From an uncultured Roseburia sp. (GTDB lineage: Bacteria > Bacillota > Clostridia > Lachnospirales > Lachnospiraceae), in NCBI GenBank assembly GCA_947573605.1, contig CANPGM010000022.1, positions 1 to 54,713 on the forward strand: a stretch of DNA of 54,713 nucleotides, in the 5' to 3' direction. The notes under the pieces were generated by a model, which saw only the letters and a list, made by a program, of their open reading frames with translations, was not told the DNA's origin and did not search any database. Shown piece by piece: positions 1 through 54,713 of this stretch (the first letter of the stretch is position 1; every line of letters starts with the position of its first letter). The position numbers and the translations under genes are program-made.

Positions 1-32
1 CCACCCCTCAAGATTGAGGGGCAGGGGAGCTG

Positions 33-53
33 AATAGGCGAAGCCTATTTTTT
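33..53 (+). terminator. Rho-independent terminator of a gene left of the window
   Basis: A 7-bp stem AATAGGC/GCCTATT with a GAA loop is followed directly by a run of T. Just before it (4-21) lies another perfect hairpin, CCCCTCA/TGAGGGG with a 4-base loop. Together they look like the 3' end of a transcript that enters from the left. The first gene of the window therefore probably starts its own transcript. Confidence 0.75.
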
Positions 54-215
54 ATGTCATTGGTTATAAAAATAAAATACGGTAAATTTTTAAAATAAAT
101 GCAACCGGTAAATTTCTTTTGCGTCATTCCTGTTAAAGAAACAGTGTGAAATGAATTTGTATGCAGCGTGTGTGCCCTTGTCAGCAGAGGGTACGGAAAG
201 GGTATGGTGATTCGT

Positions 216-1508
216 ATGAAAAAGAAAATGAGCTGCCTGCTGCTGGCAGGAGCGGTAACGGCAGGACTTATGGGATGCGGCAGTGAAACGTTGTCGGATT
301 CTTCCGTGAATCTGGCGGCGTCTTATCAAAAAACAGAAGGGGACGAGTCAGATTCGAAAGACAATTGGGTGTCAGGGGGAGAACAGCTTCGCAGGGAAAA
401 ATTCGGAGACGCCTATGCGGATTTTGCGGTAGAATTGTTGCGTTATACGGCAAAGTCCGGAGAAAACAGTATGATCTCGCCGTTGTCGGTCTTATTGACG
501 CTGACAATGGCGGAAAACGGAGCGGCAGGAGAAACGCTTGCACAGATGGAGCAGACATTTTGTATGGGAACCGTTGAAGAGCAAAATAAATTGCTTCTTT
601 CGTTTGCAAAAGGCCTGTCCGATACAAAAAAAAGCCGTATCAGCCTTGCAAATTCAATCTGGTGTAAAGACAAAGACGCAGCGTTCCATGTGAACGAAGA
701 TTTTCTGAAGAACAACGCGGAATACTTTCAGGCGGATCTTTTCAGCGCTCCGTTTGACGACAGAACCCTTTCGGACATAAATACCTGGGTAAAAAAAGAG
801 ACGGAAGGCATGATTCCCGATATCCTGGACGAAATCAGCCCGGACACAGTGATGTATCTGATAAATGCGGTTGCTTTTGAAGCGGAGTGGGATATTGTTT
901 ATATGAAAGAAGCGGTGCATGAACGGGAATTTACATGTGCAAACGGAGAAACCTGTCCGGCTGTTCTGATGTATTCCGAGGAATTTTTTTACCTGGAAGA
1001 TGAAGACACGATAGGATTTCTCAAGCCTTATGCGGACGGTTACAGTTTTGCGGCGATGCTTCCGAAGGAAGGGATTGCGATTGCGGATTACCTGGAAGGA
1101 TTTTCGGGTGATAAATATCGGGCGCTGGTAACGAACCCGATTACGGATGTCAGCGTTTCCGCGGCTATTCCGAAATTCACTGCGGAATATAAAACGGAAC
1201 TGAGCGGGGCGCTTTGCAAAATGGGAATGCCGCTGGCATTTGACGAACTGCAGGCGGATTTTTCGAGACTTGGAAGCTATAAGAACGGTCGTTTATATAT
1301 TGATTTTGTGCTGCACAAAACTTATATAAGTGTAGATGAGCTTGGAACAAAGGCGGGAGCAGTGACTGCGGCAGGGATCAATAAGTGCGCTGCAATAGCG
1401 CCTGAAGAGCCGAAACGTGTGATTTTGGATCGTCCGTTTGTCTATGCGGTAGTTGAAAACGAAACTATGATGCCGGTATTTATCGGTGTTGTAGAACAGA
1501 TCAATTAA
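216..1508 (+). CDS. Serpin-family serine/cysteine protease inhibitor, lipoprotein
   Basis: 430 residues. The start at 216 was chosen because it gives a clean lipoprotein signal: a Lys-rich start, a hydrophobic stretch and lipobox LMGC with Cys21 as the lipidated residue; ATG 204 and an upstream GTG are in frame but add residues before the signal. Serpin hallmarks follow in order: the SPLSVLLTLTMAENGA helix, a DINTWVKKETEGMIPDIL segment, the INAVAFEAEW strand, FAAMLPKEG, AIPKF, and the C-terminal DRPF...PVFIGVV block. The reactive-loop hinge reads ELGTKAGAVTAAG, small-residue rich as in inhibitory serpins. The protein should sit on the outer face of the membrane and trap proteases by loop insertion. 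The stop is 26 bases before a sigma factor gene, so co-transcription is likely. Family assignment is firm; the target protease is unknown. Confidence 0.9.
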   Translation: MKKKMSCLLLAGAVTAGLMGCGSETLSDSSVNLAASYQKTEGDESDSKDNWVSGGEQLRREKFGDAYADFAVELLRYTAKSGENSMISPLSVLLTLTMAENGAAGETLAQMEQTFCMGTVEEQNKLLLSFAKGLSDTKKSRISLANSIWCKDKDAAFHVNEDFLKNNAEYFQADLFSAPFDDRTLSDINTWVKKETEGMIPDILDEISPDTVMYLINAVAFEAEWDIVYMKEAVHEREFTCANGETCPAVLMYSEEFFYLEDEDTIGFLKPYADGYSFAAMLPKEGIAIADYLEGFSGDKYRALVTNPITDVSVSAAIPKFTAEYKTELSGALCKMGMPLAFDELQADFSRLGSYKNGRLYIDFVLHKTYISVDELGTKAGAVTAAGINKCAAIAPEEPKRVILDRPFVYAVVENETMMPVFIGVVEQIN

Positions 1509-1534
1509 ATGCGTCAGAAGAACCGGAGGATTAC

Positions 1535-2092
1535 GTGGAAGATGAAAAAATTATCGACCTGTACTGGGAGAGAAATCAGCGGGCAATTGGGGTAACGGAA
1601 GAAAAGTACGGAGCCTACTGCAGAAAAATAGCCTGGAATATTTTATATAATCAGGAAGATTGCGAGGAATGTGTCAATGACACCTGGCTTAGGGCGTGGA
1701 ATGCAATGCCGGACGAACGTCCCTGTATGTTATCGGCTTTTCTGGGAGCCATTACACGAAATCTGTCGTTGGACCGCTATCGTAAGCTGCATGCGGGGAA
1801 ACGGGGGAACGGGGAAATGGCATATGTATATGATGAATTGTCTGATTGTATTGCGGGGGAAGGACCGGAGGAACAGGCGGATGCAAATGCGCTGACAGAG
1901 ACGTTAAATGCTTTTTTAAAGCAGACGGAAAAGGAAAACCGAATGATTTTTATCAGAAGGTACTGGTACATGGAATCTGTCGGCGCAATCGCAAAAAAGT
2001 ACGGGATCAGTGAAAGCAAAGTAAAATCGTCTCTGTTTCGCACCAGAAAGAAACTGCGCGCTTATTTGCATAAGGAAGGCTATCAGGTATAA
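1535..2092 (+). CDS. RNA polymerase sigma-70 family (ECF-like) factor
   Basis: 185 residues from a GTG start with GGAGG at 1525-1529, 5 bases upstream. The N-terminal half carries a region-2 pattern (YGAYCRKIAWNIL, EDCEECVNDTWLRAWNAMP, FLGAITRNLSLDRYRK). The C-terminal half carries a region-4 helix-turn-helix (RMIFIRRYWYMESVGAIAKK, then YGISESKVKSSLFRTRKKL). There is no region 1.1 or 3, as in ECF-type sigmas. The next gene starts 4 bases after the stop and looks like its membrane anti-sigma partner. Together with the serpin upstream this suggests a small envelope-stress regulon, which is inference. Confidence 0.88.
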   Translation: MEDEKIIDLYWERNQRAIGVTEEKYGAYCRKIAWNILYNQEDCEECVNDTWLRAWNAMPDERPCMLSAFLGAITRNLSLDRYRKLHAGKRGNGEMAYVYDELSDCIAGEGPEEQADANALTETLNAFLKQTEKENRMIFIRRYWYMESVGAIAKKYGISESKVKSSLFRTRKKLRAYLHKEGYQV

Positions 2093-2095
2093 ATT

Positions 2096-2881
2096 ATGAA
2101 TGTAGATTTTTTTCTGAACGCGCTTGGAAACATAAAGCCCGAATATATTGAGGAAGCGGAATTTGAGGATCTGCCGCGCTCAAAGAACCTGTGGACGGGC
2201 GGACAAACCGGGCGAAGATTAAGTATGCGGTCGTTTCGCGCCTTTGCCGCAGGAGCGGCGGCGATTTTGGTAATCGGAACTTCGTTTCATCTGTATTTGA
2301 CAGAAGTACAAAGAAGTAAAAGTGAATTTTTTGAAAATAATATGTATAACGGAGCGCCTCAGGCAGAAGCGGAAGGAATTGCGGATAAAAGCGAAAAAAG
2401 TACGGACTGCCTTCAGGAGGATAAAGAATCTGCCGCAGTAGAAGACAAGATGCAAACGGAAGGATGCGTATTTTCGGAGGCCACGTTTGCGGAACTCTCC
2501 GAGTATTACGGTGTGGCGCTGATACCGGAGAAGCTACCTTCGGATTTGCAGTATCAAAACGGCTGCGAAGCAGAATTTGGTTTTTCATACGGAGAAGACG
2601 GAAAGCTGGTTTCCGATGCCAATACGCTTGTGTTTGCAAATGAATCCGGAAGCCGAAGATTATGCCTTTGTTATTCAAAAAAAGGAAGTTCGAACGCATT
2701 AGAAGGAGAAAGAACCGTCATAAATGAAAGAGAAGTTGTAATGACGTATTCTTTCGATGAAAACGGAGCGATTGTCTGCAGCGCAGCATTTGAAAAAGAT
2801 GGTATTTATTATTTCCTTAACGGAGAGGGGATAACGGAAGAAGAAATGATTTGGATAGTTGAAGGATTGACTTTTGCGTAA
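2096..2881 (+). CDS. Membrane-anchored anti-sigma-like protein (DUF4367-like)
   Basis: 261 residues, starting 4 bases after the sigma factor stop, so the two are probably translationally coupled. A short cytoplasmic N-terminus (about 1-45, with the pattern KPEYIEEAEFEDLP) precedes one membrane segment (about 48-68), a low-complexity acidic linker, and an extracytoplasmic domain from about residue 125 to the end. The C-terminal pattern (KDGIYYFLNGEGITEEEMIWIVEGLTF) resembles DUF4367 domains that accompany clostridial ECF-type sigma factors. The role as anti-sigma rests on context and topology; no canonical zinc-binding anti-sigma motif is visible. A strong terminator follows. Confidence 0.65.
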   Translation: MNVDFFLNALGNIKPEYIEEAEFEDLPRSKNLWTGGQTGRRLSMRSFRAFAAGAAAILVIGTSFHLYLTEVQRSKSEFFENNMYNGAPQAEAEGIADKSEKSTDCLQEDKESAAVEDKMQTEGCVFSEATFAELSEYYGVALIPEKLPSDLQYQNGCEAEFGFSYGEDGKLVSDANTLVFANESGSRRLCLCYSKKGSSNALEGERTVINEREVVMTYSFDENGAIVCSAAFEKDGIYYFLNGEGITEEEMIWIVEGLTFA

Positions 2882-2915
2882 GGAAAAGGCAGTGAGCTGC
2901 CTTTTCCCGATTTTT
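2882..2915 (+). terminator. Rho-independent terminator after the serpin/sigma operon
   Basis: A perfect 11-bp stem (GGAAAAGGCAG with its complement) and a 4-base TGAG loop are followed after three bases by TTTTT. It begins at the last base of the stop codon region of the anti-sigma-like gene and closes the serpin-sigma-anti-sigma unit. Confidence 0.85.
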
Positions 2916-2935
2916 AGATGTGGATGAAGTCTCGA

Positions 2936-3169
2936 TTATTCCTCTGTGATATATTCATCTAATAATTGATAATCGTCGTCATTGGAACAGGTAATGGTTC
3001 CGCTTAACAAAAATTCCTTATTGTTCACTGCAATTGCCAATACGTAGCGGGAAAGCTTTGATTTCAGATTCAGATTATCACCCTCAGGTGATTTAAAATA
3101 AACATTTTCCTTGCACTGCTCGATTTCGTTTAAAAAATCATTCAGGTTAATGCCTTCTTTTAAATGCAT
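2936..3169 (-). CDS. Small conserved protein of unknown function
   Basis: 77 residues, read leftward, with AAGGAGTG eight bases before its ATG on the reverse strand. No signal peptide or membrane segment. The central pattern EGDNLNLKSKLSRYV is one I associate with a family of roughly 70-90-residue proteins common in Lachnospiraceae, sometimes mislabelled as poly(A) polymerase; no enzymatic motif is present. Function unknown. Good ribosome binding site and protein-like composition support a real gene. Confidence 0.6.
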   Translation of the reverse strand: MHLKEGINLNDFLNEIEQCKENVYFKSPEGDNLNLKSKLSRYVLAIAVNNKEFLLSGTITCSNDDDYQLLDEYITEE

Positions 3170-3204
3170 TTCTTACACTCCTTTTTAAAAATATTAATAA
3201 TGAT

Positions 3205-3231
3205 AAAAGCCGTCACAGAGGGACGCTTTTT
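3205..3231. terminator. Imperfect bidirectional terminator-like hairpin
   Basis: AAAAGC-C-GTC pairs with GACGCTTTT around a 7-base loop, with one bulged base. A/T runs lie on both sides, so it can terminate in either direction. It most plausibly ends reverse-strand transcription from the small gene at 3312-3530. Confidence 0.45.
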
Positions 3232-3311
3232 GATTATAACATAAAAACAAAAAAAAGAAATCAAAATATTCGTTTTTTTTCGCTGATTTGGCAAACCTAA
3301 TTTGCTTGCCT

Positions 3312-3530
3312 TTACCGTTGTTCGTCGACAGATGTCTGTTCTTTCTGAAGCGCCGCAAGCTGTTCTACTTCGCTGATTTCAAGCCCTGAATATTTGGCAA
3401 TTTTGTCAATCGGTAATTCTCTGTCTTTCAGCATCCGGATTGCCGTTTCTTTTTTGCATTCATAGATTCCGCTGTTTAATATTCTGCGTGATTCCGTATC
3501 GATCAATGCACCTCTCATTTCCTCACCCAA
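3312..3530 (-). pseudogene. Possible C-terminal remnant of a PD-(D/E)XK nuclease/transposase-like protein
   Basis: 72 codons on the reverse strand from a TTG start; an ATG four codons in (3518) is an alternative. The product reads like the tail of the long PD-(D/E)XK nuclease family (Rpn/YhgA-like) proteins, whose C-termini end in a short helix-turn-helix-like segment such as MLKDRELPIDKIAKYSGLEI. No catalytic core is present. It may be a decayed fragment or a free-standing tail gene. I see no matching upstream codons in the 300 bases before it. Assignment is by recollection of the family pattern only. Confidence 0.4.
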
Positions 3531-3844
3531 GCCTTTCTGTTTCTTACTTTTTACATAATTTGTAAATCCGGTATCATCATATCATCTTTCTTTCTGACAT
3601 ACAAGTATTTGTGTTTCATAATGTTTGGGGACTTTTTTTCATGCGGGAAATCTTCGGAAATTACCGGTGTAACAGCGCTTTTTGGCAGATACGCACGCAT
3701 GAAGACAGATTACGCTGCGAAAGCGGCTGCCGGACGCGGCGGCATGGTTCTAAAACAAAAATTCGTTTCATATATATTGGATATATCAGTTCTCCGGTAT
3801 TAGGAAGGGATTCCTTTCCGCTGCTTTGAAATGGAGAAAAGAAA
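3531..3844. other. Intergenic stretch, nothing confident
   Basis: About 314 bases between the reverse-strand fragment and the SCIFF-locus membrane protein. Two short overlapping reading frames in it lack ribosome binding sites and protein-like composition. No clear promoter or terminator was recognised, though the promoter for the gene at 3845 must lie here or further upstream. GGAG at 3833-3836 is that gene's ribosome binding site. Confidence 0.5.
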
Positions 3845-4249
3845 ATGAGGTTAAGAATGAATCTGTCCAGTAAATTAAAATCCCGGAATGAAAGAATGAG
3901 TCCGGTTACGTCAATGGTAGCGACCCTGTTTCTTATGTACATTATCAGCGGAGTTTTGCTGCTTCTTCTTGCGTTTCTGCTTTATAAAATGGAATTGACC
4001 GAATCGGTGGTAAAAATAGCGGTCATTGTTATTTATATTATTTCAGGAGGAGCCGGAGGCTTTTTTATCGGCAAAAAAAGAAAGGACCAGAAGTTTTTAT
4101 GGGGGCTGTTTGCGGGCGCAATGTATTTTGTTCTTCTCTTTTTGATTTCCGCGGCCGTAAAGCAGGGTTTTGTAATAGATCCGGTCAGACTGGGAACGAC
4201 GTTTATTCTCTGCGCTGCGTCCGGAATGGCGGGCGGAATGGTCAGTTAA
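3845..4249 (+). CDS. TIGR04086-like four-helix membrane protein
   Basis: 134 residues with GGAG 8 bases upstream. Four hydrophobic segments are visible (about 20-47, 52-75, 83-105, 112-132), with a short basic loop GKKRKDQK after the second. Size, topology and position just before a SCIFF peptide match the Firmicutes-only TIGR04086 family of putative membrane proteins; the family has no known function. It may belong functionally to the ranthipeptide/Sec locus downstream, but a separate promoter lies between it and scfA. Confidence 0.65.
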   Translation: MRLRMNLSSKLKSRNERMSPVTSMVATLFLMYIISGVLLLLLAFLLYKMELTESVVKIAVIVIYIISGGAGGFFIGKKRKDQKFLWGLFAGAMYFVLLFLISAAVKQGFVIDPVRLGTTFILCAASGMAGGMVS

Positions 4250-4259
4250 AAAAAATGCT

Positions 4260-4287
4260 TTGCATATGAAAAAACTTGTGTTATACT
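4260..4287 (+). promoter_or_regulatory. Promoter for the SCIFF peptide gene
   Basis: TTGCAT at 4260-4265 and TATACT at 4282-4287 are separated by 16 bases, a near-consensus sigma-A promoter. It starts transcription about 30 bases before the SCIFF start codon, so the peptide has its own promoter. Confidence 0.7.
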
Positions 4288-4322
4288 ATACGGGAAATTG
4301 ACATTTAAAAGGAGAGAAAATT

Positions 4323-4463
4323 ATGAAGCACATAAAAACATTAAATACGAAGAGACTGCAGAATACGGTAAAGAAGGGCGGATGCGGCGAGTGCCAGACC
4401 TCCTGCCAGTCTGCATGTAAGACTTCCTGTACCGTAGGAAATCAGACCTGTGAGAATAAATAG
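4323..4463 (+). CDS. scfA: SCIFF ranthipeptide precursor (six cysteines in forty-five residues)
   Basis: 46 residues, preceded by AGGAGAG. It begins MKHIKTLNTKRLQ and holds six cysteines at 21, 24, 28, 32, 36 and 43, in the pattern GGCGECQTSCQSACKTSC followed by TVGNQTC. This is the hallmark of the SCIFF family, the commonest ranthipeptide precursor of Clostridia. In characterised members the radical SAM maturase links a cysteine to a threonine through a thioether; Cys32 and Thr37, the pair reported for CteA, are both present at the same numbers. The peptide is too short for routine gene calling. A strong hairpin lies between it and its maturase. Related peptides have been linked to quorum-type regulation; the role here is unknown. 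Confidence 0.95.
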   Translation: MKHIKTLNTKRLQNTVKKGGCGECQTSCQSACKTSCTVGNQTCENK

Positions 4464-4474
4464 GAGAATCTTTC

Positions 4475-4502
4475 ACAGCGGTCCGGCCGCCCGGACTGCT
4501 GT
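4475..4502 (+). promoter_or_regulatory. Intercistronic hairpin between scfA and scfB
   Basis: ACAGC-G-GTCCGG pairs with CCGGAC-T-GCTGT around a 4-base loop: 12 pairs with one central G-T. There is no T-run after it, so it is not a full terminator. It likely protects the 3' end of an scfA message or lowers read-through into the maturase, giving more precursor than enzyme. This is inference from the structure and position. Confidence 0.6.
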
Positions 4503-4609
4503 AATCTGTGCTCATCGGGCTGTAATTAACCGGATAACGAAATTGACAAACGACCGTCCGCGCAGCGTGCGGTCATTTGTACGTTAATAGAAAGAGAGGA
4601 AATATTATA

Positions 4610-6010
4610 GTGGTTCATCAATATAAGAATAACGGCTATGATATTGTTCTGGATGTAAACAGCGGAGCCATACATGTGGTAGACGACGTTTGTTATGATG
4701 TGATTGCCCTGTATGCGGAAAAATTAAACGATGCGAAAGAAAAGGTAACGCCGCAGACGGCGGTTCTGGCGGTTCCGACAGAGGAACTAATCGCAGCCCT
4801 TTCGGGAAAATACAAAGAATCCGAAGTAAGGGAAGCGGCGGAAGAGGTTTTCACGCTGATTGAACAAGAGGCGCTGTTCACGGAGGACGCATATGAAGAC
4901 TATATGACAGATTTTAAAAAGCGTCCTACTGTTGTAAAAGCTCTTTGCCTTCATATTGCCCATGATTGTAATCTGGCATGCCGTTACTGCTTTGCAGGAG
5001 AGGGCGAATATCACGGAGAAAGAGCCGTGATGTCTTACGAAACCGGAAAAGCAGCGCTTGATTTTCTGATTGCCAATTCCGGGAGCCGAAAGAATCTGGA
5101 AGTGGATTTTTTTGGCGGCGAGCCGCTTTTGAATTGGCAGGTGGTAAAGGATCTCGTGAAATACGGAAGAGAACAGGAAAAGCTGCATGACAAGAAGTTC
5201 CGTTTCACATTAACTACAAATGGAGTGCTGTTGGACGACGAAATTATGGAATTTGCCAACAGAGAAATGGCTAATGTGGTTTTGAGCATAGACGGAAGGA
5301 AAGAAGTGCATGATCATATGAGACCCTTCCGAAAAGGTGCGGGCAGCTACGACCTGATCGTGCCGAAGTTTCGGAAGTTTGCCGAAAGCCGCGGACAGAA
5401 AAACTATTATGTGCGCGGTACGTTTACCCATTACAATACCGATTTTTCAGAGGATGTGCTGCATCTTGCGGATCTGGGCTTTCGGCAGATTTCGGTGGAG
5501 CCTGTGGTTGCGCCGAAGGAAGCGGAATATGCGATTCGGGAAGAAGATCTGCCCGGACTTTTCGCCGAATACGACAGACTTGCCGCTGAGATGGTAAAGC
5601 GTAAAAAAAACGGAACCGATTTTAACTTCTTCCATTTTATGATCGATTTGGAGGGGGGCCCTTGTGTGGCAAAGCGTCTTTCCGGGTGCGGTTCCGGTAC
5701 GGAATATCTTGCGGTAACGCCGTGGGGCGACCTCTATCCCTGTCATCAGTTTGTCGGTAACAACGAATTTCTTTTGGGGAACGTATATGAGGGTATAAAG
5801 CGGACCGATATCTGCGGGGAATTTAAAAGCTGTAACGTCTATGCAAAGGATAAATGCCGAAGCTGTTTTGCGAAGTTTTATTGCAGCGGCGGCTGTGCGG
5901 CAAATTCATACAATTTCGAAGGCGACATTCACGGAGCCTATGAGATTGGCTGCAGTCTGCAGAAAAAGCGCGTGGAATGCGCGATTATGATAAAGGCCGC
6001 CGAACAATAA
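4610..6010 (+). CDS. scfB: SCIFF maturase, radical SAM/SPASM thioether-forming enzyme
   Basis: 466 residues. A GTG start at 4610, nine bases after AGAGAGGA, gives the family N-terminus MVHQYKNNGYDIVLDVNSGA; the longer TTG reading at 4577 adds 11 unlikely residues. Residues 1-95 form the peptide-recognition region. The radical SAM motif CNLACRYC holds Cys120, Cys124 and Cys127. The C-terminal third is a SPASM domain with many cysteines, including the segments CVAKRLSGCGSG, PWGDLYPCHQF, DKCRSCFAKFYCSGGC and EIGCS, which bind two auxiliary iron-sulfur clusters in this family. It converts the scfA product to a thioether peptide. Confidence 0.95.
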   Translation: MVHQYKNNGYDIVLDVNSGAIHVVDDVCYDVIALYAEKLNDAKEKVTPQTAVLAVPTEELIAALSGKYKESEVREAAEEVFTLIEQEALFTEDAYEDYMTDFKKRPTVVKALCLHIAHDCNLACRYCFAGEGEYHGERAVMSYETGKAALDFLIANSGSRKNLEVDFFGGEPLLNWQVVKDLVKYGREQEKLHDKKFRFTLTTNGVLLDDEIMEFANREMANVVLSIDGRKEVHDHMRPFRKGAGSYDLIVPKFRKFAESRGQKNYYVRGTFTHYNTDFSEDVLHLADLGFRQISVEPVVAPKEAEYAIREEDLPGLFAEYDRLAAEMVKRKKNGTDFNFFHFMIDLEGGPCVAKRLSGCGSGTEYLAVTPWGDLYPCHQFVGNNEFLLGNVYEGIKRTDICGEFKSCNVYAKDKCRSCFAKFYCSGGCAANSYNFEGDIHGAYEIGCSLQKKRVECAIMIKAAEQ

Positions 6011-6043
6011 TATGGTTTACAGTAGAAAGAAAGGAAGAGAACA

Positions 6044-8194
6044 ATGAAAAAAAGCAGAGCAGCAGTCATAATGGTGCTTGTCGTAGCCGCGCTTGCGGGA
6101 CTTGCCTATTATGCATCGATTATTTTGTCTTCTACCGGTATCGGGGAGGACAAGTCCATTCCGCTGGGACTTGATTTGTCAGGCGGCGTATCCATCACAT
6201 ATGAGATTATGGATGAGAATCCGAGCGCCGAAGATGTGAGCGACACGGTGTACAAGCTTCAGAAGCGTGTCGAGGCATACAGTACGGAAGCGGTTGCGTA
6301 TCAGGTCGGAGGAGACCGTATTACGGTAGAAATCCCTGGTGTCTCCGATGCAAACGCAATTCTTGAGGAGCTTGGAAATCCGGGTTCGCTGGAATTTCAG
6401 ACCTCGGACGGCGAAGTTTTTATGACGGGCGATCAGGTGGCGGACGCGCAGGCGGCTACCAGGACAGACGAGTTCGGCAATAATGAGTTTATCGTTATGC
6501 TTACGCTGACCGACGAGGGCGCGCAGGTGTTCGGCGAGGTGACGTCTTCGAATGTGGGAAATATTCTTCCGATCGTGTACGATGGACAGGTTATCAGCTA
6601 TCCGCGCGTACAGACGGCTATTACAGGCGGTACGGCTGAAATTTCGGGACAGAGAACGTTTGAAGAAGCAAACGTCCTTGCTACACAGATTCGTATCGGT
6701 TCCCTTTCTCTGGAATTGCAGGAATTGGAGTCTTCCGTAGTAGGCGCGCAGCTTGGAAGCCAGGCGATTTCTACCAGTTTAAAAGCGGCGGCAATCGGTC
6801 TTGTGCTTGTTATGATCTTTATGATCCTTATGTATGCGGTTCCAGGCGTTGCGGCGTCGCTTGCGCTTGCAATATATACCACGCTTGTAATTGCTACATT
6901 GTATTTATTTGAAATTACGCTGACCCTTCCGGGAATCGCAGGTATTATTCTTGGCATTGGTATGGCGGTTGACGCAAACGTTATTATTTTTGCGCGTATC
7001 CGTGAGGAAATTGCAACCGGAAAAACGATTAAAACTTCTATGAAGATCGGTTTTCAAAAGGCGCTTTCCGCTATTTTGGACGGAAATATTACAACATTTA
7101 TTGCGGCAATTGTATTGATGGCGTTGGGATCCGGTACGGTAAAGGGCTTTGCTTATACGTTAATGATCGGTATTATTCTTTCCATGTTTACTGCTTTGTT
7201 TGTAACAAGATGGATTCTCTATTCGTTTTTTGCACTGGGACTTCAGAACGAGAAGTTTTACGGCCGCGCAAAGGAGAGAAAGAGCATCGGATTTATTGGA
7301 AAGAAAGCCGTTTTCTTCGGAATTTCGCTTGCGGTGATTGCAGCCGGTTTTATCGGAATGGCGGTTCACGGCGCTTCCGGAAGCGGAGCCTTTAATTACG
7401 GTCTGGATTTCGTCGGAGGTACGTCTACGACGGCGGACTTTAATAAGGATTATACAATAGATCAGATTGAAAGCGAGATTATTCCGGTCATTGCGGAAAC
7501 AATCGGCGACAATGCGATTCAGGCGAATAAGGTTGAGGGTACGACGCAGATTACGTTTAAGACGCGAAACTTAAGTGTAGATGAACGGGATAATGTCAAT
7601 CAGGCGCTGATTGATAAGTTTGGAGTAAATGAAGAAATCGACTCCCGGAACATCAGCTCCACAATCAGCAGCGAAATGCGTTCCGACGCGATTATTGCAG
7701 CAATTGTGGCGTGTGTATGTATGCTGGTGTATATCTGGTTTCGTTTTAAAGATATTCGTTTCGCGGCAAGCGCGATTGCGGCGCTGGTTCACGATGTGCT
7801 TGTAGTAGTCGGCGTATATGCGCTGCTTCGTATTTCACTTGGTAATACGTTTATTGCATGTATTCTTACGATTATCGGATATTCGGTCAATGACACGATT
7901 GTTATTTTTGACCGTATCCGTGAAAATCTCGCGTTGAATACGACAAGACAGACGCCTGAAGTTTTAGAATCGATTGCGAACCGAAGCCTGACGCAGACGC
8001 TGTCAAGAAGTATTAATACCTCAATTACAACATTTATTATGGTTGTGATGCTTTATATCCTGGGTGTGGCGAGTATCCGTGAGTTTGCCCTTCCGCTCAT
8101 GGCGGGTCTGATTTGCGGTTCCTATTCTTCCATCTGTATTGCAACGCAGCTCTGGTATGTGATGAAGGTACGCTTTACCAGGAAAGAAAAATAA
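6044..8194 (+). CDS. secDF: Fused protein translocase subunit SecDF
   Basis: 716 residues with AAGGAAGAG upstream. The first half is SecD: one N-terminal helix, LGLDLSGGVSITYEI, a periplasmic-type domain, then helices with GMAVDANVIIFARIREE. The second half is SecF: LDFVGGTSTT, then GYSVNDTIVIFDRIREN. The aspartates in VDANV and VNDT are those used in proton-driven pulling of secreted proteins. SecD and SecF are one chain, as in Bacillus subtilis. Position right after the SCIFF maturase is a recurrent clostridial arrangement; a functional link is unproven. Confidence 0.96.
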   Translation: MKKSRAAVIMVLVVAALAGLAYYASIILSSTGIGEDKSIPLGLDLSGGVSITYEIMDENPSAEDVSDTVYKLQKRVEAYSTEAVAYQVGGDRITVEIPGVSDANAILEELGNPGSLEFQTSDGEVFMTGDQVADAQAATRTDEFGNNEFIVMLTLTDEGAQVFGEVTSSNVGNILPIVYDGQVISYPRVQTAITGGTAEISGQRTFEEANVLATQIRIGSLSLELQELESSVVGAQLGSQAISTSLKAAAIGLVLVMIFMILMYAVPGVAASLALAIYTTLVIATLYLFEITLTLPGIAGIILGIGMAVDANVIIFARIREEIATGKTIKTSMKIGFQKALSAILDGNITTFIAAIVLMALGSGTVKGFAYTLMIGIILSMFTALFVTRWILYSFFALGLQNEKFYGRAKERKSIGFIGKKAVFFGISLAVIAAGFIGMAVHGASGSGAFNYGLDFVGGTSTTADFNKDYTIDQIESEIIPVIAETIGDNAIQANKVEGTTQITFKTRNLSVDERDNVNQALIDKFGVNEEIDSRNISSTISSEMRSDAIIAAIVACVCMLVYIWFRFKDIRFAASAIAALVHDVLVVVGVYALLRISLGNTFIACILTIIGYSVNDTIVIFDRIRENLALNTTRQTPEVLESIANRSLTQTLSRSINTSITTFIMVVMLYILGVASIREFALPLMAGLICGSYSSICIATQLWYVMKVRFTRKEK

Positions 8195-8198
8195 GACG

Positions 8199-8474
8199 AT
8201 GATTTTTGAATGTTATTATTTTATAATGAGTGTAATCGGTTTTGCGCTGATGGGAATCGATAAAAAAAAGGCCGTCCGTCATGCGTGGCGGATTCCGGAG
8301 AAGACGTTGTTTCTCATCGCTCTTCTTGGCGGATGTTTAGGCGTATGGGCGGGAATGTATGTGTTTCGCCACAAGACCAGACACTTAAGTTTTGTAATCG
8401 GGGTACCGGTGATCCTTCTTATTCATGCGGGAATCATTTGGTTTCATTACAATTGCGGAGTTATGCCGTTATAA
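8199..8474 (+). CDS. DUF1294 family small membrane protein
   Basis: 91 residues, beginning 4 bases after the secDF stop. It has three hydrophobic segments and the family pattern DKKKAVRHAWRIPE, then ALLGGCLGVWAGMYVFRHKT. DUF1294 proteins are of unknown function; related domains occur fused to cold-shock domains in other bacteria. Here it is the last gene of the SCIFF/Sec unit and is followed by a terminator. Confidence 0.85.
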   Translation: MIFECYYFIMSVIGFALMGIDKKKAVRHAWRIPEKTLFLIALLGGCLGVWAGMYVFRHKTRHLSFVIGVPVILLIHAGIIWFHYNCGVMPL

Positions 8475-8488
8475 AAAGATTTCTATGA

Positions 8489-8518
8489 ACAGAGGGCAGC
8501 GGGACTGCCCCCTGTTTG
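8489..8518 (+). terminator. Terminator after the SCIFF/SecDF unit
   Basis: ACAG-A-GGGCAG pairs with CTGCCC-C-CTGT around a 5-base loop (10 pairs and one mismatch), followed by a short T-rich end. It separates this unit from glyA. Confidence 0.7.
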
Positions 8519-8540
8519 TATAGATAGAATGGAGGAGAAC

Positions 8541-9779
8541 ATGTATACATTAGAGGATATTCAGGCAGTTGACAGGGAAGTGGCGCAGGCCATTACCGAT
8601 GAATTTAACAGACAGAACAGCCATATTGAGCTGATTGCTTCCGAAAACTGGGTAAGTCCGGCCGTGATGTCTGCAATGGGCAGTGTGATGACGAATAAAT
8701 ATGCGGAAGGCTATCCCGGAAAAAGATATTACGGTGGGTGCGGATGTGTAGATGTAGTGGAAGATCTTGCAAGAGAACGCGCCAAAGAGCTGTTCGGCTG
8801 CGATTATGCAAACGTACAGCCGCATTCCGGGGCGCAGGCGAATATGGCTGTGCAGTTTGCAATACTAAAGCCGGGCGATACGGTTATGGGTATGAATCTC
8901 GATCACGGCGGACATTTAACGCATGGTTCACCCGTTAATTTTTCCGGTTCTTATTTTCATATTGTTCCCTACGGAGTAAATGACGAAGGATTTATCGACT
9001 ATGATAAGGTGATGGAAATTGCGCTGGAATGCAAGCCTAAAATGATTATCGCGGGGGCTTCCGCTTATGCGAGAACGATCGATTTTAAAAAGTTCCGTGA
9101 AATTGCGGATGCGTACGGCGCGGTATTAATGGTGGATATGGCGCATATAGCCGGTCTTGTGGCGGCGGGGCTTCATCCAAGTCCGATTCCGTATGCGGAT
9201 GTTGTTACGACGACGACGCATAAGACGCTCCGCGGTCCCCGCGGCGGCATGATTCTCTGCAATCAGGAGGCAGCGGAAAAATATAATTTCAATAAAGCGA
9301 TTTTTCCGGGAATTCAGGGAGGTCCGCTGATGCATGTGATTGCGGCGAAAGCAATCTGCTTGAAAGAAGCGCTTATGCCGGAATTTAAAGTTTATCAGCA
9401 GAATGTAATTGACAATGCGCAGGCGCTGTGCAAGGGATTGCTTGACCGGGATATTCGGATTGTATCCGGAGGTACGGATAATCATTTGATGTTAGTGGAT
9501 TTGACCAATTATGATCTGACGGGAAAGGCGGTAGAAAAACTGCTTGATTCCGTAAATATTACCTGCAATAAAAATACGATTCCAAACGATCCGAAATCGC
9601 CGTTTGTAACGAGCGGAATCCGGCTCGGAACGCCTGCCGTCACTTCAAGGGGGCTTCATACGGCGGATATGGATCGGATTGCGGAAGCAATCGCACTTAT
9701 GATAAAAGAGGGCGAACCGGCTGCGGAGCAGGCAAGAGCGATTGTGAAAGAACTGACAGAACAGTATCCATTAAAGTAA
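8541..9779 (+). CDS. glyA: Serine hydroxymethyltransferase
   Basis: 412 residues. The start at 8541 is decided by GGAGGAG at 8531-8537; that ribosome binding site lies inside the longer in-frame reading from ATG 8529. The enzyme swaps serine and glycine while charging tetrahydrofolate with a one-carbon unit, using PLP. Family signatures: [47 protein letters not shown] and [14 protein letters not shown], with the PLP lysine at Lys228. Full length. A strong hairpin follows the stop. Confidence 0.97.
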
Positions 9780-9800
9780 AACGGATTTCAAAATTTTTAA

Positions 9801-9876
9801 GGCTGTCAAAGCGTTGCGTTTCTGCTTTGACAGCCGAAGCAAAAGTCTGCCGCCGCAGCGTTTCTGTGCTGCGGCG
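9801..9876 (+). terminator. Two strong hairpins downstream of glyA
   Basis: The first is a perfect 12-bp stem (9801-9812 with 9824-9835; arm GGCTGTCAAAGC). The second is a perfect 9-bp GC-rich stem (9851-9859 with 9868-9876; arm CGCCGCAGC). Neither is followed by a clean T-run, although T-rich sequence begins at 9897. They most likely form the 3' end of the glyA transcript. Confidence 0.5.
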
Positions 9877-9883
9877 CTATCTT

Positions 9884-9925
9884 CCTCATCGTAATCTTTT
9901 TATTCTTCATCGTAATCTTTTTATT
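9884..9925. repeat. Short tandem duplication, 21-bp period
   Basis: Two adjacent 21-base units, 9884-9904 and 9905-9925, differ only at their second base; the shared core is TCATCGTAATCTTTTTATT. It lies in the glyA/solute-binding-protein gap, on the T-rich side of the glyA hairpins. No function is evident. Confidence 0.8.
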
Positions 9926-9970
9926 TCCCTTGACATCTTTCAGAAAAAAAGCCAAAATAAAACACGGAGC

Positions 9971-10035
9971 TGTTTTGTGCAATTTAATATCCAATAACCG
10001 ATAACCTGTCTTTTGATACCCGAATCTTAATCAGG
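9971..10035 (-). repeat. Decayed solo end of the dispersed inverted-repeat element
   Basis: Read on the reverse strand, this stretch contains ATTCGGGTATCAAAAG, a 25-30-base middle with GGTTATCGGTTATTGG, then AAATTGCACAAAA. The full copy at 21466 has ATTCGGGTGTCAAAAGGC, then GGTTTCAGGCTATTGG, then CAAATTGCACAAAA at the same spacing. It is therefore an old copy of that element's left end in the opposite orientation. No second end is recognisable nearby. The flank CTTAATCAGGAAA resembles the CCTTATAGGAAA flank of the full copy. Confidence 0.7.
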
Positions 10036-10243
10036 AAATCGTACTGTGGACCTGTTTTTTTAAATGATACAGAATAGAAACAAAGTATGAAAAAGCTTAA
10101 AATTTACCTAAAACTGTAAATAAAAACTTAAGAATTTCATAATGTTTTAGAACTTGCAATTTTTATATAATTTTATATGATTATTGTATGATATGAAATA
10201 GGACACTGCTTTTGGCAGCAGTGCAGCAGGGAGGAATGAAGGG
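10036..10243 (+). promoter_or_regulatory. Upstream region of the solute-binding lipoprotein, probable promoter
   Basis: AT-rich sequence without a gene. The best promoter match is TTGCAA (10154-10159), 16 bases, TATGAT (10176-10181). Overlapping AT-rich alternatives (TATAAT at 10165) exist. The start codon at 10244 follows AGGGAGGAATGAAGGG, a strong ribosome binding site. The gap from glyA totals 464 bases and also holds the hairpins, the 21-bp duplication and the repeat remnant. Confidence 0.5.
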
Positions 10244-12697
10244 ATGAAACACGGAATTTTAAAAAGGGGATTGGCGTTTCTGCTTGCCGCAGCAATGGGA
10301 ACCGGGCTTGCGGCTTGCGGCGACAGCGGCAATAAGGGTAAAAAAGAGGAGCAGAAGTATTTCAGAGCAAATTATATTGATTCGTTGCCGGAGTCGTTTT
10401 CAAATATAGGCGGACCGGTCACGTTTGTAGGGGATTCGATTTATTATCAGGCATATGACGACGATTATAATAACGGTGCATTGTACTCATATAACCTGAC
10501 CACCTCGGAAGAGAAGACATACTGGAAGACCGAGCGCGACAGCAGTAACGATCCTCTCGCGGAGCGCATCAATCTGAATCAGTTTGCGATAGACGCTGAC
10601 GGAAGTGTCTATCTGTACATTAACAGTTCGCAGGCCGACGCAAGTAACTTTGACCAGGATTTTTCCGACGCAACCTTTGACGATGTGCTGGGATTTATGA
10701 TGGAGCAATGGGGATATCAGAATCAGGAGGATGCGGAAAAGGATTGGGATGCTTATTATAAAGAAGAGTTTTCCGATGAGTCCGGAAATATTGACTACGC
10801 TAAAGTTTTGATGACCTGGAATGCCTATCAGCTTCCTCGCATTGAAAAAAATATGATAAAGAAGATAGACGCAAGCGGAAACGAGCAGTTTTCGGTCGAT
10901 CTGTCTTCGGGAAATGCGGACGGAAACGAAAACTCCAGCTGTTATGATATTAAAGTGGATGACCAGGGTAACCTCTATGTTCTTATGAATACCTGGAATG
11001 ATACAAGCGATGAATACTACATTAAGGTTTTAGATGAAAGCGGAAAAGAGAAGAACCGGATTAAGCTGTCCGGCTATTCCAGTTCTCTGATTGCGCTTGC
11101 GGACGGGAAAATTGCAACTGCAGGCTGGGGAGACAGCGGCAATTATGAAGTGACGGTAGTTGATCCAAATGGCGGAGACGGCGGTGAAAAGATTGATTTC
11201 GGTCAGGACTATATAGAGACGCTTCAGGTGTTAGACGAAAAGAACTTCCTGATAAGCGAAAACGGCACTGTATATAGATACAACTTAGATACGAAAGAGA
11301 AGGAAAAGTTTTTAAGCTGGATGGATTGTAACATTTCAAGGAACGACGTCAGTTCTTTCGGACTTCTTTCGGACGGAAATATTGCGGTCTTTACACAGCG
11401 TTATGATAGCAATGATGGAAAAAGTAAATATGAGATTGCTGTTGTAAAAGAAATTGATGCAAGTGAAGTCGCGAATGTAAAGAACCTTACGCTGGCCTGC
11501 ATTAATCTTGACTATGATTTGGAAGGCAAAATTATCGATTTTAACAAACAGCATGAGGATTATCATATTTCGGTAAGAGAATATTATGACAGTAATTCGG
11601 AAATGGAATATATGGATGCGGTGAATTCCTATATGACGGCGATGGCCTCCGACAATGATATTGATATCGTTGCGTTTTATTCAGGAAACGTTTATTCCAA
11701 TATCGTGAATTTTGCGTCGAAGGGACTGCTGATTGATTTGTATGAATTGTTGGAAAGCGATGCAGAGTTAAATAAGAGCGATTTTATTCAGAGTTTTCTT
11801 TCCGCATGTGAATATAGCGGAAAGATGGTTGTGGTTCCGAACGGAATCAGCCTTCAGACAGTAGTGGGAAAACAGTCGGATGTAGGCGATGAGCCGGGAT
11901 GGACGATGCAGGAGATGAAGGCGCTTTTAGACTCAAAAGAGCAGGGAACGCAGCTTTTCTATGGAAAGACGAGAGACTGGGCGCTTGAGATGTGTTTAAA
12001 TCTTGGATATAAAAGATTTATTGACCTTGAAAATTCAACCTGCGACTTTAATAACCAGGACTTCATGGATGTGCTTGAAATTGCAAATCTTTTCCCGGAG
12101 GAATTTGAATGGAACGAAGATGAGGACGAAACGGTTCTTATGAATACGGGAAAAGTATTGCTTGCGGAATATTATCTGAATGATTTTGAACAGATTCAGA
12201 TGTATACGGAAATTTTCAATGATAAATTAACCTATATCGGATATCCGACGACAGAAGGCAACGGGGCTATGATTCAGCTCAATACCGCATACGGAATTAC
12301 CAAAAACTGTGAAGACAAGGAAGCGGCCTGGGAGCTGATCCGTCAGTTCCTCTTACCGTCAGACAGCGAAAATAACCAGGGATACAGATATGGTTTGTCC
12401 CTCCGCGAAGACGACTTTAACAGATTCTGTGAAGAAGCGATGAACGAAGAAAATTCCGGCGGAAGCTGGGGCTGGGGAAACTTTAATGTGGATCTTAAGC
12501 CGGCGACGCAGGAACAGGTTGATGAAGTAAAGGATTTGGTTGCCAATACGACTGCAGTATCCGGTGCGATGTCCCTTGATATGCTGAATATGATTAAGGA
12601 AGAAGCGGCGGCTTATTTCTCCGGACAGAGGTCGGCGGCGGATGTTGCAGAGGTTATCCAGAGCCGTATTGAAGTTTTCATAAACGAGACGAAATAA
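10244..12697 (+). CDS. Extracellular solute-binding lipoprotein with large N-terminal propeller-like domain
   Basis: 817 residues, about twice the usual solute-binding protein length. Lipobox LAAC with Cys25. Residues about 40-400 contain repeated short blocks of the type DGSVYLYI, DDQGNLYVLM, LADGKIATAGW, LSDGNIAVFT, which suggest a beta-propeller or a related blade repeat. From about 410 (KNLTLACINLDYDLEGKIIDFNKQ) to the end it resembles family-1 sugar-binding proteins, ending in helices with AWELIRQFLLPS. Two ABC permeases follow, so it should deliver a solute, probably a carbohydrate, to them. The fused N-terminal domain may bind polymer or partner; that is inference. Confidence 0.8.
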   Translation: MKHGILKRGLAFLLAAAMGTGLAACGDSGNKGKKEEQKYFRANYIDSLPESFSNIGGPVTFVGDSIYYQAYDDDYNNGALYSYNLTTSEEKTYWKTERDSSNDPLAERINLNQFAIDADGSVYLYINSSQADASNFDQDFSDATFDDVLGFMMEQWGYQNQEDAEKDWDAYYKEEFSDESGNIDYAKVLMTWNAYQLPRIEKNMIKKIDASGNEQFSVDLSSGNADGNENSSCYDIKVDDQGNLYVLMNTWNDTSDEYYIKVLDESGKEKNRIKLSGYSSSLIALADGKIATAGWGDSGNYEVTVVDPNGGDGGEKIDFGQDYIETLQVLDEKNFLISENGTVYRYNLDTKEKEKFLSWMDCNISRNDVSSFGLLSDGNIAVFTQRYDSNDGKSKYEIAVVKEIDASEVANVKNLTLACINLDYDLEGKIIDFNKQHEDYHISVREYYDSNSEMEYMDAVNSYMTAMASDNDIDIVAFYSGNVYSNIVNFASKGLLIDLYELLESDAELNKSDFIQSFLSACEYSGKMVVVPNGISLQTVVGKQSDVGDEPGWTMQEMKALLDSKEQGTQLFYGKTRDWALEMCLNLGYKRFIDLENSTCDFNNQDFMDVLEIANLFPEEFEWNEDEDETVLMNTGKVLLAEYYLNDFEQIQMYTEIFNDKLTYIGYPTTEGNGAMIQLNTAYGITKNCEDKEAAWELIRQFLLPSDSENNQGYRYGLSLREDDFNRFCEEAMNEENSGGSWGWGNFNVDLKPATQEQVDEVKDLVANTTAVSGAMSLDMLNMIKEEAAAYFSGQRSAADVAEVIQSRIEVFINETK

Positions 12698-12743
12698 AGG
12701 ACCGTATGGAATTGCCGGGTATGATTCGGCATGGAGGATTGGT

Positions 12744-13685
12744 TTGTTGAAAAAACAAAAACATATCAGACAGAAGTCCAATACGCCTGGGACTTCCGGA
12801 AGCAAAAGAAAAAGAGGCGTTGGAAAAAAGAAACATGGGAGGGCGTCAGGCTTGTTCCTGGCGCCCAGCCTTTTGGGAGTATTGATTTTTTTTGTACTCC
12901 CGTTTGTTGTAGTTATTTTTTTCTCATTTGTAGATAATCCAATTAGTAAACGCTTTGTAGGACTTACAAACTATATCAATGCAATACAAAATTCAGCTTT
13001 TCGTACGGCAGTCGGAAATACGCTTCTTTTTTCTGTTATTGCAATTCCGCTTGCAGTCATTCTGGGAATGGCGCTGGCATTTCTTCTGGATGCTGGCATT
13101 CCGATGAAAAGTCAGCTTAGGAGTTGTTTTTTGACGCCGCTTATGGTGCCGATTGCTTCGATTGTACTGATATTTCAGGTGCTTTTCGACTATAACGGAG
13201 TTGTAAATGTTGTTTTACAAAAGTTTGGCGGCACGCAGGTTGACTGGCTGAAATCCTCGTCCGGTCTGTTTGTCATTATTCTAATGTTTTTATGGAAGAA
13301 TCTCGGATATAACATGATTTTATTTCTTTCCGCCATTGGAAATATTCCGGGTGATATCATTGAAGTAGCGCAGTTGGATGGAGCGGGACGGTTTCAGGTC
13401 TTCTGGCATGTAAAACTTCGCTATCTCTCACCGATGATTATGTTTACTACCATACTGTCCATGATTAACTCTTTTAAGGTATTCAGAGAAGTCTATCTGC
13501 TAATCGGAGAATATCCGTACGGCGCGTTGTATATGCTTCAGCATTATATGAACAATACGTTTGGCTCTGCCGATTATCAGAAGCTTTCTACTGCGGCCAT
13601 TTATATGTCGCTGGTGATGATTGTGATTCTGGGAATTATGTTTGCAGTGGAACACCATTTTGGAAAGGATTTGGAGGAAGAATGA
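12744..13685 (+). CDS. ABC transporter permease, sugar type (MalF/LacF-like)
   Basis: 313 residues starting with TTG at 12744 or the adjacent TTG at 12747; GGAGG at 12733-12737 fits both. A very basic N-terminus of about 35 residues precedes six membrane segments. The cytoplasmic EAA-type loop reads EVAQLDGAGRFQVFWHVKL and binds the ATPase subunit in this family. The stop overlaps the next permease start by four bases. No ATPase gene is in the operon, so a shared MsiK/UgpC-type ATPase encoded elsewhere is expected. Confidence 0.9.
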   Translation: MLKKQKHIRQKSNTPGTSGSKRKRGVGKKKHGRASGLFLAPSLLGVLIFFVLPFVVVIFFSFVDNPISKRFVGLTNYINAIQNSAFRTAVGNTLLFSVIAIPLAVILGMALAFLLDAGIPMKSQLRSCFLTPLMVPIASIVLIFQVLFDYNGVVNVVLQKFGGTQVDWLKSSSGLFVIILMFLWKNLGYNMILFLSAIGNIPGDIIEVAQLDGAGRFQVFWHVKLRYLSPMIMFTTILSMINSFKVFREVYLLIGEYPYGALYMLQHYMNNTFGSADYQKLSTAAIYMSLVMIVILGIMFAVEHHFGKDLEEE

Positions 13686-14578
13686 AAAAGAGGAAGGAAA
13701 AAAAGAAAATCGCGGCAAAGGTTTGTCTTACCGTTCTCGCGGTTTTTACTGCGGCGTTGTTTTTGACGCCGATTGTACTTACGGTTACAAACTCTTTTAT
13801 GGCGGCTTCGGAAATATCCTCCAATTACGGAGCAGTATTTTCCACTACGGCGACAGGCGGGAAGACATACATATCAGATACGGTAAATCTGAAGTTTATT
13901 CCTGATATGGTATCGTTTTCACAGTATGGCACGGTATTATTTAAAAGTCCCGATTATCTGCTGAAATTCTGGAACTCTATTATTCTGGTGGTTCCGATCG
14001 TTGTGTTTCAGTTGATTGTAGCGGTACTTGCGGCTTATGGTTTTACCAGAACAAGGGGAAAACTTGCGGCAATCGTTTTTTTCGCGTATATTATTCTGAT
14101 GATGATGCCATACCAGGTTACGCTCGTGCCGAACTATCTGGTGCTGCAGTGGATGAAGCTGCTGGATACGAACTGGGCAATCTGGCTTCCGGGTATTTTT
14201 TCTCCGTTCAGCGTATACCTGATTACAAAATATATGAAGCGGATTCCGGTTTCGCTGCTTGAGGCGGCGAGAATTGACGGTGCGAACGAATGGCAGATTT
14301 TTTATCGAATCTGCGTTCCGATTTGTAAGGGAATCATTACCTCCTGCGCGATTCTGGTATTTATCGATTATTGGAATATGGTGGAACAGCCGCTTTTGTT
14401 TTTCACAAATACGGATAAATATCCGCTGTCTATTTTCCTGTCGAAGATTAATTCGCAGGAGGTAGGGCTGGCGTTTGCAGTCGCTACGGTTTATATGATA
14501 CCAAGCCTTTTGATTTTCCTTTATGGCGAAGAACAGTTGGTAGAGGGAATTGCGTATCAGGGCAGCGTAAAAGGTTAA
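13682..14578 (+). CDS. ABC transporter permease, sugar type (MalG/LacG-like)
   Basis: 298 residues; ATG overlaps the previous stop (ATGA) and GGAGG lies 5 bases upstream. Six membrane segments. The EAA loop is EAARIDGANEWQIFYRICVP. A relatively long extracytoplasmic segment lies between the first two helices (about 35-95). It forms the heterodimeric channel with the preceding permease. The downstream adaptor gene begins 25 bases later, so import and export-type components are made together. Confidence 0.9.
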   Translation: MKKRKEKKKIAAKVCLTVLAVFTAALFLTPIVLTVTNSFMAASEISSNYGAVFSTTATGGKTYISDTVNLKFIPDMVSFSQYGTVLFKSPDYLLKFWNSIILVVPIVVFQLIVAVLAAYGFTRTRGKLAAIVFFAYIILMMMPYQVTLVPNYLVLQWMKLLDTNWAIWLPGIFSPFSVYLITKYMKRIPVSLLEAARIDGANEWQIFYRICVPICKGIITSCAILVFIDYWNMVEQPLLFFTNTDKYPLSIFLSKINSQEVGLAFAVATVYMIPSLLIFLYGEEQLVEGIAYQGSVKG

Positions 14579-14603
14579 TCAAAAGAGTGGAGGATATAAA
14601 AAA

Positions 14604-16166
14604 ATGAAAAGAAAAGACAGAGTAAAGAATGTTGCAATTATTTTTCTGGGTATCATGCTGGTGTTGACGCTCTTTTCCAATACCATTATGAATTACTCCC
14701 TGGTTGAGGTCAGTACGCAGCAGATTTACGGTGATTCGATTACTACGAAGGTAAGAGGAAGCGGCTCCGTAGAGGCCAGCGAGAATTATACGGTATCGAT
14801 TAAAGAGAGCAGAAAGATTGCGACTGTAAATGTAAGAACAGGCGCCGAGGTGGCGCAGGGAGATGTGCTTTTTACATTAGAGGATGCGGACAGTGAGGAA
14901 TTAAAGACGGCGAGAAAGACACTTTCCGATGCGGAATCCACTTATGAATCCGCAGTACTTGAAGCGGGACTTACCGTGGCGGAGCGTCAGGCAATTGAAT
15001 CGGGTCACGGCAGTTCTTTGACCGATAAACAGAATTCGCTTGCGACGGCGCAGGCGGCGGTAGACAATGCGCAGGCAGCGGTAGATAATATTCAGAAACA
15101 GATTGACGCACTGGGAAGTAAGAATACGGATACGACAGCAGAAGAATTGGCTGTATTAAATGCGGAGAGAGCCATGACCTCGGCGACGGATAATAAGAAC
15201 GGCAGAGAGCAGGCATATCAATCGTATTCCGAAGCTTATGAAGAGGCGGTAAAGAATAACGCGCCTGATGTCGAGCAGCTTAAGACGCTTAGAGATGCTG
15301 CGCAGCAGGATTATGATAATGCGGTAAACGCTTATAACGATGCAAAAAAAGCGCTTGACGATGCAAATTATGCGTTAAGCGTAAAGAAGCTGCAGGGATC
15401 GGGTTCTTCTCAGAGCGAAGGACTTCAGGCGCAGCTTGATTCGGCAAAGCAGGCGCTTACCGACGCGACAGAAGATTACGATAAGGCAAATGCAAAGGTA
15501 AAGGCGGAGATTTCAATTGCATCTCAGTACCGGAGCATTCAGGAGCTGAGAAATGATGTGTCAAAACTGGAGTCAAACGCGATCGGCGCGGAAATTACGG
15601 CTCCGATTGCAGGTACGGTAACGGAAATTTCCTGTACTGCCGGAAAGACCGTAACGCCTGAGGAACCGATGATGTTAATTCAGCCGGAAAATAAAGCGTT
15701 TACTTTAAAATTCACGGTGACCGCGAACCAGGCGAGAAGAATTAAGGCCGGGGATAGAGCGGAGGTTTTAAATAACTGGTATGGAAATGATATTTCAGCG
15801 CGGGTTATGACGATTCACAGGGATCCGAATAATAAGGAATCAAGTGTCGTTACCTGTGAAATGTCCGGCGACATATCCGTAGGAGATTACTATACGCTTT
15901 CCATTGGGGAACAGAGTTCCAATTATGATCTGGTAGTACCGACAAGCAGTATCCGCGAGGATGCAAACGGAAACTTTATTCTGATTATTGAGTCAAAGAG
16001 TACGCCGCTTGGAAATCGCTATTACGCGAGACGGGTAGATGTGGATATTATTACCTCGGACGATACGAAGTCTGCAATTTCTGGCGCACTGGAAGGATAT
16101 GAATATGTAATTACGACAACAACGAAGCCGGTAGAAGCAAATCAGCAGGTACGTCTTGCAGATTAA
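14604..16166 (+). CDS. HlyD/MFP-type membrane fusion (periplasmic adaptor) protein
   Basis: 520 residues with GGAGG upstream. One N-terminal membrane segment (about 9-27), a lipoyl-like half motif (SGSVEASENYTVSIKESR), a long Ala/Gln/Asp-rich coiled coil (about 90-325), the second lipoyl half (EITAPIAGTVTEISCTAGKT), then a beta-barrel with VVPTSSIREDANGNFILII. Such adaptors normally work with MacB-type ABC exporters or RND pumps. Here the next gene encodes only a MacB-type outer core, and no exporter ATPase is present. The pairing with sugar-type permeases is unusual. Confidence 0.88.
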   Translation: MKRKDRVKNVAIIFLGIMLVLTLFSNTIMNYSLVEVSTQQIYGDSITTKVRGSGSVEASENYTVSIKESRKIATVNVRTGAEVAQGDVLFTLEDADSEELKTARKTLSDAESTYESAVLEAGLTVAERQAIESGHGSSLTDKQNSLATAQAAVDNAQAAVDNIQKQIDALGSKNTDTTAEELAVLNAERAMTSATDNKNGREQAYQSYSEAYEEAVKNNAPDVEQLKTLRDAAQQDYDNAVNAYNDAKKALDDANYALSVKKLQGSGSSQSEGLQAQLDSAKQALTDATEDYDKANAKVKAEISIASQYRSIQELRNDVSKLESNAIGAEITAPIAGTVTEISCTAGKTVTPEEPMMLIQPENKAFTLKFTVTANQARRIKAGDRAEVLNNWYGNDISARVMTIHRDPNNKESSVVTCEMSGDISVGDYYTLSIGEQSSNYDLVVPTSSIREDANGNFILIIESKSTPLGNRYYARRVDVDIITSDDTKSAISGALEGYEYVITTTTKPVEANQQVRLAD

Positions 16167-16187
16167 AGGAAAGGGTTGGTTTACAAC

Positions 16188-17270
16188 ATGAAGCGGTACA
16201 GAAAAATAGGAACAGTGCTTGTGCTGTTTTCGTGCATGATTCTCGTCGCATGTGCCGGGAGAATGCTGACCAATCAGCTATCGACGCAGCGGCTGGCCGA
16301 AAGATGGGAACAGGAGGAGGAGTTTGCTCAGCTTTCCTGTTATTTCAGAAGCGGAGAAGGAATGACTGAGGATCAGATCGTTCCGCTGCGCCAGAGTATA
16401 AAAACTGCGTTGGAAGAGGCTTCTATAAATGAGAGTGATGCACAGGGAAGAACCTGGGTCGACGCATACAGCACGGAAGGGGAGCTGACGGTTTCTTCAG
16501 ACAGAGCTTCCGCAACCGTACGCGCCTTTGGCGTAGGGGGAGATTTTTTCCTGTTTCATCCGCTTTTGCTTCTTTCGGGCACTTATTTCGGAACCGATGA
16601 TTTAAATGAAGACGGTGTGATTTTGGATGAAAATGTGGCATGGCAGTTGTTCGGATCTTATGATGTGGCAGGCATGACCGTTGAAATTGATGAAACCACA
16701 TATCCGATCAGAGGCGTAGTAAGAAGCGACAGCGGATTTTTCTCGGAGGCTGCCGCAGAGGAGAAATCGACGATTTATGTTTCCTTTTCGATTTTAGAAA
16801 AACAGTTGCATGATGAGAGTCTTACCATGGATTCCTATGAGCTTTTAATCGCAAATCCGGTAAAAGAATTTGGTTTGAGTACGTTAAAGAAGGCGCTTAC
16901 CGTTGATGAGAGCAGTTATGAAATCGTGGAAAATTCCGCGCGGTTTGATTTGATGCACAGACTGCTTTTACTGAAGAACTTCGGCGTTCGTTCCATGAAC
17001 GCAAAGGGAATCATTTATCCGTATTGGGAGAACCGGGCAAGAGCTTATGAGGATGTATCGGCGCTGCTTTTCGTAATAGAACTGATATTGCTCTGCTATC
17101 CGGTTATTTATCTGATACAAAAGCTTCACTGGCTATGGAAGCAGAAGGACAGGGCGAAGAAAGCAGGAAAGGAAAGAATGGAAGTTTTCTGGGATAAGTT
17201 CTCCCGTTTGTTTAGAAGAACGGTAAAAACATATAAAGCGGCAAATAAGAAAGCGGATGATTTAGAATAA
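16188..17270 (+). CDS. MacB-type periplasmic core protein lacking the FtsX membrane domain
   Basis: 360 residues from ATG 16188; a TTG at 16176 is an alternative, and GGAAAGGG at 16168-16175 is not ideally spaced for either. Residues 8-28 are a membrane segment that also contains LVAC, a possible lipobox. The middle has the MacB_PCD pattern: GGDFFLFHPLLLLSGTYF, then GVILDENVAWQLFG, then TTYPIRGVV. A single second membrane segment lies near 288-310, followed by a basic cytoplasmic tail. MacB permeases have four helices and an ATPase partner; this one keeps two. It could be a scaffold for the adaptor encoded just upstream. Confidence 0.7.
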   Translation: MKRYRKIGTVLVLFSCMILVACAGRMLTNQLSTQRLAERWEQEEEFAQLSCYFRSGEGMTEDQIVPLRQSIKTALEEASINESDAQGRTWVDAYSTEGELTVSSDRASATVRAFGVGGDFFLFHPLLLLSGTYFGTDDLNEDGVILDENVAWQLFGSYDVAGMTVEIDETTYPIRGVVRSDSGFFSEAAAEEKSTIYVSFSILEKQLHDESLTMDSYELLIANPVKEFGLSTLKKALTVDESSYEIVENSARFDLMHRLLLLKNFGVRSMNAKGIIYPYWENRARAYEDVSALLFVIELILLCYPVIYLIQKLHWLWKQKDRAKKAGKERMEVFWDKFSRLFRRTVKTYKAANKKADDLE

Positions 17271-17285
17271 GGTGTGGTTACTTAA

Positions 17286-18467
17286 ATGATAAAAAAGATC
17301 GTGATGTTTATCGGCGGCGTGGAAACACTGGAATATTTTTCTTATCGTATGGGAGACGAGTTTCAGCGGCAGGGCTATTCTGTTTTTTATTATGATCTGG
17401 AACATCCGGCGCAAAGCGTGCGGCGTGTGAAAAAGTTTATGAAGCCGGGCGAGACCGTTTTAATTACGTTTAATTTTGAAGGGCTGGAAAAAGAAGAAGG
17501 GTTGTACGAGGAAGGACTGGGATACATCTGGGAAAGCTATGGGATTCCGTGCTATAATATTGCGGCGGATCATCCCTATTACTATGAAAACAGACTGAAG
17601 GATCTTCCAAAGGATTACCGTCATATCAGTATTGACAGACTCCATGAGAAGTATTTTAAAGAGTTTTATCCGGAATTTTTTCATCAGGGCTTTCTTCCGC
17701 TTGCGGGAACGGAGCTGCCCTGCGTTGAGTCGGAGCGGAGCATGGATGTAGTCATGACGGGGAATTTTACGCCGACTTCCTTCTGTGAACCGTATATTCA
17801 TTGGATTAACGACGAGTATGCCGCGTTTTATCAGGGAATAATTGACGATATTATCGCGCATCCGACAAAGACGGTGGAAGAGACGGCGCTTTGCCATTGT
17901 GAGCGGGAAATGGGAAAAGAGTCGAACGAAGATCTTCGGGTAGCGTTGTATAAAATGATTTTCATCGACCTGTATGTGAGGAATTATTGGCGCGGAGAAA
18001 CGGTTCGGACACTGGTGGATTCCGGGATTCAGGTAGATGTGTTCGGGAAAGGGTGGGAAGATCTTGCCTGCAGTCATCCGGAAAATCTGATTCTGCATCC
18101 GCAGATTACTTCTGTAGAGTGTCTGGAACAGCTTAGGAAGGCAAAGGTTTCCTTGAATGTAATGCCCTGGTTTAAAGACGGCGCGCATGACCGCGTATTT
18201 AATTCCGTTTTAAACGGAGCGGTATGCTTTACAGACAGAAGCGGATATCTCTGTGAAGAGCTGAAAGAAGGGGAGGGCGTCTGCTATTATGAGCTGGAGC
18301 ATTTGGCGCTGCTGCCGGATAACGTGAAGAAAATTCTGAGCGATGAAAAAAAGCGCGAAGAAATGATTTCCAAAGGCCGCGCGGTTGTAAGTTCAAGACA
18401 TACCTGGGTAAACCGCGCCGAAACAATGCTCGGCTGGATAAGAGAAGACGTTCGTTTTCGCAGGTAA
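17286..18467 (+). CDS. CgeB-like glycosyltransferase family protein
   Basis: 393 residues. The N-terminal half begins KKIVMFIGGVETLEYFSYRM and includes an NFEGLEKEEG segment; the C-terminal half has the nucleotide-sugar-binding style VDVFGKGWEDL, LNVMPWFKDGAHDRVFNSVL and CFTDRSGYLCEEL. This last pattern is typical of CgeB/DUF3880-type glycosyltransferases. No signal peptide, so cytoplasmic. It is 15 bases downstream of the MacB-like gene and closes the operon. Substrate is unknown; a link to modification of an exported glycan or protein is possible but not shown. Confidence 0.75.
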   Translation: MIKKIVMFIGGVETLEYFSYRMGDEFQRQGYSVFYYDLEHPAQSVRRVKKFMKPGETVLITFNFEGLEKEEGLYEEGLGYIWESYGIPCYNIAADHPYYYENRLKDLPKDYRHISIDRLHEKYFKEFYPEFFHQGFLPLAGTELPCVESERSMDVVMTGNFTPTSFCEPYIHWINDEYAAFYQGIIDDIIAHPTKTVEETALCHCEREMGKESNEDLRVALYKMIFIDLYVRNYWRGETVRTLVDSGIQVDVFGKGWEDLACSHPENLILHPQITSVECLEQLRKAKVSLNVMPWFKDGAHDRVFNSVLNGAVCFTDRSGYLCEELKEGEGVCYYELEHLALLPDNVKKILSDEKKREEMISKGRAVVSSRHTWVNRAETMLGWIREDVRFRR

Positions 18468-18510
18468 TTTCTTACCGGTAAATTTACCCGTTCTTATCCG
18501 TATATTTGCC

Positions 18511-18539
18511 TTGCAATTTGCGGATAATAAAGGTATAAT
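18511..18539 (+). promoter_or_regulatory. Promoter of serS
   Basis: TTGCAA at 18511-18516 and TATAAT at 18534-18539, spaced by 17 bases. This is an almost perfect sigma-A promoter; the T-box leader begins a few bases further on. Confidence 0.88.
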
Positions 18540-18554
18540 AGCCAAAGAATCTGG

Positions 18555-18822
18555 CTGTGACGAAAGCTTCGATTTGAATGCCGCTTTAGAGAGCCGGCGG
18601 CTGGTGTAAGCCGGCGCGGCAGACGAGTCTTTCCACTTTCCGAGCCGGTGACGAAAGTCACGGGATCGTATCCCTTATCGTACGAAAAAAGAGGCTGTTG
18701 TGCGGAGCAATAGGATTTTGCTTTTCGGGCAATGGCAATATGGGTGGCAACGCGGAGGTTATGTCCTTCGTCCCATGCGTGGCAGCGCTTTTATTAGCTG
18801 CGGCGCAGGGACGGAGGATTTT
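18555..18822 (+). promoter_or_regulatory. T-box riboswitch (tRNA-Ser responsive) with terminator
   Basis: Stem I: TGCCGC pairs with GCGGCA and GCCGGC with GCCGGC; its distal part has AGAGAG (18588 region) and GGCTGGTGTAA. Serine codons TCT (18628-18630) and TCC (18632-18634) lie in the expected specifier loop. Two small stems follow (GTGAC/GTCAC, GGGAT/ATCCC). The T-box core GGGTGGCAACGCG is at 18742-18754; its TGGC would pair with GCCA, fitting the G73 discriminator of tRNA-Ser. The terminator (18764-18818) pairs TCCTTCGTCCC with GGGACGGAGGA plus inner pairs and ends in TTTT. Uncharged tRNA-Ser should favour the antiterminator and switch on serS. Confidence 0.93.
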
Positions 18823-18978
18823 GTCGTTAAAGCGACTGCGCTCGGCACGGCAATGTGTACAAACTCAAAAGACAGAGAGAGTGGATTGGGTTTGCCCGCT
18901 TTGTTTTTGACCGACATAAGCTGCGCTGCATCCGCAAATTTAAAAAGCGCAAAAAGCGGCGCGGAAATGAGGGCGAAT

Positions 18979-20268
18979 ATGATTGATTTAAAATTTCTAA
19001 GGGAAAATCCCGATGCGGTTAAGGAGAACATCAAAAAAAAGTTTCAGGATCATAAGCTGCCGTTGGTGGATGAAGTCATTGAGCTGGATGTTCTGGCGAG
19101 GAAAGCGCAGCAGGAGGCGGACGAGCTTCGCGCAAAGAGAAATCAGCTTTCCAAAGAAATCGGCATGTTGATGAAGCAGGGAAAAAAGGAAGAAGCGGAG
19201 GAAGCGAAAAAACAGGTTGCCGAGGGCGCCTCTCGTCTGACTGAGCTTGAAGAGCAGGAAAAGCAGCTGCAGGATAAGGTTGCAAAAATTATGATGACCA
19301 TACCGAATCTGATTGACCCTTCCGTTCCGATCGGAAAGGATGATTCCTGTAATGTGGAAATAGAGAAATTCGGCGATCCGTATGTTCCGGACTTTGAGAT
19401 TCCGTATCATACCGATATTATGGAGCGGTTTGACGGAATTGATCTGGACGCGGCGGGAAAAGTTGCCGGCAACGGATTTTATTATCTCATGGGGGATATT
19501 GCAAGAATACATTCTGCCGTTATTTCGTATGCAAGGGATTTTATGATTGACCGCGGTTTTACCTACTGCGTTCCGCCGTTTATGATTCGCAGCAATGTTG
19601 TAACCGGCGTAATGAGCTTTGATGAGATGGACGCGATGATGTATAAAATCGAAGGGGAGGATCTTTATTTGATCGGTACCTCCGAGCATTCCATGATCGG
19701 TAAATTTATTGATACGATTCAGGAAGAAGAAAAGCTTCCCTATACGCTGACCTCGTATTCGCCCTGTTTTCGCAAGGAGAAAGGAGCGCACGGAATAGAA
19801 GAGCGCGGCGTTTACCGGATTCATCAGTTTGAAAAGCAGGAAATGATTGTGGTGTGCAGGCCGGACGAGTCGAAGATGTGGTATGACAGACTGTGGCAGA
19901 ATACGGTAGATTTGTTCCGCAGTCTCGATATACCGGTTCGCACCTTAGAGTGCTGTTCCGGCGATCTTGCGGATTTAAAAGTAAAATCCTGTGATATTGA
20001 AGCATGGTCTCCGAGACAGAAAAAGTATTTTGAAGTCGGAAGCTGTTCAAATTTAGGAGATGCACAGGCGAGACGTTTAAAGATACGTGTCAAAGGAGCG
20101 GACGGCAGTAAATATTTTGCACATACCTTAAATAATACCGTTGTTGCGCCGCCGCGAATGTTGATTGCATTTTTGGAGAATCATTTAAAAGCGGACGGCA
20201 GTATTTCGATTCCGGAGGCGCTGCGGCCATATATGGGGGGTAAAGAGTTACTTTTACCGAAGAAATAA
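18979..20268 (+). CDS. serS: Seryl-tRNA synthetase
   Basis: 429 residues from ATG 18979, preceded by GAGGG. The longer in-frame reading from 18700 runs through the T-box and is rejected. The N-terminal coiled-coil arm (about 30-105, with RKAQQEADELRAKRNQLSKE) grips the long variable arm of tRNA-Ser. Class II motifs follow: motif 2 in CFRKEKGAHGIEERGVYRIH and motif 3 in NTVVAPPRMLIAFLENH. Full length. About 156 leader bases separate the T-box terminator from the start codon, which is longer than usual. Confidence 0.97.
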   Translation: MIDLKFLRENPDAVKENIKKKFQDHKLPLVDEVIELDVLARKAQQEADELRAKRNQLSKEIGMLMKQGKKEEAEEAKKQVAEGASRLTELEEQEKQLQDKVAKIMMTIPNLIDPSVPIGKDDSCNVEIEKFGDPYVPDFEIPYHTDIMERFDGIDLDAAGKVAGNGFYYLMGDIARIHSAVISYARDFMIDRGFTYCVPPFMIRSNVVTGVMSFDEMDAMMYKIEGEDLYLIGTSEHSMIGKFIDTIQEEEKLPYTLTSYSPCFRKEKGAHGIEERGVYRIHQFEKQEMIVVCRPDESKMWYDRLWQNTVDLFRSLDIPVRTLECCSGDLADLKVKSCDIEAWSPRQKKYFEVGSCSNLGDAQARRLKIRVKGADGSKYFAHTLNNTVVAPPRMLIAFLENHLKADGSISIPEALRPYMGGKELLLPKK

Positions 20269-20280
20269 TAAAAAACCTGT

Positions 20281-20308
20281 TTGACATTCCGGGTTTCAAT
20301 GGTATAAT
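20281..20308 (+). promoter_or_regulatory. Promoter of the sugar kinase gene
   Basis: TTGACA at 20281-20286 and TATAAT at 20303-20308 with a 16-base spacer: consensus in both boxes. A small hairpin (GTTCCG/CGGAAC) follows in the leader at about 20332-20348. A strong, probably constitutive promoter. Confidence 0.9.
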
Positions 20309-20370
20309 ATGGGTATAAATTGTGAAACGGGGTTCCGCAATACGGAACTGGTATTTAGGAGGAGAAAATA

Positions 20371-21396
20371 ATGGCAAAGAAAGTTGTTACATTTGGTGAA
20401 ATCATGCTTCGTCTTGCTCCGGAAGGATATTATCGTTTTGTACAGGCGACATCCTACGGCGCAACTTATGGCGGCGGAGAGGCAAACGTTGCTATTTCTT
20501 TAGCAAACTATGGAATGGACGCAAGCTTTGTAACGAAACTTCCGGCTCATGAAATCGGACAGGCCGGTGTGAATTCTTTAAGACAGTTTGGAGTAGATAC
20601 GTCCAAAATTGTTCGCGGCGGCGACAGAGTAGGTATTTACTATCTTGAAAAAGGCGCAAGCCAGAGACCGTCCAAAGTCATTTATGATCGTGCGGGTTCC
20701 GCGATTGCAACGGCTACTACAGATGATTTTAACTGGGATGAGATTTTTGAAGGAGCAGACTGGTTCCACTTCACCGGTATTACTCCGGCGCTCGGCGATA
20801 ATGTAGCGGCTATCTGTTTAGAGGCATGCAAGGCTGCAAAAGAAAAAGGAATTACCGTAAGCTGTGACTTAAATTACCGTAACAAGTTATGGTCTAAGGA
20901 AAAAGCAGGCCAGGTTATGGGTGAGCTTTGCAAATATGTCGATGTTTGCATTTCCAATGAAGAGGATGCAAATGACGTATTCGGCATTAAGTCCGAAGGT
21001 ACGGAAGTTACCGCAGGCGAGTTAAATAAGGCAGGATATAAGGAAGTTGCTCAGAAATTAACGGAGCGTTTCGGATTTAAGAAGGTTGCAATTACTTTAA
21101 GAACTTCTATTTCTGCGAATGATAACCGTTGGGCTGCGATGCTTTACGAGAACGGAGAAAGCTATTTCTCCAAAGAGTATTTAATGCATATTGTTGACCG
21201 TGTCGGCGGCGGAGATTCTTTCGGCGGCGGACTGATTTATGCATGTCTGAATGATTACGCACCGCAGGATACAATTGAGTTTGCAGTTGCGGCAAGCTGC
21301 TTAAAGCACTCTATCGAGGGCGACTTTAACCAGGTAAGCGTTTCTGAGGTTCAGAAATTAGCCGGCGGAGATGCTTCCGGTCGTGTACAGCGTTAA
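20371..21396 (+). CDS. kdgK: PfkB-family carbohydrate kinase, 2-keto-3-deoxygluconate kinase type
   Basis: 341 residues with AGGAGG 8 bases upstream. N-terminal substrate region VVTFGEIMLRLAPEGYYRF, the GGGEANVAISLANYG motif, and the C-terminal anion hole GGGDSFGGG with the catalytic aspartate. The start MxxxVxTFGEIMLRL and the YLEKGASQRPSKVIYDR stretch resemble 2-keto-3-deoxygluconate kinases. It would phosphorylate KDG for the Entner-Doudoroff-type breakdown of uronates. No aldolase or uronate gene is nearby, so the exact substrate is uncertain; other PfkB sugars are possible. Confidence 0.8.
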   Translation: MAKKVVTFGEIMLRLAPEGYYRFVQATSYGATYGGGEANVAISLANYGMDASFVTKLPAHEIGQAGVNSLRQFGVDTSKIVRGGDRVGIYYLEKGASQRPSKVIYDRAGSAIATATTDDFNWDEIFEGADWFHFTGITPALGDNVAAICLEACKAAKEKGITVSCDLNYRNKLWSKEKAGQVMGELCKYVDVCISNEEDANDVFGIKSEGTEVTAGELNKAGYKEVAQKLTERFGFKKVAITLRTSISANDNRWAAMLYENGESYFSKEYLMHIVDRVGGGDSFGGGLIYACLNDYAPQDTIEFAVAASCLKHSIEGDFNQVSVSEVQKLAGGDASGRVQR

Positions 21397-21420
21397 TAAA
21401 AAATCATGTGAAACAAAAGT

Positions 21421-21455
21421 AAAATCCGTATCGGTAAAACGATACGGATTTTTTT
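21421..21455 (+). terminator. Terminator of the sugar kinase gene
   Basis: A perfect 13-bp stem (arm AAAATCCGTATCG) with a 6-base loop is followed by TTTT. The dispersed repeat element begins two bases after it. Confidence 0.93.
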
Positions 21456-21456
21456 G

Positions 21457-21909
21457 CCTTATAGGATTCGGGTGTCAAAAGGCTGGTTTCAGGCTATTGG
21501 CTGGCAAATTGCACAAAATATCACTCGCTGTATGTTCCGGCAAACGGATTCTCTAAATGCTCTGACCGGGTGATTTCTCCGCAGTGCAACCGCCCGCCAA
21601 TCGCCATCCTGGCTCATTGCGGGCTTTTGGGGACTTCCATGTCCCCAAATTGCAGATGACGAACAGAGCATTAAGAGAATCTCATTTCCCTGCACAAAAA
21701 TCCTCCATGCCGGAGCAATTTATTGCGAAGGCACGCGCCCGAAATATCAGATTTCGGGCTGCGATTCAGATTTGTGGCTTCGCCACAAATTTGGGTGTGA
21801 AAAATAAGCTATCGAGCTTATTTTTCACACTATAGCTCCGTGATTTATTTTGTGCAAGTTGCCAGTTCAAATCGAAAAGACCGCCTTTTGACACCCGAAT
21901 CCTTATAGG
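21457..21909. mobile_element. MITE-like inverted-repeat element with 9-bp flanking direct repeats
   Basis: Perfect 18-bp terminal inverted repeats (ATTCGGGTGTCAAAAGGC, 21466-21483; complement 21883-21900) are extended by weaker matches to about 55 bp ending in TTGCACAAAATA. The direct repeat CCTTATAGG sits outside both ends (21457-21465 and 21901-21909). Inside are an imperfect 18-bp inverted repeat (21547-21564 with 21664-21681) and a chain of hairpins: GGGGAC/GTCCCC, CCCGAAAT/ATTTCGGG, TTTGTGGC/GCCACAAA, and a 16-bp arm GTGTGAAAAATAAGCT. No convincing protein is encoded. It reads as a non-autonomous element that needs a transposase from elsewhere, or a structured intergenic repeat. Confidence 0.8.
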
Positions 21910-21957
21910 AAACTGCGTCGTCAGACGCATGTATTTACAAATGCGCAGCACTCTTTT
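21904..21957 (+). repeat. TATAGGAAAC repeat, copy 1
   Basis: The stretch beginning TATAGGAAACTGCGTCGTCA continues through GACGCATGTATT and matches 43016-43048 base for base over 32 positions. It contains the hairpin TGCGTC/GACGCA with a 4-base loop, and ends CACTCTTTTTT. Before the MITE-like element inserted, it would have followed the kinase terminator directly, as the other copies follow a terminator. Confidence 0.75.
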
Positions 21958-22033
21958 TTGGCACATTTCCACAAAGACAATTGGACGTTTCTTTTATAAT
22001 TTTCACAAAAATTATACGTAATTTGAAAATTTA

Positions 22034-22063
22034 CTGACATTTATGGTTCGTTTGTGTTAAAAT
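22034..22063 (+). promoter_or_regulatory. Probable promoter of the CarD-family gene
   Basis: CTGACA at 22034-22039 and TAAAAT at 22058-22063 with an 18-base spacer. Boxes are good but the spacer is one base long. It lies 33 bases before the leader reading frame. Confidence 0.55.
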
Positions 22064-22095
22064 AAGAAAAGACGCGATAGTGGAAGGAGTGGTAA

Positions 22096-22161
22096 TTGTT
22101 GATTTACGAAATAGAGGGAATGATAGTTGTTTCCGATATTTCAGAAAGGAGTTCGGATTAG
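22096..22161 (+). CDS. Possible 21-residue leader peptide upstream of carD
   Basis: A TTG start (22096 or the adjacent 22099) stands 6 bases after GGAAGGAG (22082-22089). The frame encodes about 21 residues (MLIYEIEGMIVVSDISERSS and Asp) and ends in TAG at 22159-22161, immediately abutting the ATG of carD in the same reading frame. A second ribosome binding site, AAGGAG at 22145-22150, serves carD. The leader may couple or tune carD translation; suppression of the TAG would give an extended CarD. Coding status is inferred only from the binding site and layout. Confidence 0.4.
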   Translation: MLIYEIEGMIVVSDISERSSD

Positions 22162-22662
22162 ATGTTTGAGATTGGTGAGTATATTGTATATGGTAACAGA
22201 GGAGTGTGTCTCGTAGAGGATATTACACATGTAGAGGTTCCGGGTGCGGACAAGGACAGGCTATATTATATTTTAAGCCAGCTTGAAGGCGGCGCCGGTA
22301 AGATTTATGTACCCACCGATAACGAAAAAGTTGTGATGCGGAAAGTAATCACAAAAAAAGATGCGGAAGAACTGATTCAGAAAATGCCGGAAATCGAATT
22401 ACTCTGGGTAGAGGACGACAAAAGGCGTGAAGAGGTATATAAAGAGGCCATTCGAACCTGTGATTACAGGGAGTGGGTCAGTATGATAAAAACGCTTTAT
22501 TTTCGTAAAAAAGAGCGGACGGCACGGGGAAAAAAGGTTACGGCGCTGGACGAGAAATATTTAAAGGCGGCGGAAAACGGATTGTACAGCGAACTTTCCC
22601 TGTCGCTTGGAATACCGAAAAATCGAATGCAGGAATATATCAGAGAGCACATTAGAGCTTAA
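22162..22662 (+). CDS. CarD/CdnL-family transcriptional regulator
   Basis: 166 residues. The N-terminal RNA-polymerase-interacting domain starts MFEIGEYIVYGNRGVCLVED and includes YYILSQLEGGAGKIYVPTDN. The helical C-terminal domain runs from about 75 on, with YREWVSMIKTLYFRKKERTA and a helix near LDEKYLKAAENGLYSELSLS. CarD_N proteins bind the polymerase beta subunit and stabilise open promoter complexes. AAGGAG lies 11 bases before the ATG. Its last codons and stop form part of the terminator hairpin. Confidence 0.88.
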   Translation: MFEIGEYIVYGNRGVCLVEDITHVEVPGADKDRLYYILSQLEGGAGKIYVPTDNEKVVMRKVITKKDAEELIQKMPEIELLWVEDDKRREEVYKEAIRTCDYREWVSMIKTLYFRKKERTARGKKVTALDEKYLKAAENGLYSELSLSLGIPKNRMQEYIREHIRA

Positions 22663-22680
22663 TGTGCTCTCTTGTATTTT
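22642..22680 (+). terminator. Terminator overlapping the end of carD
   Basis: A perfect 13-bp stem (arm AGAGAGCACATTA) with a 5-base loop, then TTGTATTTT. The TAA stop of carD is within the right arm. It also separates carD from the convergent gene ending at 22729. Confidence 0.9.
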
Positions 22681-22728
22681 AAATGACATGAGTAAGAAAC
22701 TATGTATTGTTTTACCGGATTCCCATTC

Positions 22729-23988
22729 TTATACGGTAGTATTGACACCGTTGACGGCAGCGTGTTCGTCTTCGTCCATTGGAATTACAAGACATTTTTT
22801 TCCGTTAATGATCTGAGAATGAATTTGTCCGACTTTTTCCGGTTTTACACGCAGAATCACGTCATAGGTTTTGACGGCAGGAATATCGTCTCCGTTTTCT
22901 TCTTCGCTGACCGGAAGCGTTCTTGTTTCCTCCAGCTGCTGCTTTAGATTTTCTACCTGCCCCATCAGCTCAAGCCGGTCTTTTCGCTTGGCGTTTGCTT
23001 CAATGATCTTCGGATCGACCAGATATTCGGCGGTCGGCAGATCTTCCCGGAAGCATTCCTTATAATTTTTTTCAATAACGGCGGTTTGTTCTTCGGTCAA
23101 TCCGCTCTCTGTTAAAACGCCCGCTATGGTGTCTGAGGTCAAAATCACAGGTTCCGGTTCCGTATCGTCTTCGGCCGGTATTTCAATCATGTCGTTTAAA
23201 TTATCCTGAATGTCCATAAAAAGTACTTTGCTCTCTTCATTGTCCTCTCCGATTACGTCTTTTACAATATTTTGAAAAGTAATTTTTTTCTCGGTAGCGG
23301 TCAGCTTTCCCTCACAGCCGAGACCCGCTTCCATAAATTCGGAATGCGGTGTTTTCGTGTCTCTTGTATAGAAGATAACAGAGTGAATATCGGAGCTTCG
23401 ATCCGTAAAGGCAGGAAAGACGAAACCGGTATCCGGTACGCCTACCACCCAGTCGCGGACACGCGGTCCAATGCGGTTTTCATCCACTCGATAGCCTAAG
23501 CCCGGTTTGGTCAGGTTGACGGGGCAGATGGCGCAGAGCAGATATTCGTATACTTCTTCGGATTCGTCCAGCTTGCTGTTGTCCGAGGTTTTTGTAATAA
23601 CGTCGTAGGCGTCATGAAAAAGCAGTATGAGATAGTTGCCGACATAGTCATAACTGTCAATTACCATATCATAAAAAGTATCTAAAAGCTCGTCGTTTTT
23701 CAGTTTGCTTTCCCGAAGCCCCATAAGAAATTGCTGTTTTCCTCCGGTTTCCTCTTCTGCGGCAGGAAATGGGAGCTCCAGAATCTGGTTGCCGATATTG
23801 CCCGAAAAAACTTTTTTTGCAAGTTCGAGATATTTAAAAAATTCTTCATCCTCGAGATTTAAAAAGGTTTCTGCAATCTTTGTGACCTTATTGCGGTCTG
23901 CGTCCACATAGCAGCCGCACATTCTGGTAAAGGTGCACGTCTCTTTTTTCAGCCGGCGTTTTAATTCCGAAATATCTTTTTTGTTCAT
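22729..23988 (-). CDS. DUF4317 family protein
   Basis: 419 residues on the reverse strand. ATG 23988 gives the usual family start MNKKDISELKRRL; ATG 24000 adds four residues and is nearer the AAAGG site, so either is possible. Family features: TRMCGCYVDADRNKV, a mid-section with LLFHDAYDV, and PGLGYRVDENRIGPRVRDWV. No membrane segment. The second half contains an acidic linker and coiled-coil-like region (RKDRLELMGQVENLKQQLEE). DUF4317 is widespread in Lachnospiraceae and without known function. Confidence 0.85.
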   Translation of the reverse strand: MNKKDISELKRRLKKETCTFTRMCGCYVDADRNKVTKIAETFLNLEDEEFFKYLELAKKVFSGNIGNQILELPFPAAEEETGGKQQFLMGLRESKLKNDELLDTFYDMVIDSYDYVGNYLILLFHDAYDVITKTSDNSKLDESEEVYEYLLCAICPVNLTKPGLGYRVDENRIGPRVRDWVVGVPDTGFVFPAFTDRSSDIHSVIFYTRDTKTPHSEFMEAGLGCEGKLTATEKKITFQNIVKDVIGEDNEESKVLFMDIQDNLNDMIEIPAEDDTEPEPVILTSDTIAGVLTESGLTEEQTAVIEKNYKECFREDLPTAEYLVDPKIIEANAKRKDRLELMGQVENLKQQLEETRTLPVSEEENGDDIPAVKTYDVILRVKPEKVGQIHSQIINGKKCLVIPMDEDEHAAVNGVNTTV

Positions 23989-24035
23989 TGTAATTACCAT
24001 GCCTTTCTCTTTGCAGTGCCGTTAAGCTACTGTCT

Positions 24036-24064
24036 ATCATAATTATTTTTCCGGAAAATGGCAA
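24036..24064 (-). promoter_or_regulatory. Promoter of the DUF4317 gene
   Basis: On the reverse strand TTGCCA (24059-24064) and TATGAT (24036-24041) are spaced by 17 bases, about 40 bases before the start codon. Confidence 0.65.
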
Positions 24065-24319
24065 GAGACCGGAGTATAAATTCTTTATAAACTTTGCCGG
24101 AAAGGACTTGCGCTTTTATGGGTTATATGATAGCCTGTCAATATCCTTTTCGGGAGACGGATTACCGTTTTCCGATATCATATGCCATTTATGGCTCATT
24201 ACGGCGTTTCATGCCGGAAATTCCAGTTTATTTTTATTCTATAGCAGATAAGGGGGTGTTTTGCTGACCGGAAAGATGTAAATTCGTAAGTAAAATCTGT
24301 AAAGGAAGGAGGAAAGCAG
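24065..24319. other. Upstream region of the Tad-like locus
   Basis: Non-coding. No promoter with correct spacing was found for the forward locus; AT-rich candidates such as TATTCTATAG (24236 region) and TAAAAT (24291) lack a partner -35 at 16-18 bases. An alternative sigma factor or an activator may be needed. A strong ribosome binding site, AAGGAGGAAAG, ends the stretch. Confidence 0.4.
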
Positions 24320-24496
24320 ATGAAATATATTATGGAGCATTACGGTGCGGCAATTCTCGTATCTGTCGCACTTGTGGCGCTGGGAATTGTTGTCGTGGCG
24401 CTTTGCACAGGCGACGGTTTTGTAGCAACGCAGTTTCAGAGCGCGCTGACGGCGTTTTTTTCTAAAATGAATACAATGAACAATCCGACGCCTTAG
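24320..24496 (+). CDS. Pilin-like short membrane peptide 1 of the Tad-like locus
   Basis: 58 residues, preceded by AAGGAGGAAAG, the best ribosome binding site of the locus. It starts MKYIMEHYGAAILVSVALVA, followed by a hydrophobic helix to about residue 29 and a short polar tail (TAFFSKMNTMNNPTP). Its N-terminus matches the peptides at 27688, 27871 and 28032 (pattern MxxIIxxYG). Flp pilins also have an EYG motif at the start of their hydrophobic helix, but the leader with a cleavage glycine is missing here. As the first gene, with the strongest site, it is the best candidate for the main subunit. Not recognised as a named family. Confidence 0.65.
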   Translation: MKYIMEHYGAAILVSVALVALGIVVVALCTGDGFVATQFQSALTAFFSKMNTMNNPTP

Positions 24497-24518
24497 CGCT
24501 TATATCGTTTCTTTTGAT

Positions 24519-24554
24519 CTTTCAAAGGCGTTTCCAAAGGAACGCCTTTGAAAG
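24519..24554 (+). promoter_or_regulatory. Perfect 14-bp hairpin between pilin-like peptide 1 and the ATPase
   Basis: CTTTCAAAGGCGTT and its exact complement flank an 8-base loop. No T-run follows, so it is probably an RNA-protecting or partial-termination structure that lets the first peptide be made in excess of the ATPase. The remaining 138 bases to the ATPase contain only weaker stems (for example TTTGAG/CTCAAA). Confidence 0.6.
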
Positions 24555-24692
24555 ACCTGTGAAAAAGGGGGCGTCGTCTGAGGCGTAGATTGAAAGATAA
24601 GATCGCTTTCTTATTGTTCGACCGGCATTTGAGCCAGAGCCTCAAATCCGCTCTGACAGGAAGGATTAGTGTGAGAAAGGGCATGGTTTTTT

Positions 24693-25757
24693 ATGAATGA
24701 TCTTGAGTGTTTTCAGCCGACAAGGGAACAATTCGGTATTTTCTGGAAGTATATCATGAATCCCAATATTACAGATATTGATTATAACGGAAGAGAATTA
24801 TGGCTGGCGGATTTGAAGAAAGGCCATTATAAAGCAAAGGAGGTAATCAGCGAGGCGTTCCTGGAACAGTTTACACATAATATCGGGAATTGTGTAAACA
24901 GGCAGTTCAACAAAGCAAATCGTGTTTTGGAGGCCGATACAAGAGAGCTTCGCATCAGTATTCTGCATCATTCGGTCGCCGTGTCCGGTACAAGTATCTG
25001 TATTCGAAAATCGCCGCCGATTATCAGAAGCCGTATTCGGGATATGATAGCATCCGGTTTTTGTGAGGAAAAAGTGCTTCATCTTCTGATTAACTGCGTA
25101 CTTGCAGGAATGAATTTTGTGGTAGGGGGAGAGCCCGGCCACGGTAAAACGGAGTTTACGAAGTTTTTAATGCAGTTTATTCCGCCTTCTCAGCGGGTTA
25201 TTACAATTGAAGACTCTCTCGAAATTCATTACAGCGCCATTAATCCGGGCAGCGACTGCGTGGAAATCCGGGTTGACGAGGATTTTGATTATACGGCTGC
25301 GATTAAGGCGTGCCTGCGTCAGAATCCAAAATGGCTGATTCTTTCGGAGGCAAGGTCTGTAGAGGTGACTTCGCTGTTGGAGCAGTGGAGTACGGGAGTA
25401 AAGGGATTTACCACAATTCATCTTGACGATCTTCGGAAGCTTCCCGACCGCATTCAAAACATGATGGACAATGTAAACGACGCAGACCGGATGGAAAATC
25501 GGATTTACCGATATGTCAATGTGGGCGTTCTTGTGAGGAAAAGGGAAGAAGAGGGAGGCCGCATTTCGCGTTATATGGATCAGATGTGTTTTTACAGCAG
25601 AGAAGGACAGGAGAATAAGATATATCTGTTGGTGAAAGACGGAGAACTGATTTCGAATGAGCTGCCGCCTGATATTGTGAGAAAGATGGAGGAGGAGCAT
25701 ATGGAAGATCCGTTTTTGTGTGATAAGTTCCAATGCTATATCGAGGAGGGAAGATAA
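24693..25757 (+). CDS. CpaF/TadA-family secretion ATPase
   Basis: 354 residues. Walker A GEPGHGKT at 146-153 (Lys152), Asp box ITIEDSLEIH near 170-179, a Walker B-like LILSEAR at 215-221, and the His box TTIH at 240-243. These are the four motifs of type II/IV secretion ATPases. The N-terminal domain (1-120) is shorter than in typical TadA. The usual GE(x)R after Walker B is SEAR here, keeping Glu and Arg. It should power assembly of the peptides encoded around it, working with the membrane protein that follows. Confidence 0.88.
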   Translation: MNDLECFQPTREQFGIFWKYIMNPNITDIDYNGRELWLADLKKGHYKAKEVISEAFLEQFTHNIGNCVNRQFNKANRVLEADTRELRISILHHSVAVSGTSICIRKSPPIIRSRIRDMIASGFCEEKVLHLLINCVLAGMNFVVGGEPGHGKTEFTKFLMQFIPPSQRVITIEDSLEIHYSAINPGSDCVEIRVDEDFDYTAAIKACLRQNPKWLILSEARSVEVTSLLEQWSTGVKGFTTIHLDDLRKLPDRIQNMMDNVNDADRMENRIYRYVNVGVLVRKREEEGGRISRYMDQMCFYSREGQENKIYLLVKDGELISNELPPDIVRKMEEEHMEDPFLCDKFQCYIEEGR

Positions 25758-25806
25758 GAGACGACTGAAAGAAAATGCCGTTAAAGCGGCGGAATGAGAG
25801 GTAAAA

Positions 25807-27333
25807 TTGAAAAATAGTGTAATACGATTATTAAATCCAAAGAATCTTCAGAGAGAAGTACATGTATACGGATATCATTTTTCCTGGAAGAATCAATTTG
25901 TTATATTTCTCTGCGCTTTTGCAGGAATGGCGGCGCTGGGAATTATATTTAAACTGTCGTTTCCTTTTACAGTTCTGATTCTGGCTGTGATGACGATGCT
26001 GCTTCCGGTCTTAATTTTAAATATGTACCGTCATATGTATGAACAAAAAAAATTTGCCGATGTAGTTACGTATATCGAGCAAATGATGTATTCGTTTCAG
26101 AAAAGCGGAAAAGTTAAGCTGGCGCTTATGGAGTGCGGCGAAGCTTTTGGAGACGGGGAGATGAAATCCGTAATTGAAAAGGCCGTTGCATATATTAATA
26201 AAGGGAAAGCCGGTTCGGGAGACGGTATTTTAAAAGAGGCTCTGATGATGATAGAAGCGCCTTACCGGTGCAGGAGAATGCACACCGCGCATGAGCTGCT
26301 GCTGAATGCGGAGGAGGACGGCGGGGAGGTTTTAAATTCAATTTCCCTGATTTTGGAGGATACGGAAAACTGGAAACGACGGGTTTATAAAATGCAGGCA
26401 GAGAAGAAACAGGGACATATGGACAATATTATCTCTATTTTGATTGCTACTGCGCTCTGCGCGCTTTGCCTGTACGTAATTGATTATATGCGGATTTTAT
26501 TTCGCTCGGACAGTGCCATTTACGTATTTAAGCATTTCGCCGTACAGCTTACGTCAGAAGTTTTTATATTGTTTTCCATGTTTATATTTGCAAAAAGCGC
26601 GGGCAGCCTGACCGGCGACTGGTTGAAAGAAGAGCAGTTTATAAAGAAAAACAGAATATTACAAATGTATAATGGGGTTAAAAATTATGATCATAAGAAA
26701 GAATTCTTAAAAAGTATATTATTTGCAATGCCTTTCTTTCTGTCGGCAGTTACTTTTTTCTTCTTATCTAAAAAAGGGCTCTGTATGCTCTTTCTTTTCG
26801 GAGCGGTATTTCTTCTTTTTCAGCATAAAATCGGTTATAAGCTTTCAAAACAGGATGTGACCAATGAAATTTATATTGCGTTACCGCAGTGGCTTATGGA
26901 TATGGCATTGCTCCTTCAGAATAATAATGTACAGGTTTCGATTATCAAATCGGCGGATCATGCGCCTGCGGTATTGCAGCCGGAACTTGCGGCTTTAACG
27001 GACCGGATTCGGAAGGAGCCGGATAAGCTTTCTGCTTATACCGGTTTCTGCGGGGATTTCTATATTCCCGAAGCGTTAAGCTGTATGAAAATGCTGCACT
27101 CGATATCGGAGTCGGGAATCGGGGATGCAAAAACGCAGATTCACAATTTACTCGGACACATTAATAAGCTTCAGAATCAGGCGGACAATAAAATAAACGA
27201 ACAGGCTCTTTTTAAAATGCGTATGATTTTCAGCTATCCGGTATTCGCGGCAGCAGTCAAAATGCTGGTGGATATGACGGTTGGTATGTTTGTATTGTTT
27301 CAGCTTATGGGAAGTGCAGGAGGGATTGTATGA
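25807..27333 (+). CDS. Fused TadB-TadC-like inner-membrane platform protein
   Basis: 508 residues from a TTG start after GAGAGG. Membrane segments near 30-50, 53-73, 206-226, 242-262, 303-321, 323-340 and 475-498. Between the second and third lies a soluble helical domain (75-200) with VVTYIEQMMYSFQKSGKVKL; between the sixth and seventh lies a second one (345-470) with ALPQWLMDMALLLQNNNVQV. Each resembles a T2SF half, and the order matches TadB followed by TadC, normally two genes. Immediately overlaps the next gene (ATGA). Assigned by topology and gene order; sequence similarity to the families is weak. Confidence 0.7.
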   Translation: MKNSVIRLLNPKNLQREVHVYGYHFSWKNQFVIFLCAFAGMAALGIIFKLSFPFTVLILAVMTMLLPVLILNMYRHMYEQKKFADVVTYIEQMMYSFQKSGKVKLALMECGEAFGDGEMKSVIEKAVAYINKGKAGSGDGILKEALMMIEAPYRCRRMHTAHELLLNAEEDGGEVLNSISLILEDTENWKRRVYKMQAEKKQGHMDNIISILIATALCALCLYVIDYMRILFRSDSAIYVFKHFAVQLTSEVFILFSMFIFAKSAGSLTGDWLKEEQFIKKNRILQMYNGVKNYDHKKEFLKSILFAMPFFLSAVTFFFLSKKGLCMLFLFGAVFLLFQHKIGYKLSKQDVTNEIYIALPQWLMDMALLLQNNNVQVSIIKSADHAPAVLQPELAALTDRIRKEPDKLSAYTGFCGDFYIPEALSCMKMLHSISESGIGDAKTQIHNLLGHINKLQNQADNKINEQALFKMRMIFSYPVFAAAVKMLVDMTVGMFVLFQLMGSAGGIV

Positions 27334-27665
27334 AGCATGTAATCGAAGCTTTCAGCGCGATCATCTATATTTCTATGACGCTGTTTGTAAGCGTTGCCAT
27401 TATAAGCGCAAGCCTTGATATCACGGCCGCAGCGCAGTATCGGGCAGATGTTACGGCAGAGCTGGAAAACAGTAATTTTAATCAGGAGGTAATTGATGCG
27501 TGTATTGCGCAGGCAGATGCGAAGGGATATATGCTTGAGATTACAGACTGTACTTATGATAACTATAATGATATCAATACGGCGGAGGTAGTTCTTACAT
27601 ACAAATATGAAATACCGCTGCTTGGAATTTCGGTAACAAAAACGACGCGGGGAATCGCGAGGTAG
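27330..27665 (+). CDS. TadE-like/pseudopilin-like protein
   Basis: 111 residues; ATG overlaps the previous stop. One N-terminal membrane helix (about 8-31, with AIIYISMTLFVSVAII) precedes a soluble C-terminal domain with ITAAAQYRADVTAELENSNF. The single-helix plus small extracytoplasmic domain layout is that of TadE/TadF minor pilins. No prepilin cleavage glycine is apparent. It likely forms part of the assembled surface structure or its base. Confidence 0.6.
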   Translation: MKHVIEAFSAIIYISMTLFVSVAIISASLDITAAAQYRADVTAELENSNFNQEVIDACIAQADAKGYMLEITDCTYDNYNDINTAEVVLTYKYEIPLLGISVTKTTRGIAR

Positions 27666-27687
27666 AAAAACAGAAAGGACTGATTTT

Positions 27688-27795
27688 TTGGGTGAAATCA
27701 TAAAGGAATACGGCGATGCATTTATTGCCGGGATTTTCGGAGGCTGCAGCGTCGCGGCTTTGATATATGTTTTTAACTATGTCACTTCGTTTTAA
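27688..27795 (+). CDS. Pilin-like short membrane peptide 2
   Basis: 35 residues from a TTG start, eight bases after AGAAAGGA. It reads MGEIIKEYGDAFIAGIFGGC, then a hydrophobic run and a short end (NYVTSF). The IIKEYG start matches the sister peptides and the EYG element of Flp pilins. Far below usual gene-calling limits; supported by the ribosome binding site, tight operon position and paralogy. Confidence 0.55.
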   Translation: MGEIIKEYGDAFIAGIFGGCSVAALIYVFNYVTSF

Positions 27796-27870
27796 AACGA
27801 TTCGAAACGAGAGCTGTCAGGCGCAGCAAAAACCGACAGGAGCAAAAGCTGCGCGGAAAAGAGGGAAGAT

Positions 27871-28017
27871 ATGAAGTATATATTAGAGCATTACGGAACA
27901 GGTATTTTAAGCGGAACGGCGGCGTTTCTTTTGCTGTCATTATTTTTCAGGATGTTGGAAGGCGGCGGCGCGCTGCATACACTGGTGACTTTGTATACAT
28001 CGGGAATCGCCGGATAA
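27871..28017 (+). CDS. Pilin-like short membrane peptide 3
   Basis: 48 residues with GAGGGAAG before the ATG. It starts MKYILEHYGTGILSGTAAFL, nearly the same as peptide 1, followed by a membrane helix and a short glycine-rich tail (GGGALHTLVTLYTSGIAG). Clearly a paralogue of the peptide at 24320. Confidence 0.65.
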   Translation: MKYILEHYGTGILSGTAAFLLLSLFFRMLEGGGALHTLVTLYTSGIAG

Positions 28018-28031
28018 GGAGCTGCTGCATA

Positions 28032-28520
28032 TTGAAATATATCATTGATTTATACGGGCGTTTTCTGCTTAGCGGGGCCGTATTGCTTTTGGTCTTTGTG
28101 CTGTTGTTTTCACGCATTAGCGATTCGGAAGGGAACAGAGGCGCATTTAAAATTATGGGCGCCGCTTTAGGGCTGACCAATGAAAGCGGGGGAGCCGGTA
28201 TTGATTTTGCTGTTTATCGAACGGAAAGTGAGAAAGAGGCTCCTTCCATTGTATATTCCTATGACGGTAAGCTCTATGCAAATGAGGCTGTTTTGCTGTC
28301 TGATTTTATCAGAGCCGTTGATTATAACAGCGGACCGTTGGAACTGCGCGTTTTACAGGTCACAGACAGTGCGTCAAACGATATAACATCGTGTTATGAC
28401 AGAAGGAACGGGAATATTTGCTTTCCGGCAGAAGGAATGAACCGGATTACGCTTGCTGCAAAGGATTCGTCAAATAAAAAGTATACCTGTACGATTGAGG
28501 TACCGGTCAATCGGAGATAG
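28032..28520 (+). CDS. Pilin-like membrane protein 4 with C-terminal beta-rich domain
   Basis: 162 residues from a TTG start, AAGGAG ten bases upstream overlapping the previous stop. The N-terminus MKYIIDLYGRFLLSGAVLLL belongs to the same paralogous set. After the helix comes a soluble domain (about 55-162) with alternating hydrophobic pattern (LELRVLQVTDSASNDIT, then NRITLAAKDSSNKKYTCTIE) that resembles an Ig-like fold. It may be the set's long member, displayed at a tip or on the surface. Function not recognised. Confidence 0.65.
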   Translation: MKYIIDLYGRFLLSGAVLLLVFVLLFSRISDSEGNRGAFKIMGAALGLTNESGGAGIDFAVYRTESEKEAPSIVYSYDGKLYANEAVLLSDFIRAVDYNSGPLELRVLQVTDSASNDITSCYDRRNGNICFPAEGMNRITLAAKDSSNKKYTCTIEVPVNRR

Positions 28521-28570
28521 GCTCGATTTTCGGAATCCTGGGATCTGTGGCTGTGGCATGGAGGATTGAA

Positions 28571-29185
28571 ATGAAGAATGTAATTTTAATTGCAGTATAT
28601 ATGACACTTGCAGCGCTGACGTTCGGTATTGTGATGGCGCTGCATGGAAGGGAGGCGAGAGGAATGGAACTTTCGGATTATCTATCTTCTGCTGTAGAGG
28701 AAACGGTTGAGAACTGTATGCTGGAAAAGAACTATGAAGTAAAAGAGGACGATCTTTTTCTTACGGATTTTATGGAAAGTTTTGCGGCGGGATTGGATAC
28801 GAAATCGGATTTAACATTAAAAGTTTTAAGGGCGGATGCCGACAGCGGACTTTTATCCGTGGAAGCGGAAGAAAACTATGAACATCTAAACGGAAGACGA
28901 GGTACGGTTGGAGGTGTAAAAACGGTTATTTTTAACCGGCTTTTTCAGGAACCGCTGAAAAGCCATCAGGTATGCTTTTATCTTTCCGCAGATGATATGA
29001 CGGGCGGGCAAAACTGTTATAAGACCTATTGCGTCGCGGAAGGTGATTTGATAACGGCTCCTTTAGAGCCGCTGTGCGACGGAGCGCAATTTAACGGATG
29101 GAGGGATATAAACGGATATCTGGCCGATTTTACTGAAGCAGTGACGGAAGAAAGAATTTATTATGCCGATTGGAGGCGGGATTAA
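28571..29185 (+). CDS. Minor pilin-like protein ending in an InlB-B-type repeat
   Basis: 204 residues; ATG 28571 was chosen for GGAGG at 28560-28564, over a GTG 24 bases earlier. One membrane helix (about 4-24) and a TadE-like N-terminal part precede a soluble domain. The last 45 residues follow the Listeria-Bacteroides/InlB B-repeat pattern: a YxVxxGD start, a PLxxLCDGAQFNGW middle, and a DFTEAVTEERIYYADW end. That beta-grasp-like repeat is common in surface adhesins. It suggests an adhesive or anchoring role at the tip; inference. Confidence 0.6.
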   Translation: MKNVILIAVYMTLAALTFGIVMALHGREARGMELSDYLSSAVEETVENCMLEKNYEVKEDDLFLTDFMESFAAGLDTKSDLTLKVLRADADSGLLSVEAEENYEHLNGRRGTVGGVKTVIFNRLFQEPLKSHQVCFYLSADDMTGGQNCYKTYCVAEGDLITAPLEPLCDGAQFNGWRDINGYLADFTEAVTEERIYYADWRRD

Positions 29186-29496
29186 CGAGGTTGTTCCTAA
29201 GTTCCAGCCGGTTTTGTTTTTCCATACCAAAGCCCTCGAATCCGGAATCCCTTCTGTAAATCTGTATCATCATACGATAGCAGCATTCTCAATCAGGCCC
29301 GTTTTGTTTTACCGGCGCGGATGCTGGAAGCGATAAACACTTTTTCATAAAGAAAGGGGATTCACATTCTAAGAAAAAATGTTAAAATAGATTCATATAT
29401 AGTTGTTTATACGCAAAAGTGAAGAGAGGAAAAGGTTGAAAGAAAAGCGCTTTTAACCTCATAAAAAGCCGATGAAACGGCAGGATGAGAGGAAAA
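29186..29496 (+). promoter_or_regulatory. Intergenic region with probable promoter of the adenosine deaminase gene
   Basis: No gene. TTCACA (29361-29366) and TAAAAT (29383-29388) with a 16-base spacer form a fair promoter about 110 bases before the start codon. No terminator with a clear stem and T-run was found for the Tad-like locus; several T-rich stretches (GTTTTGTTTTT at 29212) could contribute. Confidence 0.5.
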
Positions 29497-30471
29497 ATGG
29501 ATCGGAAAACAATACTGGAATTACCCAAAATAGAACTGCACAGCCATTTGGACGGATCGCTTAGTATAGGGGCGGTCCGGACGCTGTTGGGAAGAACTGT
29601 AGAGCCGGAGGAGCTTATGGTGGCGGAAGACTGTAAAAGCCTTGCGGAATATCTGGAAAAATTTAATGTTCCGCTTGCCTGTCTCCAGACGACGGAGGGT
29701 TTGAAACGAGGCGGGTACGATTTTATGGAACAGATATCTTCCGAAGGCTTGAAATATGCGGAAGTACGGTTTGCCCCGCAGTTTTCAACAAGCGGAGGAC
29801 TGTCGCTGCGCCAGGTCATAGAGTCCGTCCTGGAAGGGCTCGAACGGGGAAAAAAGGAGTTCGGAACGGATTATCAGGTGATTGTCTGCGCCATGCGCCA
29901 TCAGAGCGAAGAGGAAAATGCTGCCATGTTAAAAACTGCGAGAGAGTACTTAGGCTTCGGCGTCTGTGCAGCGGATTTGGCGGGAGACGAAGCTGCGTAT
30001 CCGATGACGGAATTTCTTTCTTTATTTGAAAAAGTAAAAAGACTGGAAATGCCGTTTACGCTTCATGCGGGAGAATGCGGCAGCGTGGAAAATATCATCG
30101 CGTCTGTTGCCTGCGGAGCAAAACGAATCGGGCACGGAATTGCAATGCGGGGACATAACGAGGCAAAACGTCTCTGTAAGGAAAATCGAATCGGCGTTGA
30201 AATGTGTCCGATCAGCAATCTTCAAACAAAAGCAGTTTTGGACGGCAGCATGTATCCGATTCGCGAATTTTTGGACGAGGGACTTCTGGTAACGCTTAAC
30301 ACAGATAATCGGACCGTCAGCAATACATCCGTTACAAAGGAAATAGAACACGTTCAGGCGAATTACGGTGTGACGGATGAAGAAATAATACAAATGCAGA
30401 AAAACGCGGTTGAGGTTTCCTTTGCACCGGAGGAACAAAAGGAGCGGATGCGCGGTTGGTTTCCGGGCTGA
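29497..30471 (+). CDS. add: Adenosine deaminase
   Basis: 324 residues; ATG 29497 sits behind GAGAGG, which lies within the longer reading from 29485. It hydrolyses adenosine (and deoxyadenosine) to inosine. The zinc site is HSHLDGS (His15, His17), LHAGE with the catalytic Glu, the RIGHG histidine and the aspartate in NTDN; EMCPISNLQT is also characteristic. Slightly shorter than the usual 330-350 residues but complete. Role: purine salvage. Confidence 0.93.
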   Translation: MDRKTILELPKIELHSHLDGSLSIGAVRTLLGRTVEPEELMVAEDCKSLAEYLEKFNVPLACLQTTEGLKRGGYDFMEQISSEGLKYAEVRFAPQFSTSGGLSLRQVIESVLEGLERGKKEFGTDYQVIVCAMRHQSEEENAAMLKTAREYLGFGVCAADLAGDEAAYPMTEFLSLFEKVKRLEMPFTLHAGECGSVENIIASVACGAKRIGHGIAMRGHNEAKRLCKENRIGVEMCPISNLQTKAVLDGSMYPIREFLDEGLLVTLNTDNRTVSNTSVTKEIEHVQANYGVTDEEIIQMQKNAVEVSFAPEEQKERMRGWFPG

Positions 30472-30513
30472 AAGAAGTTATTTCCAACAATTTAGAAAGG
30501 CATTAATGTAATC

Positions 30514-31992
30514 ATGAAAATCGGATTTGACAATGAAAAATATTTAAAGGTTCAGTCGGAGCGGATCAGGGAACGGATCGAGCAGTTTGGCGGCAGGCTT
30601 TATCTGGAATTTGGGGGAAAGCTGTTTGACGATTACCATGCTTCGAGGGTGATGCCGGGGTTTGAACCGGACAGTAAATTAAAAATGCTGCTGCAGCTTT
30701 CGGATATGGCGGAAATTGTGATTGTAATCAGCGCATGGGATATTGAAAAGAACAAGGTACGCGGTGATTTGGGCATTACCTATGATTTGGACGTATTGCG
30801 TCTGATCGAAGAGTTCGAAAAAAAAGGTCTTTATGTCGGCAGTGTCGTCATTACCCACTATGCGGGGCAGAGCGGAGCGGATCAGCTTCGGGCCAGACTT
30901 CGGAAAAAGCGGATGAAGGTTTACAGGCATTATACAATTGAAGGATATCCTTCCAATATTCCTCTGATTGTCAGCGAAGACGGTTTCGGAAAAAACGATT
31001 ACATCGAGACGAAACGGCCGCTTGCCGTGGTAACGGCTCCTGGGCCGGGCAGCGGAAAGATGGCGACTTGCCTTTCGCAGCTTTATCACGAAAAGCTGCG
31101 CGGAAACAAAGCGGGCTACGCAAAATTTGAAACGTTTCCCATCTGGAACATACCGCTTAAGCATCCGATCAATCTGGCTTATGAGGCGGCGACGGCGGAT
31201 TTGAACGATATTAATATGATTGATCCGTTTCATTTGGAAGCCTATGGCGTGACTGCCGTAAATTATAACCGTGATATTGAAATTTTCCCGGTTTTGAATG
31301 CGATTCTGGAAGGGATTTACGGGGAAAACACCTATTATAAATCGCCGACCGATATGGGCGTGAATATGGCGGGTAGCTGCATTATCGACGAGGAGGCCTG
31401 CTGCGAGGCGTCGGCGATGGAAATTATCAGGCGCTATTACGGAGCATTGAATAAAGCGGCCAAAGAGGAATGCGGCGAAAATGAACTTTATAAAATAGAA
31501 GTTTTGATGAAACAGGCCAAAATAACAACCGACGACCGCAAGGTAACGGTTGCGGCAAAGCAGCGGGCGAAAGAGGAGGGAGCGCCTTGCGCTGCGATCG
31601 AGCTGCCGGACGGTGCGGTGATTACGGCCGGAACCTCGGATTTTCTCGGCGCTTCCGCTGCGTTGCTTTTGAACGCGTTGAAGTATCTGGCAGGCATTGA
31701 TCATGACAGAAAGCTCATTGATCCGACGGCGATAGAGCCGATTCAGGATTTGAAAGTACGTTTTCTTGGAAACCGCAATCCGAGGCTTCATACGGATGAG
31801 GTGCTGGTTGCGCTTTCTCTTGCATCGACCGGGAATGAGGACGCCGCAAGTGCGCTCGAACAGCTTCCGGGACTTAAAGGCTGTCAGGTGCATACTTCTG
31901 TTATGCTTTCCGATGTGGACAGCAAAATTTTTAAAAGACTTGGGGTGGATTTGACAAGCGAGCCGGTAAGAACCGGAATCAGGCTGTATTAA
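30514..31992 (+). CDS. DUF1846 family protein
   Basis: 492 residues, the usual length. Starts MKIGFDNEKYLKVQSERIRE and contains GRLYLEFGGKLFDDYHASRV, VVTAPGPGSGKMATCLSQLY (a P-loop-like glycine stretch) and PSNIPLIVSEDGFGKNDYIE. The family is conserved across Firmicutes; a structure is known but the biochemical role is not established. It begins 42 bases after add and may share its promoter. Confidence 0.88.
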   Translation: MKIGFDNEKYLKVQSERIRERIEQFGGRLYLEFGGKLFDDYHASRVMPGFEPDSKLKMLLQLSDMAEIVIVISAWDIEKNKVRGDLGITYDLDVLRLIEEFEKKGLYVGSVVITHYAGQSGADQLRARLRKKRMKVYRHYTIEGYPSNIPLIVSEDGFGKNDYIETKRPLAVVTAPGPGSGKMATCLSQLYHEKLRGNKAGYAKFETFPIWNIPLKHPINLAYEAATADLNDINMIDPFHLEAYGVTAVNYNRDIEIFPVLNAILEGIYGENTYYKSPTDMGVNMAGSCIIDEEACCEASAMEIIRRYYGALNKAAKEECGENELYKIEVLMKQAKITTDDRKVTVAAKQRAKEEGAPCAAIELPDGAVITAGTSDFLGASAALLLNALKYLAGIDHDRKLIDPTAIEPIQDLKVRFLGNRNPRLHTDEVLVALSLASTGNEDAASALEQLPGLKGCQVHTSVMLSDVDSKIFKRLGVDLTSEPVRTGIRLY

Positions 31993-32101
31993 TCTATCGG
32001 ACACCTTATTTTTCCTATTTACAAACACAGAAAAAAAGCGGATAATAGAAATCAATAAGCTACCGATAAATTTTTAATCAAGGAAAGCAGCAGGTATACA
32101 T

Positions 32102-32866
32102 ATGGAAATCAAAAGACTGAATGATAATCAGATTCGTTGCGCTCTGACCGAGGAAGAAATCGAGGATATGGGCTTTAGCATTGACGATATTATCGGAAAT
32201 ACAGAAACAACGCAGAAGTTTATGCATGTGGTTCTGAATATGGTCGAAGAGCAGGAGCAGATCGATATGGACAGGCTTTCGCCGATGGTGCGCGCAGAGC
32301 TTTTACAGGATCACAGTATGGCGATTACGTTCGGCGGTGAATCCGATAATAATTTTAAAAACCTGCTGGATCTGGTGAATCAGTTAATGAGCCAGATGAA
32401 GCCGGAAAAATTGGAAGAACTGCGGTACATGAGCAGAGAGGAAAGAGAGAGCTCAATAGAAGAATTTTTAAGCGAGCTTGAAGAAAAGCTAAGAGAGCAG
32501 GCAAGAGAAGCGGCGGAAACAGGCGGTAAAACGGAAGTTTCCGAAGCGGATGCAGACGACGGTATATTTCAGATTTCGGCTCCGCTTGTCCTGGAATTTG
32601 GAGAGTTGGACGATGTGATTCGTATGAGCAGACTGTTCCGTGAGGCAGAGCGTCTGCCGCAGAGTTCTTTGTATAAGCAAAACAGAAGATATTATCTGCT
32701 GTTGGATTTTATTACCTTTTCCAAAGCGGAGCTTGGGCCGTTTGCTTTTGCGGCAATCGAGTATGACAGCGCTCATTTTTCCGATCCGGCGCGTGCGGCG
32801 TTCGTAATCGAACACGGAAAATGTATTATGAAAAATGAGGCGCTTCAGATGTTGATGCAATTGTAA
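32102..32866 (+). CDS. mecA: Adaptor protein MecA
   Basis: 254 residues. The N-terminal substrate-binding domain starts MEIKRLNDNQIRCALTEEEI; the C-terminal ClpC-binding domain includes FGELDDVIRMSRLF and is rich in aromatic residues (RRYYLLLDFITF). An acidic, coiled linker joins them. MecA delivers substrates to the ClpC protease and counteracts aggregates. A weak AAGGAAAG precedes the ATG. No terminator was found after it. Confidence 0.9.
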   Translation: MEIKRLNDNQIRCALTEEEIEDMGFSIDDIIGNTETTQKFMHVVLNMVEEQEQIDMDRLSPMVRAELLQDHSMAITFGGESDNNFKNLLDLVNQLMSQMKPEKLEELRYMSREERESSIEEFLSELEEKLREQAREAAETGGKTEVSEADADDGIFQISAPLVLEFGELDDVIRMSRLFREAERLPQSSLYKQNRRYYLLLDFITFSKAELGPFAFAAIEYDSAHFSDPARAAFVIEHGKCIMKNEALQMLMQL

Positions 32867-32949
32867 AAGGTAAATAAACAGTAATTTGTAAATAGACAAT
32901 AGTGATAAAAATTCCGATTAAAATTAGTTAATATGCCGAATATTTTATA

Positions 32950-32978
32950 CTGTCAATCTCCACAAGATATGCTATTAT
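32950..32978 (+). promoter_or_regulatory. Promoter upstream of the 60-residue ORF and V-ATPase genes
   Basis: CTGTCA (32950-32955) and TATTAT (32973-32978) with a 17-base spacer. It is the only good promoter found before the V-ATPase operon, so the whole operon may start here. Confidence 0.65.
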
Positions 32979-33044
32979 AGTTTAGGCACGACACAAGTTA
33001 TTGATTGTGCGTCGGTTTAAAAAGAGTGGAAATGGAGATTGGTT

Positions 33045-33227
33045 ATGGACAGAAAGCAGTTATTGGAATTGGAAGAGGCAAAAAAGGAATTGCTGGTTTT
33101 GGCTTATCGGATGAAGAGAGAGCATCCGCATATGTCTCCGGTCGGTATTGAGACGGAAATGTATGCGGCATTGATGGCGGAAATCAGCGATATTAACAGC
33201 AGAATTCAAATGAGTGCGGAAGCATAG
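33045..33227 (+). CDS. Small conserved protein of unknown function
   Basis: 60 residues; ATG 33045 follows GGAGA by 6 bases, so the longer TTG reading from 33039 is not preferred. Helical, charged, without membrane segment; its middle reads AYRMKREHPHMSPVGIETEM. Not assigned to a family. It sits directly behind the promoter and before a hairpin that precedes the V-ATPase genes. Confidence 0.6.
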   Translation: MDRKQLLELEEAKKELLVLAYRMKREHPHMSPVGIETEMYAALMAEISDINSRIQMSAEA

Positions 33228-33245
33228 GATCATAACAATCATACA

Positions 33246-33279
33246 GGCAGTTTTCCCTGGAACGGGCAGACTGCCTTTT
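33246..33279 (+). terminator. Weak terminator or attenuator before the V-ATPase operon
   Basis: GGCAG pairs with CTGCC, with an inner CCC/GGG, followed by TTTTG. The stem is interrupted and the T-run is short. Since no promoter is seen between it and 33314, it probably acts as a partial terminator. Confidence 0.5.
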
Positions 33280-33313
33280 GCCATGTATAAAGGCGTTTTA
33301 AGAGGGTTCCATT

Positions 33314-33622
33314 ATGAACGAAGTGATTACGCGGTTAAACGAAATCGAAGAAAAAGCAAATTCCATTATGGAAGGGGCAAAAGCAAAAAAAATGCAAATG
33401 GAAGAGCGGCTTGTCTTTGAGAAAAAGGAATTTGACGCCCGTCTTAAGGAAGAAGAGCGGGCCCGTGCCGAAGGACTTGCAAAAGAACTTAGAAAAGAGG
33501 CCGAACAGGAGCTCGTTTGCTTAAGGGAAAAAAACAGGAACGCCATTGCCGGACTAAACGAGTATTATGAGAAAAATGAAGAACGGCTGGCAGAGGAAAT
33601 TTTTCGAAAAATTATCGGATAA
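33314..33622 (+). CDS. V-type ATPase peripheral-stalk subunit G/H-like
   Basis: 102 residues with AGAGGG eight bases upstream. Almost the whole chain is a charged helix (NEIEEKANSIMEGAKAKKMQ, then Glu/Lys/Arg-rich heptads) ending EEIFRKIIG. This matches the AhaH/NtpF-type stalk protein that pairs with subunit E. First gene of the V-ATPase cluster, 13 bases before subunit C. Confidence 0.8.
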   Translation: MNEVITRLNEIEEKANSIMEGAKAKKMQMEERLVFEKKEFDARLKEEERARAEGLAKELRKEAEQELVCLREKNRNAIAGLNEYYEKNEERLAEEIFRKIIG

Positions 33623-33634
33623 AGGAGAACTGCG

Positions 33635-34663
33635 ATGTCAGGTGGGTTATTGCAATACAGCGGTCTGGTAACGAAAACCCGGGCAATGCATGGCAGACTT
33701 TTATCGCCGGAAGAATGCGCGTGGCTGGCGGAATTTGAAAACGTAGAGGATTTTATTGCTTTTTTAAAGGAGGCAAGGGGTTACGGCGAGATTTACCGCA
33801 GTCATGAGGAAATTCATCACAGATCTCAGGTAGAGGCCGTTATCAGAAATTCGCTTTTTTCCGATTATGGCAAGCTGTATCAGTTTGCGTGCGGCGCGCA
33901 GCGGGAGGGGCTTGAGATCATTTTTCTGCGCTATGAAACGGATGTGCTTAAGGCATGTCTGGAGCATGCGTATCAGGGGGAAAGCGCAAAAAATCTTTCT
34001 TATCTGAATCTGTTTTTTAACCTGCATTCGGACTTTGACACCGAAATGCTGATTCAGGCGAAAAATATGACGGAGCTTATGACGGTTCTTGCGGGAACGC
34101 ATTATGAAGCGCTGATGCTGCCGCTGCGGGAGGATTCTTCGTGCGTATATGCGGATTATGCGTTTGCGCTTGATGTTTTTTACTATAAGCGGGCGTGGAA
34201 GCAGAAGGAGAAACTTTCCGAAAAAACGATGAAGCAGATAATTACGCAGATACTGGGTACGGAAATCGACTGGCAGAACATTCTTTGGATGTACCGTGGA
34301 AAGCGTTTTTACCGGATGAAGCAGGCGGATCTTGCCGCGTATCTGATTCCACTTTCCTATCGTTTGAAAAAAACGGAGCAAAAAGCGATGCTGGAAGCGG
34401 AAACAATCGAAGAGTTTATGGCCGTGTTGGGAAATACCGTATATTTTACCGGGAAGGACGCCGTAATAAAAATGGGAGACGAACTTGCATATCGGAAAGT
34501 GATGGATAAAACTTATCAGGCGGTATGTAAAAAATACCCGCAGTCGCTTGCACCTGTTTTGAAATATCTGCATGACAAGGAGCAGGAAATTGACAGGCTT
34601 ACGACGATTCTGGAGGGGATCCGGTACCGGATTCCGCCGCGTGAAATACAGGGAATGCTGTAA
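33635..34663 (+). CDS. ntpC: V-type ATPase subunit C (d-type)
   Basis: 342 residues with AAGGAG upstream. All-helical; it begins GLLQYSGLVTKTRAMHGRLL and carries the conserved LDVFYYKRAWKQ and RGKRFYRMKQADLAAYLIPL patterns of the AtpC/subunit d family. It caps the membrane rotor and connects it to the central stalk. In Enterococcus hirae ntpC follows ntpE; here it is moved to the front of the operon. Confidence 0.9.
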   Translation: MSGGLLQYSGLVTKTRAMHGRLLSPEECAWLAEFENVEDFIAFLKEARGYGEIYRSHEEIHHRSQVEAVIRNSLFSDYGKLYQFACGAQREGLEIIFLRYETDVLKACLEHAYQGESAKNLSYLNLFFNLHSDFDTEMLIQAKNMTELMTVLAGTHYEALMLPLREDSSCVYADYAFALDVFYYKRAWKQKEKLSEKTMKQIITQILGTEIDWQNILWMYRGKRFYRMKQADLAAYLIPLSYRLKKTEQKAMLEAETIEEFMAVLGNTVYFTGKDAVIKMGDELAYRKVMDKTYQAVCKKYPQSLAPVLKYLHDKEQEIDRLTTILEGIRYRIPPREIQGML

Positions 34664-34680
34664 TAGAAGGAGGGAGAGCC

Positions 34681-36612
34681 GTGGTTGAAAAAATGAAGCT
34701 TTTGCATATTACCGGCCCAAAGCAGGATATTGACCGTGTGGCGGACCGGTATTTAAGCAGATATGAGATTCATTTTGAAAATGCCGTCTCATCATTAAGC
34801 ACGCTGACGAATGTCCGTCCTTTTGTAGAGACAAATGTCTATAAAGATGCCTATGCAAAGGCTAAAACGCTCCTTCTTGAGTTCGGAGAAGAAGCGGACG
34901 ACGATGTTGAGCGGTTAGAGCCGCAGGAAGCGGCGCAGACGGTAGAGACAGCCTGTGCTCTGGCTAAGGAGATACAGAGCAGACAGGAGGAACTGAAAAC
35001 AGAACGAACCGGAATTTTAAATCTGATGGCTCAGATTGAGCCGTTTCGAAAGCTGGATTATGAATTTAAAAAGATTTTAACATTTCATTTTATCGACTTT
35101 CGATTCGGACGGATTTTAAGAGACTATTATCAAAAGCTGGAGACTTATTTTCACAATACGGATCATGCGCTGTTTTATCAGTGTCACAGTGATGAAACGT
35201 ATGTGTGGGGCGTTTACTTCGTACCTCAGGTCTATTCGATTGAAGTGGACGCGGTCTGTCTTTCGTTTCATTTTGAACGGCTGTATCTTCCGGATTCCTT
35301 CGAGGGAACGCCGGATTCGGCTTATCTTGCGGCGGAAGAACAGCTAAAAAAGAACGAAGCGCAGGCCGATGAACTCCATCTGCAGATGCATGAAATGTTA
35401 AAGCGTCATCGGGCGAGAATTTTTAGCGCATGGGCTTCTCTAAAGGCTTACTGCGACAATTTTGATATTCGAAAATTGGCGGTCTGCACAAGGCCTGCCG
35501 ACGACGGACGGGAGTATTATATTTTATACGGCTGGATGAGTGAGAAGGACGCGGAAGCTTTTGAAAAGGAAATCGCCGCGGACGAAAACGTTCATGTCAT
35601 AGAAGAAGCGGTTGACAGAAAGCTTTCCGTTTCGCCTCCGACGAGGCTTAGGAATCCAAAGATCTTTAAACCGTTTCAAATGTTTGTAGAAATGTACGGT
35701 CTGCCGGCCTATAACGAAATGGATCCGACAATCTTTATTGCGCTGACGTATACGCTAATGTTTGGAATTATGTTTGGCGATGTGGGCCAGGGAATCATTC
35801 TGGCGGTGGGCGGATTCCTTTTGTACAGATTAAAGGGAATTAATCTTGCGGCAATTGTTTCGCTTGCGGGAGTCTGGTCAACGGTATTCGGTTTTCTATA
35901 CGGCAGTATTTTTGGATTTGAGGAAATATTAAAGCCGATCTGGATGCGTCCGATGGACAATATTATGACGACGCTTTATCTGGCAATCGGTTTTGGAATG
36001 GCGCTGATTCTGGTTGCAATGGTAATCAATATTATCAACGGAATCCGGGCCAGGGAACCGGGCAGCATTTTTTTCAGCCAGAGCGGGATTGCGGGACTGA
36101 TCTGCTACGGTTTCTGCGTGGCCTGTATCGTTCTTTTTATGACGGGACATCCGATACCGGCGGCGGGTCTTATCGGCGCTGCGGTGGGAATTCCTTTGAT
36201 TGCGATTATGTTAAAAGAACCGCTGTCAAATTTGCTGGAACGAAAACGGAAGATCTTTCCGGCGGGCAGCAAAATCATGTATTTTGTGGAAGCGCTTGTA
36301 GAACTGTTTGATGTAGTACTGAGTTACGCAACGAACAGTATTTCATTTGTACGCGTCGGCGCGTTTGCATTAAGCCATGCGGGAATGATGGGCGTTGTAA
36401 TGACGCTGGCCGGTTATGAGAGCGGCTCTCCAAACTGGGTGATTATTGTACTTGGAAATATTTTAGTAACGGCGCTTGAGGGACTGGTTGTGGGAATACA
36501 GGTTCTGCGTTTGGAATATTACGAAATGTTCAGTCGTTTTTATAAAGGAACAGGAAAGCCGTTTCGGGCATTTTTCGGACAAAAAAACGAAACAAAGAGA
36601 AAGGCAGGTTAA
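34681..36612 (+). CDS. ntpI: V-type ATPase subunit I (a-subunit)
   Basis: 643 residues from GTG 34681 after AAGGAGGGAG; ATG 34693 is a possible but badly spaced alternative. The N-terminal 320 residues form the cytoplasmic stator arm. The C-terminal half has about seven or eight membrane helices, starting PTIFIALTYTLMFGIMFGDV, with SFVRVGAFALSHAG carrying the essential Arg of the ion half-channels and ending ALEGLVVGIQVLRLEYYEMF. Complete. Confidence 0.95.
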   Translation: MVEKMKLLHITGPKQDIDRVADRYLSRYEIHFENAVSSLSTLTNVRPFVETNVYKDAYAKAKTLLLEFGEEADDDVERLEPQEAAQTVETACALAKEIQSRQEELKTERTGILNLMAQIEPFRKLDYEFKKILTFHFIDFRFGRILRDYYQKLETYFHNTDHALFYQCHSDETYVWGVYFVPQVYSIEVDAVCLSFHFERLYLPDSFEGTPDSAYLAAEEQLKKNEAQADELHLQMHEMLKRHRARIFSAWASLKAYCDNFDIRKLAVCTRPADDGREYYILYGWMSEKDAEAFEKEIAADENVHVIEEAVDRKLSVSPPTRLRNPKIFKPFQMFVEMYGLPAYNEMDPTIFIALTYTLMFGIMFGDVGQGIILAVGGFLLYRLKGINLAAIVSLAGVWSTVFGFLYGSIFGFEEILKPIWMRPMDNIMTTLYLAIGFGMALILVAMVINIINGIRAREPGSIFFSQSGIAGLICYGFCVACIVLFMTGHPIPAAGLIGAAVGIPLIAIMLKEPLSNLLERKRKIFPAGSKIMYFVEALVELFDVVLSYATNSISFVRVGAFALSHAGMMGVVMTLAGYESGSPNWVIIVLGNILVTALEGLVVGIQVLRLEYYEMFSRFYKGTGKPFRAFFGQKNETKRKAG

Positions 36613-36617
36613 AAAAT

Positions 36618-37037
36618 ATGGTTACAAAGGTGATTTTGGCAGCGATTTTATTGATCAGTATGGGTATTCCTTATATCGGATACCGGATCGGGAAAAAGAA
36701 GGAAGGCTGTACAAAGGTTTCGCTTGCGCTTGGGCTTCTTCTTTTCTTCGGCACGGTCGTTGCAGCGGATATGATGATTTTTTCCGGTAATATATACGCG
36801 GCTTCGGAAGTTTCCGGTGCGGCGGCAAATACGGAGGGCTGGCGTTATCTGGCGGCGGCGCTCTCGACCGGTCTTTCCTGTATCGGCGCCGGCTTTGCGG
36901 TAGCGAGTGCGGCCAGCGCGGCGATCGGGGCGTTAAGCGAGGATTCGAGCATTATGGGTAAGGCGCTGATTTTCGTAGCTCTGGCAGAGTCTATTGCGCT
37001 TTACGGACTGTTGATTTCTTTTTCTATTCTGGGATAG
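36618..37037 (+). CDS. ntpK: V-type ATPase rotor subunit K (c-type)
   Basis: 139 residues, four hydrophobic segments (about 4-24, 33-55, 75-103, 115-138). The second hairpin is c-like: CIGAGFAVASAASAAIGAL, then ALAESIALYGLLIS. The ion carboxylate is Glu124 with Ser125 and Tyr129. The first hairpin lacks a carboxylate, as in double-hairpin K subunits. Ala91 stands where Na+ rotors have Gln, so the Na+ site is incomplete and proton use is more likely; this is inference from motif comparison. Confidence 0.92.
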   Translation: MVTKVILAAILLISMGIPYIGYRIGKKKEGCTKVSLALGLLLFFGTVVAADMMIFSGNIYAASEVSGAAANTEGWRYLAAALSTGLSCIGAGFAVASAASAAIGALSEDSSIMGKALIFVALAESIALYGLLISFSILG

Positions 37038-37054
37038 CAGATTGGGGCGTCGCG

Positions 37055-37363
37055 ATGAAAATGTTTTTAATCAGTGATAATGTAGATACCTATACCGGGA
37101 TGCGGCTTGCCGGGATTGAGGGCGTGGTCGTTCACGAGAGAGAAGAACTTGAAGAGGCAATCTCAAGTGTCTGTTCAAATCCGGAAATTGCGATCGTGCT
37201 TTTGACTGAAAAATTTGGCAGAGATTTTCCCGATCTGATAAACAATGTCAGAATGAACCGCAGAGTTCCGCTGTTTGTGGAGATTCCCGACCGCCACGGA
37301 ACGGGACGGAGTAAGAATTTTATTACGGATTATGTAAATCAGGCAATTGGACTAAAACTGTAG
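37055..37363 (+). CDS. ntpG: V-type ATPase subunit F
   Basis: 102 residues. Rossmann-like start MKMFLISDNVDTYTGMRLAG, then VCSNPEIAIVLLTEKFG and VPLFVEIPDRHG, as expected for the central-shaft subunit F (NtpG in E. hirae naming). Its stop is 14 bases before the start of subunit E. Confidence 0.9.
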   Translation: MKMFLISDNVDTYTGMRLAGIEGVVVHEREELEEAISSVCSNPEIAIVLLTEKFGRDFPDLINNVRMNRRVPLFVEIPDRHGTGRSKNFITDYVNQAIGLKL

Positions 37364-37377
37364 TGAGGGAGAAAGCT

Positions 37378-37944
37378 ATGGAGATAAAGGAAAAGCTGGA
37401 TGCCTTTTATACGGCGGCGATTGAGGCGGCAAAAAGCAAGGGAGATGCAGTCGTAAACGAGTATACGAAAATTTATGAGGAAAGTATATCCGAATATGAA
37501 AAGCAGAAACGAAAAGAGTATGAAAGCATCCGCCTCGGAAGAGACGCGGAAATTCGGCATGAAATCAACAGAGAAGTTTCGGAACGGATTCTGCTTTTAA
37601 AAAAGGAGTACCATGAAGAGACAATAAAAAAGAAAGAACAGCTTTTTGCATGTGTATCGAAAAAGCTTGCGGAGTATAAGAAAACAGAGGAATACCGGGA
37701 GTGCCTGGCGCGTAAAATCCGCACCGCTTTCGAGATTGCTAAGGGGGAGGCTGTCACGGTATATCTGGACGCGTCGGATGCTTCGCTAAAGGAAACCGTT
37801 GAGGCGGAAACCGGATGTGAGCTGACGATAAGCGAAACGGATTTTATGGGCGGCATCCGCGCGGTGATCCGATCGAAAAACATGTTGATTGACGAGTCGT
37901 TTCTAAGCAGACTTGCGGAGGAAAAGGCGTCTTACGGGGTATGA
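37378..37944 (+). CDS. ntpE: V-type ATPase subunit E
   Basis: 188 residues. ATG 37378 follows GGGAG by 7 bases; the longer GTG reading from 37363 begins inside the subunit F stop and is not preferred. N-terminal half is a long charged helix (AAIEAAKSKGDAVVNEYTKI), C-terminal half a small alpha/beta domain. It forms the peripheral stalk with the G/H-like protein. Its stop overlaps the start of subunit A (ATGA). Confidence 0.88.
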   Translation: MEIKEKLDAFYTAAIEAAKSKGDAVVNEYTKIYEESISEYEKQKRKEYESIRLGRDAEIRHEINREVSERILLLKKEYHEETIKKKEQLFACVSKKLAEYKKTEEYRECLARKIRTAFEIAKGEAVTVYLDASDASLKETVEAETGCELTISETDFMGGIRAVIRSKNMLIDESFLSRLAEEKASYGV

Positions 37945-39713
37945 TTATGGGAGCAACTGGAAAAATATACGGGATTAACGGGCCGGTTCTTACGATTGCC
38001 GGGAACCCCGGTTTTAAAATGTCCGAAATGGTTTATGTCGGCGCAAAACGGCTGATTGGAGAAGTAATCGGCCTGACGAAGGAAAAAACAACGATTCAGG
38101 TATACGAGGAAACGTCGGGATTAAAGCCGGGAGAAACGGTAGAGGGAGCGGGACATGCCATCTGTGTGACGTTGGCGCCCGGAATTATCGGTAATATTTT
38201 TGACGGAATCGAGCGTCCGCTTAAGGAAATCGCCGGGAAATACGGCGTGTTTATCCCGACCGGGGTAAACGTTCGGAATCTGGATTTTGAAAAGCGCTGG
38301 GAAACGCATATGACAGTGAAGGCGGGCGACTATATCGGGCCGGGCAGCATTTTTGCGGAGGTTCCCGAAACAAAGTCTATTGTTCATAAAGTAATGGCTC
38401 CTCCCGGAGTGGAGGGAGAGGTTATAAAGGCTGTGCAAAACGGCGCTTACACGATAGAGCAGGAGCTTGCGGTAGTTCGAAACGCTAAGGGGGAGGAAAT
38501 CTCTCTTAAAATGGCGCAGAAGTGGCCGATACGGATTCCGAGGCCGATTGAAAAGCGCTATCCCGCCGCCCGGCCGTTAGTGACGGGACAGAGAATTTTA
38601 GATACGCTTTTTCCGATCGCAAAGGGCGGTACGGCGGCTCTGCCGGGAGGGTTTGGCACGGGAAAGACGATGACGCAGCATCAGCTTGCAAAATGGTGTG
38701 ATGCGGATGTCATTATCTATATCGGCTGCGGCGAGCGCGGAAACGAAATGACGAATGTATTGGAAGAGTTCGGAGAACTGGTTGATCCGAAATCCGGTAA
38801 TCTTTTGATGGAACGGACGACGCTGATTGCCAATACCTCCAATATGCCCGTAGCGGCCCGCGAAGCGAGTATCTATACCGGAATTACGCTGGCCGAATAT
38901 TACCGGGATATGGGGTATCATGTGGCGATTATGGCCGATTCTACGTCGCGTTGGGCGGAGGCGCTTCGGGAGCTTTCGGGAAGGCTGGAGGAAATGCCGG
39001 CGGAAGAGGGATTTCCGGCTTATCTGGCGTCAAGGCTCTCTGCGTTTTACGAGCGCGCAGGTTATGTGGAAACGTTAAACCATTCGGAAGGGAGCGTTAC
39101 AATTATCGGCGCCGTCTCGCCGCAGGGCGGCGATTTTTCGGAGCCGGTAACGCAGAATACGAAACGGTTTGTAAGGTGTTTTCTGGCGCTGGATAAGGCG
39201 CTGGCGTATGCAAGACATTATCCGGCGATAAACTGGCTGACGAGCTATTCCGAATATATGGAGGATCTGTCGGCTTGGTACAGCCAGAATGTCGGAGCAA
39301 ACTTTGTATACTGCAGAAATCAGCTATTAAATATTCTGACGACAGAAAACCGTCTTAATGAGATTGTAAAACTGATTGGAAGCGACGTACTGCCTGACGA
39401 TCAGAAATTGATTTTAGAAATTGCGCGAGTGATACGGCTGGGATTTTTGCAGCAGAATGCGTTTCACTCGGACGATACCTATGTGCCGATGTCAAAGCAG
39501 CTTTACATGATGGAATTGATTCTCTATCTTTACGAAAAGTGCAGAGCATTGATTGATATGAGTATGCCGATGGCGCTGCTGCGGGAAAGCAGTGTATTTG
39601 AAAAAGTAATTGCAGTCAAGTATGACGTGCCAAACAGCGAGCCGGAAAAATTTGACGAATATCATAGGATCATCGATGCGTTTTACGAACATCTGGTAAA
39701 AACGAACGGATAG
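37941..39713 (+). CDS. ntpA: V-type ATPase catalytic subunit A
   Basis: 590 residues; ATG 37941 overlaps the subunit E stop, ATG 37947 is an alternative. Beta-barrel start [13 protein letters not shown], a non-homologous insert region, and the P-loop [13 protein letters not shown] with Lys242; the common family form is GPFGAGKT or GPFGSGKT, so the Pro is Gly here. Then [19 protein letters not shown] and [19 protein letters not shown], the catalytic and arginine-rich segments. It hydrolyses or makes ATP in the A3B3 head. Confidence 0.96.
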
Positions 39714-39736
39714 TAAGGAAAGGGATGGAAGCTGTC

Positions 39737-41125
39737 ATGGCGATTGAATATTTGGGATTGAGCGAAATAAACGGGCCTCTGGTTGTAATGGAGGGAGTAG
39801 AGGACGCTTTTTATGATGAAATCGTTACCTTTACCGTCGACGGCGATTCGGAAAAGAAGAAGCTGGGGCGTATTGTAGAAATCAGCCGGGATAAGGCGGT
39901 CGTTCAGGTATTTGAAAGCACGGCGGAAATGTCTTTGAACAATACGCATACAAAACTTACCGGACATCCGATGGAGATTAGGCTGTCCGAGGGGATTCTG
40001 GGAAGAACTTTTAACGGAGTCGGAGAGCCGATTGACGGACTCGGCCCGGTAAAGGCCGAGGCTGTGCTGGATGTCAACGGTCAGCCGATGAATCCCTGCA
40101 CAAGGGAGTATCCGAGAAATTATATTCGTACCGGAATTTCTGCAATCGACGGTCTTACTACTCTGATTCGCGGACAGAAACTGCCGATTTTTTCAGGAAA
40201 CGGTCTGCCGCATGATAAGCTGGCGGCGCAGATCGTGGAACAGGCGAGTCTTGGCAGCGGTTCAAAGGAACAGTTTGCCATCGTATTTGCCGCGATGGGT
40301 GTAAAGTATGATGTTGCGGAATATTTTAAACGGACGTTTGAGGAATGCGGCGCGAGCGCTCATGTCGCAATGTTTTTAAACCTGTCAAACGATCCGGTGG
40401 CCGAACGTCTGATTACGCCGAAGGTGGCGCTTACGGCGGCGGAATATCTGGCGTTTGAGAAAAATATGCATATTCTGGTTATTTTGACCGACATGACATC
40501 CTATGCGGAGGCGATGCGCGAGGTGTCTTCATTAAAGGGCGAGATTCCGAGCCGAAAAGGATATCCGGGATATCTGTACAGCGAGCTGGCGTCTTTGTAC
40601 GAACGCGCCGGGATTGTAAAGGGGTCGGACGGCTCCGTAACGCAGATTCCGATTCTTACCATGCCAAACGACGATATTACACACCCGATTCCTGATTTGA
40701 CAGGTTATATTACCGAGGGGCAGATTGTGCTGGAGCGGGCGCTGCACCAGAAAGCGATTTATCCGCCGATTAATGTGCTTCCGTCTCTGTCCCGTCTGAT
40801 GAAGGACGGAATCGGAGCGAAGTATACCAGGGAAGATCATCAGGATGTGGCAAACCAGTTATTTTCTTCCTATGCGAGAGTTGGCGAGGCAAGAGACCTG
40901 GCAAGCGTAATCGGCGAGGATGAGCTGTCTCCGGTCGACAAAAAATATCTTTTGTTCGGAACGGCTTTTGAGCAGCAGTTTGTCGGACAGGGAGAAAACG
41001 AAAACCGTTCGATAGAAGAGACGCTTCGCATCGGATGGGAGCTGCTTAAGATTCTTCCGAGAGAAGAGCTTGATCGTATTGACACGAAGATTTTGGATAA
41101 ATATTTGCCGGAAGAGACAATTTAG
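39737..41125 (+). CDS. ntpB: V-type ATPase regulatory subunit B
   Basis: 462 residues; ATG 39737 gives the family start [20 protein letters not shown] and follows GGAAG by 5 bases, whereas ATG 39725 adds four residues. Signature regions: [36 protein letters not shown] and [20 protein letters not shown]. It lacks a P-loop, as expected. Partner of subunit A. Confidence 0.96.
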
Positions 41126-41155
41126 ATGATTGATAGATAATGCGGAGGCGTCAGT

Positions 41156-41773
41156 ATGGACCCGAATACCTTTCCAACAAAAGGAAACCTGATTCTGGCA
41201 AGAAATTCCCTTGCGCTGTCCAGACAGGGCTATGATTTAATGGATAAAAAAAGGAATATTCTGATTCGCGAATTAATGGATCTGATTTCGGAAGCGGCGG
41301 ATATTCAGGAGGAAATCGATTCTACGTTTACAAATGCATACAGAGCGCTGCAGAAGGCGAATATTCAGATGGGGATTCATGAAGTCGAGCAGGCAAGCTT
41401 AAGCGTGCCGGTCGAGGATTCCGTCTATCTAAAGCGCAGGAGCGTGATGGGTACGGAAATTCCGAAGGTGGAATATGAAAAGAAAGAGGAGAAGCCGACG
41501 TATTCCTTTTATCATACAAAAATGTCTTTAGACGAGGCGTGCACACAGTTTAGCAGAGTAAAAGAGCTGACAATCCGCCTTGCGGAGATCGAAAATTCCG
41601 CGTATCGTCTGGCAGCTAATATAAAGAAAACACAGAAACGTGCCAATGCGCTGCAGAATATTACGATCCCGAAATACGAACGGCTGGCTGGAGAGATTCA
41701 GGAATATCTGGAGGAAAAGGAACGGGAAGATTTTACGAGACTTAAAGTAATCAAAAAAATGAAGATGCGTTAA
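41156..41773 (+). CDS. ntpD: V-type ATPase subunit D
   Basis: 205 residues with GGAGG upstream. Two long helices form the central shaft: the N-terminal one begins FPTKGNLILARNSLALSRQG, the C-terminal one includes KKTQKRANALQNITIPKYER, both well conserved in subunit D. Last ATPase gene. No terminator separates it from the regulator 45 bases on. Confidence 0.93.
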   Translation: MDPNTFPTKGNLILARNSLALSRQGYDLMDKKRNILIRELMDLISEAADIQEEIDSTFTNAYRALQKANIQMGIHEVEQASLSVPVEDSVYLKRRSVMGTEIPKVEYEKKEEKPTYSFYHTKMSLDEACTQFSRVKELTIRLAEIENSAYRLAANIKKTQKRANALQNITIPKYERLAGEIQEYLEEKEREDFTRLKVIKKMKMR

Positions 41774-41818
41774 TTTTCAGATACTGCGCCGGGAATACCG
41801 ATAAAAAGAGGAACCGTT

Positions 41819-42925
41819 ATGAAAATAGATGTGATGCAGGAATGCTGCATGGCGTTAGAGGCCGCCGAGGTAATCGCCAGACAGGTAAACCGCGAGGGCT
41901 ATCAGGAGACAAAAAATAAGATTTTAATGCGATACGGCGCGCGTTTCGGTAAGGAAGACAGGCAAAAATTTACGGAGCGGATGGATGCGATCTCCGGGGC
42001 GTTTGACAGAATAAAAGACGTGCTGCCTACAGGAGCGGAAACGGAATTTTTGTTTCGGAAGCATTATTACAATAATACCTGGTCAATTCTTGCACAGATT
42101 ATGCTGATTAATTTTCACGATATCCGAAAGCATGCGATCAGGGACTACTTGAGGGCGGCAAAGGAGCGCTGGAATAAGACGATGGATTCCAGGGTTTCCC
42201 TGAAAGCCGCCTCGTTTTCCGCACTTTTACTTGTGCCGGGAGAACGGACGCTTAGAGAAAGTCTGTTGGACGATATTGACCGGCTGAACGATCCCTATGA
42301 ATTTAAATGGGATTTATTTAAAGTGCTGACAAATTTTGAATATTATGCCGGCTGCCTGGAACGGATGTTTCTCCAAATCGAGCAGCCGCTTGCGGAGGCG
42401 CTTGCTCTTTTAAATCCCATTGCGGATGAAATGAAATCCTTTTGGGAGGAAAAACTGACGCTTCCGATGCTTGAGGAGATGGCCGAATCGATGGGTCTTC
42501 CGAGAGAAAATGTAAGAAACAAAAAGGTTATTTTACAGCTATTGCGGATGTCCTGCGACCAGGCTATTATTGACGATCAGTGGAGCGGTTCGATGCTTCC
42601 GGTTTATCTGGGGCTTGGGATCGACTGGGGAAATCAGTTTGAGGACGATCAGATAGACAGAAGCCTGTTATGCGGGAAGCTAAAGGTTTTAAGCGAGGAC
42701 AGTAAATTTGAGATTCTCAGGCTGATAAAAAATGAAGGAAGCTACGGGCAGGAAATTGCGAGAAAACTGCAGCTTGACGCGGCTACCGTGTCTCGCCATC
42801 TGACTGTACTGCAGCGCTGCGGCCTCGTTTCTATTGAACGCAAAGAGGGGAGAAACGTCTATTATAGAACAAACCAGAATGAAATCAGATATATACTGGA
42901 GCTGATGCAGAAAATATTTCTGTAG
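41819..42925 (+). CDS. ArsR-type winged-helix regulator with large N-terminal domain
   Basis: 368 residues. The last 85 form an ArsR-like winged helix: CGKLKVLSEDSKFEILRLIK, then GSYGQEIARKLQLDAATVSR as recognition helix, then GRNVYYRTN as wing. The first 280 residues are helical, without a family I recognise, and contain FLFRKHYYNNTWSILAQIML. It is 45 bases after V-ATPase subunit D and just before a terminator, so it is the last gene of the operon and may autoregulate it. Regulatory target is inference. Confidence 0.7.
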   Translation: MKIDVMQECCMALEAAEVIARQVNREGYQETKNKILMRYGARFGKEDRQKFTERMDAISGAFDRIKDVLPTGAETEFLFRKHYYNNTWSILAQIMLINFHDIRKHAIRDYLRAAKERWNKTMDSRVSLKAASFSALLLVPGERTLRESLLDDIDRLNDPYEFKWDLFKVLTNFEYYAGCLERMFLQIEQPLAEALALLNPIADEMKSFWEEKLTLPMLEEMAESMGLPRENVRNKKVILQLLRMSCDQAIIDDQWSGSMLPVYLGLGIDWGNQFEDDQIDRSLLCGKLKVLSEDSKFEILRLIKNEGSYGQEIARKLQLDAATVSRHLTVLQRCGLVSIERKEGRNVYYRTNQNEIRYILELMQKIFL

Positions 42926-42932
42926 CTTTATG

Positions 42933-42957
42933 AGACAGGAGGAATCCTGTCTTTTTT
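42933..42957 (+). terminator. Terminator of the V-ATPase operon
   Basis: A perfect 8-bp stem (AGACAGGA/TCCTGTCT) with GGAA loop is followed by TTTTT. Starts eight bases after the regulator stop. Confidence 0.9.
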
Positions 42958-42961
42958 ACCG

Positions 42962-43011
42962 TATAGGAAACGGCGTCGTCAGACGCAAGCGTCACGAAGA
43001 GACGCTTTTTT
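42962..43011 (+). repeat. TATAGGAAAC repeat, copy 2, with its own terminator hairpin
   Basis: TATAGGAAACGGCGTCGTCA is followed by GACGCAAGCGTC. A second terminator, AAGCGTC/GACGCTT with a 7-base loop and T-run, lies at 42987-43011. One base differs from copies 1 and 3 in the first 20. It begins four bases after the operon terminator. Confidence 0.75.
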
Positions 43012-43015
43012 ATCA

Positions 43016-43095
43016 TATAGGAAACTGCGTCGTCAGACGCATGTATTCACAAGTTCGCTTTGCGAACTTGCAGAGAGTGCGAAGCGCTCTTTTTT
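43016..43095 (+). repeat. TATAGGAAAC repeat, copy 3, with hairpins and terminator
   Basis: Identical to the 21904 copy over its first 32 bases (TATAGGAAACTGCGTCGTCA and on). Then come a perfect 9-bp hairpin CAAGTTCGC/GCGAACTTG (43050-43070) and a terminator AGAGTGC-GAA-GCGCTCT with six T (43074-43095). With copy 2 and the operon terminator, three potential termination structures stand in series. Confidence 0.8.
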
Positions 43096-43146
43096 ATACC
43101 CTGAATTGCGAAGCATATCAGCGTTTGTTACTTCCATAACATATAT

Positions 43147-43168
43147 ATATTGCATATATAAGCAATAT
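43147..43168. promoter_or_regulatory. AT-rich palindrome upstream of the subtilase promoter
   Basis: ATATTGC and GCAATAT frame an 8-base AT spacer. It lies 27 bases before the -35 box. The form suits an operator for a dimeric regulator, for an activator by position; no regulator is identified. Confidence 0.4.
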
Positions 43169-43194
43169 GTATATTACGTTATGAAACAATTATA

Positions 43195-43223
43195 TTGACT
43201 TCAACTGCCTGAGATGCTAAAAT
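43195..43223 (+). promoter_or_regulatory. Promoter of the subtilase gene
   Basis: TTGACT (43195-43200) and TAAAAT (43218-43223) with a 17-base spacer. It overlaps the extended reading frame from 43214, which supports the later start at 43283. Confidence 0.8.
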
Positions 43224-43282
43224 TCTTAAAAAAATCAGGAACCGCGGCTATTACGGCGGAGAGAGAAAGGATGGAGTTGTTT

Positions 43283-46200
43283 ATGAAAGGAAGAAAGCGT
43301 TTATTGGCCTCTCTTCTGACCCTTGCGCTGCTTCTGACATGCCTGCAGACGGATGTTTTTGCAGATCCTGCGGCAGATATGAGCGGTGAAACGGCAGAAA
43401 ACGACGGCGGAAGCGCGGGTAACGCCGCAGAAAGCGGATTCGAAATGCTGGAAGCGGTTGAAGTAACGGGCGTTTCGCGTCTGGACAGAGAAGAGACGCA
43501 GGAAGACGGGAAGGTAATGCAGCCTCTTTATCAAGCGGAGGATATGGTTACCGTAATTGTGGAGTTAAACGAAGCTCCTGTGATGGACTATTATGACGGC
43601 AGTACATATGCTTCTTTTAAGAAAGAAGAGAAAACCGCCGGGGAGGCGGTGTCCGAGTTTCTGACTTCTGCAGAGGCCGGGGAGCTTGCAAAAGAGCTTT
43701 TAACGGGGCAGGAGCAACTCATTTCGCAGATAAATACACTGGCGGGCAGGAACGGCCATTTAGCGGACGATGCGGATTTTTCTGCAGCAGCAGAGCGAAG
43801 CGCCGCTGATTTTGAAGTTACGGCGCAGTGGACGACGGCGGTAAATGCGTTTGCGGTTCGTATGCCTTACGGAACGCTTAAGGAAGTAAAAGCGATGCCG
43901 GGAGTCAAGCGCGCCTATGTCGAGCATACCTACAGCCTTCCGGAGCCGGTGGAAAAGGCAGCCGTATCGGACGATAAGAACAGAGAGACCTATAGCTACG
44001 AGATGGCGGGAATCGACTCCGTATGGGCGAAAGGCTATACGGGAAAAGGGATGCTTGTCGCCGTTTTGGACAGCGGACTGGACATTAAACTGAATTACGA
44101 GGGAATCGTTGTCCGTGAGCATGAGGCGTTTACCGACGAATCCTTTTTAAACGATCCGGCTGATAACGTGAACGGCTGGGAACTTCGCTATACGAACGAA
44201 AGTCTTGCAAAGTTTCTGGAGGACAACCAGTTGATTTCGACGACCGGTTCGGACGGAAATAAAATCGTATATGACAATAACGCACTTTATAAAAATCTCA
44301 AAGTTCCGTATGCCTGTGATTATGCGGACGGGGATCTGAACGTACTTCCGACGAACAGCGATCACGGAACCCATGTTTCAGGTACCATTGCGGGTTTTGC
44401 AAAAACGCCTGAGGGAGAAGTAAAGTTTACGGGAGCGGCGCCGGATGCGCAGATTCTGTTTATGAAGGTATTCCCGGATGAGGACGGCGGCGCAACGGAG
44501 AGCAGTATCGTAATGGCGCTTGAAGATTCTTTGAAGCTCGGAGCGGACTTGATTAACTTAAGTCTCGGTTCCGACAACGGGTATGCCGTAGACGATACGA
44601 TTCAGAACGACACATTTGCGCGTATCGAAGCGGCGGGAATTGCAATGATGACCTCCGCGGGAAACAGCGCGTATTCTACGGCAAACAATAATTACGAAGG
44701 AGAGGGCTTAACTTCTTCTCCGGAGACTTCTATGATGTCCTCCCCTGCGGTATATGACAGCAACTTAAGTATTGCGTCGATTGACGGTGCAATTGCGGTG
44801 GAGAGTTATTTTGTATGGACAGATAAAGCGGGTACGGAACATAGAGTTCCGTTCAGCGATCCGTGGTCTGTCGCCATGAAATCCGGTTTTTCGGACAAGC
44901 AGTATCCGATTTATGCAGTCGGAGGAACCGGTACGTATGACGATTACTACAGCGCCAATTTTAATAACGGCTGGAACGGCGGAAAAACGGGTCTTGCGCT
45001 TGTAAAGCGGGGCGAGATTTCGTTTTCGGATAAGATTAACAATGCAATGTCTTTTTCCGGCGTCAATTCACAGGGGGAGCGTTACGGCGTTTTGGGCGTA
45101 ATCATTTATGACAACGATCCGGAAGGAACGGAGCTGATTCATATGAGCGCCGAGAACACTGCGATCACGTCGGCATATATTTCCGGTAAGGACGGCGCGG
45201 CAATTGTGTCGGCGCTGGAATCCGGATATGAGGTGAAAATTCAGGTATCAAAGACGGATCAGACAATAGAAAACGAAACGTTTGGCGAGATGTCTTCCTT
45301 TACTTCCTGGGGCGCGGGTCCGGGTCTGGAGTTAAAGCCGGAGATTACGGCGCCGGGCGGCAATATCTGGTCTTCTGTAATAGACCCGATGAATTCCGGA
45401 AACGACGGTTATACGGGAAGCTACAGCATGATGAGCGGTACTTCGATGGCTGCGCCGCATATGACGGGAATTGCAGCGTTAGTCCGCCAGTATCTTATCG
45501 CATCCGGTTATCCGGCAAACGAGGAGCTGGGCGATTTTATCAGCCGTCTGCTTGTAAGTACGGCAGTTCCGCAGCAGGATTCCAATCATGTGTTTTATTC
45601 TCCGCGCCAGCAGGGGGCGGGTCTGGTAAACGCATCGGCAGCGGTTTCCACACCGGCTTATCTGTCGGTAGAGGGAAAGAATGTCGGAAAGCTTGAACTT
45701 TTGGACGACCCGGAGAAAAAGGGCGTCTATGATATTACCTTTGATGTGAACAATATTTCCAATCAAAGCGTAACTTATGATGTAGAAGTCGTCCTGATGC
45801 GCCCGGATGTGAAAGAGGTTCCTACGCAGTGGGGGACGCGCAGCGTACTGTCGGATCACGATGTTGTGCTTTCAACGACGTCTCTCGGCGATGTGACGGC
45901 TGCTCCAAAAAGCAGTGCAAAGTTCAGCAAACAGGTATCCCTGACCGAAGCACAGAAAGAAGAGCTGAACAATTTATTTGTAAACGGAATCTATGTCGAA
46001 GGATATGTAAAGCTTACGGACAAAGGAGGTAAGCATCCTCAGATCGGTATGCCGCTTCTTGCTTTTTACGGCGACTGGACGAAAGCGCCTGTGTTTGATA
46101 CCGCTTTTTGGACGGATGAGCCTAAGGACGGGGAGAGCGTGTACAACAATGAGTCTGCATGGGGCGTTAATTTTGTAGGCTGTGCGGTTTGGGATGATAT

Positions 46201-49200
46201 GTACGGAATTATCGGCTATCATAATCTGGGACAGAATATCTTCGATCCGGACAATAACAATCAGTCAGTCTTTTTGAAGGAAAATATTGAATTATCGCCG
46301 AACGGAGACGGATATTTTGACAGGATTGACGATTATGTGCTGTATCAGATTCGTGATGCGCGCCTTGTCGTATTTGAGGTAAAGGACAGTGAGACAGGCG
46401 AGCTGTATTTCAGAGACTGGGCTTCGTATTCTTTTAAAACGACCTGGAACGCGCAGTTAAGCGCCGCAATTCCGTTCAGTGTTTACGGAACGTATCCGGA
46501 ATGGGCCGGAACCGATTTAAACGGCGATGTGCTGCCGAGCGGAACAAAATGTATTTTTACAATTACGGCATACGGAGAGGGCGATTACGGTGAGGAAGTC
46601 ACCCCGGATGGAGCCGGATATTCAGTAACCGATTTTGATTCCATTATTCCGGGGGTGAAAGAGCCTACGTTTAACGGACATGCAATGGATATGACCGGAG
46701 ACATCGTATCTTTCCCTGTTACAGTAGATACGGTTGCGCCCAAGCTGGTAAACAATGCGGTTTCGTTTTATCAAAAAGACGGAAGAACTTATATTTCCGG
46801 TACGGTTTATGATGAGGACGGCTCGCTTGCCTCTCTTGAAATTGTGCCGTATATTACGCGTACTTATAAAGAAGGGTACGGAGATGCATCCTATGCGGAG
46901 ACGGGAATTGATCACAGCAATCCGTTTTATGTTCATCATATTTATGACGCGGGGAAGAAGACGCTGGAGTTTGAGGCGGATGTGACCGAATATGTCCATA
47001 CCAACGAGGCTTATCCGGGAGAAAACAACTATTATGATTTTACCTGGAACGGAAATATTCTGCTTTCCTGCGGCGACTATGGTATGAATGACAGAAGCTA
47101 TGCAATTGTGGTGGATACGTCGGAGGGAATTGTTCTGTCGCAGACTTCTGCGCTGCTTTATCCGGGCAGTGAGTTTGAACTCAGCGTCAATAACAATACC
47201 GGAGACATGGATGCAGAACTGACGCGCACCTCCAGCAATCCGGAAGTGGCTGTCGTAAACGAATATGGAAAGGTTACTGCGATTGCGCCGGGACAGGCAG
47301 TAATTACTGTTTCTAACGGCAAAGCTTCAGCAGACTGTGTTGTTGCGGTACAGGAACGTCACACCGAGGTAGAGGATTTCCGTCTTTCGATTGACCGGTT
47401 TTCCGGGTTAAAACCGGACGGCGAAGCGGTTGTAAAGGTAGAAGGCTTAACGCCCGCCGACGTGCAGCTGAATGAAATCAGATGGGTGGTTTCGGAAAGC
47501 GACGAATATGCCGAAAATTATGCGGAAGGACTGATTACGGTGATGCAGGAAACCAGCGACGGACTTTCCGGCTCACTGTATTTAAACGTATCAAGCTCCG
47601 ATATCGCGCTTCCTGCGGGAACAGGTACGCTTACGGTTACTTTAAACGGCGTCTCCCGATCGATGGAAATCGGATGGGATGATCTCTATACCTCTTCCGA
47701 CCAGGACGGCATGATTTCCGCGGGAAATTTTAACACACAGGTGGTTTATGTACAGCAGGGTGAGACGGCGGAATTATGTGCAAAATACCGTCAGGCGACA
47801 AAGCATACCTCATCCGAAGTTATGACGGAGCTGACGGGGCTTGTCATGGACGGAGCCGATTTCTTTGTGAACGGCAGCCCTTATCAGACAAAACTTGTAA
47901 ATGAAGAAGGCTATGCTCTGCCGACAGATATACATGTCTATACCGTATACAGTTACGGTACGGAAAACGAGTATGAATATGAAATGACCAGAGATGCGAA
48001 TTACGGCGGTTATACTTATGATGCAGTAACAGGTGTAATTTCAATTCCCTATTCGCCGACCGGTTCTTCAACAAGACTTAAAATAACGGCAGAGGGAGTT
48101 GCCGCACCGGGTAATCCGGCGGGGGAACGCAGCAATACGCAGTATACGAAACCGGACGGATTATACGGTCCGTTTGACTGGGCTGTGACGGAAGGCGACG
48201 GTACGCTTGAAATGACATCCGTTACCGACAACTATGGCGATACGCATGAAGCCGCCCTTTTTACGCCGACAAAACCCGGCGTAAGTTATATTACCGCATC
48301 GTCAAAGGATGGTCAGCATCATGTGAATTTTGCAGTTGTTTCGGAGGCGGTTCTGGCTGATTCGCTTGAACTGGATACACACAGGGTTGATATAAAGGTA
48401 GGAGAAACGAAAGCGCTTAACGCGGTAATGAAGCCGGAACCGACCCTTGAGAAAGATAAGGCTTTGGAATGGACAAGTTTTAATCCGTCAGTTGCAACGG
48501 TGGATGAGAACGGTGTAATTCAGGCTTTATCCGAAGGCTATACCTATATAAAGGTAAATACAAAAGCAAATAATAAAGTATCCGGTTATTGTATCGTTTC
48601 CGTAACGGGAATCCATGCTTCTTCCGTTTCACTTGATAAAACGGAACTGACTTTAAGGAGCGGGGAAAGCGCCGAATTAACGGCGACGATTTTACCGGCA
48701 GACTGTACGGACGACGCGATTTGGACGTCTGGCGATGATTCCGTAGCGATTGTCGACGAAAACGGTGTTGTGACGGCTGTTGCGGACGGTGAGACGACTG
48801 TAAAAGTAACGGCAGGCTCTGTCAGTGCGGAGTGCAAAGTAACGGTTGATACTCCGGTTGCCGTTTCCGGCATCAGTCTCGATAAGACGAATATAGAATT
48901 CACAAAGGCCGGAGAAACCAGTTTGCTTACTGCAGCTGTAATGCCGGAAAACGCGACGAATAAAAATGTTTCGTGGAGAAGTTCGGATAAAAAGATTGCT
49001 TCCGTCAACGATACGGGCATAGTTACGGCAGTATCAAACGGAACATGTACGATTACCGTAACGACTGAGGACGGACTGTATACGGCGGAATGTAAGGTGA
49101 CGGTAAAGATAAAGGATTCATCGTCAACGGAAAAGCCGGAGGAAAAGCCGGAAGAAAAACCGGATCAAAGTCAGAAGCCGGATCAGGATTCGTCGGACGG

Positions 49201-49420
49201 TTCGAATCAGACGCAGACGCCCGTTTCCGGGAATAATGGTCAGCCAGATACGCAGCCGACGCATGGCGCCAACAATGTTACAACTGTAAAAGGGGCGCCG
49301 AAAACGGCGGACAGCGGCTCGGCAGGCGGAACCTTTGCCTTCCTGCTGCTTGCGGCAGGCGCGGTTTTGATCGGAATCGGCGCAAAAAAGAAATACGGAA
49401 GCAGAAACGAAATGCAATAA
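43283..49420 (+). CDS. Giant cell-wall-associated subtilisin-like (S8) protease with Big_2 repeats
   Basis: 2045 residues; ATG 43283 is six bases after GGAG. Signal peptide about 1-28 (ending VFADP), a pro-region, then a subtilase domain with Asp263 (AVLDSGLD), His361 (DHGTHVSG) and Ser721 (SGTSMAAPH). A PA domain is inserted between His and Ser (about 490-650). Fn3-like domains follow, as in lactocepin and C5a peptidase. Four bacterial Ig-like (Big_2) domains are visible near 1291-1365, 1695-1775, 1783-1855 and 1864-1945. A Pro/Glu/Lys linker (EKPEEKPEEKPDQ) leads to PKTAD at 2006-2010, a membrane helix and a basic tail: a sortase-type anchor. It should digest host or dietary proteins at the surface. 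Confidence 0.95.
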   Translation: MKGRKRLLASLLTLALLLTCLQTDVFADPAADMSGETAENDGGSAGNAAESGFEMLEAVEVTGVSRLDREETQEDGKVMQPLYQAEDMVTVIVELNEAPVMDYYDGSTYASFKKEEKTAGEAVSEFLTSAEAGELAKELLTGQEQLISQINTLAGRNGHLADDADFSAAAERSAADFEVTAQWTTAVNAFAVRMPYGTLKEVKAMPGVKRAYVEHTYSLPEPVEKAAVSDDKNRETYSYEMAGIDSVWAKGYTGKGMLVAVLDSGLDIKLNYEGIVVREHEAFTDESFLNDPADNVNGWELRYTNESLAKFLEDNQLISTTGSDGNKIVYDNNALYKNLKVPYACDYADGDLNVLPTNSDHGTHVSGTIAGFAKTPEGEVKFTGAAPDAQILFMKVFPDEDGGATESSIVMALEDSLKLGADLINLSLGSDNGYAVDDTIQNDTFARIEAAGIAMMTSAGNSAYSTANNNYEGEGLTSSPETSMMSSPAVYDSNLSIASIDGAIAVESYFVWTDKAGTEHRVPFSDPWSVAMKSGFSDKQYPIYAVGGTGTYDDYYSANFNNGWNGGKTGLALVKRGEISFSDKINNAMSFSGVNSQGERYGVLGVIIYDNDPEGTELIHMSAENTAITSAYISGKDGAAIVSALESGYEVKIQVSKTDQTIENETFGEMSSFTSWGAGPGLELKPEITAPGGNIWSSVIDPMNSGNDGYTGSYSMMSGTSMAAPHMTGIAALVRQYLIASGYPANEELGDFISRLLVSTAVPQQDSNHVFYSPRQQGAGLVNASAAVSTPAYLSVEGKNVGKLELLDDPEKKGVYDITFDVNNISNQSVTYDVEVVLMRPDVKEVPTQWGTRSVLSDHDVVLSTTSLGDVTAAPKSSAKFSKQVSLTEAQKEELNNLFVNGIYVEGYVKLTDKGGKHPQIGMPLLAFYGDWTKAPVFDTAFWTDEPKDGESVYNNESAWGVNFVGCAVWDDMYGIIGYHNLGQNIFDPDNNNQSVFLKENIELSPNGDGYFDRIDDYVLYQIRDARLVVFEVKDSETGELYFRDWASYSFKTTWNAQLSAAIPFSVYGTYPEWAGTDLNGDVLPSGTKCIFTITAYGEGDYGEEVTPDGAGYSVTDFDSIIPGVKEPTFNGHAMDMTGDIVSFPVTVDTVAPKLVNNAVSFYQKDGRTYISGTVYDEDGSLASLEIVPYITRTYKEGYGDASYAETGIDHSNPFYVHHIYDAGKKTLEFEADVTEYVHTNEAYPGENNYYDFTWNGNILLSCGDYGMNDRSYAIVVDTSEGIVLSQTSALLYPGSEFELSVNNNTGDMDAELTRTSSNPEVAVVNEYGKVTAIAPGQAVITVSNGKASADCVVAVQERHTEVEDFRLSIDRFSGLKPDGEAVVKVEGLTPADVQLNEIRWVVSESDEYAENYAEGLITVMQETSDGLSGSLYLNVSSSDIALPAGTGTLTVTLNGVSRSMEIGWDDLYTSSDQDGMISAGNFNTQVVYVQQGETAELCAKYRQATKHTSSEVMTELTGLVMDGADFFVNGSPYQTKLVNEEGYALPTDIHVYTVYSYGTENEYEYEMTRDANYGGYTYDAVTGVISIPYSPTGSSTRLKITAEGVAAPGNPAGERSNTQYTKPDGLYGPFDWAVTEGDGTLEMTSVTDNYGDTHEAALFTPTKPGVSYITASSKDGQHHVNFAVVSEAVLADSLELDTHRVDIKVGETKALNAVMKPEPTLEKDKALEWTSFNPSVATVDENGVIQALSEGYTYIKVNTKANNKVSGYCIVSVTGIHASSVSLDKTELTLRSGESAELTATILPADCTDDAIWTSGDDSVAIVDENGVVTAVADGETTVKVTAGSVSAECKVTVDTPVAVSGISLDKTNIEFTKAGETSLLTAAVMPENATNKNVSWRSSDKKIASVNDTGIVTAVSNGTCTITVTTEDGLYTAECKVTVKIKDSSSTEKPEEKPEEKPDQSQKPDQDSSDGSNQTQTPVSGNNGQPDTQPTHGANNVTTVKGAPKTADSGSAGGTFAFLLLAAGAVLIGIGAKKKYGSRNEMQ

Positions 49421-49492
49421 GTTTGAAAGAAAACTGCTTTCGGACAGAGGAATCAATGACGAACCCGAACGAATAAGAGGAAGTCTGTAAGG

Positions 49493-49535
49493 AAGAGACG
49501 GTTTTTCCGAAAGGAAAGATCGTCTCTTTGTTTTT
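49493..49535 (+). terminator. Terminator after the subtilase gene
   Basis: AAGAGACG pairs with CGTCTCTT; an inner TTTCC/GGAAA stem with a GAAA-type loop extends it; TGTTTTT follows. Confidence 0.88.
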
Positions 49536-49544
49536 GACAGGGTA

Positions 49545-49573
49545 TTGATTCCTGCAGCGAGGGAGGATATAAT
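49545..49573 (+). promoter_or_regulatory. Promoter of the LspA-like gene
   Basis: TTGATT (49545-49550) and TATAAT (49568-49573) with a 17-base spacer, starting right after the subtilase terminator. A TTGACA at 49534 is too far (28 bases) to be the partner. Confidence 0.75.
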
Positions 49574-49640
49574 GCTTTTATCAAAAACAACGGATTCTAT
49601 TGGGGTGTGCAGAGAATCCGTGTAGAAATGAAGGAGAAAA

Positions 49641-50096
49641 ATGATCTATATTATAATAAGCGCAGGCGTGTTTTTGTCGGATTTTTTTATTAAGCGCCGG
49701 ATTGACGAACAGATGAAAATCGGAGAACGGCGTCCGATGTTTCATAATAAAATGATGATTGAAAAATACTATAACAAAGGAGCCGCTCTTAATCTGCTTG
49801 CGGATAAGCCGAAACGAATGCGTATGATTCATACGATTCTTCTGTTGTTTGTCTGTACGGTCTGCTGCCTGTCTATGCGCGTAACAGGCAGGGAAACGGG
49901 AAAGGCGGGTCTTGCGCTTATCGCCGGGGGCGGCCTGAATAATTTGCTGGATCGTTACACAAAAGGTCACGTTGTGGATTATATACGTTTTCGATTCGGC
50001 CCGAAGCGGTTACAGAAGATTGTTTTTAATTTGTCGGATTTTGCAATTTTTATCGGAGCTGCCCTGACCGTAATCGGAAACGGGGATGAACGATAG
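49641..50096 (+). CDS. lspA: Signal peptidase II-like protein (LspA family)
   Basis: 151 residues with AAGGAG seven bases upstream. Three or four membrane segments. Conserved aspartates: Asp104 in LNNLLDR, Asp113 in GHVVDYI and Asp133 in FNLSDF, where typical LspA has FNxAD; YNKGAALNLL replaces the usual HNxGAAF-like motif. It removes lipoprotein signal peptides after lipidation. The divergent motifs suggest a second, specialised LspA; lipoproteins such as the serpin and solute-binding protein in this window would be substrates of the family. Confidence 0.78.
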   Translation: MIYIIISAGVFLSDFFIKRRIDEQMKIGERRPMFHNKMMIEKYYNKGAALNLLADKPKRMRMIHTILLLFVCTVCCLSMRVTGRETGKAGLALIAGGGLNNLLDRYTKGHVVDYIRFRFGPKRLQKIVFNLSDFAIFIGAALTVIGNGDER

Positions 50097-50123
50097 GAGT
50101 AATTCAGGTATGGAGTGCGGCGT

Positions 50124-50678
50124 ATGGAGCAGATAAACTACAGAGCTTTAGAAAAAATCGAGATTAACAGAGCGTTATTTTGCGGGTTTATTCGGCGTCA
50201 GGAGGTTACGGACTGTCTGCGGAGAGAAAACGGCGTATGGGTGATAAAATCCGATCCGTTTTTGGACGACTGGACGGAAGCAGACTACAGGGAGTTGCTC
50301 GAAGGGTTGACGCATACCGCCGCCGGGGGCGGTTTTGTTTATGCTGCATTTGACGGGAAGGTTCTGAAAGGATTTGTATCGGTGGAACCGGATCTATTCG
50401 GCGGGAATCTGCGCTATCTTGATTTGTCAAATATTTATGTGTCCGCGGACGCCAGACGGCGCGGCATAGGACGGAAACTGTTTTTGGAGGCAGTGGCATG
50501 GGCACGGGAAAAAGGTGCAAAAAGGCTTTATATATCGGCCCATTCCGCCGTGGAAAGCCAGGCGTTTTATAAAGCGGCGGGCTGTGCGGAGGCGGAGCAA
50601 TACAGCAGGCGGCATGTGGAAAAGGAACCTTTTGACTGTCAGATGGAATATCTGATCGACGGAAATGATGCAATTTAG
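50124..50678 (+). CDS. GNAT-family N-acetyltransferase
   Basis: 184 residues; ATG 50124 follows GGAG (50112-50115) by 8 bases, and that site overlaps the longer GTG start. The acetyl-CoA binding motif is VSADARRRGIGRKLFLEAVA (RRxxGIG type), followed by KGAKRLYISAHSAVESQAFY, a classic GNAT end. Substrate unknown. Confidence 0.85.
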   Translation: MEQINYRALEKIEINRALFCGFIRRQEVTDCLRRENGVWVIKSDPFLDDWTEADYRELLEGLTHTAAGGGFVYAAFDGKVLKGFVSVEPDLFGGNLRYLDLSNIYVSADARRRGIGRKLFLEAVAWAREKGAKRLYISAHSAVESQAFYKAAGCAEAEQYSRRHVEKEPFDCQMEYLIDGNDAI

Positions 50679-50717
50679 CCGTTTCGGCGGCGGAAGCAGG
50701 AAGAGGAAGAAACGGAA

Positions 50718-51209
50718 ATGACGAAGGAACAATATGTGAAAGTAACGGATCTCCTGAGGAAACATCCCAAGAGGGCAAGAATTGCCGAATTATTCAACCG
50801 TGTTTTGGCGGGGATAGTGTTTTTGGCTTATCCGCTTTATCTGCTGCTGCTGCTGGTTCAAAAAAACCCTTTTCTGTCCCGCGCCATTATCGTTCCGCTT
50901 GATTCCTTTCTGGTATTAACGTTTGTGCGCGCGGTAATCAACGCGCCAAGACCGTATGAAAAATTCGGAATGCCGCCTGTTTTTTCCAAAGACACAAAAG
51001 GGAAATCGTTTCCGAGCCGCCATGTGTTTTCTGTCTTTGTGATAGCCGGAACGGTGTTTGTCAAATATCCGGCTGCAGGCGTAGCGCTTGGCGCTGCGGG
51101 CGCGGCGCTTGCGCTTCTTCGGGTAGCGGGCGGCGTTCACGAGCCGAAGGATGTGATAGCAGGAGGACTAATCGGCGCTGCAGTCGGTTTCTTCGGCTGT
51201 TTGGTTTAA
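50718..51209 (+). CDS. PAP2-superfamily membrane phosphatase
   Basis: 163 residues. Phosphatase motifs in order: RAVINAPRP (a K-to-R form of KxxxxxxRP), FPSRH (PSxH with catalytic His) and LRVAGGVHEPKD (RxxxxxHxxxD). Membrane helices surround them. Likely acts on a lipid phosphate such as undecaprenyl pyrophosphate or phosphatidic acid. The stop overlaps the stop of the convergent AraC gene by three bases inside TTTAAA. Confidence 0.85.
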   Translation: MTKEQYVKVTDLLRKHPKRARIAELFNRVLAGIVFLAYPLYLLLLLVQKNPFLSRAIIVPLDSFLVLTFVRAVINAPRPYEKFGMPPVFSKDTKGKSFPSRHVFSVFVIAGTVFVKYPAAGVALGAAGAALALLRVAGGVHEPKDVIAGGLIGAAVGFFGCLV

Positions 51210-52117
51210 ACGGGTTCCTGCGGGTTTCGCAGAATAGCGGAAGAGACATGTTTTTTGCAGGCGCTCGGCGTCTGTCCGAACCGCTTTTTAAATATCCGGT
51301 TAAAATAGGAGAGATTGTCAAATCCGACTTCGGCCGCGATATCGAGTACGGAAGAATCGGAGGAAACAAGGAGTCTCTGCGCCATTGTCAGCCGGTATTC
51401 ATTCAGATATTCAATAAACGACGTTCCCATTATATTTTTAAAGTATTTCATAAAGTGCGACTGGCTTAAATGCACTTCGGCCGCAATCTCTTCGATTGTA
51501 ATTTTATTCATATAATTGTTTTCCAGATATTTCAAAATCTGTTTCATTTTTTCAAGCGATCGGTAGTTCGTCCGTACAGGCTCCATCTTCGCGCAATTAT
51601 GGAACAGAATATAAAACAGCAGAAAAAGCTGGCTTTTTAAGAAGAGCTGGTATGCCTTTGGGTTTGTCTTGCAGATTTCGTCGTTAGCATCGATGCAGGC
51701 TTTTATTTCGGCGTAGCAGGGACAATCCGGCGCATAAAGGGTCGGAACCGTGATTTTGCCCGATAATAGAGGAAGGAGAAAATCCGAATTGCAGGTATCG
51801 GTTTTTTTGGATATCAGGATATTCGGATGAAAAATAATGTTTTCATATTCCATTTTTTCGTTTTCAAACTGTTCGATAGAATGAAGCTGTCCTGGGATAA
51901 TCAGCGCAAACATACCGGCGTGAACCGGATACTGTCTGAAATCTACGGTAACCAAGCCTCTGCCTTTTTTAATATAAACAATTTCCATCTCGTCATGCCA
52001 GTGAACCGGGACGTAAGAAAAATCCAGCGGAATGGAACACAGGTATGTAATATAGGGGAACAGCGGATTTCCGTGTAAAATTTTTTCCTGGTAGTTTTCG
52101 TATTCCAAAATATTCAT
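51206..52117 (-). CDS. AraC-family regulator with N-terminal cupin domain
   Basis: 303 residues on the reverse strand. The N-terminal cupin-like sensing domain includes PVHWHDEMEIVYIKKGRG. Two helix-turn-helix units sit at about 195-295: ITIEEIAAEVHLSQSHFMKY, then VLDIAAEVGFDNLSYFNRIF and KKRFGQTPSACKKH. Such regulators usually respond to sugars and act near their own gene. The divergent neighbour is glycogen phosphorylase, a plausible target. Confidence 0.9.
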   Translation of the reverse strand: MNILEYENYQEKILHGNPLFPYITYLCSIPLDFSYVPVHWHDEMEIVYIKKGRGLVTVDFRQYPVHAGMFALIIPGQLHSIEQFENEKMEYENIIFHPNILISKKTDTCNSDFLLPLLSGKITVPTLYAPDCPCYAEIKACIDANDEICKTNPKAYQLFLKSQLFLLFYILFHNCAKMEPVRTNYRSLEKMKQILKYLENNYMNKITIEEIAAEVHLSQSHFMKYFKNIMGTSFIEYLNEYRLTMAQRLLVSSDSSVLDIAAEVGFDNLSYFNRIFKKRFGQTPSACKKHVSSAILRNPQEPV

Positions 52118-52345
52118 GATAGGATTGTCACCTTTGCCAATGATTCTGTTGTAAGCCGTATAATTTTCCGATTTTTAATTATGATAGAATTGTACTACTT
52201 TTTTGCTAAATATTACAAGAAAATTATTTTGTTCAAATTTATAATACAGATAACATATTTGAAAAATACGAAAAAATCCGAAAATGAATGAAGCAATATT
52301 GGGGGCGTGTAAAAAGACCGCGGAAGCGGCAGAAAGGAAAGCAGC
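52118..52345. promoter_or_regulatory. Divergent control region between the AraC gene and glgP
   Basis: 228 bases, AT-rich. A TATAAT is present at 52240-52245 for glgP but without a -35 at proper spacing (TTACAA at 52213 is 21 bases away), a layout often seen at activator-dependent promoters. No clear operator repeats were identified by eye. Confidence 0.45.
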
Positions 52346-54598
52346 ATGAAATTACAGGAAATCGTAAAGAAAAGGTGCGGGAAAACAATTGCACAGTGTT
52401 CCAATGAGGAACTTTATTATGCACTTTTGGAAATGACAAAAGGAATGGCGGCGGAAAAGGTCAGCAGCAGGGGGAAACGAAAATTATACTATATTTCCGC
52501 TGAGTTTTTGATCGGAAAGCTTTTGTCCAATAATTTAATTAATCTGGGCATATACGAAGAGGTACGGGAGCTTCTGGCAGAAAACGGAAAAAGTCTTGCG
52601 GAAGTGGAAGAAGCGGAACCGGAACCGTCGCTCGGCAACGGAGGGCTCGGACGTCTGGCCGCTTGTTTTCTGGATTCCATTGCTTCTCTCGGCTTAAACG
52701 GAGACGGCGTCGGATTAAATTATCACTATGGGCTCTTTAAGCAGGTTTTCCAAAACAACCTTCAAAACGAGACGCCGAATCCGTGGATCGAAAAAGAAAG
52801 CTGGCTGACAAAGACGGACGTTTCGTATCCCGTTTCGTTCGGAGGATTTAAACTGCAGTCCAGAATGTATGACATTGATGTGTTAGGATATGACAACCGT
52901 ACGACAAAGCTGCATTTATTTGATGTGGAGACGGTAGACGAGGGCTTAGTCGGAGAGGGAATTGACTTTGACAAAGAGGATATTGCCAGAAATCTGACGT
53001 TATTTTTGTATCCCGATGATTCGGACGACAAGGGACGGATTCTTCGTGTGTATCAGCAGTATTTTATGGTAAGCAACGCCGCGCGCCTGATTCTTGACGA
53101 GGCAGTAAAAAGAGGCTCTACGCTTCATGATTTGGATGAATATGCGGTGATTCAGATTAACGATACGCATCCGAGTATGGTAATTCCGGAGTTGATCCGT
53201 CTTTTGATGGAGCGCGGAATTTTAATGGACGAGGCGATTCAAATCGTGTCAAAGGCATGTGCATACACGAATCATACGATTTTGGCGGAGGCGCTTGAGA
53301 AGTGGCCGATTCATTTTCTGGAAAAGGCCGTTCCGCAGCTTTTGCCGATTATTTATGAGCTGAACAGCCGTGTCGCAGAGAAATTTCACGATAAATCGGT
53401 GGCGATTATTGACGAGGAACAGCGCGTGCATATGGCGCATATGGATATTCATTACGGCTACAGCATTAACGGCGTAGCGTATCTTCATACCGAAATCTTA
53501 AAAAATTCGGAGCTGAACCATTTTTACCGGATTTATCCGGAGAAATTTAATAACAAGACTAACGGCATTACGTTCCGCCGCTGGCTGCTGTATTGCAACA
53601 GAGAGCTTACCGCGCTGATTGAATCGCTGATTGGTTCGGGCTTTAAAAAAGATGCGAAAGAGCTTGAAAAGCTTTTGCGGTTTGCAGACGATACGGCTGT
53701 GCTTGAAAAGCTGCTTGCCGTAAAGGCCGGCAATAAAGCAGAGTTAAAGGAATATCTGGAAAAAACGCAGAAGATTACGCTGGACGAAAATTCTGTATTT
53801 GATATCCAGGTTAAGAGACTGCACGAGTATAAGAGACAGCAGATGAACGCGCTCTATGTGATTCATAAATATTTTGAAATTAAGGCCGGCAAGAAGCCGA
53901 CGCGTCCGATTACCGTAATTTTCGGCGCGAAAGCGGCGCCCGCTTATGTGATTGCAAAAGATATTATTCATCTGATTTTGTGTCTGGAAGAGCTGATTGC
54001 AAAAGATCCGGAGGTTTCGCCGTATTTAAAGGTGGTTATGGTAGAGAACTACAACGTTACCTTAGCGGAAAAATTAATTCCCGCAGCGGATATTCATGAG
54101 CAGATCTCACTTGCGTCAAAGGAGGCTTCCGGTACTTCGAACATGAAGTTTATGTTAAACGGAGCCGTTGCAATCGGTACAATGGACGGAGCGAATGTAG
54201 AAATGCATCAGTTTGTAGGCGATGATAATATCTATATTTTCGGCGAATCGTCTGAGGCGGTTATTAAGCATTATGAAAAAGCCGATTATGTATCGAAGGA
54301 TTACTACGAGAAGGATGAAGATATTAAGCGCGCAATTGATTTTATTGTCAGCGACAAGATGCTTTCTGTAGGCAAAAAGGAGAATTTAAACCGTCTGTAT
54401 CAGGAACTTTTAAATAAAGACTGGTTTATGACACTACCTGACTTTAAGGAATATGCGGCGGCGAAAGAACGTATCTACGCGGATTATGAAGACCGTATGG
54501 CATGGGCGAAAAAGATGCTGATTAATATCGGCAAGGCCGGATTCTTCTCCTCCGATCGGACGATTGAGCAGTACAATGAGGATATCTGGCATTTATAA
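52346..54598 (+). CDS. glgP: Glycogen/maltodextrin phosphorylase
   Basis: 750 residues, the short bacterial form. It releases glucose 1-phosphate from alpha-glucans. Signatures: [62 protein letters not shown], and [15 protein letters not shown] with the PLP lysine at Lys601. No allosteric N-terminal extension. A terminator follows. Confidence 0.97.
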
Positions 54599-54609
54599 AA
54601 AAGTGTAAT

Positions 54610-54654
54610 AAATACTCTGAGCGGCTTTTGTATCGAACCGTTTGGAGTATTTTT
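54610..54654 (+). terminator. Terminator of glgP
   Basis: AAATACTC pairs with GAGTATTT, with a shorter inner stem (CGG/CCG), and a T-run follows. The next copy of the dispersed repeat starts at 54657. Confidence 0.75.
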
Positions 54655-54656
54655 AT

Positions 54657-54713
54657 CTTATAGGATTCGGGTGTCAAAAGGCGGTCTTTTCGATTTGAAC
54701 TGGCAACTTGCAC
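54657..54713 (+). mobile_element. Start of a second inverted-repeat element (cut by window end)
   Basis: CTTATAGG is followed by ATTCGGGTGTCAAAAGGC, then GGTCTTTTCGATTTGAACTG and GCAACTTGCAC, identical to the reverse complement of the right end of the element at 21466-21900 over the visible length. The flank CTTATAGG equals the direct repeat seen there. Again it stands immediately behind a terminator. Confidence 0.85.

Follow-up and report, generated by a model that had tools for sequence, protein, structure and literature searches.

The operon at positions 24,320–29,185 of the window (the whole 54,713-nucleotide stretch of DNA from an uncultured Roseburia sp. that was analysed) encodes a VirB11/CpaF-class ATPase, a fused TadB/TadC-like platform protein, and six N-terminally anchored small proteins, five of which have related N-terminal starts (Table 1). 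All eight frames proposed in the original prediction were confirmed, as were the Walker A motif of the ATPase (GEPGHGKT, residues 146–153) and its His box, for which H243, invariant in 22 aligned ATPases, was taken as the histidine. For the last gene, ATG 28571, with GGAGG 6 nt upstream, is a likelier start than GTG 28547. The start pattern MxxIIxxYG claimed for four of the small proteins held as a shared motif but not in its strict 'II', which only two of the four contain, and the motif was corrected to M-x-x-[hydrophobic]2-x-x-Y-G; p111 (27330, MKHVIEAFS), absent from those four, was found to be a fifth relative. On its two strands, the window contains 1857 start codons that are followed by an open frame of 25 codons or more. 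Five of them matched the pattern M..[IVLMF][IVLMFA]..[YF]G, namely, these four operon genes, each with a Shine-Dalgarno-like site, and one elsewhere without such a site. The matches at the operon genes are more than chance.

Table 1 Features of the operon in the window.
Feature	Position	Strand	Description	Remarks
pep58	24320..24496	+	58-aa pilin-like peptide, candidate for the major subunit; MKYIMEHYG, hydrophobic helix, and amphipathic tail	GGAGG 7 nt upstream
ATPase	24693..25757	+	VirB11/CpaF class, 354 aa	T2SSE 1.8e-17
Platform	25807..27333	+	fusion of two T2SSF-like halves, 508 aa; TTG start	hhalign
p111	27330..27665	+	membrane-anchored, TadE/DUF4320-like in outline	conserved family
p35	27688..27795	+	35 aa, pilin-like; TTG start	candidates picked in 38 loci
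p48	27871..28017	+	48-aa pilin-like peptide	candidates in 42 loci; hhalign vs pep58
p162	28032..28520	+	N-terminus as in the short peptides, linker, and Ig-like beta-sandwich head; TTG start	
p212	28571..29185	+	204 aa from ATG 28571; long helix, 3-strand sheet, and InlB B-repeat domain	

Conservation was surveyed in a chosen set of 73 related loci, consisting of the window, a paralogous locus on contig C6 of the same genome, 20 places, 11 from a list of 80 loci (after L062, the contig of L043, had been left out), and 40 more places. Since up to 22 of these loci went into the profiles, counts within the set are not independent. The core order is kept, with p111 in 66 and p212 in 65 of the loci, the ATPase and platform being present in all 73 by choice. 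The anticipated co-occurrence of a short peptide with the ATPase was observed, the 58-residue peptide lying upstream of the ATPase gene in 63/73 loci. A slightly relaxed start pattern is found in 55 of these 63 peptides, 60 of which begin at the motif, one two residues earlier, and two (L060 and L061) eight residues earlier. Gly9 is near-invariant in pep58 (56/63), in p48 (35/42, counted without dropping the rows L058, L059, L071, and L184 that were first left out), and in p162 (31/40, a family under-detected by its profile and with some starts picked wrongly); for p35, it occurs in 34/38 peptides as picked and in 35/37 after a clean-up in which two rows were left out and the window p35 was added by hand. 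By hhalign, pep58 is related to p48 (97%), p35 (95%), and p162 (95%). Flp models match it weakly.

Lack of conservation or of purifying selection had been named beforehand as what would speak against the short frames; they proved to be conserved and under purifying selection. In one close pair, dN/dS was 0.06 for the 58-mer, 0.04 for the 35-mer, and 0.17 for the 48-mer; for pep58, it was 0.11 against the C6 copy and 0.04–0.15 in the remaining pairs with usable dS, and the short peptides gave values well below 1 wherever dS was usable. Thus, the short peptides are genuine genes, because they occupy fixed places, have ribosome-binding sites, and are under purifying selection.

The homologies of the motor and its partners are graded. 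Among NCBIfam models, the ATPase scored 7e-25 with VirB11 and 1.7e-20 with TadA, both below NCBIfam's own cut-offs; it scored 7e-22 with CpaF structures, and 1.7e-11, 3e-7, and 9.4e-6 with the ComGA, PilB, and GspE models, respectively. By profile, it is nearest to VirB11/CpaF and does not fit the GspE/PilB type of type II secretion or the T4a pilus. In an unrooted tree (L152 and L170, at contig ends, being left out and L070–L073 shown apart), 67 ATPases of the window family form one side of a branch (100/93) and 20 canonical CpaF proteins one side of a separate branch (100/100), placing the former outside the canonical Tad clade, while the window and C6 ATPases are sisters (100/99). The platform protein, matched weakly by Pfam T2SSF, aligned by hhalign with TadB (94%, E 1.9e-7) and, through its C-terminal half, with TadC (27%, E 6.6e-4). 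As for the larger anchored proteins, p111 has no Pfam family of its own in a Pfam search and resembles plasmid proteins (hhalign, 77%) that match DUF4320 below cut-off. The helix-plus-sheet part of p212, joined to the InlB B-repeat, is pilin/pseudopilin-like in outline; p212-type proteins may be related to plasmid DUF5411-like anchored proteins (hhalign, 55%), and DUF5411 matches 3/19 members (best 0.01).

The platform gene was found in 36/299 Lachnospiraceae genomes and is rare outside the family. The complete operon paralogue on C6 lies within a type-IV-secretion element, adjoining VirD4, TrbL, VirB4-like, SSB, and TopB genes; a C6-type protein is related to canonical TadZ (90%), and the window yielded no match to TadZ or to relatives of the C6 VirD4/VirB4. 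Large proteins beside and co-occurring with the machine, about 480 to 1,850 residues long and often with InlB/List_Bact repeats, end in a common C-terminal domain (RFI..S.W) unknown to Pfam and NCBIfam, and are probably secreted through Sec. Among the 299 genomes, a better test than the 73 loci though sharing genomes with the training set, the platform is present in 28/29 domain-positive genomes versus 8/270 others, and the domain in 28/36 platform genomes versus 1/263 others (Fisher 4.6e-31; profile built from loci beside the operon and the C6 cargo). The single domain-positive genome without a platform is 74% complete, and in it a p212 gene adjoins the cargo gene. Moreover, p212 is fused to the C-terminal domain in one locus (L168), and the Roseburia genome contains two operons and two pairs of a cargo with a CWB2-like partner. 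Not part of the original prediction were the paralogue in the T4SS element, the relatives of pLS20 type, the heads with an InlB repeat or an Ig-like fold, and the large proteins that co-occur with the machine.

By profile comparison, the characterised systems nearest to the operon are virB11/tadA modules carried by Gram-positive conjugative plasmids, pLS20 among them. With the pLS20-family and related plasmids (NC_015148, pZB18), the operon has in common the ATPase (hhalign E 1e-56), a two-part platform (93% for each of the N- and C-terminal halves against the two plasmid proteins), N-terminally anchored peptides of 47–58 aa, a surface adhesin gene nearby, and perhaps DUF4320-like and DUF5411-like anchored proteins (both below Pfam cut-offs). 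In pLS20, the module adjoins the gene for the Tie adhesin, which is described in PMC8092201 as needed for efficient conjugation and not sortase-anchored. Unlike in the window operon, however, the plasmid platform is split into two proteins, the short peptides have no sequence relation to those of the window (0.9–20.5%), the new C-terminal domain has no significant match in seven plasmid stretches, and the module sits in a conjugation operon; the plasmid ATPases are not nested with the window family in the unrooted tree. The Tad/Flp (T4c) pilus likewise has a CpaF-class ATPase, a TadB-like platform, and a subunit of about 60 aa with a hydrophobic helix and an amphipathic tail, but its ATPases form a separate group, and the window locus differs in its fused platform and in lacking an A24 peptidase, TadZ, and, it seems, a conventional class III leader, an absence that the original prediction had claimed and that was borne out. 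Gram-positive tad-like loci without prepilin motifs have been reported (PLoS One 2011, PMC3244431); as described there, they too combine tadA and platform genes with no gene having a recognised prepilin signal, but include tadV, tadZ, and rcpC, the first two of which are absent from the window locus. The Com pilus is also presented as a minimal monoderm type IV filament (PMC10191384), whereas the window ATPase is nearer to VirB11/CpaF than to the PilB/GspE type and reaches only the above ComGA score.

Profile comparison and the 73-locus survey thus support the claimed conserved operon with a Tad-like motor and platform, and the machine is, by these homologies, kin to both Tad and the virB11/tadA module of Gram-positive conjugative elements. 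We consider it rather probable that it is a minimal member of the type IV filament superfamily and makes a short filament on the cell surface, by which the C-terminal-domain proteins are displayed or exported for contact. In the mechanism that we infer, the ATPase hexamer would drive the fused platform, which would pull short pilin-like helices (pep58, perhaps with p48 and p35) out of the membrane to build a filament, thin and short, that crosses the monoderm wall. p111, p162, and p212 might cap or prime this filament, p212 presenting its InlB B-repeat and p162 its Ig-like domain, and the separate RFI..S.W-domain protein would be bound as cargo and displayed or moved. The output would be contact with neighbouring cells or host surfaces and, on mobile elements, mating contact.

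Of the claimed minimal system with unprocessed subunits, the Tad-like machine stood, while unprocessed use is only plausible, given Gly9 and a peptidase encoded elsewhere. Alternatively, the nine-residue start (e.g., MKEIFEEYG) would be a class III leader of minimal size, removed behind Gly9 in trans by the prepilin peptidase that the canonical Tad locus of the host encodes; the machine would then be a Tad relative of the ordinary sort that borrows its peptidase. We regard this as a serious, though not a probable, alternative. With a hydrophobic stretch behind it, the near-invariant Gly9 could represent a minimal class III cleavage site, and a cut at this point would leave some 20 hydrophobic residues, like that in the host's own Flp (EEDG|VGVVEI, cut site by our reading). 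An A24 peptidase gene is present in 53/53 operon genomes tested; in 48 of them it lies on a different contig from the operon, and in the other 5 the two are separated by 388 kb or more. In the Roseburia genome such genes lie on contig C4 only, with none at the window locus. Against cleavage, an acidic +5 residue is absent in 60/60 pep58 peptides with Gly at 9 or 10, residue +1 is often K/R in p162 or D/E in p35, and four paralogous families keep a hydrophobic or aromatic residue at positions 4, 5, and 8 of the putative leader, which is unusual for a discarded leader. The net charge of residues 2–9 is zero or negative in 62/63 pep58 peptides, which also argues against it, although the leader of the canonical Flp in this host is likewise acidic.

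The large domain-bearing proteins, together with short subunits and few genes, would also suit a secretion piston, in which a pseudopilus exports these proteins past the wall in a type II-like manner without a stable fibre; this seems unlikely in monoderms, which have no outer membrane to cross, and with adhesin-type repeats in 7/9 large neighbouring proteins scanned. The setting of the C6 copy among transfer genes, its sister relationship to the window ATPase, and the occurrence of the module on pLS20-type plasmids raise the further reading that the module is a VirB11-type accessory of Gram-positive T4SSs, with the window copy left behind as a fragment of an integrative element. We judge this improbable: the window copy is intact, the genome has no PF03432 relaxase, and, with C6 proteins as queries, transfer-gene relatives were few within the stretches examined at the 73 loci (VirB4 in 1, VirD4 in 2, and TopB in 3, C6's own VirB4 and VirD4 lying just outside its stretch). 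Returning to the contact filament, we advance only tentatively, as somewhat less than probable, that it represents a separate type IV filament class in which translation begins at the mature N-terminus of the subunits, so that no prepilin peptidase is needed. This class would be common to chromosomes of Lachnospiraceae and conjugative elements of Gram-positive bacteria, and its dedicated task would be display or export through a new C-terminal sorting domain.

Gram-positive T4SSs are stated in a 2025 review to 'universally lack VirB11 homologs' (PMC12857230), and in a 2021 paper to seem not to develop pili (PMC8092201). Here, a VirB11/CpaF motor, a platform, and pilin-like peptides lie inside such elements (C6, pLS20), and the machine is also free-standing in many gut genomes. 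Should the separate-class reading be true, Gram-positive mating would gain both its missing VirB11 and an organelle resembling a pilus. Donor–recipient contact in Gram-positive bacteria, the surface route of a non-sortase adhesin such as Tie, and a type IV filament built from never-cut subunits are thereby made testable. Collectively, many gut Lachnospiraceae carry a compact pilus-type machine with tiny subunits that apparently lack the customary removable leader. Its C-terminal-domain partners form a group of proteins that are likely to be found on gut bacterial surfaces, and the association of this domain with the machine points to an unrecognised route by which sticky proteins may be placed on the cell surface.

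The compact operon of the original prediction proved to be real, with all eight genes present (see table) and its branch conserved across related loci. It is flanked by a DUF4317 gene and an adenosine-deaminase-like gene, the latter named from its sequence. The ATPase showed a T2SSE match in the domain search (1.8e-17) and scored with VirB11 (7e-25), TrbB (2.3e-21) and TadA (1.7e-20), each under the own cut-off of the model, and the small operon proteins matched no named family in Pfam or NCBIfam. The generalised start motif of the short peptides occurs at 5 of the 1857 open starts of the window. Four of these belong to the operon and have ribosome-binding sites; the fifth, outside the operon, lacks one.

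Features of the window and of compared loci (L numbers)
Feature	Position	Strand	Remark
pep58	24320-24496		operon gene 1
ATPase	24693-25757		gene 2
platform	25807-27333		gene 3; fused TadB/TadC-like
p111	27330-27665		gene 4
p35	27688-27795		gene 5
p48	27871-28017		gene 6
p162	28032-28520		gene 7
p212	ATG 28571-29185		gene 8
TwoAYGGAY RNA motif	21532-21697	-	90.4 bits; few hundred bases ahead of CarD-like gene
CarD-like gene	22162-22662		window
V-type ATPase operon look-alike, then regulator-like gene	33314-41773	+	window; sequence reading only
Subtilase-like protein, 2068 aa	43214-49420	+	window; Ig-like repeats, LPxTG-like end APKTADSG; sequence reading only
33-aa frame	L055 3743-3844	-	duplicates C-terminal domain of nearby cargo
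921-residue single frame	L168 5342-8107	-	p212-type N-terminus plus cargo domain
CWB2-like genes	L208 5255-6802; L211 1152-2729	-; +	directly by host cargo genes
Faecal scaffold	L195, MT835474.1 14357-31760		deposited as 'Bacteriophage sp.'

The short frames, predicted to be paralogous pilin-like subunits, are indeed conserved in relatives. The ATPase gene is preceded by pep58 in 63 of 73 loci; these loci were chosen to contain both ATPase and platform, and p111 was found in 66, p212 in 65 and p162 in 40 of them. The relaxed start pattern fits 55 of these 63 peptides; the start lies at the motif in 60, two residues earlier in one and eight residues earlier in L060 and L061, where the pattern is absent. 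The ten remaining loci include some at contig ends and some with a similar peptide downstream. Two tandem pep58-like genes replace the single one in L164 and L183, and L069 has a second frame partly similar to pep58. The pep58-type start is shared by p48 and p35, with Gly9 in 35/42 and 34/38 sequences as picked, respectively, and profile comparison related pep58 to p48 (97%), p35 (95%), p162 (95%) and, weakly, p111 (56%). Wherever dS was usable, dN/dS was low (pep58 0.06, p35 0.04 and p48 0.17 for the L151/L166 pair), the top value among the short peptides being 0.36 (p48, L043/L044).

Use of the pilin-like subunits in unprocessed form is plausible, as the motif directly follows a start codon with its ribosome-binding site, positions 4, 5 and 8 of the start motif are conserved, and all 60 pep58 with a glycine at position 9 or 10 lack an acidic residue at +5 after it. 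Residues 2–9 are also neutral or negative in net charge in 62 of 63 pep58, an argument weakened because the canonical Flp leader of the host is acidic too. Against unprocessed use, Gly9 is near-invariant and is followed by about 20 hydrophobic residues, formally satisfying the class III definition in PMC10191384, and an A24 prepilin peptidase is encoded in all 53 operon genomes tested. Among the places listed, peptidase and operon lie on different contigs in 48 genomes and at least 388 kb apart on one contig in five (G016, G034, G163, G197 and G341). In the host, a canonical Tad locus on contig C4 encodes two A24 peptidases as well as an Flp with a leader, its gene names being partly a sequence reading.

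All eight genes recur in unchanged order on host contig C6 (ATPase 80% and platform 63% identical); dS was saturated in five of the eight, and pN/pS was 0.12–0.44. Around this copy are VirD4 (T4SS-DNA_transf, 3.8e-41), TrbL (4e-40), SSB and topoisomerase genes, a P-loop protein similar to VirB4, matches to PrgI and TrbC/VirB2 that fell short of the cut-off, and a TadZ-like protein that, together with that of L051, matched canonical TadZ at 90%. We term the region a T4SS-bearing element rather than a proven ICE, because a search of the host genome yielded no PF03432 relaxase.

Named carriers of the same operon are Lachnospiraceae. The ATPase search matched 57 of 60 relatives, many matches being canonical CpaF. 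The platform profile is more specific; it detected 36/299 genomes of the family, 4/391 of the class sample (two non-family) and, in the phylum sample, the host only (1/398). In the unrooted ATPase tree, 67 family members form one side of a branch (100/93) and 20 canonical CpaF one side of another (100/100, length 2.94); the window copy is sister to the C6 copy (100/99), four Bacillota rows (L070–L073) group on the family side, and three plasmid rows are intermediate, falling on the CpaF side at midpoint. L070, L072 and L073, from Bacillota MAGs, have a related ATPase, a split platform, longer anchored peptides and an upstream protein read as CpaB/SAF-like, and form a neighbouring branch that may link to the plasmid modules. 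Operon ATPase, platform and pep58-like frames also occur on the 'Bacteriophage' scaffold, which is probably bacterial DNA.

At E <= 1e-20 the ATPase matched 130 of 72,556 plasmid records, 94 of them typed conjugative, and the ten genera named are all Gram-positive (Listeria 45, Bacillus 44, Enterococcus 28, Lactococcus 5, others fewer); the 3029 matches at E <= 1e-5 presumably include many Gram-negative VirB11-type proteins. In pLS20, two small genes separate the Tie adhesin gene from that of a 126-aa protein resembling DUF5411, after which come tadA, two genes for platform proteins, a 120-aa protein resembling DUF4320, a 47-aa peptide and more genes up to VirD4; neither DUF match reached its cut-off. 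Profile comparison with seven plasmids (six for p111 and p212) related the plasmid ATPase to the operon family at 1e-56 (for reference, CpaF versus plasmid 2.6e-36 and operon family versus CpaF 2.7e-37), each platform half to the fused platform at 93%, p111 at 77% and p212 at 55%, whereas the short peptides are unrelated (0.9–20.5%).

Large, probably secreted cargo proteins ending in a conserved domain (xRFIxxxYx..GGLxExSxWxxxxEYxxLLxxA; GG in 15 of 24 aligned rows) accompany 37 of the 73 loci, with all 38 hits on the operon strand, the weakest at only 15–24 bits. The domain matched no family in Pfam or NCBIfam. The proteins span 484–1850 residues, apart from one 33-aa fragment (L055), perhaps a remnant or a source for cargo exchange; a hydrophobic stretch lies close to the start in 36 of the 37 longer ones, and List_Bact/InlB-type repeats occur in seven of the nine large neighbouring proteins that were scanned, some of which do not carry the domain. 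Of the 299 genomes already searched for the platform, 28 have domain and platform, one the domain only, eight the platform only and 262 neither (Fisher 4.6e-31); in the single domain-only genome, G060 (74% complete), a p212 gene adjoins the cargo. Eight of 31 domain places are on a different contig from the platform, two of which (G060 and G169) carry p212, leaving six unlinked. In the L168 frame, the putative tip protein and the cargo are naturally fused. Two cargo genes are present in the host, one near the C6 copy and one on contig C43 (82.5% identical), each adjoining a gene named CWB2-like from its sequence (84.8% identical), whose product is possibly the anchor of the system; we infer that the C43 cargo serves the window operon.

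Collectively, the operon represents a real, conserved branch within the type IV filament superfamily, undescribed as far as our searches reach; the best reading is that it encodes a surface-contact machine that has large partner proteins of its own.
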